Positions 1 to 64,000 of a stretch of DNA of 64,000 bases are shown here, in pieces; the first letter of the stretch is position 1; each line of letters starts with the position of its first letter. The stretch comes from Oricola sp. GTDB taxonomy: Bacteria; Pseudomonadota; Alphaproteobacteria; Rhizobiales; Rhizobiaceae. The stretch spans positions 124,001 through 188,000 of the forward strand of contig NZ_JALEGV010000040.1 in the NCBI RefSeq assembly GCF_022763245.1. The letters are read 5' to 3'. The notes beneath the pieces were generated by a model, which did no database searches, was not told the DNA's origin, and saw nothing but the letters and a program-made list of their open reading frames with translations. The translations under genes were made by a program, and so were the position numbers.

Positions 1-295
1 CCTGCCGCAACTGCGCTGGCCGATCCTGTTCGTGACGAGCTACCAGACCCTGTCGCTGCTGACCTCCTACCAGGAGATCTGGCTGACCACGAATGGCGGC
101 CCCGGCAGCACCACCACGGTCTGGGCGCTGGAGTCCTTCCGCACCGCGCTCTTCAACTACAGCGGCAGCCTGCAGTACGGGCTCGGCGCGGCCATGGCGC
201 TGTTGCTTGTCGCGGTCGGGCTGATGCTCTCGATCATCTATCTGCGGCTGTTCCGCTTCGGCGAGCTGGTCACCCAGCCGAAAATCGAGTTCTAG
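1..295 (+). CDS. ABC transporter permease, MalF/UgpA type (3' part only)
   Basis: Only the last 97 residues are visible; the gene starts left of the window and the reading frame begins at base 2. It is the C-terminal end of an inner-membrane permease of a sugar-type (CUT1) ABC importer. The visible part begins inside the EAA loop (LPQLRWPILF), continues with the TNGGPGSTT stretch typical of MalF-type permeases, and ends in a hydrophobic last membrane segment followed by a short cytoplasmic tail. The stop TAG at 293-295 overlaps the AGGAG that serves the next permease. It pairs with the MalG-type permease and ATPase downstream; the solute-binding protein is presumably off the left edge. The substrate cannot be read from this fragment. 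Confidence 0.9.
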   Translation, partial: LPQLRWPILFVTSYQTLSLLTSYQEIWLTTNGGPGSTTTVWALESFRTALFNYSGSLQYGLGAAMALLLVAVGLMLSIIYLRLFRFGELVTQPKIEF

Positions 296-304
296 GAGCC
301 GCCG

Positions 305-1131
305 ATGACCCGCAATTTCAGCATCTGGCCGGTCGTCCTGATCCTGCTTCTGATCAGCGCGCCGATCGTCATCATGTACAGCTATCTGGCGCTCGGCACC
401 GTCACCACGACCGAGCCCGGCGACCTGCTTCCGTCGAAGCTGGCGCTCGACAATTGGCGCTTCCTCTTCGACACGAGCACGGCAGCCGGAAACATCTGGA
501 TCGCGACGCTGAACACCTTCGTCTTCGCCGCATCGATCATGGTGATCGTCCTCACCGTCTCGGCGACCGGTGGTTATGCGATGTCCCGGCTCAACCTGCC
601 GTTCAGGCGCTTCGTCCTGTCCGGCATCATGGTGATGCATGCCTTTCCGTCCGTCACGCTCATCATCGGCGTCTTCCTGGTCCTGCAATTCACCGGGCTC
701 TACGACACGATGATCGGCGTCATCCTCGTCAAGGCGTCGCTGATGCTGCCCTTCGGCATCTGGATCATGAAGGGCTTCTACGACGCCGTGCCCTGGGAGA
801 TCGAGATGGCCGGCGTACAGGACGGCGCAAGCCGCTTCACCGTGTGGCGCAGGTTGATCCTGCCGCAGGTGCGGGCCGGCCTTGTCGCGCTCGGCCTGTT
901 CGCCTTCCTGGATGGCTGGGGCGAATACGTGCTGCCACGCATTCTTGCGCCCACCAACGACTTCCGGGTCCTGTCGATCGTCCTCGAACTCGTCGGCAAC
1001 CCCGACCGGACCAATTACGACTTCGATCTCTTCAAGACAGTCGGCGTTTTCTACACCCTGCCCGTTCTGGTGATCTTCGTGTTCTTCCAGCACCGGCTGA
1101 TGGACATTTTCGGCGGAGGCACGAAAGGCTG

Positions 1132-1132
<1 letters not shown>
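305..1132 (+). CDS. ABC transporter permease, MalG/UgpE type
   Basis: Second inner-membrane permease of the importer, 275 residues, the usual length of MalG-type subunits. It has about six hydrophobic segments. The cytoplasmic EAA loop that contacts the ATPase lies at about residues 165-190 (EIEMAGVQDGASRF followed by LPQVRAGL). The ATG at 305 has AGGAG 6 bases upstream. Its TGA overlaps the ATPase start codon by one base (TGATG), so the genes are translationally coupled. By analogy with ugp operons, and from the phosphodiesterase two genes on, the cargo may be a glycerophosphodiester. That is inference only. Confidence 0.92.
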
Positions 1133-2186
<1,054 letters not shown>

Positions 2187-2187
<1 letters not shown>

Positions 2188-3659
2188 TGGACCGCGACAC
2201 GATCCGCTATCCCTGGCGCGGGCGCACCGACGGCAAGCCCCGCGTCATCGCGCATCGCGGGGCATCGGCCCATGCGTTCGAGAACACGCTCCGCGCCTTC
2301 ACGGTCGCGGCCGAACTCGGCGCCGACATGTGGGAAATCGACGTCCATCTGACGCGTGACGGTGCAGCCGTGGTGAGCCACGATTCAGGCCTCGAGCGCA
2401 TGTTTGGCGCGAAGGGTGAAATCGCCGATCTCGACCTCGCCGAGTTGCGGCGTCGGGCACCGGACCTCCCGACCCTCGACGAGGTGATCGCGCTTGCCGC
2501 GAAGCTCGACCAGGGCCTCTACGTCGAAATCAAGGCGCGCGGCGCGGGTGCCGTCGCCGCCCGGCAAATGCAGGCCGCCGGCTTTGGCGATGCGGTGATC
2601 GGCAGCTTCTCGCTGGAGGAAGTGCGCGATCTGGCCGATGCGCACTGCCCCTATCCGCTGGCCATTCTCGTGCCGCTGGGTGTGGATCCGTTCGACTGGG
2701 CGGAACGGTCCGGCGCGGACATCATCCATCTGTGCTGGGAGCGTGGCGGCGAACGGCCGCAGGATCTGGTCACACCCGACCTCATGCGCGGGTCCGAGGA
2801 AGCGGGCCTCGGGATCGTGCTCTGGCACGAGGAACGCCGCAGCGTGCTCGACGACATCGAGGCGCTCCCGGTTCTCGGGATCTGCACCAACAATCCGGAA
2901 ATGATGGTGCGCCTCGACGATGCGCGTGCGCTCGGCATCCAGGCCGTCTGCCATCGTGGCGCCAATCGCTTCGCCCCGGAAAACACCCTCGCGGCAGCCC
3001 GGCTGAGTTTCGAACAGGGTGCCGACTATGTGGAGGTGGATGTTCGCGAAAGCGCCGATGGCGAAATCATCGTGATCCACGACCCGACCGTCGACCGCAC
3101 CACCAACGGCTCGGGCCGCGTCATCGACATGACCGCAGCAGAATTGCGCGCGCTTGATGCCGGGACATGGTTCTCGCCTCATTTCAGCGGCGAGCGCCTG
3201 CCATTGCTCTCGGACGTGATCGAACTCGCGCAAGCCTACGGGCGGAAGCTCTATATCGAGAACAAGTCGGTTCCCGCCAGGAAGCTAGTCGATTTCGTTG
3301 AGAGCAAGGGCTTTCTCGCCAATTGCTTTTTTTGGTCCGGCAATCCGGCTCTGCAGGAAGGCACGCGATCGGTCTCCGTGGACGCGCCGATCAAGTCGTC
3401 GCTCTGCGACTATCCCGACATCGCTGCGCTGCGGCAACATCTTGCCCCGGCGATCGCAGAGATCCTCTATGAGGACTACGAGAACAATGTCGAGGCCTGT
3501 ATCGAGGCCGGCCTCACACCGATGCTGCAGTATTTCGGCCACGACCCGGCGGTCTTCGCCCATATCGCGACATTGCGCCCGCCGATGATCAATCTCGATC
3601 GCGCCGACCTGTTGCTTAAGGCATGCCGCACCGACGATCATCCGGCGTCGATATCTTGA
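2187..3659 (+). CDS. tandem two-domain glycerophosphodiester phosphodiesterase
   Basis: About 490 residues containing two complete GDPD (UgpQ-like) domains; one-domain bacterial enzymes are about 240-260 residues. Domain 1 (about 15-245) has AHRGASAHAFENT, EIDVH, SHD and YVEIKA. Domain 2 (about 255-480) has CHRGANRFAPENT, VEVDV, IHDPTVDRTTNGSG and YIENKS. Both therefore keep the HR..EN, E-x-D and HD residues expected for metal binding and catalysis. The family hydrolyses glycerophosphodiesters to glycerol 3-phosphate and an alcohol. No signal peptide is seen, so it should act in the cytoplasm on imported substrate. It is coupled to the ATPase gene by TGATG. Whether the two domains differ in substrate cannot be read from the sequence. 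Confidence 0.88.
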
Positions 3660-4711
3660 GGGTGCGATTCGCCTTGGACGATCGGGACAAACGGGGAAAG
3701 ACGGTCACGTCTGTAGATGTGGCAAAGCGTGCCGGCGTGTCCCGCTCGGCCGTTTCGCGGACGTTCACGGCCGGCGCCAGCGTCGCGCCTGAGACGCGGG
3801 AACGCGTCATCGCGGCCGCGCACGAGCTCGGCTATCGGGTGAACATGCTGGCCCGCAGCCTGTCACAGAAGCGGACCAACCTTGTCGCCCTCGTGGTCTC
3901 CGACATGGATCACTCCTTCCGGGCCGCGGTGATCGACCAGTTGGCGCGCAAGCTCGTGCGGCTGAACTACCGGCCATTCATGCTTCCGACCGATCCCAGG
4001 CAGGACGTCTCGCATCTGATCGACATGATGCTGCACTACAACGTGTCCGGCGCCATCGTCACGTCGGACACACCGCCGGCGGAAATCGCGGAGGAATGCG
4101 CCGCCCATGGGGTTCCGCTTGTCCTGGTGAACAAACAGCCGATGGACGGCGCCGCCAACGTGACCCTCGATTCCGACAAGGTCGGCCGGCTGGCCGCGAC
4201 AGCCCTGAAGAGGGCCGGCTGCAAGCGTGTTGCCCTGGCCAGCCAGAAACGCCCTTCCCACTCGATCAACCAGCGCAAGCAGGCCTTCATGCGCCACTGC
4301 CCGGAGCTGGGACTGGATTTGGTGGGAGACTTCCAGGGGGCCGCCCAGAACTATGACGGCGGCGTGGAGGCTGCGGACGCATTTCTTAATGCGCAAACGG
4401 CCGCCGACGGCGTCTTCTGCGTCAACGACTATCTCGCGCTCGGCTTCCTGGACCGATTGCGCCACGGCAGCGACATCCGCGTTCCGGGGGATTTACGGGT
4501 CGTCGGTTGCGACGACATCGCCGAGGCGGCCTGGCTGAGTTACGACCTGACGACCATCCGACAGGATTCAGGCCTGCTGACTGACGCGGCCGTCGATGCC
4601 CTCGTCTCGCGCATCGACGACCCCGAAGCCACGCCCCTCAACACGGTCATCGACGTGAAACTGGTCGAGCGCGGCTCGACCGGCAGCATTCACGTCGGCG
4701 ATGCCGGATAG
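3623..4711 (+). CDS. LacI-family transcriptional regulator
   Basis: 362-residue regulator. The N-terminal LacI helix-turn-helix (about residues 29-60) reads SVDVAKRAGVSRSAVSRTF, followed by hinge sequence (APETRERVIAAAHELGY) and a periplasmic-binding-protein-like effector domain to the end. The ATG at 3623 lies inside the end of the phosphodiesterase gene. Later starts at TTG 3656, GTG 3662 or TTG 3674 would give a family-typical N-terminus of 10-17 residues before the helix-turn-helix, so the true start is uncertain. It probably controls the ABC/GDPD operon in response to an imported ligand. An operator was not located because the operon promoter lies outside the window. Confidence 0.88.
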   Translation: MPHRRSSGVDILRVRFALDDRDKRGKTVTSVDVAKRAGVSRSAVSRTFTAGASVAPETRERVIAAAHELGYRVNMLARSLSQKRTNLVALVVSDMDHSFRAAVIDQLARKLVRLNYRPFMLPTDPRQDVSHLIDMMLHYNVSGAIVTSDTPPAEIAEECAAHGVPLVLVNKQPMDGAANVTLDSDKVGRLAATALKRAGCKRVALASQKRPSHSINQRKQAFMRHCPELGLDLVGDFQGAAQNYDGGVEAADAFLNAQTAADGVFCVNDYLALGFLDRLRHGSDIRVPGDLRVVGCDDIAEAAWLSYDLTTIRQDSGLLTDAAVDALVSRIDDPEATPLNTVIDVKLVERGSTGSIHVGDAG

Positions 4712-4720
4712 AAAGCCCAC

Positions 4721-5521
4721 ATGAACCCTTCCGACACGTCGAACACTTGCGGCGCGCGCTTTGCCGTCGCTGAGCACCTCATTCGCGACGCCGGCCGGAT
4801 GGCGCTCGACTATTTCGACCGCTACCAGACGCTCGCCATCGAGGAGAAATCCAGCGGTCAGGACATCGTCAGCGTCGCCGACAAGGCCGTCGAAACCTAT
4901 CTGAGCGAGCAGATCCGGCGCCGTTTCCCCGATGACGCGATTGTCGGCGAGGAACATGGCGGCATAGCCGGCGCGTCCGGCTTCCAGTGGATCATCGACC
5001 CGATCGACGGCACCGGCTGCTTCCTGCACGGATTGCGGTCATGGAGCGTGGTGATCGCGATCCTCGATCACGGCACGCCGGTCGCCGGGCTGATCCTGGA
5101 ACCCTGCGCCAACCGTCTCTACTCCGCTGAGCGCGGCTCCGGCGCCTTCTGCGACGACGCGCCGATCCGGGTCGATTCGATGACACCATTCGACGCCGGC
5201 CTATTCGCCGTAGGTGCCAGCCTCCCTGAACAGAGCGCGCATATCGGCTCGATCATCGCCGGCATCCTGGCCAATGGCGGCAGCTACATGCGCAACGGAT
5301 CGGCGGCGCTGTCACTCGCCCATGTCGCGGCCGGCCATTATCTCGGCTTCTACGAACCGGTTCTCAATGCATGGGACTGCGTCGCGGGCCTCTTGATCGT
5401 CTCGGAAGCAGGCGGAGAGGCCGACGACTTTCTGGCAGGAGGCGACATCACGGCGAAGCGGCCATGCTTCGCCGCCTCGCCCCGGGTCGCGCCGGAATTT
5501 CGCGCGATTATCGGGACGTAG
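4721..5521 (+). CDS. inositol monophosphatase family protein
   Basis: 266 residues, matching the Mg-dependent inositol-monophosphatase/3'(2'),5'-bisphosphatase fold. Metal-site motifs are present: GEEHGG (about 71-76), WIIDPIDGTGCFLHG (about 90) and WDCVAGLLIVSEAGG (about 218-232). The usual T-N after DGT is G-C here, so substrate preference may differ from classical SuhB. It follows the LacI gene by 9 bases with no terminator between and is likely in the same operon. If the importer carries glycerophosphoinositol, this enzyme could remove phosphate from the inositol phosphate. Histidinol phosphate or another sugar phosphate is equally possible from sequence alone. Confidence 0.85.
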   Translation: MNPSDTSNTCGARFAVAEHLIRDAGRMALDYFDRYQTLAIEEKSSGQDIVSVADKAVETYLSEQIRRRFPDDAIVGEEHGGIAGASGFQWIIDPIDGTGCFLHGLRSWSVVIAILDHGTPVAGLILEPCANRLYSAERGSGAFCDDAPIRVDSMTPFDAGLFAVGASLPEQSAHIGSIIAGILANGGSYMRNGSAALSLAHVAAGHYLGFYEPVLNAWDCVAGLLIVSEAGGEADDFLAGGDITAKRPCFAASPRVAPEFRAIIGT

Positions 5522-5569
5522 AGGCGGCTGATAGTGAGCGCCCGCCCCTTGGAAGCGCGGGCACCCGGA

Positions 5570-6715
5570 TCAGATGGTGGCCTCGAAGAGCGCCCTGACA
5601 TTTTCAGCGGTGAGCGTCACAGGATTTCCCCCGCAGGACGGATCGTCGAGCGCCATCGGCACCAATTCGTCCAGGCGTGACGTGTCGACGCCCATGTCCG
5701 ACAGTTTCTTCGGAATGCCGAGCGAGTCGCACAATCCGGCGACAAATGCACGGAAACCGTCGAAACCGCCATCAATGCCGAGATACGCCGCGGCGCGCTC
5801 GATACGCTCCTCGATTTCCGCACGGTTGAGATCGAGCACGGCGACCATGACCACTGCGTTCGTCGTGCCGTGATGCGTGTTGTAGACCGCGCCGATCGGA
5901 TGCGAGATCGCGTGGATCGCGCCGAGGCCCTTCTGGAACGCTACGGCGCCCATCGAGGCGGCCGCCATCATCTGGCCGCGGGCCTCGATGTCCGACCCGT
6001 TCCGGTAGGCGCGAGGCAGATATTCCTTCACCAGCCGCATGCCCTCCAGGGCGATGCCCTGGCTCATCGGGTGGAAAAAGGGCGAGCAATAGGCTTCCAG
6101 GCAGTGGGCGAAGGCGTCCATGCCGGTGCCGGCGGTGATCTTCGGCGGCATGCCGACCGTGAGTTCGGGGTCGGCGATCACGACCGACGGCAACACCTTC
6201 GGATGAAAGATGATCTTCTTCACATGGGTTTCGGAATTGGTGATGACGCTGGCGCGACCGACTTCCGATCCCGTGCCGGCCGTCGTCGGCACTGCGATGT
6301 TCGGCGCGATCCCGTCGGGGTCGGCACGCGTCCACCAGTCACCGATATCCTCGAAATCCCAGATCGGGCGGGTCTGGCCGCTCATGAAGGCGACCATCTT
6401 GCCGAGATCGAGCCCCGAGCCGCCGCCAAACGCGATGACGCCGTCGTGGCCGCCTTCGCGGAACACCTTCAGTCCCGCTTCGAGGTTCTTTTCCGTCGGG
6501 TTTGGATCGACCTCGCAGAACATCGCGCCGCCGAGGCCGGCAGCGGACATGAGCTTCAGCGTGCGGTTCGTGATCTCCATCGCGGCAAGCCCGCGATCGG
6601 TGACGAGCAGCGGCCGTTTGATGCCGGCGGCAGCGCAAGCCTCGCCGATCTCGGCGATGCGGCCTGCGCCGAAGCGGATGGCGGTGGGGTATGACCAGTT
6701 GGCGGTGAGGCTCAT
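5570..6715 (-). CDS. iron-containing (group III) alcohol dehydrogenase
   Basis: 381-residue cytoplasmic NAD(P)-dependent alcohol dehydrogenase of the Fe-ADH family. The nucleotide-binding GGGSGLDLGK is at about 97-106 and PTTAGTGSE at about 143-151. The expected metal ligands are present: D200 and H204 in MDAFAHCLEAY, then H268 and H282 in GAIHAISHPIGAVYNTHHG. Its ATG overlaps the aldehyde dehydrogenase stop (ATGA), so the two are coupled, and this is the last gene of the leftward cluster. In context it would oxidise an alcohol to the aldehyde used by its neighbour. The substrate is not visible from sequence. Confidence 0.92.
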   Translation of the reverse strand: MSLTANWSYPTAIRFGAGRIAEIGEACAAAGIKRPLLVTDRGLAAMEITNRTLKLMSAAGLGGAMFCEVDPNPTEKNLEAGLKVFREGGHDGVIAFGGGSGLDLGKMVAFMSGQTRPIWDFEDIGDWWTRADPDGIAPNIAVPTTAGTGSEVGRASVITNSETHVKKIIFHPKVLPSVVIADPELTVGMPPKITAGTGMDAFAHCLEAYCSPFFHPMSQGIALEGMRLVKEYLPRAYRNGSDIEARGQMMAAASMGAVAFQKGLGAIHAISHPIGAVYNTHHGTTNAVVMVAVLDLNRAEIEERIERAAAYLGIDGGFDGFRAFVAGLCDSLGIPKKLSDMGVDTSRLDELVPMALDDPSCGGNPVTLTAENVRALFEATI

Positions 6716-8097
6716 TTCGTTTTCCTGAGATGGTAGGATTTTGGCCGGGTCAGGTTGTGGAAACCGATGACGGACAGAGCGCCGCCGCGCCCGGTTTCCT
6801 TGCAGCCGGTCCAGCAGAGGGAAGGATCGAGATAGTCGGCCCTGTTCATGAACACCGTCCCGGTCTCGATCTCGCGGCCGACCCGCGCGGCGCGCGCCGA
6901 ATCCTGCGTCCAGAGCGATGCTGTCAGGCCGTATTTGCAGTCGTTCATCAGCGCGAGAGCCTCCTCGTCGTCCCTGACCGACATGATCCCGACCACGGGA
7001 CCGAAGCTCTCCTCGCGCATGACCTCCATGTCGTGCGTCACGTCGACGAGAATCTGTGGCGCGAGATATGCGCCACCATCATCGGCGGGAAACAGCGAAG
7101 GATCGACCAGCCCGCGCGCGCCCTTGGACAGCGCGTCGGCGACCTGGCCGCGAACGGTCTCGGCGAAACGCTTGTTCGCCATCGGACCGATCGTGGTCTC
7201 GGGATCCAGCGGATTTCCCAACTTCAGCTTTGATGCCCAAGCCGTTGCTTTCTCGACAAATTCGTCGAACAGGCTTTCGGCGACATAGATCCGCTCGATG
7301 CCGCAACAGCACTGGCCCGAATTGAAAAGCGCCGCATCCATCAACACGTCGACCGCCCAATCCAGGTCGGCGTCATCCATGACGTAGCCCGGATCCTTGC
7401 CGCCCAGTTCGAGGCCGAGCGGCGTGAAGGTGCCGGCTGCGGCGCGTTCAATTGATCGGCCGCCAGCGACCGATCCGGTGAAATTGATGAAGTCGAAGGC
7501 GCGCTCTTCGATCAGCGTCTCGGTCGTCTGATGGTCGAGAAACACATTCTGGAAGAGGTCTTCCGGAACGCCCGCGCCGACAAAGGCGCGCACCATGCGC
7601 TCGCCGGCCAGCAGCGTCTGCGTGGCGTGCTTGATCATAACGGCATTGCCTGCGATCAGGGCCGGCGCCACGGTGTTGATCGCAGTCAGGTACGGGTAGT
7701 TCCACGGCGCGATGACGAACACCACGCCATGCGGTTCGCGCTCGATACGGCGTTCGAACCCGGCACTGTCCTCGGTCACGATCGGCGCCAGCGCATCCGC
7801 GGCGATACCCGCCATGTAATCGGCGCGTTCCTTCACGCCGCCAAACTCGCCACCATAGCGCACCGGACGGCCCATCATGTGAGCGAGTTCGACGACAACT
7901 TCGTCGCCCATCGCCCCCAATGCTTCCACGCCGGCCAGGACCAGCGCGACACGCTCGTCCAGCGGCTTGGCCGCCCATTTTTTCTGGGCTGCGCGTGCGC
8001 GAGCGACCGCGCCCCTGACCGACTGCGTGGCCATGACCGGACGTTCGGCGAAAACCTCGCCGTCAATCGGCGAGAGGCATTTCAAGGCATTGGACAT
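6712..8097 (-). CDS. aldehyde dehydrogenase family protein
   Basis: 461-residue NAD(P)+-dependent aldehyde dehydrogenase. Visible motifs are APWNYPY, FTGSVAGG, the catalytic-glutamate region LELGGKDPGYV and the nucleophile region FNSGQCCCGIERIYV. An upstream in-frame ATG at 8133 lies inside the glutamine-synthetase-like gene. The start at 8097 is preferred because it has AAAGG 8 bases upstream and lies 2 bases after that gene's stop. The arrangement ligase - ALDH - alcohol dehydrogenase resembles gamma-glutamylated amine pathways (PuuA/PuuC-like), where the amine is first capped with glutamate and the aldehyde is then oxidised to an acid. Confidence 0.92.
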   Translation of the reverse strand: MSNALKCLSPIDGEVFAERPVMATQSVRGAVARARAAQKKWAAKPLDERVALVLAGVEALGAMGDEVVVELAHMMGRPVRYGGEFGGVKERADYMAGIAADALAPIVTEDSAGFERRIEREPHGVVFVIAPWNYPYLTAINTVAPALIAGNAVMIKHATQTLLAGERMVRAFVGAGVPEDLFQNVFLDHQTTETLIEERAFDFINFTGSVAGGRSIERAAAGTFTPLGLELGGKDPGYVMDDADLDWAVDVLMDAALFNSGQCCCGIERIYVAESLFDEFVEKATAWASKLKLGNPLDPETTIGPMANKRFAETVRGQVADALSKGARGLVDPSLFPADDGGAYLAPQILVDVTHDMEVMREESFGPVVGIMSVRDDEEALALMNDCKYGLTASLWTQDSARAARVGREIETGTVFMNRADYLDPSLCWTGCKETGRGGALSVIGFHNLTRPKSYHLRKTK

Positions 8098-8099
8098 GT

Positions 8100-9476
8100 C
8101 TAGGACCTTTCGAAACCGCGCGCGATTTCCCAATCGGTGATGCGGCGGTCATATTCGAACTGCTCCCACTCTGCGGCGTGGACATAATGATCCACGACAT
8201 CGTCGCCGAGAGCGGCACGCAGCATCTTCGAGCGTTTGAGTGCGACCGCGGCGTCGCGCAGGGTCTTCGGGATTTCGCGCGCGCGCCGGGCGGCATAGGC
8301 GTCGCCGCGGAACTCCGGCTCCAGCTCATACTTGCCCTCGATCCCGGCGATGCCCGCGGCAAGCTGAGCTGCGAAAGCGAGATAGGGATTGAGGTCGGAG
8401 CCGCCCACACGGCATTCCACCCGCAGCGCCTTGGTGCCGCCACCGCAGATCCGGTAGCCGGCCGTGCGGTTGTCGCGGCTCCAGATCGCCTTGGTCGGCG
8501 CGAATGTGCCTGCCTGGAAGCGTTTGTAGGAGTTGATGTTCGGCGCGAGGAAGAAGGTGAACTCCCAGGCATGCCTCAGAAGGCCCGCGAGATAGTAGCG
8601 CATCGTTTCCGACATGCCGTCCGGGTCGCCGCCGCCCTCGTCGTAGAACTCCGGCCGCTTGCCGTCGGCAGTCCACAGCGACTGATGCACATGTGAGGAC
8701 GAGCCAGCAGCAGTGTAGTCCCACTTGGCCATGAAGGTCGCGGCGCGCCCGTTCGCCCAGGCGATCTCCTTGACGCCATTCTTGGTGATGACGTGATTGT
8801 CGGCCGCCGTCAGCGCGTCGGCGTATTTGACATTGATCTCCTCCTGCCCGGCCCAGGCTTCGCCCTTGGAGTTCTCGACCGGAATGCCGGCGCCGTAGAG
8901 GCCGTTGCGGATCGCCCGCATGACGGTCTCTTCCTTGGCGGTCTGGAAGATGTGGTAGTCCTCATTGTAGGCGCTGATCAGGTTGAGGTCGCGATAGCCC
9001 TTGGCATGCGCTTCCTCGAAACTCTCGTGGAACAGGAAGAACTCCAGTTCCGACGCCATCATTGCCGTCATCCCCATCTCGCGGAGCCGGAGAAGCTGCT
9101 TCTTCAGCACCGCACGAGGCGAGACTGGGATGTGTTCATGCGTGGCGTGATCGACGAGGTCGCACAGAACCAGCGCGGTGCCCTCCTGCCACGGAATGCG
9201 GCGCAGGGTGGACATGTCCGGGATCATCGTGTGATCGCCGTAGCCCTTCTCCCAGCTTGCGGTCTCGTAGCCGGGGACCGGCTCCATCTCCATGTCGACC
9301 GTCAGGAGGTAATTGCAGCAATGCGTCTCGTCCTTGGCGCTCTCGAGGAAATGCTGCGCATGGAACCGCTTGCCCATCAGACGGCCCTGCATGTCCGTAT
9401 GGGCGGCGATGACCGTGTCGATCTCTCCAAGATCGACCGCGGTCTTCAGTTCCTCAAGCGTCATCATGCCCGGCAT
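8100..9476 (-). CDS. glutamine synthetase family protein (gamma-glutamyl amine ligase-like)
   Basis: 458 residues with the beta-grasp and catalytic domains of glutamine synthetases: the metal/glutamate region VENSKGEAWAGQEEIN, the ATP-site region FMAKWDYTAAGSSSHVHQSLW and NINSYKRF. The family's NLYDLP-type adenylylation motif is absent from the C-terminus. Together with the catabolic neighbours, this points to a PuuA/GlnA3-like gamma-glutamylamide ligase rather than the housekeeping enzyme. The ATG at 9476 has GGAGA 5 bases upstream. The gene sits between TRAP transporter genes and the dehydrogenases, all leftward with short spacers. The likely role is ATP-dependent capping of an imported amine or amino alcohol with glutamate. 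Confidence 0.85.
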   Translation of the reverse strand: MPGMMTLEELKTAVDLGEIDTVIAAHTDMQGRLMGKRFHAQHFLESAKDETHCCNYLLTVDMEMEPVPGYETASWEKGYGDHTMIPDMSTLRRIPWQEGTALVLCDLVDHATHEHIPVSPRAVLKKQLLRLREMGMTAMMASELEFFLFHESFEEAHAKGYRDLNLISAYNEDYHIFQTAKEETVMRAIRNGLYGAGIPVENSKGEAWAGQEEINVKYADALTAADNHVITKNGVKEIAWANGRAATFMAKWDYTAAGSSSHVHQSLWTADGKRPEFYDEGGGDPDGMSETMRYYLAGLLRHAWEFTFFLAPNINSYKRFQAGTFAPTKAIWSRDNRTAGYRICGGGTKALRVECRVGGSDLNPYLAFAAQLAAGIAGIEGKYELEPEFRGDAYAARRAREIPKTLRDAAVALKRSKMLRAALGDDVVDHYVHAAEWEQFEYDRRITDWEIARGFERS

Positions 9477-9497
9477 CGGGTTCTCCGTATGTGTCGA

Positions 9498-10820
9498 TTA
9501 TTTGTCATAGACATAGTCCGGCAGCCACAGCGCAATCTCCGGAAAGACCATCACCACCGCCAACGCCAAGACCATCACGAAAACGAACGGAACGATGGAG
9601 CGGTAGATATCCATGATCCCGATTTCCGGTGGCGCCATGGCCCGCATCAGGAACAGGTTGTAGCCGAAGGGCGGCGTCATGTAGGCGATCTGGCAGGTGA
9701 TCGTGTAGAGCACGCCGTACCAGATCAGGTCGAAGCCCAGCGCCCTCACGAGCGGGACGTAGAGCGGCGCGACGATCACCAGCATGGCCGTGTCGTCGAG
9801 AAACGTTCCCATCACCAGGAACGAAAGCTGCATGAGGATCAGGATCACCCAAGGATCGAGGTGCAACTGACCGACGAAGAGATCCTCGATCGCCCGCACC
9901 GCACCCAAACCATCGAAGACGGCGCCGAATGCAAGGGCTGCGAGGATGATCCACATGAACATGCAGGAAACCGCCAGCGTCTGGCGCACCGACACCTCGA
10001 AGACGTCGCGGGTCATCCGGCCCTTGATCACGGCAGCGGCAAACGCCGTCATCGCCCCAATCGCCGAACTCTCCACCAGCGAAGTCCATCCGTTGACGAA
10101 GGGCACCATCATCGCGATGAAGATGACAAGCGGAAGCAGCCCTGCGCGCAGAAGACGCAACTTCTCCGCCATCGACACGTCCCGCTCGTCCTTCGACAGC
10201 GCAGGTCCGAGGGACGGTTGGAGTTTGCAACGGATGGCGATGTAGATGATGAACAGCCCCGCCATCATCAGGCCCGGGAAGACGCCGGCGAGCCAGAGCT
10301 GACCGACCGGCTGGCGGGCGATCATCGCGTAGAGCACGAGGACGACGGATGGCGGCACGAGGATGCCGAGCGACGAGCCGGCCTGGATCACGCCGGTGAC
10401 CATCTGCTTGTCGTAGCCGCGTTTCAGGAGCTCGGGCAGAGCGATCGTCGCGCCGATGGCCATACCGGCCACCGAAAGGCCGTTCATGGCCGAGATCAGA
10501 ACCATCAGACCGATCGTGCCGATGGCGAGCCCGCCGTTGATCGGCCCCATCCAGACATGGAACATCTTGTAGAGGTCGTCGGCGATCCGGCTCTCCGACA
10601 TCACGTAGCCCATGAAGATGAACATCGGCAGCGTGAGCAGCGGATACCAGTTCATCAGCTTGATGCCGGCGGAGAAGGGTATGTCCGATCCACCCGTTCC
10701 CCACAGAAAGAAGGCCGAGACGGCGGCGACGAAACCGATCGCGGCGAAGACCCGCTGCCCGGTCAGCAGCAGCAGCATCATCGACGAGAACATCAGAAGG
10801 GCAATGAGCTCGTAGGACAT
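9498..10820 (-). CDS. TRAP transporter large permease (DctM-like)
   Basis: 440-residue, strongly hydrophobic inner-membrane protein with about 12 membrane segments, the usual size and composition of DctM subunits. Family-like stretches include MNGLSVAGMAIGATIALPELLKRGY, shown here in part, then LGILVPPSVVLVLY and TPPFGYNLFLM. It carries out Na+-coupled transport of substrate delivered by the periplasmic binding protein. Its start overlaps the small-permease stop by one base (TGATG). The substrate is unknown; the downstream ligase and dehydrogenases suggest an amine, an amino alcohol or a related organic acid. Confidence 0.93.
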   Translation of the reverse strand: MSYELIALLMFSSMMLLLLTGQRVFAAIGFVAAVSAFFLWGTGGSDIPFSAGIKLMNWYPLLTLPMFIFMGYVMSESRIADDLYKMFHVWMGPINGGLAIGTIGLMVLISAMNGLSVAGMAIGATIALPELLKRGYDKQMVTGVIQAGSSLGILVPPSVVLVLYAMIARQPVGQLWLAGVFPGLMMAGLFIIYIAIRCKLQPSLGPALSKDERDVSMAEKLRLLRAGLLPLVIFIAMMVPFVNGWTSLVESSAIGAMTAFAAAVIKGRMTRDVFEVSVRQTLAVSCMFMWIILAALAFGAVFDGLGAVRAIEDLFVGQLHLDPWVILILMQLSFLVMGTFLDDTAMLVIVAPLYVPLVRALGFDLIWYGVLYTITCQIAYMTPPFGYNLFLMRAMAPPEIGIMDIYRSIVPFVFVMVLALAVVMVFPEIALWLPDYVYDK

Positions 10821-11437
10821 CAGGCGGCTTTCCCGTCGGTTTCAGGCGTCAGGTAGCGTTCGATGTCCTTGAACAGCTCGGCAACCGACTGCATCAGCAT
10901 CAGGAGAATCCCCGTGATCATGACCAGCTTGACCGGCCAGAGCGGCGGCCGCCAGACGGAGCGGGATCGCTCCAATACCCCGATCTTCTCGGCTGCTGCG
11001 TCAGGTCCTCCGGTGAAGAACGAGCCGACCAGTCCGGCAAGGAAGCTTGGCGCGTCCTGGGTAAAGTTGCCGAGCGAGTAGGCGAAGGAATTGAGACCGC
11101 CGAAGAGCAGGAAGAACAAATAGACAATCAGGAAGAACACGGTGAAGCAGTCAACGAAAGCTTTGCGCCGGAAGCTCAGATTGCCGTAGATCAGGTCCAT
11201 GCGGACGTTGGATTCAAGTTGCACCGAATACGGCCCGCCGAACATGTAGTAGGCGACCATCAGGAACTGCGCCGTTTCCAGCGTCCAGAGCGAGGGCCGC
11301 ATGTTGGGCATCGTCTTGGTGAAGGACGACCACAGCAGAACCGCTATCATGACGAAGATCAGATACATGGCGAAACGCCCGACCCGATAGTTGAAGGCTT
11401 CGACCCATCGAACATAGGTCGCCATGAATTTGCGCAT
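10820..11437 (-). CDS. TRAP transporter small permease (DctQ-like)
   Basis: 205 residues with four hydrophobic segments and a longer loop between segments 3 and 4 than minimal DctQ proteins have. I chose the ATG at 11437 (MRKFMATYVRW) because AGGA lies 7 bases upstream. The longer open frame from 11503 would run through the hairpin at 11470-11497. The protein forms the membrane complex with the large subunit next door. Separation from the binding-protein gene by that hairpin suggests the permeases are made in lower amounts than the binding protein. Confidence 0.88.
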   Translation of the reverse strand: MRKFMATYVRWVEAFNYRVGRFAMYLIFVMIAVLLWSSFTKTMPNMRPSLWTLETAQFLMVAYYMFGGPYSVQLESNVRMDLIYGNLSFRRKAFVDCFTVFFLIVYLFFLLFGGLNSFAYSLGNFTQDAPSFLAGLVGSFFTGGPDAAAEKIGVLERSRSVWRPPLWPVKLVMITGILLMLMQSVAELFKDIERYLTPETDGKAA

Positions 11438-11469
11438 CCTGTCGTCCTGCCTTTCCCCGGTCAAAACAG

Positions 11470-11497
11470 AACCGGCCCCATTTTCCAGGGGCCGGTT
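11470..11497 (-). terminator. intergenic hairpin between TRAP binding protein and permease genes
   Basis: Perfect 10-bp inverted repeat (AACCGGCCCC / GGGGCCGGTT) with an 8-base loop. On the leftward transcript it is followed by CTGTTTTGA. It lies between the stop of the binding-protein gene (11513) and the small-permease start (11437). The weak T-tail fits partial termination (attenuation) or protection of the upstream mRNA from 3' decay, either of which gives more binding protein than permease. Confidence 0.75.
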
Positions 11498-11512
11498 TCG
11501 CATGATCCCTGA

Positions 11513-12571
11513 TTAGCTGCGGCTGTAAGGATAGCCGGCGCTGTTGATCACCTTGCGATAGTGGCGGAAGATATCAACCAGTTTGGCTTCGAGTTCGCCT
11601 TCCTGAGCGATCTCGTCCCAGAAGCTCTCCGCCGCGTCTTCGACCTGAGACCACTCGTCCTGCGGGATCGAGGTCAGTTCGAGCTTGTCGCCTTCGGCGC
11701 GCAGCTTCGCCTCGCCGCCCCAATACCACTGGTTGCGGTAGAAGTGGCCGCTCTCGACGCACGACATGACCAGCTGCTTCAGTTGATCCGGCAGGTCCGC
11801 CCAGCGCTGCTGGTTGACGAAGAACGAGCCGATCCAGGCACCCGAGATGTTGTTGGTCAGGAAGTAGTCGGTCACGTCGGCCCAGCCGACGGTGTAGTCC
11901 TCGGTGATGCCCGACCAGGCCATGCCGTCGAGCTCGCCCGTCTGAACGGCGACTTCGGCATCCTCGTAGGGAATGTTCACCGGCACCACGCCGAACTGCG
12001 CCAGGAAGCGGCCGGCCGTCGGGAAGGTGTAGAGGCGCAGGCCGTCGAGATCGGCCAGCGAGGTGATTTTCTTCTTGGTGTTGAAGTTGCAGGGGTCCTG
12101 CCCCGCAGCCGACAGCCACTTGACGCCAACCTTGGCATATTCCTCGTCCCAGATTTCCGCGAGACCGTACTGCTTGAACAGAACCGGCACGTCGAGCGCG
12201 TGACGGGTGGCGAGCGGGAAGTAACCGCCGAACTGGCGAACCGGGGTCGGCGAGGCCATGCTGTCATCGTCGGAATGCACAGCGTCGATCGTACCGCTCT
12301 GCAGGGCGCGGAAGAGTTCGCCGGTGGGGACGAGTTGGTCGGCGTAGAACAACTCGACTTCCATTTCGCCGTTGGCCGCGGTGTTGATCGCGTCGACGAT
12401 CGGCTTGGTGACGTGCTGGCCGAGCGTGGTTCCCGCATAGGTCTGGAAGCGCCACTTGATCGGGGCCTGGGCCTTGACGATCGCCGGTGCCGCTAGCGTC
12501 GTCGCGCCTGCGGCGGCAGTCATGATACCGGCGTTTTTCAGGAACCGGCGCCTGGATGCGTTTCTTTCCAT
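11513..12571 (-). CDS. TRAP transporter substrate-binding protein, Tat-exported (DctP-like)
   Basis: 352-residue periplasmic binding protein. The N-terminus has a twin-arginine signal (SRRRFLKNAG), a hydrophobic stretch and a probable AQA cleavage site near residue 35, so it appears to be exported folded by Tat. The body matches the DctP family, with LRLYTFPTAGRFLAQFG and VQTGELDGMAWSG typical of the ligand-binding hinge. The ATG at 12571 has AGGA 8 bases upstream; a TTG at 12595 would add eight residues but has no comparable site. It binds the substrate for the DctQM-like permeases downstream. The exact ligand is not predictable from the sequence. Confidence 0.9.
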   Translation of the reverse strand: MERNASRRRFLKNAGIMTAAAGATTLAAPAIVKAQAPIKWRFQTYAGTTLGQHVTKPIVDAINTAANGEMEVELFYADQLVPTGELFRALQSGTIDAVHSDDDSMASPTPVRQFGGYFPLATRHALDVPVLFKQYGLAEIWDEEYAKVGVKWLSAAGQDPCNFNTKKKITSLADLDGLRLYTFPTAGRFLAQFGVVPVNIPYEDAEVAVQTGELDGMAWSGITEDYTVGWADVTDYFLTNNISGAWIGSFFVNQQRWADLPDQLKQLVMSCVESGHFYRNQWYWGGEAKLRAEGDKLELTSIPQDEWSQVEDAAESFWDEIAQEGELEAKLVDIFRHYRKVINSAGYPYSRS

Positions 12572-12636
12572 AGTCTTCTTCCTCTGCTTCGACAAAGAGT
12601 TGCGGGACCTGAATGCAGTGCTCCCCGATCGTGTTT

Positions 12637-13410
12637 TCAGGTCCCCACCAGCATTCCATTATCGACAAACAGCGTTTCGCCGTTGACGAAGCTGGATTCG
12701 GGGCTTGCGAGAAACAGTGCCGCTTGCGCGACTTCCTCGGGCTCGCAGATGCGGCCCTGAAGCTTGATGATGTCGTCCTCGGTCACGTCCACGCCGAGTT
12801 CACGCAGTTCCTTCAATTCGCGCAATCCGTGATCGGTGCGGATGAAGCCCGGGCAGACCGCGTTGCAGCGGATGCCCTCGTCCCGGTACTCGATCGCGAT
12901 CGCGCGGGTGAACATGTGGCAAGCCCCCTTCGAGGTGCAGTAGAGCACCTCCTTGGGCGTCCCGGCCACCGCGGAGATGGAGGAGGTGTTGACGATCGTG
13001 CCCTGTCCGCGCGCCAGCATCACCGGCAGGACGGCGCGCGTCATCAGGAACATGGACTTGACGTTGACGCTCATCATCCAGTCCCACTCGGCCTCGGTCG
13101 TGTCGAGAAACGGCTTCACGATGACCGTGCCGGCGTGGTTGTAGAGGGTGTCGATCCGCCCGTCGAAGCGGTCCTTGATGGTGGCGACAGCCGCCTCGAC
13201 CTCGTCGGCTTTGGACACGTCGCACTTGACGAAGAACGCCTTGCCGCCCTGCGCTTCGATTTCCGCCGCTCGCTGCTGACCGGCCTCGACCTGGATGTCG
13301 ACGACGGCGACATGAGCACCCTCGCGTGCAAAGAGGCTGGACGCCGCGCCACCGGCGCCGGCGGCGCCTCCGCTGACAATCGCGTTCCAGCCTTCCAACC
13401 TACCAGCCAT
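12637..13410 (-). CDS. SDR-family oxidoreductase
   Basis: 257-residue short-chain dehydrogenase. It has a glycine-rich cofactor loop (SGGAAGAGG, about residues 12-20), VVDIQ at the end of beta-2 (NAD-type acidic residue), NTSSIS with the catalytic serine, and YCTSKGACHMF with the Tyr-x3-Lys pair. The C-terminus (FVDNGMLVGT) is typical of classical SDRs. The start at 13410 is preceded by AAAGGGAG 8 bases upstream; an earlier in-frame start at 13485 has no comparable site. It is first in the leftward catabolic block and probably oxidises a hydroxyl or reduces a keto group in that pathway. The 217-base spacer to the divergent LuxR gene must hold both promoters. Confidence 0.9.
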   Translation of the reverse strand: MAGRLEGWNAIVSGGAAGAGGAASSLFAREGAHVAVVDIQVEAGQQRAAEIEAQGGKAFFVKCDVSKADEVEAAVATIKDRFDGRIDTLYNHAGTVIVKPFLDTTEAEWDWMMSVNVKSMFLMTRAVLPVMLARGQGTIVNTSSISAVAGTPKEVLYCTSKGACHMFTRAIAIEYRDEGIRCNAVCPGFIRTDHGLRELKELRELGVDVTEDDIIKLQGRICEPEEVAQAALFLASPESSFVNGETLFVDNGMLVGT

Positions 13411-13627
13411 GCGCCAAGCTCCCTTTCGTCTGTTCGGACCGTTGCCAGCACGGAAGCGTAAGCGCTTTGCGCGGCTGCGAACCATTCCCTGAAAGGGTAG
13501 GCGCGAATAGTGCTGGATTGTTATGCCGCATACCCCCTAAGGTGTAGAGGCTTGGCTGCGCTGCAGCATTGCGGCACGATCGTGCCATGCGCGAAACGGA
13601 CAATTCGAGCAGATTCGGGGCTCTGCG

Positions 13628-14476
13628 ATGGACCATCCGATAGGCAACGTCGCGTCGATCGCGCGGGTTGACGAGTTTGCGCGCATCATGGCCGCGCTGG
13701 ACACGACGGCCCTGCCCTCGCTGCTGGTGACGTTCCTGCGCAACACGGTCGATTTCGAGCATGCGCCGATCTTCGGCTATCCGCCGGGACGCCGTCCCGT
13801 CTTCCTGTTCGACGGCTTCTCCGACAGCCAGAAACACTCTCTCATCGCGCCCTATCTGCAGGGCACCTATCTGGTCGATCCGTTCTTCAAGGCGTGCCAG
13901 GACAGTCTCGAACCCGGCCTGTACCGCATGCGCGACCTTGCCCCCGACGAGTTCTACGCGCAGGTCGGCGCACATCCGGGATATGTTTCGCCCTGCGTCT
14001 CCGACGAGCCGGGCTATCTGGCGGAAGAGATCGGCTTCTTTGCCCGCAACGCCCATGGCGCCTACATCGTCGTCTCCCTGATGCGACCGCACGACGCCTC
14101 GCCGTTCAGCGAGTACGAACTCGACAGGCTGCGTGAAATCGAACCGCTGGTGCAGACCGCGATGGCGCGCCACTGGCAGGGTCTCGGCGGAAACCCGGCC
14201 AAGCCCGCGGCGCCCGGCTGCCTGTCGGATTATGTCGAGCACACGCTTGAGACCTTCGGGGAACGCGCTTTGACGAAGCGCGAACAGGAGGTCGCCCAGA
14301 TGATCCTGCGGGGCCATTCCTCGGAATCGCTCGCCCTGCAGCTCGGCATCTCGGTCGCCACCGCGAAGATCCATCGCCGGAACCTTTATGCAAAGCTGGG
14401 CGTTTCCTCCCAGTCGGAACTCTTCGCGCTGTTTCTGGACGTCCTGTCGGGCGCTCCCGTCAGCGATCCGGCCTGA
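13628..14476 (+). CDS. LuxR-type helix-turn-helix regulator
   Basis: 282 residues. The C-terminal GerE/LuxR helix-turn-helix (about 212-275) contains TKREQEVAQMILRGHSSES and VATAKIHRRNLYAKLGVSSQSELF. The first 200 residues do not show a receiver domain (no DD..D..K pattern) or a recognisable autoinducer-binding domain, so it is an orphan LuxR-type protein with an unknown sensor part. It is divergent from the SDR/TRAP/ligase block and is its most likely activator. The spacer at 13411-13627 includes an imperfect dyad around TACCCCCTAAGGTGTA (about 13537-13552), a weak operator candidate. Confidence 0.87.
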   Translation: MDHPIGNVASIARVDEFARIMAALDTTALPSLLVTFLRNTVDFEHAPIFGYPPGRRPVFLFDGFSDSQKHSLIAPYLQGTYLVDPFFKACQDSLEPGLYRMRDLAPDEFYAQVGAHPGYVSPCVSDEPGYLAEEIGFFARNAHGAYIVVSLMRPHDASPFSEYELDRLREIEPLVQTAMARHWQGLGGNPAKPAAPGCLSDYVEHTLETFGERALTKREQEVAQMILRGHSSESLALQLGISVATAKIHRRNLYAKLGVSSQSELFALFLDVLSGAPVSDPA

Positions 14477-14498
14477 GCCACCAGCAAAGAGCCAGCTT

Positions 14499-15314
14499 CT
14501 ACCCATGCCGCTGTCCCATTCGTCCGCGACCGACCGGATGAGCGCAAGCCTCCAATGCACGCTCGATGATCTTCGCCAGCGTTTCCGCGACATGCCCGGC
14601 ACCGGCGACATCGCCGACGAGATCGTTTCGAACCTCGATCATCACGTTCAAGAGGCCGGACGGCAGCGCATGCTGCTTCAACGTGTGTGTTACGCCGTCC
14701 TGCGGCCCATAGGGCTCGTTGAGCGCCGTCTTCATCGACGTGAACGCCGGCGCCGCATCGAGCATGGCGCGGGCGAGCCGGTCGTCGGCGTCGTGCAGAA
14801 GTCCGAGTTCGACCTTGCGGCTGACACCGAAGAAGACCGGAGCGAAGCTGTGGATCGTTACGATCGCCGGGCGCTCGGGGCCCTTGCCTGCAATGGTCTC
14901 CGCGAGCAGAGCCCTGAACGGCTCGTAGACCGCGTCGATGCGCTTGCGGCGCTCCGCTTCCGTCAGATTCGCATTGGCCGGCGCCTCGATCAACTCGCTC
15001 CTGGCGGGGATCGCGTCGGGCGCCTCCGGCGGGCGGTTGCAGTCATAGACCAGCCGCGACACGCGCGAAGCGACAAGCGGCGCATCCAGCAAACCGGCCA
15101 GTCCGGTTGCGACGGACAGTGCGCCGATGTCCCAGGCGGCATGGGAAAGCCGGTCGTCCTCGCGCAGGCCCAGCCCCGCCATGCTCTTTGGCACGAAGGC
15201 GCTCGCATGTTCGCAGACAAGCACGATCGGCGCTTCACCGCCCGGATTGATCACCTCGGCGGCTGGTTCCTCGGACGGCGCGAGCACCGTGGCGTTGTGT
15301 GCGGAAACACCCAT
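14499..15314 (-). CDS. N-formylglutamate amidohydrolase family protein
   Basis: 271 residues matching the FGase/HutG-type family. The N-terminal motif VLVCEHAS (about 32-39) is followed by SHAAWDIGA, VYDCNRPP, IHSFAPVF and VMIEVRNDL, which carry the family's metal-binding and active-site residues. Known members hydrolyse the amide of N-formylglutamate. No other histidine-degradation gene is visible here. Next to a gamma-glutamyl ligase and two dehydrogenases, it could instead cleave a glutamate amide at the end of that pathway (inference). It is divergent from the RpiR regulator across an AT-rich spacer. Confidence 0.85.
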   Translation of the reverse strand: MGVSAHNATVLAPSEEPAAEVINPGGEAPIVLVCEHASAFVPKSMAGLGLREDDRLSHAAWDIGALSVATGLAGLLDAPLVASRVSRLVYDCNRPPEAPDAIPARSELIEAPANANLTEAERRKRIDAVYEPFRALLAETIAGKGPERPAIVTIHSFAPVFFGVSRKVELGLLHDADDRLARAMLDAAPAFTSMKTALNEPYGPQDGVTHTLKQHALPSGLLNVMIEVRNDLVGDVAGAGHVAETLAKIIERALEACAHPVGRGRMGQRHG

Positions 15315-15409
15315 GCGTACAATTCATTACAAAAAAAAATCTTCTGTCAATATCGTTTCAGTAGACAATGTTACGGGCAGCGGATAGCCCGGGACGGAAA
15401 GGAGCGCGC
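15315..15409. promoter_or_regulatory. AT-rich divergent spacer between amidohydrolase and RpiR genes
   Basis: This 95-base spacer is far more AT-rich than its surroundings. It has a run of nine A at 15331-15339 and a TTGACA hexamer on the minus strand (15345-15350). It must hold the promoter of one or both divergent genes and is the natural place for RpiR binding. No clear -10 at a standard distance could be assigned, so the promoter itself is not defined. Confidence 0.5.
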
Positions 15410-16282
15410 GTGAGCGACACTCAGCCATCGGTGAAGATGCGCATCCGGGAGCGCATGGACACGCTGACGCCATCGGAGCGGCAGCTCGTGTCCGTCTTGC
15501 TGCAGGACTATCCGGTCGCCGGATTGGGTTCGATCACGGAACTCGCCAAACAGGCCGGCGTATCGACACCGACGGTGATCCGCACGGCGCGCAAACTGGG
15601 CTTCGAAGGCTTTCCGGACATGCAGGGCGCGATCCGCGAGGAAATCGCCGCCCAGATCAAGGAACCGATCTCGCGCCGCGATGCCGGCCGCGCCAACGCC
15701 CGCGACGACCATACGCTGAACCAGTTCGCCGACGCTGTGTCGGCCAATATCCGAAACACGCTTCAGCGCCTCAATCCGGACGCCTTCGACACGGTCGTGA
15801 AGCTTCTGGCCGATCCGAAGCGCGACGTCTATCTGGCCGGCGGGCGCATCACGCGCTCCAACGCCGACTATTTCTTCAACCACCTGCAGATCATCCGGCC
15901 GAACGTGACGCTGCTCAGCCAGACGCCGAATGTATGGCCGCAATACCTGCTCGACATGGGTCGCAAGTCGGTCCTCGTCCTGTTCGACATCCGCCGCTAC
16001 GAGTCGGACCTGGCGAAGCTGGCCAAGCTGGCGCATGACCGCGATTGCACGATCGTGCTGTTCACCGACCAGTGGGGCTCGCCGATCAGCCGGCTTGCCG
16101 ACCATTGTTTCCACGCGCTGGTCGAAGCCCCGTCAAGCTGGGACTCCACCATCGCGATCATGCTGATCGTGGAAGCGCTGATCGCCGACGTGCAGGCCGC
16201 ACGGTGGGAGGATTCCAAGGGCCGTATCGAGGAACTGGAATCGATGTTCGGCAAGACCAAGCTGTTTCGAAACCAGGGCTGA
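15410..16282 (+). CDS. MurR/RpiR-family transcriptional regulator
   Basis: 290 residues. The N-terminal HTH_6 domain (about 1-77) has LTPSERQLVSVLL and ITELAKQAGVSTPTVIRTARKLG. A C-terminal SIS domain (about 120-265) has VYLAGGRITRSNADY and SVLVLFDIRRYESD. SIS domains in this family usually bind phosphosugars, although members controlling amine or amino-acid catabolism exist. The GTG at 15410 is chosen because AAGGAG lies 5 bases upstream; an in-frame ATG at 15368 lacks such a site. It probably regulates the divergent amidohydrolase and perhaps the neighbouring TRAP/ligase block. Confidence 0.9.
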   Translation: MSDTQPSVKMRIRERMDTLTPSERQLVSVLLQDYPVAGLGSITELAKQAGVSTPTVIRTARKLGFEGFPDMQGAIREEIAAQIKEPISRRDAGRANARDDHTLNQFADAVSANIRNTLQRLNPDAFDTVVKLLADPKRDVYLAGGRITRSNADYFFNHLQIIRPNVTLLSQTPNVWPQYLLDMGRKSVLVLFDIRRYESDLAKLAKLAHDRDCTIVLFTDQWGSPISRLADHCFHALVEAPSSWDSTIAIMLIVEALIADVQAARWEDSKGRIEELESMFGKTKLFRNQG

Positions 16283-16320
16283 CGGCCAAACGCCGCGCCC
16301 TGATCCCGCGGGACTGGCCC

Positions 16321-16635
16321 CTATTCGTCGACCACGGCGACGAAGCCCTCGAAATTCGGGTGTCCGGCATACATGCCCTTGTTGTTGCCGGCGTTCTTGT
16401 GGGCATTGCGGAAATTGTCCGACCGGGTCCAGTCGATGAAATCCTGCTCGCTCTCCCAGATCGTGTGGGACGCATAGAGCGTGGTCTTGGCTTCCTCGTC
16501 GCGGGGGCCTTTCAGGAGATGAAACGACCGGAAACCAGCCATCTCGGCGAGGCTGGAGTTACGGTTGCGCCAGACGTTCTCGAAGGCCTCTTCGTGGCCT
16601 TCATTGACGCGAAACCGGTTCATTGCGACATACAT
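16321..16635 (-). CDS. hmuQ: IsdG/HmuQ-type haem-degrading monooxygenase
   Basis: 104-residue ABM-fold protein at the end of the tonB operon. It keeps the catalytic triad of IsdG-type haem oxygenases: N6 (AMNRF), W69 and H79 (in DWTRSDNFRNAHK). The W-to-H distance of 10 residues equals that of staphylococcal IsdG. Such enzymes open haem and release iron without the canonical HO-1 fold. The position behind tonB and beside the haem receptor supports this over the generic annotation 'antibiotic biosynthesis monooxygenase'. The ATG at 16635 has AAAGGAAG upstream. Bradyrhizobium HmuQ/HmuD are known relatives in function; the symbol here is by analogy. Confidence 0.85.
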   Translation of the reverse strand: MYVAMNRFRVNEGHEEAFENVWRNRNSSLAEMAGFRSFHLLKGPRDEEAKTTLYASHTIWESEQDFIDWTRSDNFRNAHKNAGNNKGMYAGHPNFEGFVAVVDE

Positions 16636-16680
16636 TTCTGCTTCCTTTCCTGTGAAACTGGGGATCCGACGGGGCTGCGC

Positions 16681-17802
16681 TCAGCGCCTGACCTCGATCG
16701 GAATGACGAAACTGCGTTGCGCGCCGGCCGGCGGCGGCGGGAACGGCGCGGAGCGCCGGACATGGTCGAGGGCGACCTTGTCGATGGCGGCCGAGCCCGA
16801 ACTCGCGGCGAGCCTTATGCTAGAAAGCCGTCCACTCGACGAGATCGAGAAGCGCACCCGGGCGACGCCGGCACCGCCCGCGCGCTGCTGGCGTGTGCGG
16901 CGGATCTTGGAATAGACCTTGCCGGGATAGTTCGAGGCATTGGCATTGCCGGCGGTCCGGGCCTTGCCGTCCTTCTGCGAGCCGCCGGTCTTCGCCTTCT
17001 GCGTGGTGCGGCCCGACGCGTTTCCGGCGCGGGCGTCGCGGCTGGCGTTGCCGCGGGCGGATTGAACGGCGGCCTTCTTGGCAACCTGCCTCTTCGGAGG
17101 GGCCTTCTTCTTCACGTCCCGCGCCTTCGTCTCGGCGAGATTGCGGGCGTCCTCCGGACGCGGCGGGCGGGCGACGGGGATCGGAACGGGTCGTTCTTCC
17201 GGTTCGGCCTCGACGGTTTCCGTGATCTGGGCCGGCGCGAGCGCGGCGACCTCGGTCGCCTGGCTCGGCGGGGCCGTTTCGGCGGGCTTGACGGGTGACG
17301 CCTGGAGCGGCGCCAGTTGCGGCTGCGCCGGTTCAGCCGCGGGCGCGGCGGGAGCGAGCGCCGGCTTTGCGGGGTCGGGACGCGCGGTCTCGACGAAGGG
17401 CATGTCCGCTGCGGGCGTGTTCGTCGCGGCAGGCGCGGCCTGCGCTTCGGTCGCGGGTGCGAGCGCTTCCCGGACAGGCGGCGGCGCCTGAACGGGCACC
17501 GGCCTGACGCTGGCGACCGTCAACGGACGCGTCGCCTCGATCGGCTCGCTCACCGAGGGTTCTGTCATCTCGACGGATGGCGGCGACGGCTCGACCGTCG
17601 AGGTCTCGGCGGGTTGGAGCCTGTCGCTGCCCTGCAGAAGATCTTCGAAGCCCGACCCGAGCGCGGCGATCTCGGCGGTGGTTCCGCCCTGTATCAGCGC
17701 GGGAGGATCCGAAGGCGCGACGGCCATCGCGGCGGCGAAGTGCACGCCCAGCGAGGCGACAACCGCGACCCAGACGCGCAGGGCGCGACGCGAGGTGATC
17801 AT
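16681..17802 (-). CDS. tonB: TonB energy transducer
   Basis: 373 residues. There is one N-terminal membrane anchor (about 9-28), then a long Pro/Ala-rich periplasmic spacer (about 30-290) with basic K/R-rich stretches, and a C-terminal TonB domain (about 300-373; VYSKIRRTRQ, ARVRFSISSSGRLSSI, FPPPPAG). It passes proton-motive force from ExbBD to outer-membrane receptors. It is longer than E. coli TonB (239 residues), as is common in rhizobia. Its start overlaps the stop of the second exbD by 4 bases, and the haem monooxygenase follows 45 bases later. It most likely serves the haem receptor encoded at 19976-22177. Confidence 0.92.
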   Translation of the reverse strand: MITSRRALRVWVAVVASLGVHFAAAMAVAPSDPPALIQGGTTAEIAALGSGFEDLLQGSDRLQPAETSTVEPSPPSVEMTEPSVSEPIEATRPLTVASVRPVPVQAPPPVREALAPATEAQAAPAATNTPAADMPFVETARPDPAKPALAPAAPAAEPAQPQLAPLQASPVKPAETAPPSQATEVAALAPAQITETVEAEPEERPVPIPVARPPRPEDARNLAETKARDVKKKAPPKRQVAKKAAVQSARGNASRDARAGNASGRTTQKAKTGGSQKDGKARTAGNANASNYPGKVYSKIRRTRQQRAGGAGVARVRFSISSSGRLSSIRLAASSGSAAIDKVALDHVRRSAPFPPPPAGAQRSFVIPIEVRR

Positions 17803-18191
17803 TCGAGCCCCCTTTCGGTGACGATGAAGACGCGCTGCGCGCCCTCCCTGCGCAGATCTTCGGCGATTTCGATCAGCTTTGTCGCGGCAAGCGCCCGATC
17901 CGGCACGATGCGGATCGCCGGTTCCTCGTCCTGACCCAGTTGCGCGACGATGCCCGCGGGATCGGTCGCTTCGCCGCGCCAGGTGATGGTTCCGTCGGCG
18001 TGGATGACCGCCGCGTCCGGCGGTTCGCGGCCCTCAAGCCCCGCCGTGCGCACCAGGGAAAGATCGCTGTCCAGCGGCGGCGCGAGCGTGCCAGCGATGA
18101 GGAAGAAGATCAGCATCAGGAAGACGATGTTGATCAGCGCGATGGTCGGCTCGGCCTTCTTGCTGCCCGAGGATGCCGCGGCAAGTCGCAT
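17799..18191 (-). CDS. exbD: ExbD/TolR-family protein (second copy)
   Basis: 130 residues: one membrane helix near the N-terminus (about 18-40; ALINIVFLMLIFFLIAG) and a periplasmic ExbD domain. It lacks the aspartate of the motor helix in the usual place: the segment reads TIALINIVFLMLIFF, where the other copy reads MTSLIDVIFLLLLFF, so N replaces D. The gene follows the first exbD by 9 bases and overlaps tonB by 4. Two ExbD paralogs in one operon are known in other proteobacteria, but the loss of the conserved membrane acid suggests this copy has a structural or modulating role. Confidence 0.88.
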   Translation of the reverse strand: MRLAAASSGSKKAEPTIALINIVFLMLIFFLIAGTLAPPLDSDLSLVRTAGLEGREPPDAAVIHADGTITWRGEATDPAGIVAQLGQDEEPAIRIVPDRALAATKLIEIAEDLRREGAQRVFIVTERGLE

Positions 18192-18200
18192 GTCGCCCCC

Positions 18201-18578
18201 TCACCGCAACACTGCGACCGACAGGTCGGGCACGGCGCGCAGCACCGCGTAGAGGTCGATGAAGCGCTGCGAATCCGTCGAGTCATCGAGCTTGAGGAGC
18301 ACCGTGTTCGCGCCCGCTTCCGCCTGTTCGGCGAGTGCGGCCGAGACGTCGTCAAGCGCCGTCTCGCGGCCGTTGAGCAGGATGCGGCCGGCATCGAGGC
18401 GCAGATAGACCGGCGTTGCCGCCCTGCCCGCTCCGCCGCCCGGCGCGGTCAATTCGATCTCGCCGAACCGCGTGAAGGTCGAGGACAGCATGAAGAACAG
18501 CAGCAGCAGGAAGATGACGTCGATCAGCGACGTCATCGAGATCGCGCTGCGCCTCCGCTCGGCACCGTCAAGCCGCAT
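18201..18578 (-). CDS. exbD: ExbD biopolymer transport protein (first copy)
   Basis: 125 residues: one membrane helix (about 13-37) containing MTSLIDVIFLLLLFFML, which keeps the conserved aspartate thought to carry protons in ExbD/TolR, then a periplasmic domain of about 85 residues. It overlaps the end of exbB by 11 bases, so the two are coupled. It forms the ExbBD motor that energises TonB. This copy has the intact motor residue and is likely the main functional subunit. Confidence 0.92.
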   Translation of the reverse strand: MRLDGAERRRSAISMTSLIDVIFLLLLFFMLSSTFTRFGEIELTAPGGGAGRAATPVYLRLDAGRILLNGRETALDDVSAALAEQAEAGANTVLLKLDDSTDSQRFIDLYAVLRAVPDLSVAVLR

Positions 18579-19284
18579 GGGACGCGAACTGGCTTGCCGG
18601 CGAAACCGCCGACTGCGGCAGCGCCTGCCCCGACCGCGCGAGCGGCGCGGGATTGAGGACGATCGTCAAGGCGCGTTCCAGCATCGCGCTCTCGCGCGCC
18701 ACGCGGCTTTCGAACCAAGTCAGGAAGAGCGATGTCGGCATCGCGACGGCGAGCCCGACGGCCGTGGTCAGCAAGGCCACCCAGATGCCGCCGGCGAGAA
18801 GCGAAGGATCGACGCTGTTGCCGGCCTCCTGCAGCTTCTGGAACGCCTGGATCATGCCGATGACCGTGCCGAACAGGCCGATCAGGGGCGACACCTGCGC
18901 GATCGCGTCGAGCGCGCGGAAGCTGGATCGCAACCGCGCCAGATAGGCCGAAGCCTCGACGCGCAACCGTTCGGAAACGGCTTCCTTGTCGTCCGGCGCG
19001 GCGTTCAGAACCGTCGCCATGGCCTGCCAGATCAGGCGGGACGCGCCGCTGCGGCTGGCGGCGAGATCGTCGAGCGCGATCCGGTGGCCGCCGGCGAGCC
19101 AATGCGCCAGCGCGCGCTCCGCCGTTCTATGCCGGCCGACGCCGGAGGCGACGAACTGCCAGGCCTTCAGGATGACGAGCGTCGCCGCGATGACCGAGAC
19201 CGCGAGCAGGACCGTGACGACCGGACCGCCGAGCGCCAGGAAGTCGACGATGCGCGCAAGCGTATCGCTGATCACGGCGCTCAT
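18568..19284 (-). CDS. exbB: ExbB / MotA-TolQ-ExbB proton channel protein
   Basis: 238 residues with three hydrophobic segments (about 15-40, 120-145 and 160-185) and the family stretch SPLIGLFGTVIGMIQAFQKL followed by ALLTTAVGLAVAMPTSL. It forms the pentameric scaffold of the ExbBD motor. The ATG at 19284 is chosen because GGAG lies 8 bases upstream and because it overlaps the preceding gene's stop (ATGA). The frame is open far upstream, but that part has no homology-like content and lies inside the gene before it. Confidence 0.92.
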   Translation of the reverse strand: MSAVISDTLARIVDFLALGGPVVTVLLAVSVIAATLVILKAWQFVASGVGRHRTAERALAHWLAGGHRIALDDLAASRSGASRLIWQAMATVLNAAPDDKEAVSERLRVEASAYLARLRSSFRALDAIAQVSPLIGLFGTVIGMIQAFQKLQEAGNSVDPSLLAGGIWVALLTTAVGLAVAMPTSLFLTWFESRVARESAMLERALTIVLNPAPLARSGQALPQSAVSPASQFASHAA

Positions 19285-19739
19285 CCGGCAATCTCCGCGT
19301 CGGTCTTGGAAGTCAGTTCGAGACCGTCGACGCATTCCGCGCCCGAAAGGCCCTCGCCCTCGCAGGCGGCGGCGCCGTTGATCAGCACCTGCCCGATCGA
19401 TCCGCACTCGGTGTTGTCGAGATCGAACTGGCGCACGCGCTTGCGGCCGGCCGGCAGGGCCTGGAAATCGAACAGCGTGAGACGGTCGACGACGCCCTGG
19501 GTGTCGATCAGCACGGTTTCGAAGGACAGCGCCGCAAGATCGGTCCCGAGGCGGTTTTCCGCCAGGAACACGATGCGGCAGGCGCTTGCCTGTTGCTGAA
19601 GGGCATTGAGTTCGAGTAAGAGAGTCGGGACCGGCGCATTGTCCTGCGAGAAGGCCGGTCCCGACATGGCAAGGACGCACGCCAGGCTCATCGCGGCCCT
19701 GATTTGTCTGACGTGGGAGTGTCGCCCTGCCTGTTTCAT
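19281..19739 (-). CDS. exported protein of unknown function, first gene of the exbB-tonB operon
   Basis: 152 residues with a basic N-terminus and a signal peptide ending near residue 32 (AMSGPAFSQDN). The mature part of about 120 residues has four cysteines (one each in ACRIVFL, NTECGS, AACEGE and AECVDG), enough for two disulfides in the periplasm. I do not recognise a named domain. It is the first gene of the leftward operon and is coupled to exbB by ATGA, so it probably works with the TonB system in the cell envelope. Its role is unknown. Confidence 0.75.
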   Translation of the reverse strand: MKQAGRHSHVRQIRAAMSLACVLAMSGPAFSQDNAPVPTLLLELNALQQQASACRIVFLAENRLGTDLAALSFETVLIDTQGVVDRLTLFDFQALPAGRKRVRQFDLDNTECGSIGQVLINGAAACEGEGLSGAECVDGLELTSKTDAEIAG

Positions 19740-19840
19740 TTCATTCCATCCTTCTTGCCGTGACGTTGCGCCCTTCGGGGCGGCGGCACGGTGATTGTCT
19801 CAGTGCGGTTTCCGCGAACCCGGCAAGATGGAACCGGAAA

Positions 19841-19899
19841 ACCTGACAATTACGATCATGTATTTTCACTAGGAAACATGATCAAACGAGTCAAGTTTA
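19841..19899 (-). promoter_or_regulatory. promoter/operator of the exbB-tonB operon with nested dyads (copy 1)
   Basis: Reading leftward there is TTGACT (19889-19894), a 17-base spacer and TAGTGA (19866-19871). An inner perfect 8-bp inverted repeat, GATCATGT (19854-19861) / ACATGATC (19876-19883), brackets the -10. An outer pair, ACCTGAC / GTCAAGT, is imperfect. The element closely resembles the one in front of hmuR (22256-22316). A shared iron- or haem-responsive regulator is the likely reader. It does not clearly match the RirA IRO box or the Irr ICE consensus as I know them. Confidence 0.7.
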
Positions 19900-19935
19900 A
19901 TCCACCCAATGCGCGCCGGTTTTTCGAGATTTCCG

Positions 19936-19961
19936 GTGCCCGGCGATCGCTCGCCGGACAC
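19936..19961 (-). terminator. hairpin after hmuR
   Basis: Inverted repeat with 11-bp arms (19936-19946 and 19951-19961) and a 4-base loop. One position would be a G-T wobble on the leftward transcript. It lies 14 bases after the hmuR stop. It is not followed by a clear run of T, so it may terminate weakly or protect the 3' end of the message. Confidence 0.5.
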
Positions 19962-19975
19962 GCAAGGCGCATCGA

Positions 19976-22177
19976 TCAGAAGCGCTGGGTGAGCGAGACC
20001 TTGAAGGTCCGGCCCGGCTCCGAATAGTAGGCCATGGGCTGTGCCGAGGAAGACGTCAGGTCGACGTCGCGCCACTTGACCGCGTCGTAGTATTCCTCGT
20101 CGAAGAGGTTGTAGACGCCGCCCGCGATGCGCAGGCCTTCCAGACGCGCGGGTTCCCACCAGCCGGTCAGGTTGACGATCCCGTAGCCTTCCGGCTTGAA
20201 CGACGCGGTGGAGTCCTCGTCGACGGACGCAACGCCGATCAGGCGCAGATCGGTCCCCCAGCTCTCGGCCTCGTATCCGAGACCGAGGATGCCCTTCATC
20301 GGCGCGATGGAGTCGATCTGTTCGCCGGTTTCCCGGTCCTCGCCATAGGCATAGGCGACCGCGGCGCTCACCGAGAAGCCGTTGGCGAACTTCCGGTGCG
20401 CGTCCGCCTCGAAACCGTAGATGCGGACGCGATCCAGGTTCTCGTAATAGGTCGTGCCATAGGGGAAGTTGACCGGATCATCCATCACGGTCTGGGAGTC
20501 GATGAAGTTGCGGTAGGTGTTGTAGAACGCCGTGACGCGGCCGCCGAGCGCCTCGTCGCCGAAGGTCGCGCCGATCTCGAAGCCGTTGCTGGTTTCCGGC
20601 TCGAGATCCGGATTGCCGATCGTCCGATAGGCGCCATCGGTTTCGTAGGTCAGGTAGAGCTCGTTGACGTTGGGCGACTTGAAGCCCATCGACCACTGCG
20701 CGAAGAGGTTGAGCGCGGGATCGACCTCGTATTCGGCGCGGAGCTTCGGCGAGAATTGGTAGTCGCTGCGCGCTTCCGGCAGATCGGCGTCGTAGCCGTC
20801 CGTTTCCTTCGGCGAATAGTCGTACCAGTCGAACCGGACGCCCGGCGTCAGGCTGATCGGTCCGCCGCCGAAGGTGATCGTGTCATCGACGAACACGCCC
20901 AGCCGCAGAGCATCGACATTGGGCATGTCGGGTGCGTTGGCGTGAAGGAAGCCGCAGCTATAGGGCGGCGGCGAGATCTCGTCGCACGAATCCTCGCCAT
21001 AGGTGAACTGGGTGAATTTCGACGACGAGAAGGCGCCGCCAACCGTCACGTCGTGGGAGGTGGACCCCGCTTCGTAGCGGTTCTCGGCAGACCCGGTCAC
21101 GCCGAACGCCCGCTCCTTCATCTCGTTTTCGCGCCCATAGGCACCCGGCACCGAGTTGCTGGGCGCACGTTCGCCCCAACGCCCGGACACCGAAAGCAGG
21201 TCCTGCCAGTAGAATTTCAGGTCGGCACGATCGACAATGCTGGATGACGGATCCGGCGCCTCGTAGCTGTAGTCGAGCGAAATGCGGTCGCGCTTCTTCT
21301 CCTTGTTGCCGTCGAGCTCGACATAGGTCGCACTCAGGTCGGTGTAGAGAATGGAGTCGCTGTCCTCGTGGTAGCGCTCTGCCGTGACACCGACGGTGTG
21401 ACCGCCCTCGATGTCGTGACGGAGCTTGAAGATCATGTTGTACTGGTCGAAATCCTTCGGGTTCGGCAAGGAACGGACGCTGCCTTCACCGCCGACGGTG
21501 CCCTTGTTGTCCGTCTCGTGCCCGTAAGTATAGGCGCCCTGGAACAACACCGAGGTATCGCCGGAGCGGCCCGCGATCGCCAGCGTTCCGTTCAGCGACT
21601 CGTCCTTGCTGTCATAGGCCGTACGGACGAAGCCGCCGAAATTCTTGCCGTCTTCGATCAGGTCGGCGGCTTCCAGCGTCCGCAGGAGCAAGGCGCCGCC
21701 CAGAGCGCCCGAACCGGCACGGCTCGAATCGGCACCGCGCATGATGTTGACGTCCGAGAGCGCCGAGAAATCGAAGGTGTCGATGCCGCCATCCGCATTG
21801 ATGTCGTCGCGGACACCGAGGGAAAGGTAGCTGATCGGAATGCCGTCGATCGTCGTCAGGACGCGGTCGGCCTCGAGCCCGCGGATGTTGATCCCGTGAC
21901 CCTCCGAACCGACATTGACACCCGGCTCGGTCGTATTGCCGAGATCCTCGAGGCTCGTGATCTGATTGTCTTCGATTTCCTCGGCCGTCGTTTCCGTCGC
22001 CGTCGGCGCATCGGCCGGCGAACCCACGGTCGCGCCACGGCCGATCAGGATGAGTTTCTGAAGAAGCGTCGGCTCACCTGTTGCGGCGTCCTGCGCCAGA
22101 ATCGGCGTCGCCATGCATGTCGCGCACAGCACTACGCTGCTCGCCAAAATCGCGGATTTGCGTCCCACCAGCCCCAT
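19976..22177 (-). CDS. hmuR: TonB-dependent haem receptor
   Basis: 733-residue outer-membrane receptor with a signal peptide (about 1-29, cleavage after ILAQ), an N-terminal plug (about 60-185) and a 22-strand beta-barrel ending in aromatic FKVSLTQRF. In the barrel, FKSPNVNELY and NPDLEPE correspond to the FRAP...NPNL signature of haem receptors. The ATG at 22177 is chosen because AAGGAG lies 6 bases upstream; the open frame continues upstream to 22267 but would run into the promoter. It imports haem using TonB/ExbBD encoded to the left. The hmuPSTUV genes lie divergently to the right, and a shared regulatory element lies between. Confidence 0.92.
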   Translation of the reverse strand: MGLVGRKSAILASSVVLCATCMATPILAQDAATGEPTLLQKLILIGRGATVGSPADAPTATETTAEEIEDNQITSLEDLGNTTEPGVNVGSEGHGINIRGLEADRVLTTIDGIPISYLSLGVRDDINADGGIDTFDFSALSDVNIMRGADSSRAGSGALGGALLLRTLEAADLIEDGKNFGGFVRTAYDSKDESLNGTLAIAGRSGDTSVLFQGAYTYGHETDNKGTVGGEGSVRSLPNPKDFDQYNMIFKLRHDIEGGHTVGVTAERYHEDSDSILYTDLSATYVELDGNKEKKRDRISLDYSYEAPDPSSSIVDRADLKFYWQDLLSVSGRWGERAPSNSVPGAYGRENEMKERAFGVTGSAENRYEAGSTSHDVTVGGAFSSSKFTQFTYGEDSCDEISPPPYSCGFLHANAPDMPNVDALRLGVFVDDTITFGGGPISLTPGVRFDWYDYSPKETDGYDADLPEARSDYQFSPKLRAEYEVDPALNLFAQWSMGFKSPNVNELYLTYETDGAYRTIGNPDLEPETSNGFEIGATFGDEALGGRVTAFYNTYRNFIDSQTVMDDPVNFPYGTTYYENLDRVRIYGFEADAHRKFANGFSVSAAVAYAYGEDRETGEQIDSIAPMKGILGLGYEAESWGTDLRLIGVASVDEDSTASFKPEGYGIVNLTGWWEPARLEGLRIAGGVYNLFDEEYYDAVKWRDVDLTSSSAQPMAYYSEPGRTFKVSLTQRF

Positions 22178-22255
22178 TTTTTTCTCCTTGGATGTCGGGA
22201 AGTCGGCTGGCTGGCGATAGCTTGCTGGCGCGGTCATCGTGAACGGTCGTTTTAT

Positions 22256-22316
22256 AACTTGACACATTCAGTCATGTATTGCATCCGATAGAAAACATGA
22301 CGACGGGTGTCAAGTT
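22256..22316 (-). promoter_or_regulatory. hmuR promoter/operator with nested palindromes (copy 2)
   Basis: Outer perfect 9-bp inverted repeat AACTTGACA (22256-22264) / TGTCAAGTT (22308-22316). Inner perfect 7-bp inverted repeat GTCATGT (22271-22277) / ACATGAC (22295-22301). Leftward promoter: TTGACA (22308-22313), 17 bases, TATCGG (22285-22290). A second TTGACA points rightward at 22259-22264 and may serve hmuP, though no good -10 follows it. Because hmuR and hmuP are divergent, one regulator bound here could control both. Confidence 0.75.
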
Positions 22317-22390
22317 TGATTTTGATACCTTTTTTCGCCCAGCCAGCGCCGCAGCGAGCCAGGCACGCAACACGCAACAGATCGACGAAG

Positions 22391-22582
22391 ATGATGGAGC
22401 AAGACAGCAACAAGCTGGGCGCGGAAACGATGGACAAGGCTGAGAGAACCACCATTGACGGAAAGACCGTCTACGAAAGCAGCAACCTTTTCAGAGGCTC
22501 GACCGAAATCGGCATCGAGCATGAAGGCGCGATCTATCGATTGAAGATCACGCGTCAGGGCAAACTGATCCTGAACAAGTGA
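22391..22582 (+). CDS. hmuP: haemin uptake protein HemP/HmuP
   Basis: 63 residues. The C-terminal 45 match the HemP/HmuP family ([32 protein letters not shown]). In Bradyrhizobium, HmuP is needed for induction of the haem genes and acts on the promoter together with Irr, so a DNA-linked regulatory role is likely. The start is uncertain: ATG at 22391, 22394 or 22430 (50 residues) are all in frame and none has a strong ribosome-binding site. It is first in the rightward hmuPSTUV operon, divergent from hmuR. Confidence 0.88.
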
Positions 22583-22592
22583 GACCCAGACG

Positions 22593-23651
22593 ATGACGAT
22601 CGCAACTCCGCTGACATTTGAAGACATCCGCGCCGCCCAGGCGGCAGACCCGAAGACCCGCGAGCGCGACCTCGCCGCCAAACTTGGCATCTCGGAGGGC
22701 GAATTCACCGCCGCCTTCGAAGGACATGGCGTCACCCGGCTTCAACCGGACCTCGACCTGATCTTCCCGCGCCTGGAACAGATCGGCGAACTGATGGCGC
22801 TCAGCCGCAACGAACATGCCGTTCATGAAAAGATCGGCGTCTACGACAAATACCAGTCCCGCGAGCGGGTGCCGATGGTCCTCGGCAAGGTGATGGACCT
22901 GCGCCTCTTCAAGGCGCACTGGGTGCATGCCTTCGCGGTCGAGAAGCCTGCCGGCGACACTGTCAAACGCAGCCTTCAGTTCTTCGACGCGCATGGCGAC
23001 GCGGTGCACAAGATCCATTGCCGCGCATCGAGCGACCTCGACGCCTGGCAGAAGCTGGTGACCGACTTGCGGCTGCCGGCCGACGCTTCGGTACCCGGGT
23101 TCGCGCCTCCGGCCCAGAGGGCGGCAGTTCCCGAACCGGACGACAACCAGATTGCCGAACTGCGTCAGCGCTGGGCGGCGATCGAGGACACGCACGAATT
23201 TCAAGGCATGATCGCGCGCCTCGGCTTCAAGCGCCTGCAGGCGATCCGCGTGATGGGGGATGAATTCACCTGGCGCGTCGGCGACGATGCGATGGAGACG
23301 GTGCTCACGGGCGCCGCAGCCGGCGCCGTGCCGCTGATGGTCTTCGTGCGCAATCCAGGCATCCTGCAGATCCATTCCGGACCGGTCGTCAACATCAAGC
23401 GCACCGGTGACTGGCTGAATGTCATGGATCCGGATTTCCACCTGCATCTGCGCACCACGGCCATATGCGAATGCTGGGCCATCCGCCGTCCGAGCAAGGA
23501 CGGCGACGTTCTCTCGGTGGAAGCCTATGACGCCGACGGCAACCGCATCCTGCTCATCAACGGCATTCCCGGCGAGACGCAGGCCAACCGGCCGGACTGG
23601 ATCAATCTGGTGCGAAGCCTGCCGTGTCACGATTCGGCGGTGGCAGCATGA
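22593..23651 (+). CDS. hmuS: haemin-degrading/haem-trafficking factor HmuS
   Basis: 352-residue cytoplasmic protein with the two tandem HemS/ChuX-type domains of the family (about 25-160 and 205-345), the usual length. Family-like stretches are RNEHAVHEKIGVYDK and RNPGILQIHSGPVVNIKR. HemS/HmuS proteins bind haem delivered by the ABC importer and pass it on or degrade it. With an IsdG-type enzyme also encoded here, the cell appears to have two candidate routes to release haem iron. It begins 10 bases after hmuP, and its TGA overlaps the hmuT start (ATGA). Confidence 0.92.
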   Translation: MTIATPLTFEDIRAAQAADPKTRERDLAAKLGISEGEFTAAFEGHGVTRLQPDLDLIFPRLEQIGELMALSRNEHAVHEKIGVYDKYQSRERVPMVLGKVMDLRLFKAHWVHAFAVEKPAGDTVKRSLQFFDAHGDAVHKIHCRASSDLDAWQKLVTDLRLPADASVPGFAPPAQRAAVPEPDDNQIAELRQRWAAIEDTHEFQGMIARLGFKRLQAIRVMGDEFTWRVGDDAMETVLTGAAAGAVPLMVFVRNPGILQIHSGPVVNIKRTGDWLNVMDPDFHLHLRTTAICECWAIRRPSKDGDVLSVEAYDADGNRILLINGIPGETQANRPDWINLVRSLPCHDSAVAA

Positions 23652-24511
23652 GACGCCCGATGAAGACCCTTCTTGCATCCCTCGCCGTTTCGGCCGTCGC
23701 CATTTTCGGTGCGCATGCCGACCCGTCATCGCAGCGCGTCCTGTCCATCGGCGGCGCCGTCACCGAGATCGTCTACGCCCTCGGAGAAGACGGACGGCTG
23801 ATCGGGCGCGATTCCACCAGCACCTACCCCGCGGCCGCGCGGGAACTGCCGGATGTCGGCTACATGCGGGCACTTGCGCCCGAGGGCGTCCTGTCGATCG
23901 AACCGGACCTCATCCTCGCGCATGAGGGCAGCGGACCGACCGAAGCGATCGACGTCCTGAAATCCGCCAGCGTCGACTATGTCGAAGTGCCGGGCGGCTT
24001 CAGCGCCGCAGGCATCGACGAGGCCATTCGCGTCGTCGCCGAAGCGCTCGGCGTCGATGCCAAGGGCGATGCGATGCGCGCCGACATCGCCGCGCAGATG
24101 GACGCGCTGGCCGAAAGCGTCGGGACTATCGCGGAGAAGAAGCGCGTGCTGTTCATCCTGTCGATGCAGGACGGCCGGGTGCTCGCATCCGGAACCGGGA
24201 CCGCCGCGGACGGCATTCTCGCCCTCGCCGGCGCGCAGAACGCTATCCTCGATTTCCAGGGCTACAAACAGCTGACCGACGAAGCGATCATCACCGCCAA
24301 TCCGGACGCGATCCTGATGATGGACCGTGGCGGTGGCCATGCCGCCGACAGCGCCACCGTCCTCGGCCATCCCGCCCTGGCGGCGACACAGGCGGCAAAG
24401 GACGGCGCCCTGATCCGGATGGACGGATCATATCTCCTCGGTTTCGGTCCCCGCACCGCCGATGCCGCGCTCGATCTGGCCAAGGCGCTCTACGGCAATG
24501 ACCTTCGCTGA
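23648..24511 (+). CDS. hmuT: periplasmic haem-binding protein HmuT
   Basis: 287 residues with a Sec signal peptide (about 1-24, cleavage near AHA-DPS) and a class III (BtuF/HmuT-like) binding fold: VLSIGGAVTEIVYALG near the N-terminus, then RDSTSTYPAAARELPDVGY and SIEPDLILA. It binds haem in the periplasm and delivers it to HmuUV. The start at 23648 overlaps the hmuS stop by 4 bases; an earlier ATG at 23624 would lie deeper in hmuS. It overlaps hmuU by 14 bases. Confidence 0.92.
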   Translation: MRRPMKTLLASLAVSAVAIFGAHADPSSQRVLSIGGAVTEIVYALGEDGRLIGRDSTSTYPAAARELPDVGYMRALAPEGVLSIEPDLILAHEGSGPTEAIDVLKSASVDYVEVPGGFSAAGIDEAIRVVAEALGVDAKGDAMRADIAAQMDALAESVGTIAEKKRVLFILSMQDGRVLASGTGTAADGILALAGAQNAILDFQGYKQLTDEAIITANPDAILMMDRGGGHAADSATVLGHPALAATQAAKDGALIRMDGSYLLGFGPRTADAALDLAKALYGNDLR

Positions 24512-25589
24512 CGTCCTGTCCACGGTCCAGGCCGGTCGCCGCAGCGACGGCGACCGGTCGGCGCTTGCCCGGACGAGCATCGCCGTCCTTGCGGCGCTGC
24601 TGGTCCTCTCGTTCTTCTTCAGCCTTGCCTCCGGAGCGTCGGACGCCTCGGCATGGCAGGTCTTCCTTGAAGCTGCGGGGCTGCACACCGGCACTTTGCA
24701 GCTGAGCGACCGGATCATCGTGTTCGACATCCGCCTGCCCCGCGCCGTTCTCGGCGTGCTGATCGGCGCGTCGCTGGCCGTGTCCGGCGCGGTGATGCAG
24801 GGGCTGTTCAGGAACCCGCTGGCCGATCCCGGCATCGTCGGCGTCACGGCCGGCGCCAGCCTGGGCGCCGTGAGCTTCATCGTTCTCGGCGCGACCGCGC
24901 TCGCCCCGGTTTCCGCCCTGCTCGGCCTCTATGCGATCCCGACCGGCGCGTTTCTCGGCGGGCTGGCGATCACGCTGCTCCTCTACCGCGTCGCCACCCG
25001 GCGCGGCCAGACATCCGTCGCGACGATGCTTCTCGCCGGAATCGCGCTCGCCGCGCTCGCCATGGCGGTGACCGGCGTGCTGATTTTCCATGCCGACGAC
25101 CAGCAATTGCGGGATCTCACCTTCTGGGGCCTCGGCTCGCTCGCCGGAGCGACATGGACGCGCAACCTGATGGCCGCGCCGCTGATCCTGCCCGCCCTGG
25201 CCGGCACGATGCTGATCGCCCGGCAGTTGAACACGCTCGCCCTCGGCGAAGGCGCGGCGCGTCACCTCGGCACCGATCCGCAGCGCATCAAGATGATCTC
25301 CATCGTCTGCGTCGCGGCCGCGACCGGCGCGTCGGTCGCGGTTTCGGGCGGTATCGGCTTTGTCGGCATCGTGGTGCCGCATCTGCTGCGCCTCGTGATC
25401 GGCCCCGACCACCGCTACCTCCTGCCGGCTTCCGCCCTGCTCGGCGCGATCCTGCTGCTGTTCGCCGACGCGATCGCCCGCCAGATCGTCGCGCCTGCCG
25501 AATTGCCGATCGGCATCGTCACCGCGCTCGCCGGCGCCCCGTTCTTCCTGTGGATCCTGCTGCGCAAGCGCGGCATCCTCGATCTCTAG
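24498..25589 (+). CDS. hmuU: haem ABC transporter permease HmuU
   Basis: 363-residue permease of the FecCD/BtuC family with about ten membrane segments. It has RLPRAVLGVLIGASLAVSG, then GVTAGASLGAVSF and, near the C-terminus, GFVGIVVPHLLRLVIGPDHR, the ATPase-contact region typical of this family. The ATG at 24498 overlaps the end of hmuT by 14 bases; an upstream in-frame ATG at 24462 lies further inside hmuT. It dimerises to form the inner-membrane channel for haem. Confidence 0.92.
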   Translation: MTFADVLSTVQAGRRSDGDRSALARTSIAVLAALLVLSFFFSLASGASDASAWQVFLEAAGLHTGTLQLSDRIIVFDIRLPRAVLGVLIGASLAVSGAVMQGLFRNPLADPGIVGVTAGASLGAVSFIVLGATALAPVSALLGLYAIPTGAFLGGLAITLLLYRVATRRGQTSVATMLLAGIALAALAMAVTGVLIFHADDQQLRDLTFWGLGSLAGATWTRNLMAAPLILPALAGTMLIARQLNTLALGEGAARHLGTDPQRIKMISIVCVAAATGASVAVSGGIGFVGIVVPHLLRLVIGPDHRYLLPASALLGAILLLFADAIARQIVAPAELPIGIVTALAGAPFFLWILLRKRGILDL

Positions 25590-25597
25590 GCCGTCCC

Positions 25598-26401
25598 ATG
25601 CTCATCGCTGAAAAGCTCGAAGTCTGGCTCGGCCGACATCGCATCCTGTCCGGCGTCGATCTACGGGCCAGACCCGGCGAACTCGTCGTCGTGATCGGCC
25701 CGAACGGCTCCGGCAAGACGACGCTGATGCGTGCGCTCTCCGGCGACCTGGACTATGCAGGCAGCGCCCATCTGCACGGTCGCGAAATCGCGCGCGCCAG
25801 GCCCGGCGACCTCGCCGCGATGCGTGGCGTGCTGCCGCAGCACTCGACGCTCTCCTTCCCGTTCACCGTGCGTGAAATCGTGCGGCTCGGCCTACGCGAA
25901 GGAGCGACCGACGCCGGTTCATCGATCGTCCCGGCGGCGCTCGACCGGGTGGACCTGTCGGGTTTCGAGGGACGCATGTACCAGGAGCTGTCCGGCGGAG
26001 AACAGCAGCGCGTGCAATTGGCCCGCGTGCTGTGCCAGGTCTGGTCGCCCGTGGTCGACGACATGGCGCGGTACCTGTTCCTCGACGAGCCGGTGTCGAG
26101 CCTCGACATCCGCCACCAGATCCAGATCATGGAGGTCGCGCGCGACTTCGCGCAGCGGGGCGGCGGCGTGCTGGCCATCCTGCACGATCTGAACCTGACG
26201 GCGATGTATGCCGATCACGTCGTGCTGCTCAGGAACGGCGCAGTCCATGCGGAGGGCAAGCCCGAGGCGGTGCTGACCGATGGAAATCTCCGGGCTGTCT
26301 ATGACTGTCCCCTGTCGGTGAACCGCCCGCCGGCGCCGGGCCAGGTGTTCGTGTTGCCGCATGGCGCTCGCGGCGACGCCGGCGCCGACGCGGCACGGTA
26401 A
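25598..26401 (+). CDS. hmuV: haem ABC transporter ATPase HmuV
   Basis: 267-residue ATPase: Walker A GPNGSGKTT, signature LSGGEQQRV, Walker B YLFLDEPVSSLD and the switch region LAILHDLNLT. A short insertion before Walker B (VWSPVVDDMAR) is typical of HmuV proteins. The ATG at 25598 lies 8 bases after hmuU and gives the family N-terminus (MLIAEKLEVWLG). It is the last gene of hmuPSTUV. The 114 bases after it hold no gene and no obvious T-tailed hairpin. Confidence 0.93.
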   Translation: MLIAEKLEVWLGRHRILSGVDLRARPGELVVVIGPNGSGKTTLMRALSGDLDYAGSAHLHGREIARARPGDLAAMRGVLPQHSTLSFPFTVREIVRLGLREGATDAGSSIVPAALDRVDLSGFEGRMYQELSGGEQQRVQLARVLCQVWSPVVDDMARYLFLDEPVSSLDIRHQIQIMEVARDFAQRGGGVLAILHDLNLTAMYADHVVLLRNGAVHAEGKPEAVLTDGNLRAVYDCPLSVNRPPAPGQVFVLPHGARGDAGADAAR

Positions 26402-26515
26402 GGCATCTGCCGGCGGCCACGATGCCCTGCCCTGCATGACCTCCCATTTTCATCCGCCGGTCTCTGTTCTTTCGCCCCTCACGCGGCTATCTGAACGGCG
26501 AAACGAAAAGCGGGG

Positions 26516-28075
26516 ATGACGATGAAGACGACACAAGTGGCGATTGTCGGCGGCGGACCGGTCGGGCTGGGACTGGCCATCGACCTCGGGCAGCGCGGGA
26601 TCGACGTGGTCGTCCTCGAGAAATACAAGACCATCCACCGGATTCCGAAGGGCCAGAACCTCACGCAGCGAACCGGCGAGCATTTCCAGGCGTGGGGCAT
26701 ATACGAAGCCATGAAGCAGGCGGTCCGCATTCCGTCGCAGTTCGGCACCGGCGGCCTGACCGCCTATGGCACCCTGCTTGGCGAGTATCATTACGACTGG
26801 CTGATCCGCAGCGACGTGCGCAGTTTCTACGCCGCCGACAATCTGCGGCTTCCCCAGTACGATCTGGAGGGGACGCTGCGCGAGCGGGTCGCGATGCTGG
26901 ACAATGTCGAGACGCGCTATGGCGACACGGTCGAAGCGATCCGTGACGCGGGCGACGGCGTCGTGCTGCAGGTGGCCAACGGCACGGACGGCACCAGGGA
27001 ACTGCGGGCCGAATATGTCATCGGGTGCGACGGCGCGCGGTCCATGGTGCGCGAGAGCGCGAAGCTGCCGCAGTCGCTGAAATCGCATTTCCGCCGCATG
27101 GTGCTGGCGGTGTTCCGCTCCGACGAACTGAACACCCTGCTCGAGCGCTATCCCGGCAAGTCCTATTTCAACGTGCTCAGCCCGGAGAAGGAAGGCTACT
27201 GGCAGTTCTTCGGACGCGTGGAACTCGGCACATGGTTCTTTCACACGACCGTGCCGGAGGATTCCACCGTCGAGACGATCGACCTCGGGGCTCATCTGGC
27301 GAAGGCGATCGGCCAGGAGATCGCGTTCGAGACGGAATATCTCGGATTCTGGGACCTGCGGATCGCCATCGCCGACACCTATCGAAACGACCGGATCTTC
27401 ATCGCCGGCGACGCGGCGCACAGCCACCCGCCCTATGGCGGCTACGGCGTCAACAACGGCTTCGAGGACGTGCGCAACCTGGCCTGGAAGCTGGAAGCCA
27501 GGCTGAAGGGCTATGGAACGGAAGCCCTGCTCGACAGCTATTCGACGGAACGCCAGCCCGTCTTCACCTCCACCGCCGACGACTTCATCGTGCGCATGAT
27601 CGAAAGCGATCGGGATTTCGTGGCGCAGTTCACTCCGGACACGGACAGGGCGGCCTTCGAGGCGGAATGGGCAAGGCGCGCGGAACTGACCAAGCGCGAC
27701 GTGGACCACTATTGCCCGAACTATGCGGGCTCTCCCGTCGTCACCGGCGGGACGGGATCCTCAAGCGCGGTGGGCGCGCACCTTCACAGCGCGCGGCCCG
27801 GCTTTCTGCTGCCGCCCAAGGACGACGTGACGGAGCGGCTCGGTTCGGGCTTCAACCTGGTGACGGTGGGCGATCAGGCCGACGCCGTTGCTGCCTTCCG
27901 CTCCGAAGCCGATCGGCTGGGCATTCCGCTCAACGTGGTCGAGATGCCGGCGACGGACGGCACGACCGCGTGGGACGCCAGCCTGATCCTGCTGCGCCCC
28001 GACCGTTTCGTCGCCGCCTGCGGCGCGGACCTTGACGCTGCCGACGTCCTGGGAAGAGCGATCGGACGCGGCTGA
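26516..28075 (+). CDS. FAD-dependent aromatic-type monooxygenase (PheA/TfdB/PHBH family)
   Basis: 519-residue flavoprotein. The N-terminal FAD motif is VAIVGGGPVGLGLAIDLGQRG (shown in part), then the mid-protein GCDGARSMVRE and the second FAD motif FIAGDAAHSHPPYGGYGVN. A C-terminal thioredoxin-like domain (about 400-519), as in phenol hydroxylases, is present but degenerate. It uses NAD(P)H and O2 to hydroxylate an organic substrate, probably a ring compound. ATG codons at 26516 and 26522 are both possible. It stands alone between the haem and sulfur loci, convergent with the exporter gene, and nothing nearby identifies its substrate. Confidence 0.88.
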   Translation: MTMKTTQVAIVGGGPVGLGLAIDLGQRGIDVVVLEKYKTIHRIPKGQNLTQRTGEHFQAWGIYEAMKQAVRIPSQFGTGGLTAYGTLLGEYHYDWLIRSDVRSFYAADNLRLPQYDLEGTLRERVAMLDNVETRYGDTVEAIRDAGDGVVLQVANGTDGTRELRAEYVIGCDGARSMVRESAKLPQSLKSHFRRMVLAVFRSDELNTLLERYPGKSYFNVLSPEKEGYWQFFGRVELGTWFFHTTVPEDSTVETIDLGAHLAKAIGQEIAFETEYLGFWDLRIAIADTYRNDRIFIAGDAAHSHPPYGGYGVNNGFEDVRNLAWKLEARLKGYGTEALLDSYSTERQPVFTSTADDFIVRMIESDRDFVAQFTPDTDRAAFEAEWARRAELTKRDVDHYCPNYAGSPVVTGGTGSSSAVGAHLHSARPGFLLPPKDDVTERLGSGFNLVTVGDQADAVAAFRSEADRLGIPLNVVEMPATDGTTAWDASLILLRPDRFVAACGADLDAADVLGRAIGRG

Positions 28076-28089
28076 CGTGCCGGGCCGGA

Positions 28090-28812
28090 TCACATGGTCC
28101 AGCCCTTGTAGATCAGCCGGACCGCGATCAGCGACACCAGGATGCGGAACAGCTTGCGGAACAGTTCCTCGGACACGTGGTGCGTGACGTGCCGGCCGGT
28201 CCAGGTGCCAGCAAAGCCCGCCACCGAGGCCATCACGATGTGCGGCACGTAGTCGAAATAGCTGAAGCCGTGGCTGACATAGCCGGTCACCTTCATCGCA
28301 TCGAGCATGATCAGGCAGGCAGCGAGCGTTCCGGTGATCTGCAGTTTCAGCAGTCCGGTGCGCAGGATGAAGGGCTGCAGGACGCCACCGACGCCGAACA
28401 GCGCGCCGAGAAAACTGTGCGCGATGCCGATGAAGAAGAACGGATGCCTGATCGGCAGCGGGCGCTTCCATTTCGGCATCCAGATCAGGACGAGCAGCAC
28501 GCAGCCGAGCAGGACCGAGATCGTCGCCTCGGGCAGTTCGGCGAAGGCGCGCGTTCCGAAATAGACGCCGAACAGGCAACCGAAGACAAACAGGCCGACG
28601 ATGCGCCACTGAATGTGCTGCCAGAAATAGCCGATCCGCGCCACGAGCGAGACCGCCGCGAAGGCCGATTGCAGCGGCACGGCGGCCGAGATGGGCAGCA
28701 CCCAGACACTGACCAGCAGCATGATGTAGACGCCGCCGGTCGCGAACGCCGCATTGACAAAAGACGCCGCGAAACTGCCCAGTGTGATGGCCAGAAGGGT
28801 ATGGTCGATCAT
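28090..28812 (-). CDS. TauE/SafE-family (TSUP) membrane exporter, probable sulfite exporter
   Basis: 240-residue membrane protein with about eight hydrophobic segments. It shows the TSUP pattern of two repeats, each with a glycine-rich start (FAASFVNAAFATGGVYIM and FLGALFGVGGVLQPF). TSUP members export sulfite, sulfoacetate and related anions. Its place beside the sHdr locus, divergent from the ArsR-type regulator, fits removal of the sulfite made by that pathway; this is inference from context. The start at 28812 has GGGAG 10 bases upstream; an earlier start at 28902 has no such site. Confidence 0.85.
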   Translation of the reverse strand: MIDHTLLAITLGSFAASFVNAAFATGGVYIMLLVSVWVLPISAAVPLQSAFAAVSLVARIGYFWQHIQWRIVGLFVFGCLFGVYFGTRAFAELPEATISVLLGCVLLVLIWMPKWKRPLPIRHPFFFIGIAHSFLGALFGVGGVLQPFILRTGLLKLQITGTLAACLIMLDAMKVTGYVSHGFSYFDYVPHIVMASVAGFAGTWTGRHVTHHVSEELFRKLFRILVSLIAVRLIYKGWTM

Positions 28813-28991
28813 GAAGGAAGTGCTCCCGGATGGGGGCTCCTTAGCGGGATTGACCGGGTGGAGCAATCGAAGACACCCGCTGCCCCTGGGGCACCCGATC
28901 AATCCGTCGGCATGGCGGCGCTTCGAGGCGCGCGCCTTGCGTTCCGCCGGCCGCGTGCTAGATAATATGGAAGATTCACGGCAGCAGAAAC

Positions 28992-29333
28992 ATGAGTTCA
29001 GCGGACACTATCGCCATGCAAGCGGACGCGCAGGAACAGGCCGTCTCCGGCCAGATGCTGGAGAATGCGGCGCTGACGACGCAATATCTGAAGTCGCTCG
29101 CGCATCCGGCGCGGCTCGTGATCCTCTGCCGTCTTGCCGAGGGCCCGATCAGCGTCGGCGAACTGGAGAGCATGCTCGAATTGCCCCAGGCCGCCGTGTC
29201 CAAGCAACTTGCGCGCCTGCGCGAAGACGGGCTGGTCGATTGCCGGCGCGAGGGACGGTCGATCGTCTACATGCTCGCGGACGACAGAACGCGCAGAATC
29301 ATCCGCGCGCTCTATGACGAATTCTGCAGCTGA
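28992..29333 (+). CDS. shdrR: ArsR/SmtB-type repressor, sHdrR-like
   Basis: 113 residues forming one winged helix-turn-helix (recognition region LELPQAAVSKQLARLREDG, about 62-80). Cysteines are at 46 (LVILC), 84 and 112 (EFCS). In the related sulfur-responsive repressors (SqrR, BigR, SoxR and sHdrR of Hyphomicrobium), two cysteines, one near position 50 and one near the C-terminus, form a sulfur bridge with reactive sulfur and release the DNA. C46 and C112 match that layout. It is divergent from the exporter gene and convergent with tusA (12 bases between stops). It likely represses the sHdr genes. Confidence 0.87.
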   Translation: MSSADTIAMQADAQEQAVSGQMLENAALTTQYLKSLAHPARLVILCRLAEGPISVGELESMLELPQAAVSKQLARLREDGLVDCRREGRSIVYMLADDRTRRIIRALYDEFCS

Positions 29334-29345
29334 GACCGGCAGGCC

Positions 29346-29573
29346 CTAGTTCAGGTTCTTGATCAGGAAGACGTAGGTTCCGCCCTCCTGGCGCGATTCG
29401 AGCAGTTCATTGCCCGTCGAACGGCAGAAGGCCTCGAAATCCTTCACCGAACCCGGATCGGTCGCCTGCACTTCCAGCGTCCCGCCGGTCGGCACTTCCT
29501 TGAGCGCCTTCTTCGCGCGCAGAATGGGCAACGGGCAGTTCAGCCCTTTTGCGTCGAGAACCTGGTCGGCCAT
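29346..29573 (-). CDS. tusA: sulfur carrier protein TusA
   Basis: 75-residue cytoplasmic persulfide carrier. The conserved C13 in LNCPLPIL (CPxP motif) carries the sulfane sulfur. A second cysteine (FCRSTG) lies in the middle of the protein. AGGAGG lies 5 bases before the ATG. It is the last gene of the leftward sHdr locus, separated by 110 bases from the DsrE2-like gene; that gap holds a perfect dyad GGGCGATCGCCC (29588-29599). In sHdr organisms TusA passes sulfur between DsrE proteins and the sHdr complex. Confidence 0.95.
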   Translation of the reverse strand: MADQVLDAKGLNCPLPILRAKKALKEVPTGGTLEVQATDPGSVKDFEAFCRSTGNELLESRQEGGTYVFLIKNLN

Positions 29574-29683
29574 TTTTCCTCCTTTGCGGGCGATCGCCCT
29601 TTAGCCTGTTGATTTGGTCTTTTCGATTGTCCGGGTCAAGCCGATGGCATCGGCGGAACGGACTTTCCCGCCCCGCCAATCAT

Positions 29684-30178
29684 TCAGATGTAGAGGTTGA
29701 TGTCGGTCTTCGACGCGACTTCGATATAGGTCGCCGCGCCGCCGAGCGACGGGCCGTCGATCATGTCCTCGCGCTTGTATTCGAACAGGTCCATGGTCAT
29801 CTGGCAGGCGATCATGTTGACGTCCGCTTCCACGGCAAGTTCGCGCAGATCCTCGATGGAGGCGACACCCTTCTTCTTGATCAGGTTCTTCATCATGCCG
29901 GTCGCCATGCCGTCGACGCCGGGCAGCGCCGAGACGATGTTCGGCATCGCCATGTGCATGCCCATCATCGGCATTTCCATGGCCGGATTGCCCAGCGTCG
30001 AGATCTTCAGGTTCAGATCCTTCTTCAGAAGGCCGAGGCCGTAGAAGGTGAAGAACATCGTCACTTCCAGCCCCATCGCGGCGGCGGTCGTCGCCAGGAT
30101 GAAGGGCGGATAGGCCCAGTCGAGCGTGCCCTTGGTCACGATCATCGACATCGACTTGGCGTTGGTTTCACTGCTCAT
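29684..30178 (-). CDS. DsrE2-like sulfurtransferase
   Basis: 164 residues of the DsrE/DsrF-like superfamily. The stretch GLEVTMFFTFYGLGLLKK (about 37-53) and ACQMTMDLFEYKREDMIDG with C125 are typical of the DsrE2 subgroup; C125 is the expected persulfide site. Met-rich residues 65-80 (MEMPMMGMHMAMP) are a subgroup feature. The ATG at 30178 is preceded by GGGGAG. Such proteins occur with tusA in sulfur-oxidising bacteria and are thought to exchange sulfur with TusA. It lies 34 bases after lbpA, so it is likely cotranscribed. Confidence 0.88.
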   Translation of the reverse strand: MSSETNAKSMSMIVTKGTLDWAYPPFILATTAAAMGLEVTMFFTFYGLGLLKKDLNLKISTLGNPAMEMPMMGMHMAMPNIVSALPGVDGMATGMMKNLIKKKGVASIEDLRELAVEADVNMIACQMTMDLFEYKREDMIDGPSLGGAATYIEVASKTDINLYI

Positions 30179-30212
30179 TTTCGTTTCTCCCCGGCAGGAC
30201 GGCCGGCCATGT

Positions 30213-30656
30213 TCAAGCCGCTGCGCAGCCCTCGAATTCATCGGCGGCCATCTTGGCCTCGTAGGGTCCGGCCACGTCCGAGCCAGGGGTCAGCGATGCG
30301 GCGGCGCCCGGGTCGGTCGGCCTGACCTTCACCATCCAGCCCGCCCCGTAAGTGTCGGAATTTGCGAGCGACGGATTGCCGGCCAGTTCCTCGTTGGCCT
30401 CGATGATCTCGGCCTCGAAACCGATCTTGGCGGGGCCGACCCATTTGCCGGATTCCACCGTCGCGACGGACTTGCCTTCCTTGATCGTCTTGCCCGCCTT
30501 CTTGGCGGTGAAGGCGACGAGCTGGCCGGCCATGCCGATCGCGATCATCGTCATGCCGACGGTCAGGGTTCCGTCGCCATTGTCGCGATACCAGAGATTG
30601 TTGCCGACGTCGTAGAGCAGATCGTCGGGAAGTTCACAGCCACGAACAACGGGCAT
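30213..30656 (-). CDS. lbpA: lipoate-binding protein LbpA (GcvH-like) of the sHdr pathway
   Basis: 147 residues with a GcvH-like lipoyl domain. The lipoyl lysine is K71 in VESGKWVGPAKIG; the SGKWVG context separates LbpA from glycine-cleavage GcvH. The C-terminal extension ends in GCAAA. In sHdr organisms LbpA carries lipoate that holds the sulfur intermediate during oxidation to sulfite and does not take part in glycine cleavage. AAAGGAGG lies 6 bases before the ATG, an unusually strong site that suggests high expression. It sits after the 157-residue protein and before the DsrE2-like gene. Confidence 0.95.
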   Translation of the reverse strand: MPVVRGCELPDDLLYDVGNNLWYRDNGDGTLTVGMTMIAIGMAGQLVAFTAKKAGKTIKEGKSVATVESGKWVGPAKIGFEAEIIEANEELAGNPSLANSDTYGAGWMVKVRPTDPGAAASLTPGSDVAGPYEAKMAADEFEGCAAA

Positions 30657-30675
30657 GTCGTGCCTCCTTTTGCGG

Positions 30676-31149
30676 TTACGCCGATTCGGCGATTGGATTG
30701 AGCGTTTCGGGCTGACGGACCGGTCGCGACGAACAGCAGAATTCGCCCAGGCCGGCTTCCTGCAGCTTGCCGCCGATGAACAGCGCGAGATGCGCCACGA
30801 CCATCGCGCCAAGACGAAGAGTGCGCGCGACATCCGGCGATGCCGGATCGTGCAGGATCAGGTTTCGGTGATAGACGACTTCGCGGCAGGTTTCGCGGCA
30901 GGCGTTGAAGCTCGGATCGCCCTTCGCGCCCTGGCGATGCAGCGCGAGGAGCCGGAACCCCTCGACCTCGCCGTCCGCCGGTGCCCTGCCCTTCGACGCC
31001 AGCCAGGCGAGCAGCACCGCCTCGCCCAGTTCGAGAAGCTCATCGGCGAGCGCCGTCGCATCGCGCGACAGCGCGTCATCGGTCATCGCGACAATCGCGT
31101 CGGCCCGCTGCTGCACATCGTCGATCGAGAGAAGCGCTGCGCCGCTCAT
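30676..31149 (-). CDS. conserved hypothetical between shdrB2 and lbpA, cysteine-containing
   Basis: 157 residues, predicted mostly helical, without signal peptide or membrane segment. It has a C84-x3-C88 pair (CRETCREVVYHRN) and a C138-C139 pair near the C-terminus (GEFCCSS), which suggests thiol chemistry or metal binding. The ATG at 31149 overlaps the shdrB2 stop (ATGA) and has AAAGGGG upstream. I do not recognise a named family. Tight coupling to shdrB2 on one side and a 19-base gap to lbpA on the other argue that it works with sHdr-LbpA, possibly in assembly or sulfur handling. Confidence 0.75.
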   Translation of the reverse strand: MSGAALLSIDDVQQRADAIVAMTDDALSRDATALADELLELGEAVLLAWLASKGRAPADGEVEGFRLLALHRQGAKGDPSFNACRETCREVVYHRNLILHDPASPDVARTLRLGAMVVAHLALFIGGKLQEAGLGEFCCSSRPVRQPETLNPIAESA

Positions 31150-32069
31150 GCCAGCCCCTTTTCCCTGATCAGCGGCATGGCGTCGGAGAAGTTTTCCTGC
31201 ACGCCGACGGCCTTGGGCTTCAAGCCGAGCGCCATGCCGAGAAGCTGGGTGAAATAGAGGATCTTCACGCTCGTCTTGCGGCCGAGCACCTTCTCGGCGC
31301 GGACCTGGTGCATCTCCAGCCCGGTGTGACAGGTCGGGCATTCGGTCGCGATCACGTCGGCGCCGCAGGCCTCGGCCGTGGTGAGAAGATTGAGCACCAG
31401 CTTGGTCGAGGTGTCGCTGTCCGACAGCGCATGCGCGCCGCCGCAGCAGGCGGTCTTGAGCGGGTAATCGACATTCTCCGCGCCGGCGGCCGCCAGGATC
31501 TCGTCCATGAAATGCGGCTTCGATGTGGATTCGGTGCCCGGCCCCTTGTCCTTTTCGGGGAAGATGTGGCGCGGCCTCGTGTACATGCAGCCATAGTAGT
31601 TGGCGACCTTCAGGCCCTTCAGCGAGTTCTTCACGCGCTGGCGGATGCCTTCCTCACCGATGGAATGCTTGATCCAGTCGAGCGCGTGGATCGTCTCCAC
31701 CTTGCCGCTTTCATAGGTCGCGTGGCCGGCCTTGCTGCTCAGCCGCTCGTTGACCTCGCGCGACGGCTCGTCATTGGCGAGATCGTATTCGGCCTTCTTC
31801 AGATTGTGGTAGCAGCCATTGCAGGGCGCCATCACGGTGTCGAAGCCCATGTCGTCGGCGATCGAGAGGTTGCGCGCCGACAGATAGGTCTGCAGCTTCG
31901 GGTCGATGTTCTTGACCTCCATCGCGCCGCAGCAGTTCCAGTTCTTCAGCTCGACCAGATCGAGACCGAGCTTCTTGCCGACCGCCTTGGTGGAGCGGTT
32001 GTAGGCATGGCCCGTGCCTTCCAGCGCGCAACCGGGGTAATAGGCGACCTTCTGATACTTGCCGGTCAT
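31146..32069 (-). CDS. shdrB2: sHdr subunit HdrB2 (two CCG domains)
   Basis: 307 residues with two complete CCG cysteine motifs: C14, C46-C47, C83 and C86 in the first half; C161, C208-C209, C244 and C247 in the second. In heterodisulfide reductases these motifs bind the non-cubane [4Fe-4S] clusters of the catalytic site. In the sHdr complex HdrB2 is a likely site for the sulfur-to-lipoate chemistry. The start at 32069 overlaps the HdrC2 stop (ATGA) and has GGGAG upstream. It belongs to the C1-B1-A-hyp-C2-B2 series. Confidence 0.95.
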   Translation of the reverse strand: MTGKYQKVAYYPGCALEGTGHAYNRSTKAVGKKLGLDLVELKNWNCCGAMEVKNIDPKLQTYLSARNLSIADDMGFDTVMAPCNGCYHNLKKAEYDLANDEPSREVNERLSSKAGHATYESGKVETIHALDWIKHSIGEEGIRQRVKNSLKGLKVANYYGCMYTRPRHIFPEKDKGPGTESTSKPHFMDEILAAAGAENVDYPLKTACCGGAHALSDSDTSTKLVLNLLTTAEACGADVIATECPTCHTGLEMHQVRAEKVLGRKTSVKILYFTQLLGMALGLKPKAVGVQENFSDAMPLIREKGLA

Positions 32070-32815
32070 TGTTCCGCTCCCTTCGCGTCGAGACCGAGCG
32101 CCTTGCGGTTGGATTGTTCGACTTCCTCGACATAGGCGTTGATCGCGTCGCGCGCCCTGCCCCAACCGCTCGTCTTCGGGCGAAACACCGTCGCCAGCCC
32201 GAGTCGGACCATGTAGAGGACCGGGAACTTCCGCATGAGCCCCTTTACCAGGGCCACCAGCCAGGGCTGCGTCAGCGGCTGGTTGGTGCCCTTGAAGAAC
32301 TGGCGCAGGACCAGGCCGTCCTCGATCTTGCCGGTCTCGAAGACCTGATGGGAAAAGGCCTCGTCGAAGATCATCGAGGGCTTCTTCTCGGTGTGACCCT
32401 TCAGTTCGAGCCAATGGGCGGTCGCCTTCATCACCCCTTCCGGGTTGACGTCGCGCGGGCAGGCATAGGTGCATTTGTTGCAGGACACGCACTGCCAGAT
32501 GATGTCCTTGTCGCGCAGCAGTTCCGATTCCATCCCCATGCGGATCAGGTAGATCCAGTAGCGCGGATTGAAATCCGGATTGATGGCGTTGACCGTGCAG
32601 GCATTGGTGCAGGAGCCGCATTGCCAGCAACGGTGGATGTTCTCGCCGCCGCCGAGCGCTGCGATTTCTTCCTGCATCTCCTCATTGTAGTCGCTGACGG
32701 CCCGGGTCTCGATGAAGGTCGACCAGTGGCCCGACACGTCGACGCCGTCGATGACAAGTTCCTCGTGCTCGACGAGGTTCTCCGGCCGGATCAGGGACTT
32801 CTCGTGAATCGGCAT
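32066..32815 (-). CDS. shdrC2: sHdr subunit HdrC2 (two [4Fe-4S] ferredoxin motifs)
   Basis: 249-residue electron-transfer subunit. Cluster 1 ligands are C63, C66, C69 and C73 (CWQCGSCTNAC); cluster 2 ligands are C109, C112, C115 and C119 (CVSCNKCTYAC). It has no membrane segment, so the complex is cytoplasmic. It would carry electrons between HdrB2 and HdrA. Its ATG overlaps the stop of the 291-residue hypothetical by one base (TGATG). Confidence 0.95.
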   Translation of the reverse strand: MPIHEKSLIRPENLVEHEELVIDGVDVSGHWSTFIETRAVSDYNEEMQEEIAALGGGENIHRCWQCGSCTNACTVNAINPDFNPRYWIYLIRMGMESELLRDKDIIWQCVSCNKCTYACPRDVNPEGVMKATAHWLELKGHTEKKPSMIFDEAFSHQVFETGKIEDGLVLRQFFKGTNQPLTQPWLVALVKGLMRKFPVLYMVRLGLATVFRPKTSGWGRARDAINAYVEEVEQSNRKALGLDAKGAEQ

Positions 32816-33690
32816 CAGGATGCCTCCGTATGTGGAATCCGCGGCTGTTCGCCCAGCACATGTGCGGTGCCGTCGATCAGCTTCAGGCGCGTGCGGCCGG
32901 TTTCGGTGTCCACGGCGTCGAGGCCGAGCATGCGGCGCGTATGCGCCATCGGATCGCCGGTGCTGGAGAAATCGGAACGCAGATACTGACCGCCGCGATC
33001 GTTGATGTAGGCGGCATAGACATGGGCGAGCAGCAGGTCTGCATAGAACGACAGGTCGCGGAAGACGCCGTTCTCCTTCAGGAAACCGTCGAGTTCATCG
33101 CCGAGCTTGGCGAAGGTCCGGTAGTCGTCCTCAACCTCGATACGCGCGAGATCGACATCGTCGGCGAACCAGATTTCGCGCAGCGCGCCCGTGCCGACAC
33201 GGCGGTCCCAGACCCAGCGCGTCATCAGCGGATAACGATCGGGCGCGACGAAGTGCAGGATCTCAGCCCCCAGATCGCGCACCCAGCGATGCTCGCGATC
33301 GGCCGGGAAAGCCATCACGAAATCGCGCAGCCGCCGGTCGGCCGTATCGACATCCGACCACCCGTCCAGCAGGTCGACGATCCGCTTGTGCAGGCGCTCG
33401 AACCCGTTCGCGCCAAGCCACGGCCCGACGCGACGGCGCACCGGCGTGATGAAGGCGGCGAGATCGAGGAACTCCTGCTCGGTCATCTCGGCGACACGGC
33501 CCTTGCCGAGCACTTCCTCGAACAGCGACGCCTTGAGCGCCAGCGCGCCGACATAGCGCTCCACGCCGCCGGTCGCTTCCGCCGACTCGATCAGGTGCTC
33601 CAGCGCCCGGCGCAGCCGCGGACCGGAGAGGTCCAAGACCGGGCCTTTCGGTTCGGGCGCCGCGGCCGGCTTGCGCGCCAGGCCGAACAT
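32815..33690 (-). CDS. conserved hypothetical embedded between shdrA and shdrC2
   Basis: 291 residues, acidic/basic mixed, without cysteines in a cluster pattern and without a signal or membrane segment. I do not recognise a named domain. It contains HRWVRDLGAEILHFVAPDRYP and DFSSTGDPMAHTRRMLG. It is locked into the operon by one-base overlaps on both sides (TAATG with shdrA, TGATG with shdrC2). Type I sHdr clusters elsewhere carry a 'hyp' gene at exactly this place, so it is a recurrent partner rather than a chance insertion. Its function is unknown; a role in complex assembly or stability is plausible. Confidence 0.85.
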   Translation of the reverse strand: MFGLARKPAAAPEPKGPVLDLSGPRLRRALEHLIESAEATGGVERYVGALALKASLFEEVLGKGRVAEMTEQEFLDLAAFITPVRRRVGPWLGANGFERLHKRIVDLLDGWSDVDTADRRLRDFVMAFPADREHRWVRDLGAEILHFVAPDRYPLMTRWVWDRRVGTGALREIWFADDVDLARIEVEDDYRTFAKLGDELDGFLKENGVFRDLSFYADLLLAHVYAAYINDRGGQYLRSDFSSTGDPMAHTRRMLGLDAVDTETGRTRLKLIDGTAHVLGEQPRIPHTEAS

Positions 33691-34742
33691 TATTCGGCGG
33701 CCTCCATGACCCGGTTGCGCGGCATGTTCAACGCCGCCATGGCCGCGGCTTGTCCCTGGGCGATGGAGTCGTCGATCGTTTCCGGCCCGGACGCCGATCC
33801 GGCGACGAACACACCCGGCCGGTTGGTCTCGGCCAGATGCGCGTAGGTCGAGGCCTTGTCGATGTAGCCGTATTTGTTCAGCTTGACGTCGAAGACCGCC
33901 GACAGGGTCATGTTGTCGACATTCGGGTCCATGCCGATCGCATGCACGACCATGTCGAAGGGGATCGAGATCGGCCGCTTGACCAGCGTGTCCTCGCCCT
34001 TCACCAGCAGGCGCTTGCCGTCGGACGTCACCTCGGCGATGCGGGCCTTGATGTACTTGACCTTGTACTCTTCCTGGCTGCCCCAATAATATTCGCCCTC
34101 GTAGAGGCCGAAGGTGCGGATATCCATGTAGTAGATGTAGACGTTGCAGTTCGGCAGCGCCTCGCGGATTTCCATGGCGATGTTGGCCGAGACCGTGCAG
34201 CAAATCTTGGAGCACCATTCGCGGCCGATCTGGCGGTCGCGCGAGCCGACGCAGAGGAGAATCGCGACGCGGTCCGGCGCACGCCCGTCCGACGGGCATT
34301 TCACCCCTGCGCCCGAGGACAGCATCTGTTCCACCTGGGTCGTGGTGACGACGTCGGGATAGGTGCCGAACCCCCATTCCGGCTTGTTGACGCTGTCGAA
34401 ATGGGTGAACCCGGTCGCGAGGATCGCAGCGTCCGCCTCGACGGTCGTTCCGTCCTTCAAGGTCGCGACGAAGTCGCCCGGATTGCCGGCGAACGTATCG
34501 ACGGAGGCGCCCAGGCGGATGTCCACGTTTTCACGGTTCTCGACGCGCGTCACCATTCCGCCGATCGCGTCCTTGGCCCATTCATGGCTCGGCACCAGCC
34601 GGGCATAGCCAGACAGGATCGGCGCGCCGCCGAGACGATCCTCCTTTTCGACCAGGACCACCTTCTGACCGGCGGACGCCACCGCATGCGCGGCCGACAG
34701 GCCGGCGGGGCCACCGCCGACGATGAGAACGGGCTTGCTCAT
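33690..34742 (-). CDS. shdrA: sHdr subunit HdrA (FAD-binding)
   Basis: 350-residue flavoprotein. The N-terminal dinucleotide motif is VLIVGGGPAGLSAA (about 5-18), and the second FAD motif near the C-terminus is GVFVAGSASGPETIDDSIAQG (shown in part). Cysteines C164, C177, C181 and C182 (CVGSRD...CSKICC) can hold an Fe-S cluster. It is much shorter than methanogen HdrA (about 650 residues), as is normal for the sulfur-oxidising sHdr type. It would pass electrons from sulfur oxidation to NAD+ or another carrier. Its ATG overlaps the HdrB1 stop by 4 bases. Confidence 0.95.
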   Translation of the reverse strand: MSKPVLIVGGGPAGLSAAHAVASAGQKVVLVEKEDRLGGAPILSGYARLVPSHEWAKDAIGGMVTRVENRENVDIRLGASVDTFAGNPGDFVATLKDGTTVEADAAILATGFTHFDSVNKPEWGFGTYPDVVTTTQVEQMLSSGAGVKCPSDGRAPDRVAILLCVGSRDRQIGREWCSKICCTVSANIAMEIREALPNCNVYIYYMDIRTFGLYEGEYYWGSQEEYKVKYIKARIAEVTSDGKRLLVKGEDTLVKRPISIPFDMVVHAIGMDPNVDNMTLSAVFDVKLNKYGYIDKASTYAHLAETNRPGVFVAGSASGPETIDDSIAQGQAAAMAALNMPRNRVMEAAE

Positions 34743-36109
34743 TCAGCGCCTCCCGCAAGAGCTTTCGGTTTGACGTAGCCGGGGCCTGACGTGATGGCGC
34801 GCTTCGGGTCGTAAAGCGTCTCGATGCGGCCGGCCTTGACCTCGTCGAGATAGCTTTCGAATTCCGCCTTCGCCTTCTCCCAGTCGATGCCCATCTTCTC
34901 CAGCAGCGTCTCGAAGGGCGATGCGTGCCAGTGCAGCTGGGCCAGCTTGTAGGGGTGCGCGCCGCAGGCCAGCGCAGCGAACTGGCAATCGGCCATGATC
35001 GGCAGCGCATAGACCTTGTCGACGGCCTTGCCGATCCACTGGTTCTTGTCGAGCGTGGTGATGCAGCCGGTGTCGTGACCGATCATCACGTCGGCGCGGG
35101 CTTCCTCGACCGCGACACGCACCTTGCGGTCGATGGCGAAAGAGCGGGTGAATTCGCGCTCGCCGATGATGTGGCGGAAGCCGAAGCCGCAGCAATCGTA
35201 CCAGGTCGAATAGTCGATCACGTTCGCGCCGAGCGTCTCGAGCAGGCCGGTGGTCACCGCGACCCGGTTTCCGTCCAGAACCGTGTCGTCATAGATCACG
35301 TCTTCCGGAACCATCTTGTAGACGTGGCAGGCCGGATGCACCGTCGAGCGGATGCCGCTGACGTCGACCGTCTGGTGCTCCTTGATCCGGTCGCGCACGA
35401 CATGCAGCCACTCGGAGTAATGGACGATCTCTTCGGGGATCAGCAGCTTGCCGTCGACGAGGCGGCCGAGCTTGGCGAGGATCTTGCGCACTTCTTCACG
35501 CAGCTCTGCAGAATGCAGAAGGAAGCCTCTGATTTCCTTGTAGTTTCCGAACGACGTTCCGCAGTGGACGAGCGGGTAGTAGGTGCCTTCGGGCAGCCCC
35601 TGCGACTTGGCCGAGACATAGGCCTGGTGGAAATTGCGCAGAAACACGGCGGCCAGCGACACGACGTTGCCGATGCCGGAGCCGTGATAGTTCCAGGCCG
35701 TGCACGAGGTCTGATCGGTCTCGTCGAGATAGGCGACGTCGAGCTTGTTCATCAGCCAGAGGACCGAACTCGGATAGCCCGGGATGTTGCCGCACTGGCC
35801 GCAGGATTTGTGATGCCACAGATTGTTGGTCGGGATCTTCTTGTCCCAGCCATAGAGCGTCTTGGCGATGACGGGATCGTTGTGGTCGCCCACCCGGTGG
35901 ACGAGGATTTCCCCGTCCTTCTCGAGCTGCCACATGATGTCGCGCACGTCTTCCTTGCGCTCTTTCGACGTCAGCAGCGCCCGCTTGTCGATCCTGGTCT
36001 CGACCCAATCCGTGGCGCGGCGCGCCTCCTCAGGCGTCAGCTTGCTGGCCTGCCAGTCGGCGCCAAAGCCGCCATAGGCGCCCTTCCCGATGTCCTGTTC
36101 GTTTGCCAT
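34739..36109 (-). CDS. shdrB1: sHdr subunit HdrB1
   Basis: 456 residues. Cysteine-rich segments are at C103/C106 (SCGQCG), C136, C183, C261, C306-C307 (YDCCGFGF), C349 (HDTGC), C375 and C382. The CCG pattern is modified: the last part reads D-T-G-C instead of C-x-x-C, and the spacing is longer than in HdrB2. In the sHdr complex, HdrB1 and HdrB2 sit at two different sites. The N-terminal 100 residues are an extension compared with HdrB2. Its neighbour hdrC1 starts 43 bases upstream, and it is coupled to shdrA by ATGA. Confidence 0.93.
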   Translation of the reverse strand: MANEQDIGKGAYGGFGADWQASKLTPEEARRATDWVETRIDKRALLTSKERKEDVRDIMWQLEKDGEILVHRVGDHNDPVIAKTLYGWDKKIPTNNLWHHKSCGQCGNIPGYPSSVLWLMNKLDVAYLDETDQTSCTAWNYHGSGIGNVVSLAAVFLRNFHQAYVSAKSQGLPEGTYYPLVHCGTSFGNYKEIRGFLLHSAELREEVRKILAKLGRLVDGKLLIPEEIVHYSEWLHVVRDRIKEHQTVDVSGIRSTVHPACHVYKMVPEDVIYDDTVLDGNRVAVTTGLLETLGANVIDYSTWYDCCGFGFRHIIGEREFTRSFAIDRKVRVAVEEARADVMIGHDTGCITTLDKNQWIGKAVDKVYALPIMADCQFAALACGAHPYKLAQLHWHASPFETLLEKMGIDWEKAKAEFESYLDEVKAGRIETLYDPKRAITSGPGYVKPKALAGGAE

Positions 36110-36152
36110 GCCTTCACTCCTCCGGCATCGTTGGCGAGACGGTTACCCCGCC

Positions 36153-36899
36153 TCAGTCGTCATCGTCCTCGTCGTCGTCTTCATTGTCCTCGAGCCACTC
36201 CTCCCACTCCTCGCGCTTCTCATCCATCACGTCGGACACCACGTCGAAGAGGTTCTCGTCGACGGTTTCCAACTGGTCGAGAACGCCTGTGGCCTCCCAG
36301 ATCGTGTAGAGCTCGACGGAGGTTTTCAGATTGACCTCCCAGGCCGTGTCTAGCGTGTGCATGGTCGGCATCGGAATGGCCTTGCGCAGGATGTTGAGCG
36401 GCGCGTCGACCTTGGCCACGTTCGGGCCCCAGTCCGGGAACGCCTCCTTGGTGATCATGTTAGGAGCGAGCTGGTTGCCGGTCGAAATCACCTTCAGGAG
36501 GACGCGGCTGAACGGCCGCAGCACTTCCTTGGCCGACTCCATCTCATGCTTGATCGCCACTTCGCGCATGATCATCACGAGCCCGCCCGGAGAGTTCTCG
36601 AACGGGCAGCGCGCGGCGCAGGTGTAGCACTGGGCGCAGGCCCAGATCTTCTCCTGCATGGCGTCGTAGATGCCCTCGAGATTTTCTGTCCACAGAAGCT
36701 GGACGATCTCGCGCGGCGAATAGTCGTAATAATGGGCCGACGGGCAGGTCGCGGTGCAGATGCCGCAGTTCAAACATCCATGAATTTCATGGTCATAGAC
36801 GGCATGGCTGCGAATGTCGTCGAAGATCTCCTCCAGCTTCTCCCGCGGCACGGCGGGCGCTTCGGAGATCGGGTCGCTGATCTGGGCGTGTGCGGTCAA
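36153..36899 (-). CDS. shdrC1: sHdr subunit HdrC1 (two [4Fe-4S] ferredoxin motifs)
   Basis: 248 residues. Cluster 1 ligands are C42, C45, C48 and C52 (CLNCGICTATC); cluster 2 ligands are C88, C91, C94 and C98 (CAQCYTCAARC). It is the first structural subunit gene of the complex, 39 bases after the small dsrE gene. The C-terminus is an acidic tail (DNEDDDEDDDD, preceded by EEWEEWLE), with no known role in electron transfer. The tail may help folding or docking of basic partners. Confidence 0.95.
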   Translation of the reverse strand: MTAHAQISDPISEAPAVPREKLEEIFDDIRSHAVYDHEIHGCLNCGICTATCPSAHYYDYSPREIVQLLWTENLEGIYDAMQEKIWACAQCYTCAARCPFENSPGGLVMIMREVAIKHEMESAKEVLRPFSRVLLKVISTGNQLAPNMITKEAFPDWGPNVAKVDAPLNILRKAIPMPTMHTLDTAWEVNLKTSVELYTIWEATGVLDQLETVDENLFDVVSDVMDEKREEWEEWLEDNEDDDEDDDD

Positions 36900-36938
36900 A
36901 GTCTCCTCCAGTCAACCGTTTGCCCGCTCGGTGGTGGC

Positions 36939-37319
36939 CTAGTAGGTCAGCACCTTTGCGTCGTCATTCTCCATGATCTCCTCGATCACCTTCGCACCCC
37001 CGACGATGCCCTCGCATTCGGGAATGAGGTCGTCTTCCGTCATGTCGAACAGGTCGAGATTGGGCGAGCAGCAGAAGAACTTCGCGCCCGCCTCATGCGC
37101 GTCCTTGATGAAGTCGTAGACGGTCTTCGGCGAGCCCGGCTTGACGACGAGCTTCTCGGCGACGCCCTTCTTCATCAACTGGCCGGCGGTGGCGGTGCAG
37201 ATGACCTCGACCTCGTAGTCCATCGCCGCCGCGACGGTGGCCTGGAAAAACGGTGCGCCCAATTCCTCACCGTTTCTCGGATCGGTATTCACCATGACGA
37301 TAATGAGCTTGTCCGCCAT
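36939..37319 (-). CDS. DsrE3-like sulfurtransferase of the sHdr locus
   Basis: 126 residues, a single DsrE/DsrF domain. The candidate sulfur-carrying cysteines are C83-C84 (KFFCCSPNLDLFDM); C41 and C102 are further cysteines. The C-terminus reads GGAKVIEEIM, typical of small DsrE proteins next to shdrC1. Partner proteins in other sulfur oxidisers mobilise sulfane sulfur and give it to TusA. The start at 37319 has AGGGAG 6 bases upstream. It heads the leftward hdr operon and has its own 130-base upstream region with a candidate operator at 37395-37416. Confidence 0.9.
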   Translation of the reverse strand: MADKLIIVMVNTDPRNGEELGAPFFQATVAAAMDYEVEVICTATAGQLMKKGVAEKLVVKPGSPKTVYDFIKDAHEAGAKFFCCSPNLDLFDMTEDDLIPECEGIVGGAKVIEEIMENDDAKVLTY

Positions 37320-37394
37320 GTCTCTCTCCCTGTGGTCGCGAGCGCCTCCGAACTCTTTGCGGTTCGTTACAGCATGGATCGCATGCCAAAAATG

Positions 37395-37416
37395 ATACAT
37401 GTCAAAAATGGAATAT
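37395..37416 (-). promoter_or_regulatory. candidate operator A, upstream of dsrE-shdrC1B1A operon
   Basis: Read leftward, the 22-base stretch (ATATTCCATTTTTGACATGT plus AT) matches the element at 39297-39318 in 16 of 22 positions. Both elements end exactly 76 bases upstream of the next start codon (37319 and 39221). It includes a TTGACA hexamer. The shared position suggests binding by one regulator, with sHdrR the obvious candidate. Binding is not shown by sequence alone. Confidence 0.55.
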
Positions 37417-37449
37417 GCAAACGCGATTTCGTCGCGGAACGAAAGGCGG

Positions 37450-38139
37450 TCACATGAGGCCGGCGTGGCGGACAATGCCGACCATCAAGGTCGAGAGCGC
37501 GCCGGCCACCGCTTGCTGGGCCTCGCCGAGCGCTTGCAGCGCCTCCACGGTGTTGTCGGGCGTTTCGGAGAATTCCATGATCACGTCCTCGGCCATGCCG
37601 CGCTTCATTCCTGGGTGTCCGAGAAAGCCGAGGCAATTCCCCCGAAGCGAAAACACCAGCGGCTCGCCCTGCCCGTCGCGCGCCAGGACCTCCGCATCCG
37701 CCGGCAGAACCGGCCGATCACGCAGATAGCAGGCCAAGGGGAACTGATCCGGCATATGGCCGCCGAGCAACCCGGCACGGACGGCATGCGCGATCGGCAC
37801 CTCGAAACGCAGCGGCGCCTCTTCCGCGCCGCCGCCCGCCGCAACCGCCAGGATGACCGCGCCGAGGCCCAGCCCGACCACGGGCAGACCGGCATCGAGA
37901 AACCCCTTCGTCAGGCGCATCTCCGGCCCCATGGAGGGCAGCAGATGGCCGCTCACCATGCCATACGGCCCGCCGCCCAGCAGGATCAGCCCGTCAAACC
38001 CCTCCGGGCTCGCGGGGACTGTCCCGCCTGAGGCGAACGGGCGCTGATAGAGGAAACGCACATTGCGCCCCTCGAGATGGTCCTCCATGAGGCCGAGATA
38101 TTCGGCCTCGGTATGCTGCATGACGCAAACTGTCCGCAT
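37450..38139 (-). CDS. class I glutamine amidotransferase-like protein lacking the catalytic cysteine
   Basis: 229 residues with the GATase1 fold (GMP-synthase-like): LILLGGGPYGM (about 61-70), then VVGLGLGAVILA where active enzymes have G-x-C-x-G-x-Q. The nucleophile position is G91 (codon at 37867-37869), and the HPE motif reads H175-P-G177. Both the cysteine and the glutamate of the triad are thus missing; in pyrG of this window they are present (GICFGMQ). It cannot be an ordinary glutaminase. It lies 5 bases after the lipoate ligase and before the dsrE operon, so a role as binding or scaffold protein in lipoate/sulfur handling is possible. Confidence 0.8.
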   Translation of the reverse strand: MRTVCVMQHTEAEYLGLMEDHLEGRNVRFLYQRPFASGGTVPASPEGFDGLILLGGGPYGMVSGHLLPSMGPEMRLTKGFLDAGLPVVGLGLGAVILAVAAGGGAEEAPLRFEVPIAHAVRAGLLGGHMPDQFPLACYLRDRPVLPADAEVLARDGQGEPLVFSLRGNCLGFLGHPGMKRGMAEDVIMEFSETPDNTVEALQALGEAQQAVAGALSTLMVGIVRHAGLM

Positions 38140-38144
38140 GGCGA

Positions 38145-39221
38145 TCAGATCGACGGATGCGCCGCCGATACGATCGCGGTGGCGATGTCCGCGCCGGCGA
38201 CGCCGGGCATTTCGACGCCGAGGCGCTTCATCGCTTCATCGGCGGCCTGCGCCAATTGCTCCTGATCGACGGCGACCCCCGCCAATGCGCCGGCAAGCCG
38301 GTCGATGCCGTCTGGCGGCAGGCAGGTGAAATCGCCCGAGATCATCAGATCCTCGACCGTCTTGTCGCGCGCCAAAAGGTGCACTCGGATGAGCCCACCG
38401 GGCGCCTTGTGCGCGCTCTCGGTCAGATGCGTGCCCTCTGAGATCTTCACCCCCATCTCGACCAACTTGCGCCCCTGCATGTAGGTCCATGACGGGTCGC
38501 TCAGCGAGGCCTCTGCCTTGTCGATCGCCGCAAGCTCCTCGGCCGTCGGCTGATCCTCGACCGGCTCGACCTTCAGCACCTCCGCGCAATTGGCGAGGAA
38601 CATCGCCTTCAGCGTGTCGCGCGCCGGCGCCTCCGGCAGTTCCTTCGCCATGGTCGTCATGTAGTCGTCCAGCGTCTGGCGCAGCTTGTCGCGGAACTTC
38701 TCGCTCGGCACCTTCAGGCAGCGAGCCATCGTCTCGGTGTCGAAATCATACATGAAGCTGCCGACCATCAACGTCGCCTCGCCGATCGACGCGGCTCCGG
38801 TTCCACCGATCTTTCGGCCATTCACCTGGATGTCGTTGATCGGCCGATACGCCGCTTGCACGCCGAGCTGGTTGTACGTCCGCACGACCGGCTCGATGAA
38901 CATCGGGTAGAGATTGGCGGCGAATTCCGGCGCCTTGCCGCTCGGATAGATGAAGTGGGTGAAGAGCTGGTTCTCGTCGAGATAGACCGCCCCGCCGCCG
39001 ACATGCCTGCGATAGACCGGCAGGTTCTGCGCCTTGCAGTAGTCCTCGTCGACTTCCTTGGCGATCTCCTGGTGCATCCCGATGCAGACATAGGGCGTCT
39101 CGGGCGACACCAGGCACAACACGGGATCGCTGTCCGCCGTTATCGTCTCGGCAATGCCGTGATAGACGGCCTGGCTGCGCAGCGCCGACACCTTTCCGAA
39201 GTCGAATACCCGAAGTCTCAT
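38145..39221 (-). CDS. slpl: sHdr-associated lipoate-protein ligase (sLpl)
   Basis: 358 residues combining a catalytic LplA domain and an accessory LplB-like C-terminal domain (about 255-330; GGLIRVHLLARDKTVEDLMI). Catalytic motifs are RRHVGGGAVY (71-80) and the adenylate-binding lysine K137 in NGRKIGGTGAA. Ligases of this group attach lipoate or octanoate specifically to LbpA and not to glycine-cleavage or dehydrogenase proteins. It heads a two-gene unit with the amidotransferase-like gene. Genes for the partner lipoyl synthases LipS1/LipS2 and for LipT are not in this window. Candidate operator B lies 76 bases upstream. Confidence 0.93.
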   Translation of the reverse strand: MRLRVFDFGKVSALRSQAVYHGIAETITADSDPVLCLVSPETPYVCIGMHQEIAKEVDEDYCKAQNLPVYRRHVGGGAVYLDENQLFTHFIYPSGKAPEFAANLYPMFIEPVVRTYNQLGVQAAYRPINDIQVNGRKIGGTGAASIGEATLMVGSFMYDFDTETMARCLKVPSEKFRDKLRQTLDDYMTTMAKELPEAPARDTLKAMFLANCAEVLKVEPVEDQPTAEELAAIDKAEASLSDPSWTYMQGRKLVEMGVKISEGTHLTESAHKAPGGLIRVHLLARDKTVEDLMISGDFTCLPPDGIDRLAGALAGVAVDQEQLAQAADEAMKRLGVEMPGVAGADIATAIVSAAHPSI

Positions 39222-39296
39222 AGGTTCCTCCCTTGAGAGCCGCGCGGCCGCGCGGCGTCACGAGCGAGTTTCGCCAGACACGCGGCAATGTCAAAT

Positions 39297-39318
39297 ACAC
39301 ATTACGGAAATGGCATAT
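39297..39318 (-). promoter_or_regulatory. candidate operator B, upstream of the slpl unit
   Basis: Read leftward (ATATGCCATTTCCGTAATGT plus GT), it agrees with operator A at 37395-37416 in 16 of 22 positions and has the same 76-base distance to the start codon. A TTGACA hexamer follows about 3 bases further on. Together with A it suggests coordinated control of the two leftward sHdr transcription units. Confidence 0.55.
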
Positions 39319-39333
39319 TTCGTGCGAAAGATG

Positions 39334-39627
39334 TCAGTACAGCGTGTGCCAGGGATGCTGCGCCGGTGTCGCTTCCGGATGCGCCTTCAGGAAGTGGTGC
39401 AGGACATGGAGCAAGGTGCGGACATGGGCGCCGTCGCCGCGTTGCTGCGCCTCGCGGATGTCATCGACGATCATCCGGCAGATGTCCTCGGAACCGTGGT
39501 CCTTGTGCGCCAGATACTGTGCATAGGCGATCGCCGCCATTTCAGGCATGTGCTCGTGTTCGGCAATGGCGAGCACTTCCTCTTCAGTCAGATCACAGAA
39601 GCCGAGGCAGTCTTCGAGCGAGATCAT
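39334..39627 (-). CDS. conserved hypothetical at the edge of the sHdr locus
   Basis: 97 residues, probably all helical, cytoplasmic. The N-terminus ISLEDCLGFCDLTEEEVLAIAEHEHMPE, given here in part, holds two cysteines (C7 and C11) and several histidines; more histidines occur near the C-terminus (HVLHHFLKAHPE). No named domain is recognised. It is leftward like the sHdr genes and lies 112 bases before slpl, with operator B between, so it may be a separate short transcript. Whether it belongs functionally to sulfur oxidation is not known. Confidence 0.75.
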   Translation of the reverse strand: MISLEDCLGFCDLTEEEVLAIAEHEHMPEMAAIAYAQYLAHKDHGSEDICRMIVDDIREAQQRGDGAHVRTLLHVLHHFLKAHPEATPAQHPWHTLY

Positions 39628-39761
39628 GGCCGATTAGACCATGAAATCCGGTTCTTGGACAGTCTGCGCACCGCTTGCCGCGACAATCCGCGCGTGACAT
39701 GCACGCAAGGCGCATTCCACAATGGATCGCGGACACGCTCCAAGGACACGACCGAAGCCCG

Positions 39762-40697
39762 ATGCGCATCGCGACATTCAACGTGCAGAACCTGCGCCTG
39801 CGCCATTCGCAGGACGGGGACATCCTCAGCGGCGCGCGCGACCGCGACGAGCCGGTCGTGGAGAGCGCGGCCGCCTATGCGGTGGACACGATCGACAGGC
39901 GGCTGACCGCCGAGATCTTGCGCCGCGCCGACGCGGACATCGTGGCGCTGCAGGAGGTCTTCGACCAGGAGACGCTCGACTATTTTCACGAGCGGTTCCT
40001 GCTGCCCTGCGGCGCGGCCGCCTATCCTCACCGCATCTGCCTGCCGGGCAATGACGGGCGGGGCTTCGACGTCGCCCTCATGAGCCGGACCGAGCCCGAC
40101 GAGGTCGCAAACCACGCCGCGCTGACCGTCGCAGAGGTCGGGCTGGACGTCCTGCCGGGACGCGATCCGGGGGAGCCCGTCTTCCGGCGCGATTGCCTGA
40201 GCGCCCGGTTCGGGTCGCTGACGGTGTTCGTCTGCCACTTCAAGGCGCCCTACCCGGACCCGGACATCGCATGGTTCGTGCGGCGTCAGGAGGCCCTTGC
40301 CGTCCGCTGGTTGATCGAGCGCCGGTTTGCCGATCCGCGCGGCGCCTCATGGATGGTGCTGGGCGACCTCAACGAGCCTGCCGAAGAGCCGCGCGGCGAG
40401 CGTGCGGTCGCGCCGCTTCTCACGGATTTCGCGGTCGACCTGACGCAGCGCGTCGCGCCGGAGCGTCGCTGGTCCTATCACATGGAGGAGACGGGCATCT
40501 ACTCGCGCCCGGACGCGCTGCTGGCGTCGCCGGCGCTGGCATCCGCCTTTCCTGACGCCAAGCCGTTCTACCTGCGCGAGGGGCTCGGGCACGACACGCC
40601 GCGCTTCTCGGGCGAACGCCTCGCCGGCGTCGGCTACCGCCGGCCGCACGCCAGCGACCACGCCGCCCTTGCCATTGACCTGGAAGGGCTGGCGTGA
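39762..40697 (+). CDS. endonuclease/exonuclease/phosphatase family protein
   Basis: 311 residues with the EEP (DNase I-like) fold: RIATFNVQNLRLR at the start, DIVALQEVFDQ with the catalytic glutamate, TVFVCHFKAPY, LGDLNEPAEEP and SDHAALAID at the end. These cover the expected metal, nucleophile-activating and phosphate-binding residues. It lacks a signal peptide. Substrates in the family range from nucleic acids to phosphodiesters and inositol phosphates, so the target is open. The start at 39762 is chosen by homology (an earlier ATG at 39675 adds 29 unrelated residues). It is convergent with the sulfatase gene (16 bases between stops). Confidence 0.87.
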   Translation: MRIATFNVQNLRLRHSQDGDILSGARDRDEPVVESAAAYAVDTIDRRLTAEILRRADADIVALQEVFDQETLDYFHERFLLPCGAAAYPHRICLPGNDGRGFDVALMSRTEPDEVANHAALTVAEVGLDVLPGRDPGEPVFRRDCLSARFGSLTVFVCHFKAPYPDPDIAWFVRRQEALAVRWLIERRFADPRGASWMVLGDLNEPAEEPRGERAVAPLLTDFAVDLTQRVAPERRWSYHMEETGIYSRPDALLASPALASAFPDAKPFYLREGLGHDTPRFSGERLAGVGYRRPHASDHAALAIDLEGLA

Positions 40698-40713
40698 CCG
40701 TTCGCCAAAGGTC

Positions 40714-42366
40714 TCAGCCGGCCTTGCCGCGATATTTGACCGTCAGTTCCGGATCAACTTCGCTGCCGTCATAGAGGCCGAGCAGGATGCCCATGCGGCG
40801 CGACCGGCCCCGCTTGGATATGATATCGTCGTCGGAAATCGCGGTTCGCTGCGCCATGCGCCGCGACCAGACCGCAAGACGCTCATACATCATGTCGACC
40901 ACGCCGGCATGTTCAGCGCTCTCGCCGAGATCGACGAATTCCTGCGGGTCGTTCTGCATGTCGAAGAGCATCGGCCGCATGCCGCCCTCGGCGTGCATGA
41001 ATTTCCATCGCTTGTCGGCGATCATGAACAGGCGCGCGTCGCGGGGCGCGACACCCAGCTTCACCGCCATCGGCGTCGCCGAATAGTCATACTCGCTGAC
41101 GACGAAATCACGCCACGCCTCGGGTTTCTCGCCACGCAGGAAGGGCGCGAGCGACCGGCCCTCGACGATGTGGTCCGGCACCTTGCCGCCCGCAGCCTCG
41201 ATGAAGGTCGCGGCCAGATCGATGCCCTCGACCAGTTCGTCGCAGACGGTGCCGCGCGTCGCGTCGGCATCAGCAGACGGATCGTAGACGATCAGCGGCA
41301 CCTTGACCGACTGCTCGTGGAACAGATCCTTTTCGCCCAGCCAGTGATCGCCCAGATAATCGCCATGGTCGGAGGTCAGCACGATCATCGTGTCGTCGAT
41401 CCGGCCCGTGTCCTCCAGGAACTTCATCAGGCGCCCGAGTTCGTCGTCGCACTGCTTGATCAGGCCCATATAGGCGGGAATGACCTTTTCGCGCACCTCG
41501 TCGCGCGAGAAGGCCTGGCCGATGGCGTTGCCCATGAAGGCCCCGTAGACCGGGTGCGGCGCCTCGCGCTCGTCCGGATGGCGCACGGCCGGCAGGATCT
41601 GGTTGCGGCCATACATGTCGTGATACGGCGCCGGCACGATATAGGGCCAGTGCGGCTTGATGTAAGACAGATGGCACATCCACGGCGCGGGATCGTCGTC
41701 GCGCGCGCCGAGGAACTCGATCATCCGATCCGTCAGCCAGGGCGTCTCGGAATCGGCTTTGTCGATATTGGCCGGCTGGTCGGCGTGTTTCATGAACCAG
41801 CCCGACGCAAGGTCGCCATCCTCGGTGACGCCGGAATTGGCGAAATCGTGCCAGGGGTTGCCTCCCGCATATCCCTTCGATTTCAGGAATTCGTTGTAGG
41901 GGGAGCGCTTGGCGTCGTAGAAGCCGTCCGGCCCCTCTCCCCACAGGCCGTCGTCGCGGATGAAGACATCGAAGCCGCATTCCGAAACGCGCGCGCCGAT
42001 GACGCCGTCGCGGGCGATGCCGAGACGGTTCATGCCCTCCTCGTCGACCTTCATGTGTGTCTTGCCGATCAGCCAGGACTGCATGCCGAGCTTGCGCAAA
42101 TGGTCGCCGACCGTCTGCTCGCCGACCTTCAGCGGAAAATTGTTCCAGGCCGCGCCATGGCTGCTGACATAGCGGCCGGTATAGGTGCTCATCCGCGACG
42201 AGCCGCACACCGGCGACTGCACATAGCAGCGGGTGAAGCGCACGCCGCGCGCCGCCAGCGCGTCCATATGCGGCGTTTCCAGCCAGGGATGACCGGCACA
42301 GCTCAAATAATCGAACCGGAGTTGGTCATACATGATGAAGAGAATGTTGCGGATCTTGCGCGCCAT
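40714..42366 (-). CDS. type I sulfatase-family hydrolase
   Basis: 550 residues of the alkaline phosphatase/sulfatase superfamily. N-terminal metal residue D14 is in IMYDQLRFDYL; the C-terminal metal site is LTSDHGDYLGDHWLGEKD; also SYIKPHWPY. The formylglycine site reads C54-G-S-S-R58 with TGR at 63-65; the usual C-x-P-x-R has serine in place of proline (or alanine). No signal peptide, so it acts in the cytoplasm on imported sulfate or phosphonate esters. It is the last gene of a leftward operon with a TAXI-type TRAP transporter, separated from it by a hairpin. The substrate is unknown. Confidence 0.88.
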   Translation of the reverse strand: MARKIRNILFIMYDQLRFDYLSCAGHPWLETPHMDALAARGVRFTRCYVQSPVCGSSRMSTYTGRYVSSHGAAWNNFPLKVGEQTVGDHLRKLGMQSWLIGKTHMKVDEEGMNRLGIARDGVIGARVSECGFDVFIRDDGLWGEGPDGFYDAKRSPYNEFLKSKGYAGGNPWHDFANSGVTEDGDLASGWFMKHADQPANIDKADSETPWLTDRMIEFLGARDDDPAPWMCHLSYIKPHWPYIVPAPYHDMYGRNQILPAVRHPDEREAPHPVYGAFMGNAIGQAFSRDEVREKVIPAYMGLIKQCDDELGRLMKFLEDTGRIDDTMIVLTSDHGDYLGDHWLGEKDLFHEQSVKVPLIVYDPSADADATRGTVCDELVEGIDLAATFIEAAGGKVPDHIVEGRSLAPFLRGEKPEAWRDFVVSEYDYSATPMAVKLGVAPRDARLFMIADKRWKFMHAEGGMRPMLFDMQNDPQEFVDLGESAEHAGVVDMMYERLAVWSRRMAQRTAISDDDIISKRGRSRRMGILLGLYDGSEVDPELTVKYRGKAG

Positions 42367-42399
42367 CGGAAACCAATATCGATCGTGTCAAAAATGAAC

Positions 42400-42421
42400 G
42401 GGGCCGGCCGAAGCCGGCCCC
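42400..42421 (-). terminator. hairpin between TAXI binding protein and sulfatase genes
   Basis: Perfect 9-bp inverted repeat GGGGCCGGC / GCCGGCCCC with a 4-base loop. On the leftward transcript it is followed by GTTCATTTTTGAC. It probably acts as a partial terminator, or as a 3'-end stabiliser for the upstream binding-protein message, while some transcripts continue into the sulfatase gene. Confidence 0.75.
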
Positions 42422-42446
42422 GAAAGAGTCTCAGAAGCGGGAACCG

Positions 42447-43460
42447 TCACTGCATGTCGGCAGGAATGTCGATGCCCAGTTCCTTGTAGTAGCGGATCGC
42501 GCCCGGGTGCAGCGGCATGTTGGTCGAGGTCGTCAGGCCGTCCAGCGTCACCTTGCGCATGAACGGCGTGGTCTTCTGCACTTCCGGCAAGCCCTCCCAG
42601 AAGGCCTTCGTGATCTCGTAGACCGTGTCCTCGGACAGATCCATGCGGACGCCGACGCCGACCGTCGAGCCGACTTCGAAGACATCCTCTTCATTGACGA
42701 CGCCTTCGCCGTAGATGCCAGCGGGGATCACGTCGAGGCTACGCCCCATGCCGCGGGTTGGCGCCAGCATGTCGTCGGAGGCCGCATCCACCTCGGCCTG
42801 GGTCGGGCCGAGAATGCGCAGCTTCGATGTCAGCGCGAGCTGTTCGATCTGCGGATAAGGCGGAATGCCGCCATTGATGTAGACGTCGATCTGGCGGTCC
42901 TGGAAGGCCTGCAGCGCCGCGCCCCAGCTCGCCTTGACGTTCTCGTAGTCCTCGCCGGCCTTGTAGCCGGTCATCGAGGCGATCCAGGCATTGGCCGTGT
43001 TCCAGGCGCCGCCGCCGGGGGGCCCGAGGAAGACCTTCTTGCCCTTGATGTCCTCAAGCTTCTCCATGCCGCTGTCGGCGTAGGTCACCACGTGATAGGC
43101 GCCATAGGGGAACCAGTAGATCAGGCCGAGATTCTCCGACAGTTCGGGCGCCTTCGACAGCTTCGAATACATCGCCTTGCCGGTCTTCATGAAGTGGTAG
43201 ACCGTCGGCGAGACCATGCAGAGATCGATCTTGCCGGACGCGACCTCGACCATGTGCTTCGTTGCGGCGCCGGTGGCGTCCACGGTGATCTCGTAGTCGT
43301 CCTGGGCCTCGTTGACGATGTTCGCCATCGTCGTCATCACCAGGTAGGCCGACGAGCCGGGATCGATCGTCGCCATCTTCAGCTTCTCGGCCGCGAATGC
43401 GCCCGTGGTCATCGCGACCGTTGCAAGGCCTGCGAGAGCCATGCGGGTGAGATGTTTCAT
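42447..43460 (-). CDS. TAXI-family TRAP transporter substrate-binding protein
   Basis: 337 residues with a Sec signal peptide (about 1-23, cleavage after AFAAE-like site) and the TAXI solute-receptor fold: MATIDPGSSAYLVMTTMANIV, then GATKHMVEVASGKIDLCMVSP and FLGPPGGGAWNTANAW. These proteins feed fused TRAP permeases rather than DctQM pairs. The ATG at 43460 has GGAGG 6 bases upstream and overlaps the permease stop by 4 bases. The ligand is unknown; the sulfatase next in the operon suggests an organosulfate or its carbon skeleton. Confidence 0.92.
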   Translation of the reverse strand: MKHLTRMALAGLATVAMTTGAFAAEKLKMATIDPGSSAYLVMTTMANIVNEAQDDYEITVDATGAATKHMVEVASGKIDLCMVSPTVYHFMKTGKAMYSKLSKAPELSENLGLIYWFPYGAYHVVTYADSGMEKLEDIKGKKVFLGPPGGGAWNTANAWIASMTGYKAGEDYENVKASWGAALQAFQDRQIDVYINGGIPPYPQIEQLALTSKLRILGPTQAEVDAASDDMLAPTRGMGRSLDVIPAGIYGEGVVNEEDVFEVGSTVGVGVRMDLSEDTVYEITKAFWEGLPEVQKTTPFMRKVTLDGLTTSTNMPLHPGAIRYYKELGIDIPADMQ

Positions 43461-45373
43461 GTTTTCCTCCCTTGGGTTTGCTCCGAAAGCGCGTTCGCGC
43501 GGCCGGATTTCAGATTGTGTGTGCCGACGAGCAGGATCGCGACAAGACCGCCGGCCAGGCTGGACCAGAGGTCCGGCGTCAGGATCGCGATGGCCGCGAC
43601 AAGGCGGACGCCGCTCTCCCACAGCGGGATGCGCGTGCGCTCGAACCCGGCGAGTGCCGTGCCGATCATCCAGGTTGCGAGCAGGAAGCAGGCCAGCGAC
43701 CATGCCAGCCCGACCGGCGTGAACCCGTCGATGATCAGGATGTCGGGGTGGTAGACGAAGATGAACGGGATGATGAACCCGGCGATCGCCAGGCGCACCG
43801 CCTCGATCCCGGTTTCCATCGGCTTGGCGCCGGCGATCGGCGCAGCGGCGAAGGCGGCGAGCGCCACCGGCGGAGTGATCACCGACAAGACGCCGAAATA
43901 GAGCATGAACATGTGGGCCGAAATCTTGGAGATCCCCAGCCCTTCGAGCGCCGGCCCCATCACCAAGGCGAGGATCAGGTAGGCCGTCACCGACGGCACG
44001 CCCATGCCCATCACGATGCACCCTGCCATGACGAGGAAGAGGGCGATCAGAAGACTGCCGCCGGAGGCCATGCGGATCGCGTCGGCGAATTCGAGGCCGA
44101 TGCCGCTCATGTTGACGATGCCGATCACGACGCCAACCGAAGTGACGATGATCATCAGGTTGGCGGCCGTCTTGCCGGCGCTGACAAGCGCCTGCCACCA
44201 TGCGATCGGCCGGCGGAACTGCGGAAACAGGATCAGGCAGAGCACGGTCGCGACGATCAGCGCGTAGAAGCCGGCATTTTGCGGCGTGCGCCCGGTCAGG
44301 AGCACGGCGATGATCACGCCCAGCGGTATCCAGAACGAAAGGCTCGCGATCCAGTCGGCGCGGGTCAGGGTCTCGCGCTGGCCGACCGGCGTCGCGCCGA
44401 TGCCCTGCTTGCGCGATTCGATCAGCACGACGAGGAACAGGCTGGCGTAATAAAGCACCGCCGGGATCGTCGCCGCGACCACGATCTTCAGATAGGGAAT
44501 ACCCGTCACGTCGGCCATGATGAAGGCGACCACGCCCATCACCGGCGGCATGATCTGGCCACCCGTCGATGCCGCGGCCTCCACAGCGCCGGCGAATTTC
44601 GCCTTGAAGCCGGCACGCTTGATGATCGGGATGGTGAAGATGCCGGTCGAGACGACATTGGCGATCGCCGCGCCGGACATCGTCCCGAACATCGCCGAGC
44701 CGACGATGGCGGCATGGGCCGGCCCGCCGGCGAAACGTCCGGTCGCGGCGAATGCGATCTTCAGGAGGACGTCGCCTGCCCCAGACGCCTGCAGCACCGC
44801 GCCGTAGACGATGAAGATCATCACGGTGGTGGCGACGACCTGAAGCGGACGGCCGAACACGCCGTCGGTGGTGAACCACTGGCGGTCGGCGATGCTCGAC
44901 CAGTCGAGCGCGGCACCGCCAAGCCCGTCCGGCAGCACCGCGTAGACGAGAACCACGAAGAACACGGCCGCCATCGGCACGCCGAACAGCCGCCAGGTCA
45001 TGTAGCCGATGATCGCGAAGGCCAGCCACGAAGCCATCAGGTCGCCCTGGCTGATGTCGACGAAGAACTCCTCCTGCTCGAGCATGATGCCCATCCATCG
45101 CAGCACGAGGACGGCGAAGGCGGCAAGAACGACGAGATGGAAGACTGTCAGCAACGGATGCGATCCGCGCAGCGCCGACGCGTCGCCGGCCGGCGAATCG
45201 GCGACTTCCCGCTCACCGGAATCCAGGAGCAGAATCGCGATCACGACGCCCAGCAGGGCGACGCCGCCGAAGACGATGATCGTGTCGAAAATGCCGAAGC
45301 CGGCGATGTAGATCGCGAGCGCTGCCAGAAATGCCGCGAGCGCTTCAGCTATCCGGTTGAACCATGGACGCAC
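43457..45373 (-). CDS. TRAP transporter fused permease (TAXI type)
   Basis: 638-residue inner-membrane protein. It joins a DctQ-like N-terminal part (about 1-170) with a DctM-like C-terminal part: GTMSGAAIANVVSTGIFTIP, GGQIMPPVMGVVAFIMA and GMGVPSVTAYLILALVMGP, all typical of fused TAXI permeases. The GTG at 45373 is chosen because GGGAGG lies 7 bases upstream and because earlier in-frame starts would run into the promoter region shared with iclR. It is the first gene of the leftward transporter-sulfatase operon. Confidence 0.92.
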   Translation of the reverse strand: MRPWFNRIAEALAAFLAALAIYIAGFGIFDTIIVFGGVALLGVVIAILLLDSGEREVADSPAGDASALRGSHPLLTVFHLVVLAAFAVLVLRWMGIMLEQEEFFVDISQGDLMASWLAFAIIGYMTWRLFGVPMAAVFFVVLVYAVLPDGLGGAALDWSSIADRQWFTTDGVFGRPLQVVATTVMIFIVYGAVLQASGAGDVLLKIAFAATGRFAGGPAHAAIVGSAMFGTMSGAAIANVVSTGIFTIPIIKRAGFKAKFAGAVEAAASTGGQIMPPVMGVVAFIMADVTGIPYLKIVVAATIPAVLYYASLFLVVLIESRKQGIGATPVGQRETLTRADWIASLSFWIPLGVIIAVLLTGRTPQNAGFYALIVATVLCLILFPQFRRPIAWWQALVSAGKTAANLMIIVTSVGVVIGIVNMSGIGLEFADAIRMASGGSLLIALFLVMAGCIVMGMGVPSVTAYLILALVMGPALEGLGISKISAHMFMLYFGVLSVITPPVALAAFAAAPIAGAKPMETGIEAVRLAIAGFIIPFIFVYHPDILIIDGFTPVGLAWSLACFLLATWMIGTALAGFERTRIPLWESGVRLVAAIAILTPDLWSSLAGGLVAILLVGTHNLKSGRANALSEQTQGRKT

Positions 45374-45447
45374 GGCGCCACCTCCCAATCGCACCTTGAA
45401 GCGCGATACTGCTGGAAACGCCGGAGCCAAACAATCGAAGCTTGCAC

Positions 45448-45470
45448 AGCGTGCCACTGAGTGGCACGCT
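45448..45470. promoter_or_regulatory. perfect 23-bp palindrome between TRAP permease and iclR genes, likely IclR operator
   Basis: 11-bp arms AGCGTGCCACT / AGTGGCACGCT around a single G at 45459, with no mismatch. It lies 24 bases before the iclR start codon and 75 bases before the permease start codon, in the divergent spacer. Its size and symmetry fit a dimer-of-dimers or dimer operator for the adjacent IclR protein, which would then control both itself and the transporter operon. Confidence 0.75.
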
Positions 45471-45494
45471 CGCGCCTTCGGAGGCTCCCTGGAC

Positions 45495-46319
45495 ATGACG
45501 AAACTCGCGAACCGCTCGCTCGATCGCGGCATATCGATTCTCGAATCGCTCGCGCGCAACGGCGCCAGTTCGCTTGCCGACCTGCATCGCGACTGCGACT
45601 TGGCGAAATCGACGATCCGGCGCCTGCTGGCGACGCTGATCAGCCACCGGCTGGTGCGGCGTTCGGTGTCGGACGGGCTCTATCGGGTGACAATCACGCT
45701 GCCGGCCGGCGCCGGCGAGCCCATTCCGCAGGACATGGCCAACCTGATCGACGTCGCCATGCCGCGTGCTGTCGAACTGACCAAGCGCGTCGAATGGCCG
45801 TCGGACGTCCATGTTCTCGACGGGCCGTGCATGCGCATCATCGATTCGACCCGGCCGCTCAGCCCGTTTCACATGTATCGCGGGATCATCAACCGGCGCA
45901 TCAACATGTTCGGAAGCGCGACGGGCATGGCCTGCCTCGCCTGGCGCAGCGACGAGGAGATCGCCGAATATGACCACCTGACGCTCGGCAACATCTCGCT
46001 CGGCCTCGCCCGCTTCGGCATGAAGCTCGCGCAATACATGCCGGACATCGAGAAGACCCGCGCCCGCGGATACGGGACACGGCTCGGCGTCTATCGTGGC
46101 GAGACCGTGCTCGATGACGGCCTGGCGGCGATCGCCATTCCGATCATGGTCGCGGGAGAGCCGCAGGCGGCCATCAGCCTGCTCTGGCCGCGCGCCTTCC
46201 AGGAGCCGAAGGACTTTGCCAAGCGCTTCCTGGAGCCCCTGCAGGAGACCGCCGAACTGATCACGACCGACATGACGAGATTGTTTCCCGCCGGCCAGAC
46301 CGGCCAGCGGGCGCTTTGA
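45495..46319 (+). CDS. IclR-family transcriptional regulator
   Basis: 274 residues. The N-terminal winged helix (about 5-65) has SLDRGISILESLARNG, then DCDLAKSTIRRLLATL. The C-terminal IclR effector domain (about 80-265) has ATGMACLAWRSDEEI and RARGYGTRLG. The start at 45495 matches the family length (an upstream in-frame ATG at 45357 would overlap the opposing permease gene). It is divergent from the TRAP-sulfatase operon, which it probably regulates through the 45448-45470 palindrome. Its stop directly abuts the pyrG stop (TGATCA), with no spacer. Confidence 0.92.
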   Translation: MTKLANRSLDRGISILESLARNGASSLADLHRDCDLAKSTIRRLLATLISHRLVRRSVSDGLYRVTITLPAGAGEPIPQDMANLIDVAMPRAVELTKRVEWPSDVHVLDGPCMRIIDSTRPLSPFHMYRGIINRRINMFGSATGMACLAWRSDEEIAEYDHLTLGNISLGLARFGMKLAQYMPDIEKTRARGYGTRLGVYRGETVLDDGLAAIAIPIMVAGEPQAAISLLWPRAFQEPKDFAKRFLEPLQETAELITTDMTRLFPAGQTGQRAL

Positions 46320-47954
<1,635 letters not shown>

Positions 47955-47984
47955 TCACCGTTATCCGCTTGCAGGAGATTACGC

Positions 47985-48023
47985 AAAGAAAAAAACGCCT
48001 CGTGTGGAGTTGCCCACACGAGG
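47985..48023 (-). terminator. rho-independent terminator of secG
   Basis: Hairpin with 10-bp arms CCTCGTGTGG (47998-48007) / CCACACGAGG (48014-48023) and a 6-base loop, followed on the leftward transcript by a run of seven T (47989-47995) and more T. It lies 21 bases after the secG stop and before the pyrG start, so the two genes are separately transcribed. Confidence 0.92.
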
Positions 48024-48044
48024 TTGGTATTGCCTGCGCAACCG

Positions 48045-48428
48045 TTAGTTGTTGGGAACGCTCGGAGTTCCGGTTTCTTCGGCCGGAGCCTGTTCCGGCC
48101 CGCCGAGCAGGTCGAGCACGCCGCCCTGCGACGGAACCTCGGTCGTGTTGCCGTCCTGCTGCACCGCAGCCGGGACGCGATCAAGGATGTCCGTCGGGCT
48201 CTCGCCGTAACGCGCGAGCAGGCCGAGTGCCACGGAGGTGAAGAAGAAGCCGGCCGCCAGGATCGAGGTCGTGCGCGTCAGCGTGTCCGCTGCGCCACGC
48301 GCCGACATGAAGCCGCCCGTGCCTCCGCCTCCCATGCCGAGCGCGCCGCCTTCGGAGCGCTGAAGCAGGATGACGCCCACAAGGGCGACGACAATCATGA
48401 GGTGGATGACGATCAGGACGGTTTGCAT
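48045..48428 (-). CDS. secG: preprotein translocase subunit SecG
   Basis: 127 residues with two membrane segments (about 3-22 and 52-72) and the family loop GGALGMGGGGTGGFMSARGAA. The C-terminal 50 residues are a low-complexity Pro/Gly/Gln-rich tail typical of alphaproteobacterial SecG. It is a small subunit of the SecYEG export channel. It lies between tpiA and pyrG, leftward, with a strong terminator behind it. Confidence 0.95.
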   Translation of the reverse strand: MQTVLIVIHLMIVVALVGVILLQRSEGGALGMGGGGTGGFMSARGAADTLTRTTSILAAGFFFTSVALGLLARYGESPTDILDRVPAAVQQDGNTTEVPSQGGVLDLLGGPEQAPAEETGTPSVPNN

Positions 48429-48498
48429 CGGACAATTCTGTTGTTTGAGGGTCGGCGGGTCTCTACACCCTCATTATCAGGATTTGAAGGCCCTATAT

Positions 48499-49269
48499 TC
48501 ACAAGGCCTGGGCGCTGGTTCCGTCACAGATGGCGAGGAAGTCCGCCGCTTTCAAGCTGGCGCCGCCAATCAGCCCGCCATCGACATTGGCGATCGCGAA
48601 GATTTCCGCCGCGTTGCCGGGCTTCACCGAACCGCCGTAGAGAATGCGAACAGCTGCGCCCTCGCCGCCGAAACGGTCCGACAGGGTCTCGCGAATGAAG
48701 GCGTGCATGGCGGCGATGTCGTCGGTCGATGGCACCAGCCCCGTCCCGATCGCCCAGACCGGCTCGTAGGCGATCACGGTGGTGGCCGCCGTCATGCCCT
48801 GCGGCACCGACCCGGCCAACTGGGTTCCGACCACGTCCGTCGCCTTGCCGGCTTCGCGCTCTTCGCGCGTTTCGCCGACGCAGATGACGGCAGTCAGCCC
48901 TGCGCGCCAGCCGGCTTGCGCCTTGGCGGCAACATCGGCGTCGGTCTCGCCATGGTCCGTGCGCCGTTCGGAATGGCCGACGATGACCGCGCTCGCGCCG
49001 GCATCGCTCAGCATCTCGGCTGACGTATCGCCCGTATGCGCGCCGTTTTCCTTGGCGTGGCAATCCTGGCCGCCGATCGCAAGCGTGGAACCGGCCGCCT
49101 TGTTCGACGCCCGATCGACGAGCGTCGCGGGAACGCAGAGCAAAGTGTCGTACGCGACAGCCCCCTTGTCGGCGAGCGCCGCGCAGACGGCTTCGATTTC
49201 GCCGAGCGAAGCCTCGGTCCCGTTCATCTTCCAATTGCCGGCAACAAGCGGTTTCACGTCTGGCGTCAT
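48499..49269 (-). CDS. tpiA: triosephosphate isomerase
   Basis: 256 residues with all family signatures: AGNWKMNG (substrate lysine), VIVGHSERR (catalytic histidine) and [11 protein letters not shown] (catalytic glutamate), plus the phosphate loop GGSVKPGNA. It interconverts dihydroxyacetone phosphate and glyceraldehyde 3-phosphate. The start at 49269 gives the normal N-terminus; the frame continues upstream but lacks family sequence. It is divergent from ppiD across 130 bases that contain both promoters. Confidence 0.97.
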
Positions 49270-49399
49270 CTCAATACCTCTTTTGCGATCGGCGTTCGTG
49301 TTAACGCCTCGACGCCGGAAGGAAAAGCCCGGTGCGCGCTTGCGTCGCTCATCAAGCCCCCATAAAAAAGCGCCGAAAACGACAACGGGTGCTTCGTTC

Positions 49400-51292
49400 A
49401 TGCTCGACAGTTTCCGCAAGGCCTCCAAATCCTGGGTCTCCAAGGCGCTGCTTCTTCTGCTTCTGGTCAGCTTCGGTGTCTGGGGCGTATCCGGACAGAT
49501 GCTTGGCGGCAGCGGCACCGACGCCGTGGTGACTGCCGGGGACACCAAGGTCTCGATGATCGACTACCGCCTCGCCTATGACCGGCAGATGGCGGTTCTG
49601 TCCCGTCAGCTCGGCCAGCGGGTCTCGCGCGAGCAAGCCAGCTTGTTTGGAATCGACCAGGCCGTGCTCGGCCAGATGGTGGCCGGCGCCGTGCTCGACG
49701 AACAGTCGCGCGTCATGCATCTGGGACTGTCGAAGGATCGCCTTGCCTCGCTCGTCGCTGAGGACCCGGCCTTCCAGGTCGCCAACGGCCAGTTCAGCCG
49801 TGACGCGTTCACCCAGGTGCTGCGCAGCATCGGCATGAGCGAGGACGACTACATCCGCAACCGGCAGGAAGTCGCCATCCGCCAGCAGATCGTCGAGGCG
49901 GTGTCCGACGGCATCGACGCGCCCGCGGTGATGCTCGAAGCCTTCGCCCTACACAGCGGCGAAACCCGCGAAGTCGCCTATTTCACGGTCGGCCAGGGCG
50001 CGATCGAACCGGTGGCAGCCCCCGAAGACGACGTGCTCGCCACCTATTTCGACGCCAACAAGGACGCCTATCGCGCTCCGGAATATCGCGGCATCACCTT
50101 CGTGCGCCTGACGCCGGAAGCGATTCTCGACGCGACGTCGATTCCCGAGGACGACGTTCGCGCCGACTATGAAGCGCGCCTGGACCGCTACACCGTGCCG
50201 GAAACGCGCGTCATCGAGCAACTCGTCTTCAACGACGAGGCCAACGCATCGGCCGCCCGCGAACGCATCCTTGCCGGCCAGTCCTTCGAGGACGCGGTGG
50301 CCGACGCCGGAAAAACGATGTCCGACGTGCAGCTCGGAACGCTGGCGAAGACGGACCTGCCGGATCAGGCGATCGCCGACGCGGCGTTCGCGCTGGCCAA
50401 TGCCGGGGACGTCAGCGGCGTTGTCGACGGCGCCTTCGGGCCGGTGATCGTCCGGGTCACCGCCATCACGCCTGCGACGGTGAAGCCGTTCGAAGAAGTC
50501 AGTGACGAGATCCGGCGCGAACTGGCCCTTGTCGTCGCCAACGACACGCTGCTCGACATCCATGACGCCTACGAGGACGCCCGTGCCGGCGGCGCCACCA
50601 TGCAGGAGGCGGCCGAGAGCCAGAAGCTCGAGATGCAGGTGATCGAGGCCGTCGACGCGCAGGGCAACGCGCCCTCCGGCGAGGCGGTCGCCACGATCCC
50701 CGAGCAGAGCGACCTCATCGAAGCAGCCTTCGATTCCGAGATCGGGGCCGACAGCCCGCCGATCAACGCGGCCAATAGCGGCTTCATCTGGTACGAGGTC
50801 ACCCACGTGACGCCGGACCGCGACCGCACCCTGGACGAGGTGCGCGACCGCGTGGTCGAGGACTGGATGGCCGAACAGACCGAACAGCGGATCGCCGAGA
50901 AGGCCAACGGGCTGGCCGATCGCCTGTCGCAGGGTGAAACGCTGGAGCAGATCGCGGAAGCGGAAGGCCTCGCCGTCGAGAACAAATACGGCCTGCAGCG
51001 CGGCGCCAACGATCCCGATTTTGGCGCGGGCGGCATTGCCGCGGTGTTCAGCGGCGGGCCCGACCACAAGGGCGCGGTCGCATCGCCCTCGACCAATCTC
51101 TATCTGGTGTTCCAGGTGACGGGCGTGTCGCAGGCCGTCGGCGGCGCTGAGGCGCTGGGCGAAGGCGTGCGCCAGGGCGTCAAGACATCGCTGGCGGACG
51201 ATCTGCTTGACCAGATGGTCGCCAAACTGCAAACCGTTTTCCCCGTCAGGGTGAACCAGAGCGCGATCCAGCGCGCTTTGAGCACGCAATAG
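49400..51292 (+). CDS. ppiD: SurA/PpiD-type peptidyl-prolyl isomerase, membrane-anchored
   Basis: 630 residues with one N-terminal membrane anchor (about 15-35; [17 protein letters not shown]), a SurA-like chaperone region (about 40-240), a parvulin-type rotamase domain (about 260-375) and a C-terminal chaperone part. It helps proteins fold as they leave the Sec channel in the periplasm. The start at 49400 is set by the anchor; the open frame reaches far upstream into tpiA on the other strand. It begins the rightward series ppiD-trpD-trpC-moaC-moeA with short spacers. Confidence 0.93.
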
Positions 51293-51302
51293 CGGAGCCG
51301 GC

Positions 51303-52322
51303 ATGGACGATCTGAGACCCTTCATCGCACAGGTCGCCACCGGCCAGCCGCTCAGCGCGCAGGAAGCGCGCGGCGCGTTCGACGTCGTGATGTCAGGCAA
51401 TGCGACGCCGTCGCAGATCGGCGGCTTCCTGATGGCGCTGCGGGTACGCGGCGAGACAATCGACGAGATCACGGGCGCCGTCACCGTCATGCGCGAAAAG
51501 ATGACGCCCGTCGCGGCGCCCGCAGGCGCGATCGACATCGTCGGCACGGGCGGCGACAATTCCGGCAGCTACAATGTCTCGACCTGCGCGGCATTCATCG
51601 CGGCCGGCGCCGGGGCGACGATCGCCAAGCACGGCAACCGGTCCCTGTCCTCGAAATCCGGTTCGGCGGAAGCGCTGGGCGAACTGGGCTTCGACCTCGA
51701 CGCGACGCCCGAAACGATCGGCCGCTGCGTCGCCGACGCCGGCCTGGGCTTCATGTTCGCACCCATGCATCACGCGGCGATGCGCCATGTCGGCCCGAGC
51801 CGCGTGGAACTGGGCACCCGCACGATTTTCAACCTGCTCGGCCCGCTGTCGAACCCGGCCGGCGTCAAGCGTCAGGTGGCCGGCGTGTTCGCGCCCGAAT
51901 GGGTCGAGCCGCTGGCGCATGTGCTCAAGGCACTCGGGTCGCAGCACGTCTGGGTCGTCCATGGCGACGGGCTGGACGAGTTGACGACCACCGGCACGAC
52001 GCAGGTCGCCGAACTGAAGGACGGCGCGATCACGACCTTCGAGCTGACGCCCGAAGAACTCGGCTTGCCCCGCATCGACATGTCGGCGCTGAAGGGCGGC
52101 GATCCGAAGGCCAACGCAGCGGCGTTGCGCGAGGTGCTGGACGGCGCGAAGAACGCCTATCGCGACATCGCCTGCCTGAACGCGGCCGCCGGCCTCGTGG
52201 TCGCGGATATCGCCGCAGACCTTGCCGAAGGCCTGACCCTGGCCGCCCAGTCGATCGACAGCGGCCGGGCGCGGACGGTGATGGAAACGGCCGCGCGCGT
52301 CTCGCGCGGCGAAGCTGCTTGA
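51303..52322 (+). CDS. trpD: anthranilate phosphoribosyltransferase
   Basis: 339 residues, the usual TrpD length. The phosphoribosyl-pyrophosphate motif is [19 protein letters not shown], followed by [22 protein letters not shown], shown here in part, and LGPLSNPA. It transfers phosphoribose to anthranilate in tryptophan synthesis. It begins 10 bases after ppiD and is followed closely by trpC, so the two consecutive pathway steps are cotranscribed. Confidence 0.97.
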
Positions 52323-52336
52323 GGACAGGCCGACAC

Positions 52337-53152
52337 GTGTCCGACATCCTGAAGAAGATCGAAGCCTACAAGCGTGAAGAGATCGCCGCGGCGAAGGCCG
52401 CGACACCGGTCTCGGAATTGAAAGCCCGCATCGGCGATGTCGAACCGCCCCGCGGGTTTCAGGCCGCCCTGCAGGCGCGCAAGGACGCCGGCACGTTCGG
52501 CCTGATCGCCGAGATCAAGAAGGCAAGCCCGTCGAAGGGTCTCATCCGCGCCGATTTCGATCCGCCGAGCCTTGCCAGGGCCTACGAGGACGGCGGCGCG
52601 GCCTGCCTGTCCGTCTTGACCGACAAGCCCTCCTTCCAGGGCGCGCCGGAGTTCCTGACGGCCGCGCGCGCCGCCTGCGCCCTGCCCGCGATTCGCAAGG
52701 ACTTCCTGTTCGAGCCCTACCAGGTCTACGAGGCCCGCTGCTGGGGTGGCGACGCGATCCTGATCATCATGGCGTCGCTGACCGACGACGAGGCCCGTGC
52801 GCTGGAGGACACCGCCTTCGAACTGGGCATGGATGTCCTGATCGAGGTGCATGACGAGGAAGAGACCGAGCGCGCGCTGAAGCTCTCCTCGCGGCTCCTC
52901 GGCGTCAACAATCGCAACCTGCGCACCTTCGAGGTCGATCTCGCGACCAGCGAGCGGCTGGCCTCCCTTGTAGGCGACGACCGGCTGCTCGTCGGCGAAA
53001 GCGGCATCTTCACCCACGACGACTGCCTGCGGCTTGAGCGCAGCGGCATTTCCACCTTCCTCGTCGGCGAAAGCCTGATGCGCCAGACGGACGTCACCGC
53101 CGCCACCCGCGCGCTCCTGACCGGCGAGACGGCCGAGCGGAAGTCGGCCTGA
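52337..53152 (+). CDS. trpC: indole-3-glycerol phosphate synthase
   Basis: 271 residues, TIM-barrel enzyme: [20 protein letters not shown] with the catalytic lysine, [28 protein letters not shown] and LVGESGIFT. It closes the indole ring in tryptophan synthesis. I use the GTG at 52337 ([12 protein letters not shown]), which matches the family N-terminus; the longer open frame starts inside trpD. moaC starts 1 base after its stop. Confidence 0.95.
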
Positions 53153-53153
53153 C

Positions 53154-53660
53154 ATGTCCAGATCCGATCGGGACGACGCCAGCGGCCTGACCCATCTGGG
53201 CACGGACGGAACGGCCAACATGGTCGATGTCGGCGGCAAGGACGCCACCGTGCGCGAGGCGATCGCCGAAGGCTTCGTGCGCATGACGGCGGAGACGCTC
53301 GAAACCATCCTCGCGGGCAACGCCAAGAAGGGCGACGTGATTTCGGTCGCGCGCATCGCCGGCATCATGGCCGCCAAGCGAACGCATGAGCTGATCCCGC
53401 TCTGTCATCCGCTCATGCTGTCCAAGGTCAGCGTCGAGATCGAACCGGACCATGCCCTGCCCGGCCTTCGCGTCGAAGCGCTGGCACGGCTCACCGGCAA
53501 GACCGGGGTCGAGATGGAAGCGCTCACGGCCGCCTCGGTCGCCTGCCTGACGGTCTATGACATGGCCAAGGCCATCGACAAGGGCATGGAGATCGGCCCG
53601 GTGCGCCTTCTCTCCAAGACGGGCGGCAAGTCCGGCACCTGGACTCGGAGCGCGCAGTGA
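53154..53660 (+). CDS. moaC: cyclic pyranopterin monophosphate synthase MoaC
   Basis: 168 residues, full-length MoaC. Conserved stretches are [33 protein letters not shown] and [18 protein letters not shown] (here EMEALTAAS...). It makes cyclic pyranopterin monophosphate in molybdenum cofactor synthesis together with MoaA, which is not in this window. It overlaps moeA by 4 bases, so the two are coupled. Confidence 0.97.
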
Positions 53661-54883
53661 AGACCCCGCTCATCCCGGTCGCCGAAGCGCGGGACCGGCT
53701 CCTCGCCGACGCAGTGCCGTTCGAAACGGAATCCGTTGCGATATCAGACGCCTATCGCCGAATTCTTGGAACCGATCTCAAGGCCCTGCGCACCCAACCG
53801 CCACAGGCTGTGTCGGCCATGGACGGCTATGCCGTGCGCAGCGCAGACATCCAGACGGCACCGACCGAATTCTCCCTGATCGGCGAAGTCGCCGCCGGTC
53901 ACCCCTTCGACGGAACGGTGGGCGCAGGCGAGACGGTGCGCATCTTCACCGGCGGGGTCGTTCCGCAGGGCGCCGACACGGTCATGCTGCAGGAAAACGT
54001 CACGGTTCTCGAAGACGGGCGCGTGCGGGCCAATCAGGCCGAGCCGGCAGGCCGGCATGTCCGCCCGGCGGGCCTCGACTTCAGGCAGGGCGAGACCGTC
54101 GTCGCCTCGGGCACCCTGCTCGACGCCGGAGCATTGTGTCTGGCGGCAGCGGCCAACCATCCGGACGTGCCGGTCATTCGCCGTCCGCGCGTTGGCATCC
54201 TGGCCACGGGCGACGAATTGCTGCTGCCCGGATCGGTGCCGGGGCCTGGTCAGATCATCGCCTCGAACTCCTTCGGCATCGCGGCCATGGCGAAAGACTC
54301 GGGCGCCGAGATCGTCGATCTCGGCATCGCGCGCGACACCGAAGCCGACCTCGTCGCCGCGCTCGACCGCGCCTCGGCCGAGAAATGCGACGTGCTCGTC
54401 ACGCTCGGCGGGGCCTCGGTCGGCGACCATGACCTCGTCCAGAAGGTGTTCGTCGCACACGGCATGACGCTCGATTTCTGGCGAATCGCCATGCGACCGG
54501 GCAAGCCCCTGATGTTCGGGCGGCTTGGCGAACTGCGCATTCTCGGCCTGCCCGGCAATCCGGTCTCCGCCCTGGTCTGCGGCCTCCTGTTCATGAAGCC
54601 GCTGCTGGAACGTCTTGGCGGACGCCCTTCGGGCGAAAACCGCCGCCAAGCCGTCCTCGAAACCGCGATGACGGCCAACGGACTTCGCGAAGACTATGTG
54701 CGCGCGGAGACCTGGCGCGACGCGGAAGGCGCGCTTCATGCCCGCCCGTTCACGCAGCAGGACTCCTCGATGATCAGCACCTTCGCGCAGTCGACGGCCC
54801 TCATCGTCCGCCCGCCCCACGCGCCTGCTTCCGAGCCCGGAGACACCGTCGACGTGCTCCTTCTGAAAAGCGCCGCCTTTTAA
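53657..54883 (+). CDS. moeA: molybdopterin molybdenumtransferase MoeA
   Basis: 408 residues with the MoeA layout: N-terminal linker and domain ([10 protein letters not shown]), [17 protein letters not shown], the MPT-binding domain ([20 protein letters not shown]) and a C-terminal beta-barrel. It inserts molybdenum into molybdopterin. It is coupled to moaC by a 4-base overlap. It ends 84 bases before lexA, which has its own SOS-controlled promoter. Confidence 0.96.
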
Positions 54884-54903
54884 ACATTTGTTAAACGCTT
54901 GCA

Positions 54904-54934
54904 GAACACACATGGAACAGATATGGACTGTTCC
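54904..54934 (+). promoter_or_regulatory. SOS box(es) upstream of lexA
   Basis: GAAC-N7-GAAC at 54904-54918 is the complement of the alphaproteobacterial LexA site GTTC-N7-GTTC. It overlaps a perfect 7-bp inverted repeat GGAACAG (54914-54920) / CTGTTCC (54928-54934). It lies about 35-65 bases before the lexA start and fits autoregulation by LexA. Confidence 0.88.
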
Positions 54935-54967
54935 GTGTTTGTTTGTATTTGATTCTGCGAGGGCGCG

Positions 54968-55684
54968 ATGCTGACACGCAAACAACTCGAGCTTCTGATG
55001 TTCATCAACGAGCGTCTCAAAGAGACCGGCGTTCCGCCGTCCTTCGACGAGATGAAGGAAGCACTCGATCTTGCCTCCAAGTCCGGCATCCACCGGCTGA
55101 TCACGGCGTTGGAGGAACGTGGCTTCATCCGCCGCCTTCCCAACCGCGCCCGCGCGCTGGAAGTCGTGCGCCTGCCCGACAGCCTGACCCCGTCGGGCCA
55201 ACGACGCGGTTTCTCGCCAAGCGTCATCGAGGGCAGCCTCGGCAAGCCGTCGCCCGCACCGCGCCCCGCGCCACGTGCGGCCAATGAGAGCGACAATGGC
55301 GGCTCCATTTCCGTCCCCGTCATGGGCAAGATCGCGGCCGGTGTGCCGATCTCCGCGATCGAGCACCAGACGCGGATGCTCGCGCTGCCACCGGACATGG
55401 TCGGAAGCGGCGAACATTACGCGCTGGAGGTCGAAGGCGATTCGATGATCGAGGCCGGGATCTTCGATGGCGATACCGCCGTCATCAAGAAGGGCGAAAC
55501 GGCCAATGCCGGCGACATCGTCGTGGCCCTGGTCGACGACGAGGAAGCGACGCTGAAGCGCTTCCGGCGCAAGGGCGCCTCGATCGCCTTGGAAGCCGCC
55601 AACCCGGCCTATGAGACCCGCATTTTCGGGCCGGACCGCGTGCGCGTCCAGGGCCGCCTTGTCGGCCTGATCCGCCGCTACTGA
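54968..55684 (+). CDS. lexA: SOS repressor LexA
   Basis: 238 residues, the alphaproteobacterial length. N-terminal winged helix ([16 protein letters not shown], then [18 protein letters not shown]), a linker, the self-cleavage site A124-G125 (IAAGVPI), the catalytic serine S159 (EGDSM) and the lysine K197 (ATLKRF). RecA-stimulated self-cleavage relieves repression of DNA-repair genes. A LexA-type box lies directly upstream. It is convergent with comEC (3 bases between stops). Confidence 0.98.
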
Positions 55685-55687
55685 CGC

Positions 55688-58021
55688 TTAGCGCCTGTCG
55701 GCCAGATTGCGGGCGGCGCGCGAGTATTGCCGGTGATTGAGCCAGGGCCGCGTCGGCCCCGGCAAGGCGTGACGGATTTCGATCGCGCTCGACCGCGAGA
55801 CACGGATTTCGGCTGCGCCTGACCGCGCGAGGTCCTGCGCCGTGACCACTGGCGTACCGTCCGGACAGCCATGCGGTGACGGGGCCTTGGCGAGGATCAC
55901 CAGATCATGTCCGGCGCAGAAGTCCGACAGATCGATCTCTCCGGCCTCGACGAACACATAGCCGATCCGAAGATCGCCTGCGGTCGCGCTGCAGACCGTT
56001 TTCGAGCACTCCATCAAGCCGGACTCCTTCGGCTTGACGATCGTCGCCGCGCGATAGGCTTCCTGCCATTGCCCGGTGATGAACTGGCTTGGACGGCTGC
56101 GATTGACATGCAAACGCGCCTGCCCGCCGCCTCGCTCGATCAGAGCGAACTGGCGGGCGTCCTCCGACAGGATCGCCACAGGCGCGGATGCGGCACCCCA
56201 GAGCGCGATGCCCGCGGCGAATGGCAGGAGCGCGATCCAGCGCAAGCGGCTTGAGAGAAGGCAGAAGACCATCAGACCCGTCGCAAAGGCGATCAGCGCC
56301 GCCGCCGGCATCTGACCGCTCGCGATCGCCGGCGACAGGGCTGCGACACGCTCGGCAATGTCGATGACGAGACCGACGCCCCATGCCATCGCCTTGAAGA
56401 CATAGAGGTGCAACCCGAAGGGCATGGCGATCATGGCCGCGACGGCGAGCGGCATGACGAGGATCGTGACGACCGGCATCGCCGCGAGATTGGCGAGCAA
56501 CCCATAGGGCGCGACGCGGCCGAAATGGTACGAGGCGAAGAGCCCGGTCGCCACGCCGGCGATCAGCGAAGTGACCACGATGCCGAGCGCATAGCGGCCC
56601 GCGGTCGCCAGGGCGGAAAGCACAAGCCCGCGCTGCGGTCGGTCCTTTGCCCGCCGGTCCCGCCCTTCGCGCCAGTCCTGCCAGCCGCCATAGACCGCGA
56701 TCAGCGCCATTGTCGCGGCAAACGACATCTGGAAGCCCGGCCCGATCGCCTCGTGCGGCGCGGTCGCCAGGATGACGAGCGCCGCCAGCGCGAGATTGCG
56801 CATGGTCACGGCGTTGCGGTCGAAGGTCAGCGCCAGCAGCATGATGGCGAGCATCACGAAGGAGCGCTGCGTGGCGACGCCCGCGCCGGCGAGAAAGAGG
56901 TAGAAGCCCGTTGCCGCAAGCGCGCCGGCGGCGGCGTATTTGCGCACCGGATGGCGCGCCGACCATTCCGGCGCAAGCGCGAAGCCGAAGCGCAGGGCGG
57001 CCATCACCGTGGCCGCGACCAGCGCCATGTGCAGGCCGGAGATCGACAGGATATGCGCCAGGCCTGAAACCCGCAGCGCCTCGGTAACATCCTCCGGAAT
57101 ACCGGCCTTGTTGCCGGTCACCAGCGCCGCCGCGACCGCGCCTCGGCGATCCGGCGCGGCGTCGAGGATCTGCCGGCCGATCGCCTGGCGCAGGCGCTCC
57201 ATCCCGGCGGCGATGCGCGCAACGATGCCCGGACCGGTGGCGAGTTCCGTCGTTGCCGGGTCCCCGAGGAAGAACCCGTTCGCGCCGATGCCGTCGAAAT
57301 AGGAGTGAAAGGCGAAATCATAGCCGTGCGGATGCGCCGGGCCCGACGGCGAGGTCAGTCGCACGAGGCCCGTGATCCCGCCGCCGACGACATATCCATC
57401 CGCGCTCCCCGGCGCGGTCACGCGCACGCGGTCGGGGGCGTATCGCAGTGTCGGGCGTTCCGTCCTGACGATGTCGACCGTGAACCGGGTGCGGCCATTG
57501 GCGCGCTCCTCTAATGCCACGATGCGCCCCGTCAGGCGGGTGGTGACATCCGATCCCAGCATCGGCGTCGCCGCCCACAGGGTGTTCGCTTTCGCAATCA
57601 CCATGCCGGCGATCACGACGCCGCCGGCGATCGCGGCCCAATGCAAGCCAACGCTTCGGTTGCGCAATCCGAATGCGAGCGCCGTAAACACGGCGAGGCC
57701 GGAAAACGTGTTCCACATCAGCGGCTCGGCGGGCAGCGCGAAATAGATGACGATGCCGCAAAGCAGACCGACCGGCAGGAACAGGAACGGCGTGCCGAGC
57801 CCTTCCTCGCGGGCGATCGCCGCCCGGATACCGCGCCCGATCGCCGCACGATCGATACCAAGTCGGATGCCCCTCCTTCGGCGTGGCGGCCTCGCAATCG
57901 GCGCTGTCTCGCCGGCCGGCTCGACGGGCGCCACGGGCGCATCGGGAGGCAGGTGTTCCGGCGGCCGGAAGAACAGCCTTTCGTCGATGGCGGTGCGAAG
58001 CTCGTCGTCGGGCGCGGTCAT
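55688..58021 (-). CDS. comEC: ComEC/Rec2-family membrane protein
   Basis: 777 residues. An N-terminal soluble/OB-like part after the first membrane segments (about 70-240) is followed by the competence domain with about seven membrane segments (about 265-560; [19 protein letters not shown] typical of ComEC_N). The C-terminal 200 residues do not carry the metallo-beta-lactamase motifs of full ComEC, as in many rhizobial homologs. In competent bacteria ComEC forms the channel for transforming DNA; whether this organism is competent is unknown. It is divergent from gltX. Confidence 0.9.
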
Positions 58022-58145
58022 GACGGTTGGATCGCCCCCGCCCGGCGCTGCGAGTTTGCGCCGGCCCGCGCATGTGCTAAACGGGCAGCGAATTCCCCAC
58101 CCGGCCGCCGATGCGGCGCCCTATTCAATACATTCGGAGCACAGC

Positions 58146-59564
58146 ATGACTGGCGAGGTCGTCACCCGTTTCGCCCCCTCCCCGACCGGCTTCCTGCATA
58201 TCGGCGGTGCCCGCACCGCCCTGTTCAACTGGCTCTACGCCAAGCACACCGGCGGCAAGATGTTGCTCCGCATCGAGGATACCGACCGCGAGCGATCGTC
58301 GCAAGCTGCGGTTGAAGCGATCCTCGACGGGTTGCATTGGCTCGGCCTCGAATGGGACGGCGAGCCGCTGTCGCAGTTCTCGCGCGTCGACCGCCACCGC
58401 GAGGTCGCCGAGGAGCTCCTGTCGGCCGGCAAGGCCTACTATTGCTACGCCTCACCGGAAGAACTGACCGAGATGCGCGAGAAGGCCCGCGCGGAAGGCC
58501 GTCCGCCGCGCTATGACGGCCGCTGGCGCGACCGCGACCCGTCCGAAGCGCCGGAAGGCGTGAAGCCGGTCATCCGCATCAAGGCACCGCGTGACGGCGA
58601 AACCGTCGTCCGCGACATGGTGCAGGGCGAGGTGCGCTTCCCCAACAAGGATCTCGACGATTTCATCATCGTGCGCTCCGACGGAACGCCGACCTACATG
58701 CACGCCGTGGTCGTGGACGATCACGACATGGGCGTCACCCACATCATTCGCGGAGACGATCACCTCACCAATGCGGCGCGCCAGACGATCATCTTCGAGG
58801 CGATGGGCTGGGCCGTGCCCAACATGTCGCACATCCCGCTGATCCACGGCCCGGATGGCGCCAAGCTCTCCAAGCGGCACGGTGCGCTCGGCGTCGAGGC
58901 CTATCGCGCGATGGGCTACCTGCCCGAGGCGCTGCGCAACTATCTCGCCCGTCTCGGCTGGAGCCATGGCGACGACGAGATCATGTCGACCGAGGACATG
59001 ATCTCCTGGTTCGACGTGACCGACGTCAACAAGGGCGCGGCACGGTTCGATTTCGCCAAGCTGGAGGCGATCAACGGCCATTATGTCCGCTCGGCGGACG
59101 ACGCCTATCTGGTCGACCGCATCGAGGCGCTGCTGCCGGAGCTGGAAGGCACCGAGGCGGTACGCGCCGCCTTCGAGGAACGGCGTCCGCAGCTTCTGGC
59201 GGCCATGCCCGGGCTGAAGGAGCGCGCCAAGACGCTCACCGATCTTATCGACAGCGCCGGCTACCTGTTCGCGCAGCGCCCGCTCGATTTCGACGAGAAG
59301 GCCGCCGGCATTCTGACCGACGACGCCCGCGCCGTTCTCGGCCGGATCAGGCCGTCGCTCGAAGCCGCCGCAGAGTGGAATGTGGAAGCGCTGGACGCCG
59401 CGGTTCGTGCCTTTGCGGAAAGCGAAGGGCTGAAACTCGGCAAGGTCGCGCAGCCCCTGCGCGCGGCGCTTACCGGCCGCAGCACGTCGCCCGGCGTGTT
59501 CGATGTGCTGGCTGTTTTGGGACGGGAGGAATCGCTTGCGCGCATCGGCGATTGCGAAGCGTGA
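58146..59564 (+). CDS. gltX: glutamyl-tRNA synthetase
   Basis: 472 residues, class I synthetase: the HIGH-type motif in [19 protein letters not shown], shown here in part, and the KMSKS-type motif [10 protein letters not shown]. The C-terminal part (about 320-472) is the anticodon-binding helical domain. It charges tRNA-Glu and, in many alphaproteobacteria, also mischarges tRNA-Gln before amidation. The ATG at 58146 gives the family start [15 protein letters not shown]; an earlier open frame from 57747 is the shadow of the opposite-strand comEC. Confidence 0.97.
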
Positions 59565-59744
59565 TGGCTTCCGCGAAGCGGTTCGGCGCATTATAGTGCA
59601 TCGCAACAATAAGCCCATCGGCTGGCTTGGCAGGGCCCGGCGATTGGGTTAGCAACCAGCCCAGACCGTTCGGGCGGAGCATATTGCACTGCGATAATTG
59701 ATAAGATTTCCAACACAATACGGGACCGAAAAAAGGGAGACATC

Positions 59745-61037
59745 ATGTCTGATAAAAGCGCGAAACTGTCATTGAACGGTGGGGAGCATGAATTCTCCGT
59801 ACGCGAAGGAACGATCGGGCCGAGCGTCGTGGACATCTCGTCCCTCTACAAGGAAACCGGCGCATTCACCTACGATCCCGGCTTCACCTCCACCGCCTCC
59901 TGCGATTCCAAGATCACCTTCATCGACGGCGACGAAGGCACCCTGCTGCACCGCGGATATCCGATCGAACAGCTCGCCGAGCATGGCGATTTCCTCGAGG
60001 TCTGCTACCTGCTGCTCTACGGCGAACTGCCGACCAAGACCCAGAAGTCGGATTTCGACTATCGCGTCACGCGCCACACCATGGTGCACGAGCAGATGAA
60101 CCGCTTCTTCACCGGCTTCCGTCGTGACGCCCACCCGATGGCGGTGATGTGCGGCACGGTCGGCGCCCTTTCGGCGTTCTACCACGACTCGACCGACATC
60201 TCCGATCCGCATCAGCGCATGGTCGCCTCGATGCGCATGATCGCCAAGATGCCGACCATCGCGGCGATGGCCTACAAATACCACATCGGCCAGCCGTTCA
60301 TCTATCCGCAGAACGATCTCGACTACGCGTCGAACTTCCTGCGCATGTGCTTCGCCGTGCCGTGCGAGGACTACAAGGTCAATCCGGTTCTGGCCCGCGC
60401 CATGGACCGCATCTTCATCCTGCACGCCGACCACGAGCAGAACGCGTCGACCTCTACGGTTCGCCTGGCCGGTTCGTCGGGCGCCAATCCCTTCGCCTGC
60501 ATCGCGGCGGGCATCGCCTGCCTGTGGGGCCCGGCGCATGGCGGCGCCAACGAGGCGGCGCTCAACATGCTTGCCGAAATCGGCTCGGTCGACCGCATTC
60601 CGGAGTTCATCGCCCGCGCCAAGGACAAGAACGATCCGTTCCGCCTGATGGGCTTCGGCCACCGCGTCTACAAGAACTACGACCCGCGCGCCAAGATCAT
60701 GCAGAAGACCACGCACGAGGTGCTGGGCGAACTGGGCATCAAGGACGACCCGCTGCTCGAGGTCGCGATGGAACTGGAGAAGATCGCGCTGCACGACGAA
60801 TATTTCGTCGAGAAGAAGCTCTATCCGAACATCGACTTCTATTCCGGCATCACGCTGCGCGCGCTCGGCTTCCCGACCACCATGTTCACGGTGCTGTTCG
60901 CGGTCGCCCGCACGGTCGGCTGGATCGCCCAGTGGAAGGAAATGATCGAGGATCCGAGCCAGCGCATCGGCCGTCCCCGCCAGCTCTACACCGGCGAGGC
61001 GAAGCGCGATTACGTGGCGATCAACACGCGCGGATAA
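59745..61037 (+). CDS. gltA: citrate synthase
   Basis: 430 residues, hexameric type II citrate synthase length. Catalytic regions are [42 protein letters not shown] and [13 protein letters not shown]. It condenses acetyl-CoA with oxaloacetate at the start of the citric acid cycle. The ATG at 59745 has AAAGGGAG upstream. The 180-base spacer after gltX is AT-richer and should hold its promoter. A strong hairpin follows the gene. Confidence 0.98.
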
Positions 61038-61060
61038 CCGCTCCACGCACACCAGATGCA

Positions 61061-61095
61061 AAGACGCCGGCGACCGTCCCGATCGCCGGCGTCTT
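61061..61095. terminator. terminator between convergent gltA and lpxB
   Basis: Perfect 13-bp inverted repeat AAGACGCCGGCGA (61061-61073) / TCGCCGGCGTCTT (61083-61095) with a 9-base loop, followed rightward by TCGTTTC. It lies 23 bases after the gltA stop. Because lpxB converges from the right and the stem is symmetric, it can serve both directions. Confidence 0.9.
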
Positions 61096-61122
61096 TCGTT
61101 TCAGCCCTGGCGCAGTGCCGCG

Positions 61123-62301
61123 CTATCGCGACGAGGCGGCGATCGCGTCCAGGATGATGCGGGCCGCCCGCGTGCCGGTCCGTTCCTCGGTCGCCAGCAG
61201 GGCACGCATGTCCGAGAAGCCGTCGATCTGCTGTTGCGCGGCCAGGCTGCCCGGCTCGACGAACTGCTCGACATGCCGCGCCAGCAGGCCGGGCCGGATC
61301 GTCCTGTCGAAATATTCCGGCACCACCGGCCTATCGCAGATCAGGTTGGGTAGCGCCGCCGTCCAGATCGTGATCAGCGGCACGACGGCCCGCATGATGA
61401 GGTCGACGCGATAGCAGCTGATCACGGGCACGCCGCACAGCCCGAGTTCCAGGAGCACGGTGCCCGATGCCGCCAGAGCGGCGTCCGCCCGACGAAACGC
61501 ATCCAGCTTCTCGTCACGCGTGACGGTGACGCTCGGCTGGACCGGCCACGCGGCCGTCTCCCGCCTGACGGTCTCGGCCAGCCGCGGCAAGGTCGGAATG
61601 TGGACGCGAAACGCGTGCCCGCGCTCGTGCAGCACCTCGACCGCCTTGCCGAAATCCGGCAGCAGGGCGTTGACCTCACCCGTTCTCGACCCCGGCAGGA
61701 CCAGCAGGTCGAACGGCTCGCCGGCTTCACGCTCGGGCCGCTCGGCGCGTTCTGCCCACACCTCGGCAAGGTCCGGGTCGGAGGCGAGCGGATGGCCGAC
61801 ATAGTGCGTGGGCGGCCCCTCGAGGCGCTTCATCACCGCCGGTTCGAAAGGAAGGATCGCGAGGATGTGGTCGATATGCGCCGCCATCTTGCGCGCGCGT
61901 TCCGGCCGCCAGGCCCAGACGGACGGCGCGACATATTTGACGATCGGCGTATCCGGTAGCGCCTGTTTGACGCGCTTGGCGACGCGATGGGAAAAATCCG
62001 GACTGTCGATCATGATGATGGCGTCCGGCCTGGCCGCGATCAGCGCATCGGCGGTCTGCCGGATCCGCATCATCAGCTGCGGCAATCGCGCCAGCACCGC
62101 GCTGACGCCGGTGATGGCGATCTCGGACGAATCGAAGACGCTGTTCAGGCCCTTCTCGCGCAGACGGTCGCCACCGACGCCAACGAGCTTTGCCGGCCTG
62201 CCCGTGACGGCTTCGATCGCTTCGAGGAGGTCGATGGCCAGGTTCTCGCCCGATTCCTCGCCGGCGACGATTCCCAGCACGAGTTCGCGGTCTGAAGTCA
62301 T
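61123..62301 (-). CDS. lpxB: lipid-A-disaccharide synthase
   Basis: 392 residues, glycosyltransferase family 19: VAGEESGENLAIDLLEAI near the start, IDSPDFSHRVAKRVK and YVAPSVWAWRPERARKMA (the usual WAW motif), LLVLPGSRTGEVN and YRVDLIMRAV. It joins UDP-diacylglucosamine and lipid X to make the lipid A disaccharide. Its start overlaps lpxI by 4 bases, so the two are coupled. It is the last gene of the lpxA-lpxI-lpxB group. Confidence 0.97.
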   Translation of the reverse strand: MTSDRELVLGIVAGEESGENLAIDLLEAIEAVTGRPAKLVGVGGDRLREKGLNSVFDSSEIAITGVSAVLARLPQLMMRIRQTADALIAARPDAIIMIDSPDFSHRVAKRVKQALPDTPIVKYVAPSVWAWRPERARKMAAHIDHILAILPFEPAVMKRLEGPPTHYVGHPLASDPDLAEVWAERAERPEREAGEPFDLLVLPGSRTGEVNALLPDFGKAVEVLHERGHAFRVHIPTLPRLAETVRRETAAWPVQPSVTVTRDEKLDAFRRADAALAASGTVLLELGLCGVPVISCYRVDLIMRAVVPLITIWTAALPNLICDRPVVPEYFDRTIRPGLLARHVEQFVEPGSLAAQQQIDGFSDMRALLATEERTGTRAARIILDAIAASSR

Positions 62302-63182
62302 CCGCCCACCCTCTCCAGGTCTTCCGCTTCAGGGACGACGCCGACGAGAAACACGCCGAGATCCTTCGCCTTCGCGCAGGTTTCGTCGAATTCCGCGACG
62401 AGCGCCCGCCCGGCATGCACCGCGATGCCGCTCAGCTTGGCGCGTGCGGCGTTTTCGACGGTTGCCGGGCCGATGGTCGGGAGATCGGCGCGCAGCTCCT
62501 GGCCGGGCTTGGCAAGCTTCACGAGCACGCCTCCGCGCTGCGTCGGCAGCCGCCCCTCGTCGCGAAGCTCGGCGACGCGTCGCAGCATGGCGTCGGTTCC
62601 CTCCGCCGCCTCCAGGGCCACGATCCGCTGACCGATCGCGACACAGGCCTGTCCCGCGTCCAGCCGTCCCAGCGCCAGTGCCCCGGCAACCGCCGTCGTC
62701 AGCGCGTCGCGATCGGAGCGGGCGGGCTGCGGGCCGGCGATCTGGCCTTCCGGCGCCAGCAATTCGGGCACGAGCTCATGCACGCCCCGCACGCGGAAGC
62801 CTTCCTCCTCGATCATGTCGACGACGCCGCGCAGCAGCACGTCGTCACCTGACCGCAGCTTCGAAACGACGCGCAGAAGCAGGTGGACCGTCGCGAGGTC
62901 CGGCCGCAGGCTCGACAGGCGCGGCCGTCCGCGCACGCCGCCGACAAGGACGACGTCGGCGGGCTTGATCCGGTTGAGAGCCGACATCAGCCGGCCGATC
63001 TGGGCGGTGGTGATCGTGACGTGCTCGAAACGCTGCAGCGCGGGATCGGCTTCGCCTTCGATCGCGATCACGAAGGGCTCAGTGCCCTGCTCTCGCAATG
63101 TCTCGGCGACGAATACGGGGATGCTTCCGCTGCCGGCGATGATCGCGACGCGCCCCTTGCTCTGCGCAGCGAGGCCAGCCAT
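62298..63182 (-). CDS. lpxI: UDP-2,3-diacylglucosamine diphosphatase LpxI
   Basis: 294 residues. N-terminal VAIIAGSGSIPVFVAETL and the C-terminal catalytic domain with IVALEAAEGTDAML, LVKLAKPGQELRADLPTIG (shown in part) and GVFLVG are typical of LpxI, the alphaproteobacterial replacement of LpxH. It hydrolyses UDP-diacylglucosamine to lipid X. It lies between lpxA (3 bases) and lpxB (4-base overlap), three consecutive or near-consecutive lipid A steps. The acetylated sugar-modifying steps by LpxC and LpxD are outside the window. Confidence 0.95.
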   Translation of the reverse strand: MAGLAAQSKGRVAIIAGSGSIPVFVAETLREQGTEPFVIAIEGEADPALQRFEHVTITTAQIGRLMSALNRIKPADVVLVGGVRGRPRLSSLRPDLATVHLLLRVVSKLRSGDDVLLRGVVDMIEEEGFRVRGVHELVPELLAPEGQIAGPQPARSDRDALTTAVAGALALGRLDAGQACVAIGQRIVALEAAEGTDAMLRRVAELRDEGRLPTQRGGVLVKLAKPGQELRADLPTIGPATVENAARAKLSGIAVHAGRALVAEFDETCAKAKDLGVFLVGVVPEAEDLERVGG

Positions 63183-63185
63183 CGT

Positions 63186-64000
63186 TCACTCGTCGCCGGC
63201 TTCGTGCGCGCTGCGGCGTGTGCTCAGCGGCGTCACCAGATGCCGCTTGCTGTCACGCAGGATGAAGGTCGCGATGTCGCGGACGGCCGCAGAATTCGGG
63301 TAGGCCTCGATCAATTCCTCGGCCCGCTCGCGCACCGATCCGCCACCGTCGAACAGCCTCTTGTAGGCATGGCGGATGGCGGTCATCTCGCTGCGGTCCA
63401 TGCCCGAGCGCTTCATGCCGACTAGGTTGAGGCCGGCAAGATAGCTGCGATTGCCCATGACCATGCCATAGGGGATCACGTCTCGGACGACAGCCGCCAC
63501 CCCGCCGATGAAGGCGTGATGGCCGACTTCGCAGAACTGGTGCACGGCCGCGCCGCCGCCGATGATCACCCGGTCGCCGATGACGGCATGGCCGCCGATC
63601 ATCACGTTGTTGGCGAAGGTGACATGGTCGCCCAGCACGCTGTCATGGGCGACATGCGAATAGGCCAGGAACATGCAATGGTCGCCGACCGTCGTCTCGC
63701 CACGCGCATTGCCGGTGCCGATATGCATCGTCACGCCTTCGCGGATCGTGTTGTTGCGCCCGATCACCAGCCGCGTCCGTTCGCCCTTGTAGGCGGTGTT
63801 CTGCGGCTCGCCGCCGAGGATCGCATGCGGGAAGACGCGCGTCCCCTCGCCGATCGTCGTGTCGCCGGCGATGACGACATGGCTCATCAGTTCGACATCA
63901 TCGCCGACCTTCGCCATGCCCCCCACATGACAAAACGGACCTATTCTCACATTGCGACCTAGTTCCGCACCAGGCTCCACAAGCGCGGTCGGATGAATAA
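63186..64000 (-). CDS. lpxA: UDP-N-acetylglucosamine acyltransferase LpxA (5' end beyond window)
   Basis: 271 residues are visible; the start lies past base 64000. The frame continues to the very end of the window as IHPTALVEPGAELGRNVRIGP, shown here in part, which is the normal LpxA N-terminus, so the GTG at 63980 is an internal valine and not the start. The left-handed beta-helix hexapeptide repeats run through about the first 190 residues, followed by the C-terminal helical domain. Catalytic and substrate motifs include TMHIGTGNARGETTVGDHC (in part) and AYSHVAHDS. It transfers the first acyl chain in lipid A synthesis. Confidence 0.95.
   Translation of the reverse strand, partial: IHPTALVEPGAELGRNVRIGPFCHVGGMAKVGDDVELMSHVVIAGDTTIGEGTRVFPHAILGGEPQNTAYKGERTRLVIGRNNTIREGVTMHIGTGNARGETTVGDHCMFLAYSHVAHDSVLGDHVTFANNVMIGGHAVIGDRVIIGGGAAVHQFCEVGHHAFIGGVAAVVRDVIPYGMVMGNRSYLAGLNLVGMKRSGMDRSEMTAIRHAYKRLFDGGGSVRERAEELIEAYPNSAAVRDIATFILRDSKRHLVTPLSTRRSAHEAGDE

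Follow-up and report, generated by a model that had tools for sequence, protein, structure and literature searches.

A second type of lipoate ligase in place of the LipS1/LipS2 genes in an sHdr-LbpA cluster of Oricola sp.

Judging from its genes, the Oricola sp. studied here appears to be a heterotrophic-type alphaproteobacterium with the known sHdr gene set in which the LipS1/LipS2 cofactor genes have been swapped for an unstudied ligase, here called ligase B. The replacement is seen in gene content. We suspect that LbpA in this organism is matured by a route unlike the published one, probably by a second dedicated ligase combined with LipA or lipoate uptake; we infer both that LbpA is the substrate and where its sulfurs come from.

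Results

The sHdr-LbpA cluster

The region from 29.0 to 39.2 kb of the 64-kb stretch of DNA analysed (the window) is a complete sHdr-LbpA cluster (Table 1), consisting of shdrC1-B1-A-hyp-C2-B2, lbpA, dsrE2, dsrE3, tusA, lipX, one ligase and an ArsR repressor. As sequence tests of membership in such clusters, we found the shdr genes in this order with their Fe-S and CCG motifs, and a linked lbpA with its lipoyl lysine. Both sHdrC1 and sHdrC2 have two CxxCxxCxxxC clusters, and the CCG domain matches twice in sHdrB2 and once in sHdrB1. The comparison set comprised 80 loci fetched via an sHdrB1 profile, out of 512 reported matches, and homologues of window genes were sought within the DNA fetched per locus (tblastn, E 1e-4). 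As far as each contig extends, the same gene order recurs in the 80 loci; the cluster is therefore not due to chance, and mis-annotation is likewise ruled out.

All of the shdr, lbpA, tusA and two DsrE-type genes named in the original prediction were found, as was the lipoyl lysine that it read in SGKWVG. Its extent of 11.5 kb is too generous: the conserved unit, compared across the 80 loci, runs from about 28992 to 39221, and tblastn at E 1e-4 found homologues of the TSUP gene and the 97-aa ORF in none of the 80 (nor of the endonuclease/phosphatase and sulfatase genes). LbpA is 59-83% identical to the LbpA of six other loci, and ESGKWVG is present in 66 of 66 aligned LbpAs. The predicted sHdrR-like repressor is borne out by two conserved Cys at the spacing found in the sulfane-sulfur sensors sHdrR, SoxR, SqrR and BigR, which for H. 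denitrificans sHdrR is described in PMC12423496; against the BigR model it scored 93.7, below the cut-off of 155.

Table 1. Positions of the cluster genes and selected neighbours in the window.
Feature	Position	Strand	Basis and remarks
TSUP (TauE/SafE) membrane protein	28090..28812	-	Pfam PF01925 5.3e-25; neighbour, outside conserved cluster
sHdrR-like ArsR repressor	28992..29333	+	Cys46/Cys112, spacing 66 as in H. denitrificans sHdrR Cys50/Cys116
tusA, sulfurtransferase	29346..29573	-	CPLP motif; PF01206 7.5e-24
dsrE2, sulfur carrier	29684..30178	-	NCBIfam NF047629 234.6 bits, cut-off 210
lbpA, lipoate-binding protein	30213..30656	-	PF01597 1.2e-29; lipoyl lysine in ESGKWVG
Conserved 157-aa protein	30676..31149	-	C-terminal FCC; 68/80 loci; alignment
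shdrB2	31146..32069	-	CCG domain x2; 93% to O. nitratireducens
shdrC2	32066..32815	-	Two 4Fe-4S motifs
shdr-hyp, conserved subunit gene	32815..33690	-	No Pfam; 76/80 loci
shdrA, FAD subunit, HdrA-like	33690..34742	-	NF040770 225.8 bits, far under cut-off 1100; 75-89% to sHdrA of five loci
shdrB1	34739..36109	-	PF02754; alignment; query behind the 80 loci
shdrC1, TTG start	36153..36899	-	Two 4Fe-4S motifs
dsrE3-type sulfur transferase	36939..37319	-	PF13686/PF02635; 75/80 loci
lipX, glutamine-amidotransferase-like	37450..38139	-	GLGLG for GxCxG (no catalytic Cys), HPG for HPE
Ligase B, window-type lipoate:protein ligase, LplA + LplB domains	38145..39221	-	PF21948 2.6e-38, PF10437 8.4e-06; tree; fold model
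97-aa ORF, no family	39334..39627	-	Not conserved in sHdr loci; cluster membership doubtful
pyrG, CTP synthase	46320..47948		Pfam

Two conserved genes, lipX and the 157-aa gene between shdrB2 and lbpA, had been passed over in the original prediction. The 157-aa protein has an all-helical predicted model (pLDDT 86); its fold search returned weak HEPN-like matches alone (best E 0.31), and an assignment of function from fold was dropped. Class I glutamine amidotransferases carry a nucleophilic Cys in a GxCxG motif and a Glu in HPE, and the Cys is seen in 9xfs. LipX has neither: across 66 copies, the Cys column holds Gly in 52, Glu in 13 and Asn in one, and the Glu column is Gly in all 66. Its label as a glutamine amidotransferase is thus called into question.

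Genomic context

No sox genes were noticed in the window, as the original prediction stated, but the proposed genome search for soxXYZAB found soxB, soxA, soxX, soxY and soxZ, and soxC as well, all on contig C12, separate from the contig with the sHdr locus. The pyrG gene is about 7 kb off with at least two genes between, so that the cluster abuts it in a loose sense at best. The idea of an acquired sulfur island fits the patchy distribution of the cluster: sHdrB2 at 75% identity or more occurs in two of six genomes of the genus and in 7 of 61 relatives, a count that includes the source genome itself, and in Oricola nitratireducens the cluster sits among different neighbour genes. Its GC content is not unusual, however, and gives no signal of an island. 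A rhizobial-type host for sHdr is not new, since in Devosia nanyangense, according to PMC12423496, a regulator gene lies near an shdr cluster.

Ligase B

Ligase B occupies the place held in other loci by lipS1-lipT-lipS2-slpl(AB), and is 27-33% identical to sLpl(AB). It has the RRxxGGG motif, the Lys column that we take to be catalytic, and a predicted two-domain fold, that is, an LplA fold with an LplB domain; an alignment of 24 copies shows no variation in RRxVGGG or in the Lys of GRK. The predicted model (pLDDT 86.6) matches the LplA/LplJ-type structures 1vqz, 6jom, 8cri and 5icl over both domains, with TM scores of 0.67-0.72 (query length) and 21-23% identity. By sequence, the PDB matches of ligase B lean towards 1vqz and those of the sLpl(AB)-type ligases towards the archaeal 2ars.

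In the ligase tree, B and A (the sLpl(AB) type) form two groups with support of 100/100 and 99/97, and B falls outside the group of ligases adjoining LipS1/S2; with three clade-2 references, one archaeal reference and very long branches, this tree gives B a tentative deep placement. For that reason, and as NCBIfam scores do not split the two types, ligase B was assigned to neither clade 2 nor clade 3 in the scheme of Tanabe et al. Of 30 loci holding ligase B (29 of the 80 fetched, plus the window), all have lipX, 28 have the ligase adjoining it on the same strand, and none shows lipS1, lipT or lipS2 in the locus comparison. No second ligase was found in the source genome at E 0.001. Among the 61 relatives, three have ligase B at 67% identity or more, all with sHdr. 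Oricola nitratireducens has an slpl(AB)-type gene in addition to ligase B. A change in LbpA tracking ligase type was also considered and rejected: by a threshold of our own, only three columns split 15 B-only from 18 A-only LbpAs, none of them near the lysine.

LipS1 and LipS2 across sHdr genomes

In the source genome (G000, 98.8% complete), LipS1 and LipS2 gave no match at E 0.001 and no sLpl(AB)-type ligase was found; LipT was not found in the locus. The maturation genes thus differ from the known set: the genome search for lipS1 and lipS2 proposed in the original prediction returned neither, and the dedicated lipoate ligase named there is present but is not the type at the published slpl(AB) position. 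LipA is present (379.7 bits, cut-off 310.25).

Of the 50 sHdr genomes searched, 30 have LipS1 together with LipS2 and the other 20 have neither; in 49 of the 50, the chosen loci had ligase B in view in 28, sLpl(AB) in eight (one with both) and neither in 14. Ligase B is carried by 19 of the 20 LipS-less genomes and by 12 of the 30 others (Fisher p 7e-5 over 50 genomes, with kinship and choice of loci ignored). To say that ligase B means no LipS would thus be too strong. Since 12 genomes carry both, we describe the replacement as following a stage in which ligase B and LipS coexisted. The sole LipS-less genome without either ligase, G062 (same contig as G036), has a locus that breaks inside lipX at the contig end.

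On the best sHdr tree (built from 74 of 81 rows after removal of those with under 60% of the columns, which cost L071 and L081 among those searched), LipS needs at least 11 changes, and a single loss is not supported. Over nine independent pairs, with L036 also left out and 47 of the 50 genomes remaining, ligase B never changed in the same direction as LipS: on average 5.1 pairs were opposite and 3.9 tied, and the sign test gave a median p of 0.0625, above 0.05.

Ligase B and LbpA outside sHdr clusters

A class-wide draw of 385 contained five genomes with B-like ligases (33-51%) and no sHdr (sHdrB2 at E 1e-100 and sHdrB1 at E 0.01 gave no match in them), so that ligase B cannot be taken to mean sHdr. 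In three of the five, the B-like ligase, DsrE3 and LbpA are encoded side by side without an sHdrB1 match, which ties the ligase to LbpA; in one more, dsrE3 lies beside the ligase.

Discussion

A cluster of this kind is described as needed in H. denitrificans for forming sulfite from thiosulfate (PMC10332631; PMC6067878). By the role known from that organism, the TusA and DsrE proteins would pass sulfane sulfur to sHdr and LbpA in the cytoplasm, yielding sulfite. Ligase B would activate free octanoate or lipoate and join it to the LbpA lysine, and either LipA, working on octanoyl-LbpA, or scavenged lipoate would supply the sulfurs in place of LipS1/S2. What the analysis itself establishes is gene content and order, the ligase phylogeny, the presence of LipA, the conserved ligase motif, the predicted fold and, within the sensitivity of the searches, the lack of LipS1/S2. 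LipA action on octanoyl-LbpA is not assured, because the attachment machinery of E. coli and B. subtilis is described as leaving LbpA unmodified (PMC6067878, PMC10332631). That canonical attachment enzymes refuse LbpA (PMC6067878) also speaks for an unrelated enzyme, rather than LipA, inserting the sulfurs in LipS-less genomes, which we consider improbable; the neighbours of ligase B were compared with the window genes and LipS1/T/S2 only.

It is similarly unlikely that the targets of ligase B are the housekeeping lipoyl proteins (PDH, OGDH, GcvH) and that the ligase is merely located in the cluster, with LbpA inactive or matured otherwise. Its LplA fold with both domains, its sequence and fold matches to broad LplA ligases and the B-like ligases of five sHdr-less class members would suit such a role. 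However, ligase B at 67% or more is missing from 58 of the 61 relatives, including all 54 without sHdrB2 at 75%, and both its adjacency to lipX and the lbpA and dsrE3 genes beside its sHdr-less relatives argue for a dedicated function. Still harder to sustain is the view that LipS1/S2 are missing because of gaps in the assemblies and that the published pathway operates everywhere. Many LipS-less genomes are titled MAGs, completeness is established for four genomes only (G000; G035, 100%; G036, 96%; G390, 97%), and G062 and G082, both LipS-less, are without LipA as well. Yet LipS2 is found in neither G000 nor the complete G035, and neither LipS1 nor LipS2 in G000 or G076 (same contig as G035). 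LipS1 and LipS2 are jointly missing in 20 of the 50 sHdr genomes while LipA passes the cut-off in 47 (17 of the 20 LipS-less), and their absence accompanies ligase B.

More tentatively, the same LbpA may have two deeply separate maturation modules, the archaeal-type sLpl(AB)-LipS1/S2 module possibly having been lost in several lineages once its task had passed to a second dedicated ligase, which joined LbpA to the ordinary LipA of the cell or to lipoate uptake. If so, the ligase-dsrE3-lbpA trio without sHdr would imply a further use of LbpA. According to Tanabe et al. 2023 (PMC10332631), 74.3% of sHdr bacteria have LipS1/S2, leaving about a quarter without; the authors pose the question of whether LipS1/S2 are a strict requirement for LbpA assembly. 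The source genome and 18 other LipS-less genomes with ligase B offer a concrete candidate answer. If it is correct, screens of genomes for sulfur oxidisers would no longer have reason to read missing LipS1/S2 as the sign of a defective pathway.

The cluster resembles the lip-shdr-lbpA locus of H. denitrificans as described in PMC10332631, PMC10451225 and PMC12423496, with lipX followed by dsrE3, shdrC1B1A-hyp-C2B2, lbpA, tusA and an ArsR repressor with a Cys pair. Unlike that locus, it has another ligase instead of lipS1-lipT-lipS2-slpl(AB) before lipX, and unlike H. denitrificans, which PMC10451225 names among organisms that lack SoxCD, the source genome has soxC. With the sLpl(AB)-LipS1/S2 assembly pathway it shares a ligase with fused LplA and LplB parts that adjoins lipX and shdr and has LbpA as its expected substrate, but the ligase is of low identity and in a separate tree group, and the genome and locus yielded no LipS1/LipS2 and no LipT, respectively. 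Ligase B is like canonical LplA/LplJ-type ligases in its predicted fold over both domains, and differs from them in sequence and in its genomic tie to lbpA.

Cluster, host genome and sulfur supply

The original prediction of a complete sHdr-LbpA cluster in this Oricola genome (G000; 5.63 Mb, 98.76% complete) is borne out: all of the named genes are present in order with intact motifs, and the cluster itself is a further member of an already known system. The window is positions 124001-188000 of its contig C17. The minus-strand order is ligase B (a ligase with LplA and LplB domains), lipX, dsrE3, shdrC1, shdrB1, shdrA, a hypothetical gene, shdrC2, shdrB2, a 157-aa gene, lbpA, dsrE2 and tusA, after which an ArsR repressor gene lies on the plus strand. 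The iron-sulfur and CCG motifs, the LbpA lysine and the TusA CPLP motif are retained, and Cys46 and Cys112 of the repressor have the spacing of Cys50 and Cys116 in sHdrR of Hyphomicrobium denitrificans.

Features in the window and at its sHdr cluster
Feature	Position	Strand	Remarks
157-aa protein gene	30676-31149	-	Between shdrB2 and lbpA; in 68 of 80 sHdr loci; FCC close to the C-terminus is invariant; helical model with weak HEPN-like fold matches
lipX	37450-38139	-	Glutamine-amidotransferase-like sequence
Ligase B gene	38145-39221	-	LplA and LplB domains
Sulfatase/PehA-like esterase gene	40714-42366		Adjoins the cluster; no homologue found among the other 80 loci

Among 61 relatives (G000 counted), 7 have sHdrB2 with at least 75% identity, including two of the six genomes of the genus; a class-wide draw of 385 genomes gave sHdrB2 at E 1e-100 in 10. 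The cluster proteins of O. nitratireducens are 65-96% identical to those of the window, and when the 64-kb window was compared in translation with 45 kb surrounding their genes, all 55 strong matches fell within the cluster. The proposal of an acquired island is thus upheld in part, as the patchy distribution and changed neighbours suggest that the cluster has moved, but GC content gives it no support. Proteobacterial-like sHdr clusters also occur in MAGs titled Exiguobacterium, Klebsiella pneumoniae and Terriglobia (L100, L106 and L076); these MAGs may be mislabelled, or their bins may be mixed.

The soxXYZAB genes, for which a genome search had been proposed, are all found on contig C12 of G000, in a 19-kb locus (L205) with soxXAYZB and soxC. 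SoxB, SoxA, SoxX, SoxZ and SoxC exceed the NCBIfam cut-offs, SoxY was recognized by Pfam, and a putative SoxD was judged by sequence and position alone. Two TsuA/SoxT-like transporters and a Blh-like dioxygenase, both kinds below cut-offs, lie in the same locus. SoxB exceeds its cut-off in 24 of the 50 genomes searched below.

Two ligases and the distribution of LipS1 and LipS2

Two ligase types were distinguished at the 81 loci compared (80 fetched with an sHdrB1 profile, and the window): ligase B, and the sLpl(AB)-type published as the partner of LipS1 and LipS2. In a tree of 57 ligases the window-type (31) and sLpl(AB)-type (18) sequences separate with supports of 100/100 and 99/97. The names LipS1, LipT and LipS2 in the fetched loci, none titled Hyphomicrobium, follow H. 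denitrificans gene order rather than protein comparison; Radical_SAM was recognized in the two LipS proteins and FAD domains in LipT. Ligase B is present in 29 of the 80 fetched loci, 30 with the window. All 30 have lipX, beside the ligase on one strand in 28, and none has lipS1, lipT or lipS2. Two or three of these genes are in view at 17 of the 20 sLpl(AB)-type loci. One of the 81 loci has both ligases, and 32 have neither in the DNA seen. Of two genomes from the same taxonomic order as G000 (Hyphomicrobiales), G056 has lipS1, lipT, lipS2 and a ligase before lipX, and G054 has lipS1, lipS2 and a ligase there; the window ligase is 27% identical to these ligases. Four of the sHdr genomes (L184-L187) have a third type, in which an LplA-like catalytic part is joined to a C-terminal part rich in Cys.

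The genome-wide search for LipS1 and LipS2 covered 50 genomes: G000 and those that carry 49 of the 80 fetched loci. Ligase B is in view at 28 of the searched loci and the sLpl(AB)-type at 8 (one has both); 14, of the 32 such loci, show no ligase. LipS2 was found in 30 of the 50 genomes and LipS1 in the identical 30. Neither was found in G000 at E 0.001. Because both queries reached homologues at 35-38% identity (in G109), limited sensitivity does not account for these absences. Window-type ligases (at least 47% identity) occur in 31 genomes: 19 of the 20 that lack LipS1 and LipS2, and 12 of the 30 that have them (Fisher p = 7e-5, in a test that ignores kinship and the selection of loci). The single LipS-less genome without the ligase, G062, has a locus cut inside lipX and lacks LipA too; it is also the only one of the 14 without a ligase in view that has no LipS2. 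LipA exceeds its cut-off in 47 of the 50 genomes, including 17 of the 20 LipS-less ones, G000 among them.

A tree built from concatenated sHdr proteins (74 rows, SH-aLRT support only) requires at least 11 changes for LipS and at least 10 for ligase B. In 9 independent pairs the two differed in the same way in none, in opposite ways in 5.1 on average, and were tied in 3.9 (median p = 0.0625). In O. nitratireducens a lipS1-lipT-lipS2-ligase block lies on a different contig from the cluster, and the sLpl(AB)-type match of G072 carries an in-frame TGA. It looks as if one module was lost repeatedly, with the second ligase already in place.

LipX

LipX has been described as a putative glutamine amidotransferase by Tanabe et al. 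(PMC10332631). Among 66 aligned copies (the window and 65 loci) the nucleophile column holds Gly in 52, Glu in 13 and Asn in one, with a catalytic cysteine in none, while all 66 have Gly in place of the Glu of HPE. With both residues missing, glutaminase chemistry is unlikely. LipX is present at 30 of 30 ligase B loci and 18 of 20 sLpl(AB)-type loci, and since it is kept with either ligase its role seems independent of LipS1 and LipS2. To judge from these alignments, LipX is a predicted pseudo-amidotransferase retained with both ligase types. We recognized no published description of the missing cysteine in the open-licence literature (supplements excluded).

Function of ligase B

Ligase B has catalytic and LplB domains, all 24 aligned copies share RRxVGGG and the Lys of GRK, and its model (pLDDT 86.6) matches LplA structures across both domains. 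On these grounds the enzyme is expected to activate free octanoate or lipoate by adenylation and to attach it. We infer that its acceptor is LbpA, because the genes are linked, high-identity ligase B is restricted to 3 of 61 relatives, all with sHdr, and three genomes without sHdr keep the two genes together. In the latter (G460, G383 and G287; 88-95% complete) a ligase at 41-51% identity adjoins DsrE3 (63-65%) and LbpA (40-42%). Their LbpAs keep the ESGK lysine motif, and that of G383 matches GCV_H. A further use of LbpA outside sHdr is possible. Formate dehydrogenase genes and a branched-chain amino-acid-type ABC transporter lie beside these groups (L194, L195 and L198). LbpA hardly differs in alignment between the two ligase states, and ESGKWVG is present in all 66 aligned copies.

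Speaking against a strict tie of ligase B to sHdr are five genomes of the class-wide draw that have B-like ligases (33-51%) and gave neither sHdrB2 (E 1e-100) nor sHdrB1 (E 0.01). Six further genomes have ligases at 26-30% and no sHdrB2 at E 1e-100. Among the 10 sHdrB2 genomes of this draw, with all 385 searched for ligases at E 1e-20, ligase B is present in two (G000, and G390 at 63%), seven have a match at 27-34%, the level given by the sLpl(AB)-type, and G388 has none. Because B-like ligases exist without sHdr, our confidence is slightly lowered, and we still think it reasonably probable that LbpA is matured by a second dedicated ligase, with LipA or lipoate uptake replacing LipS1 and LipS2.

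Comparison with known systems

What merits follow-up here is a new variant, in which the ligase is swapped and LipS1 and LipS2 are lost. In the open-licence literature without supplements, we recognized no published description of shdr loci with a ligase of a second lineage; the tables of Tanabe et al. may already record it. Cao et al. (2018) mention three bacterial genomes without homologues of the biosynthetic genes. According to two studies (PMC10332631; PMC10451225), lipX-dsrE3C-shdr of H. denitrificans is preceded by a lipS1-lipT-lipS2-slpl(AB) block, and sLpl(AB) is required for holo-LbpA and for thiosulfate oxidation. In the window, by contrast, the position of this block holds a single, different ligase. 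According to PMC10451225, SoxCD completes the cycle in the periplasm and SoxCD-less systems are joined to cytoplasmic oxidation, whereas G000 has soxC and sHdr together.
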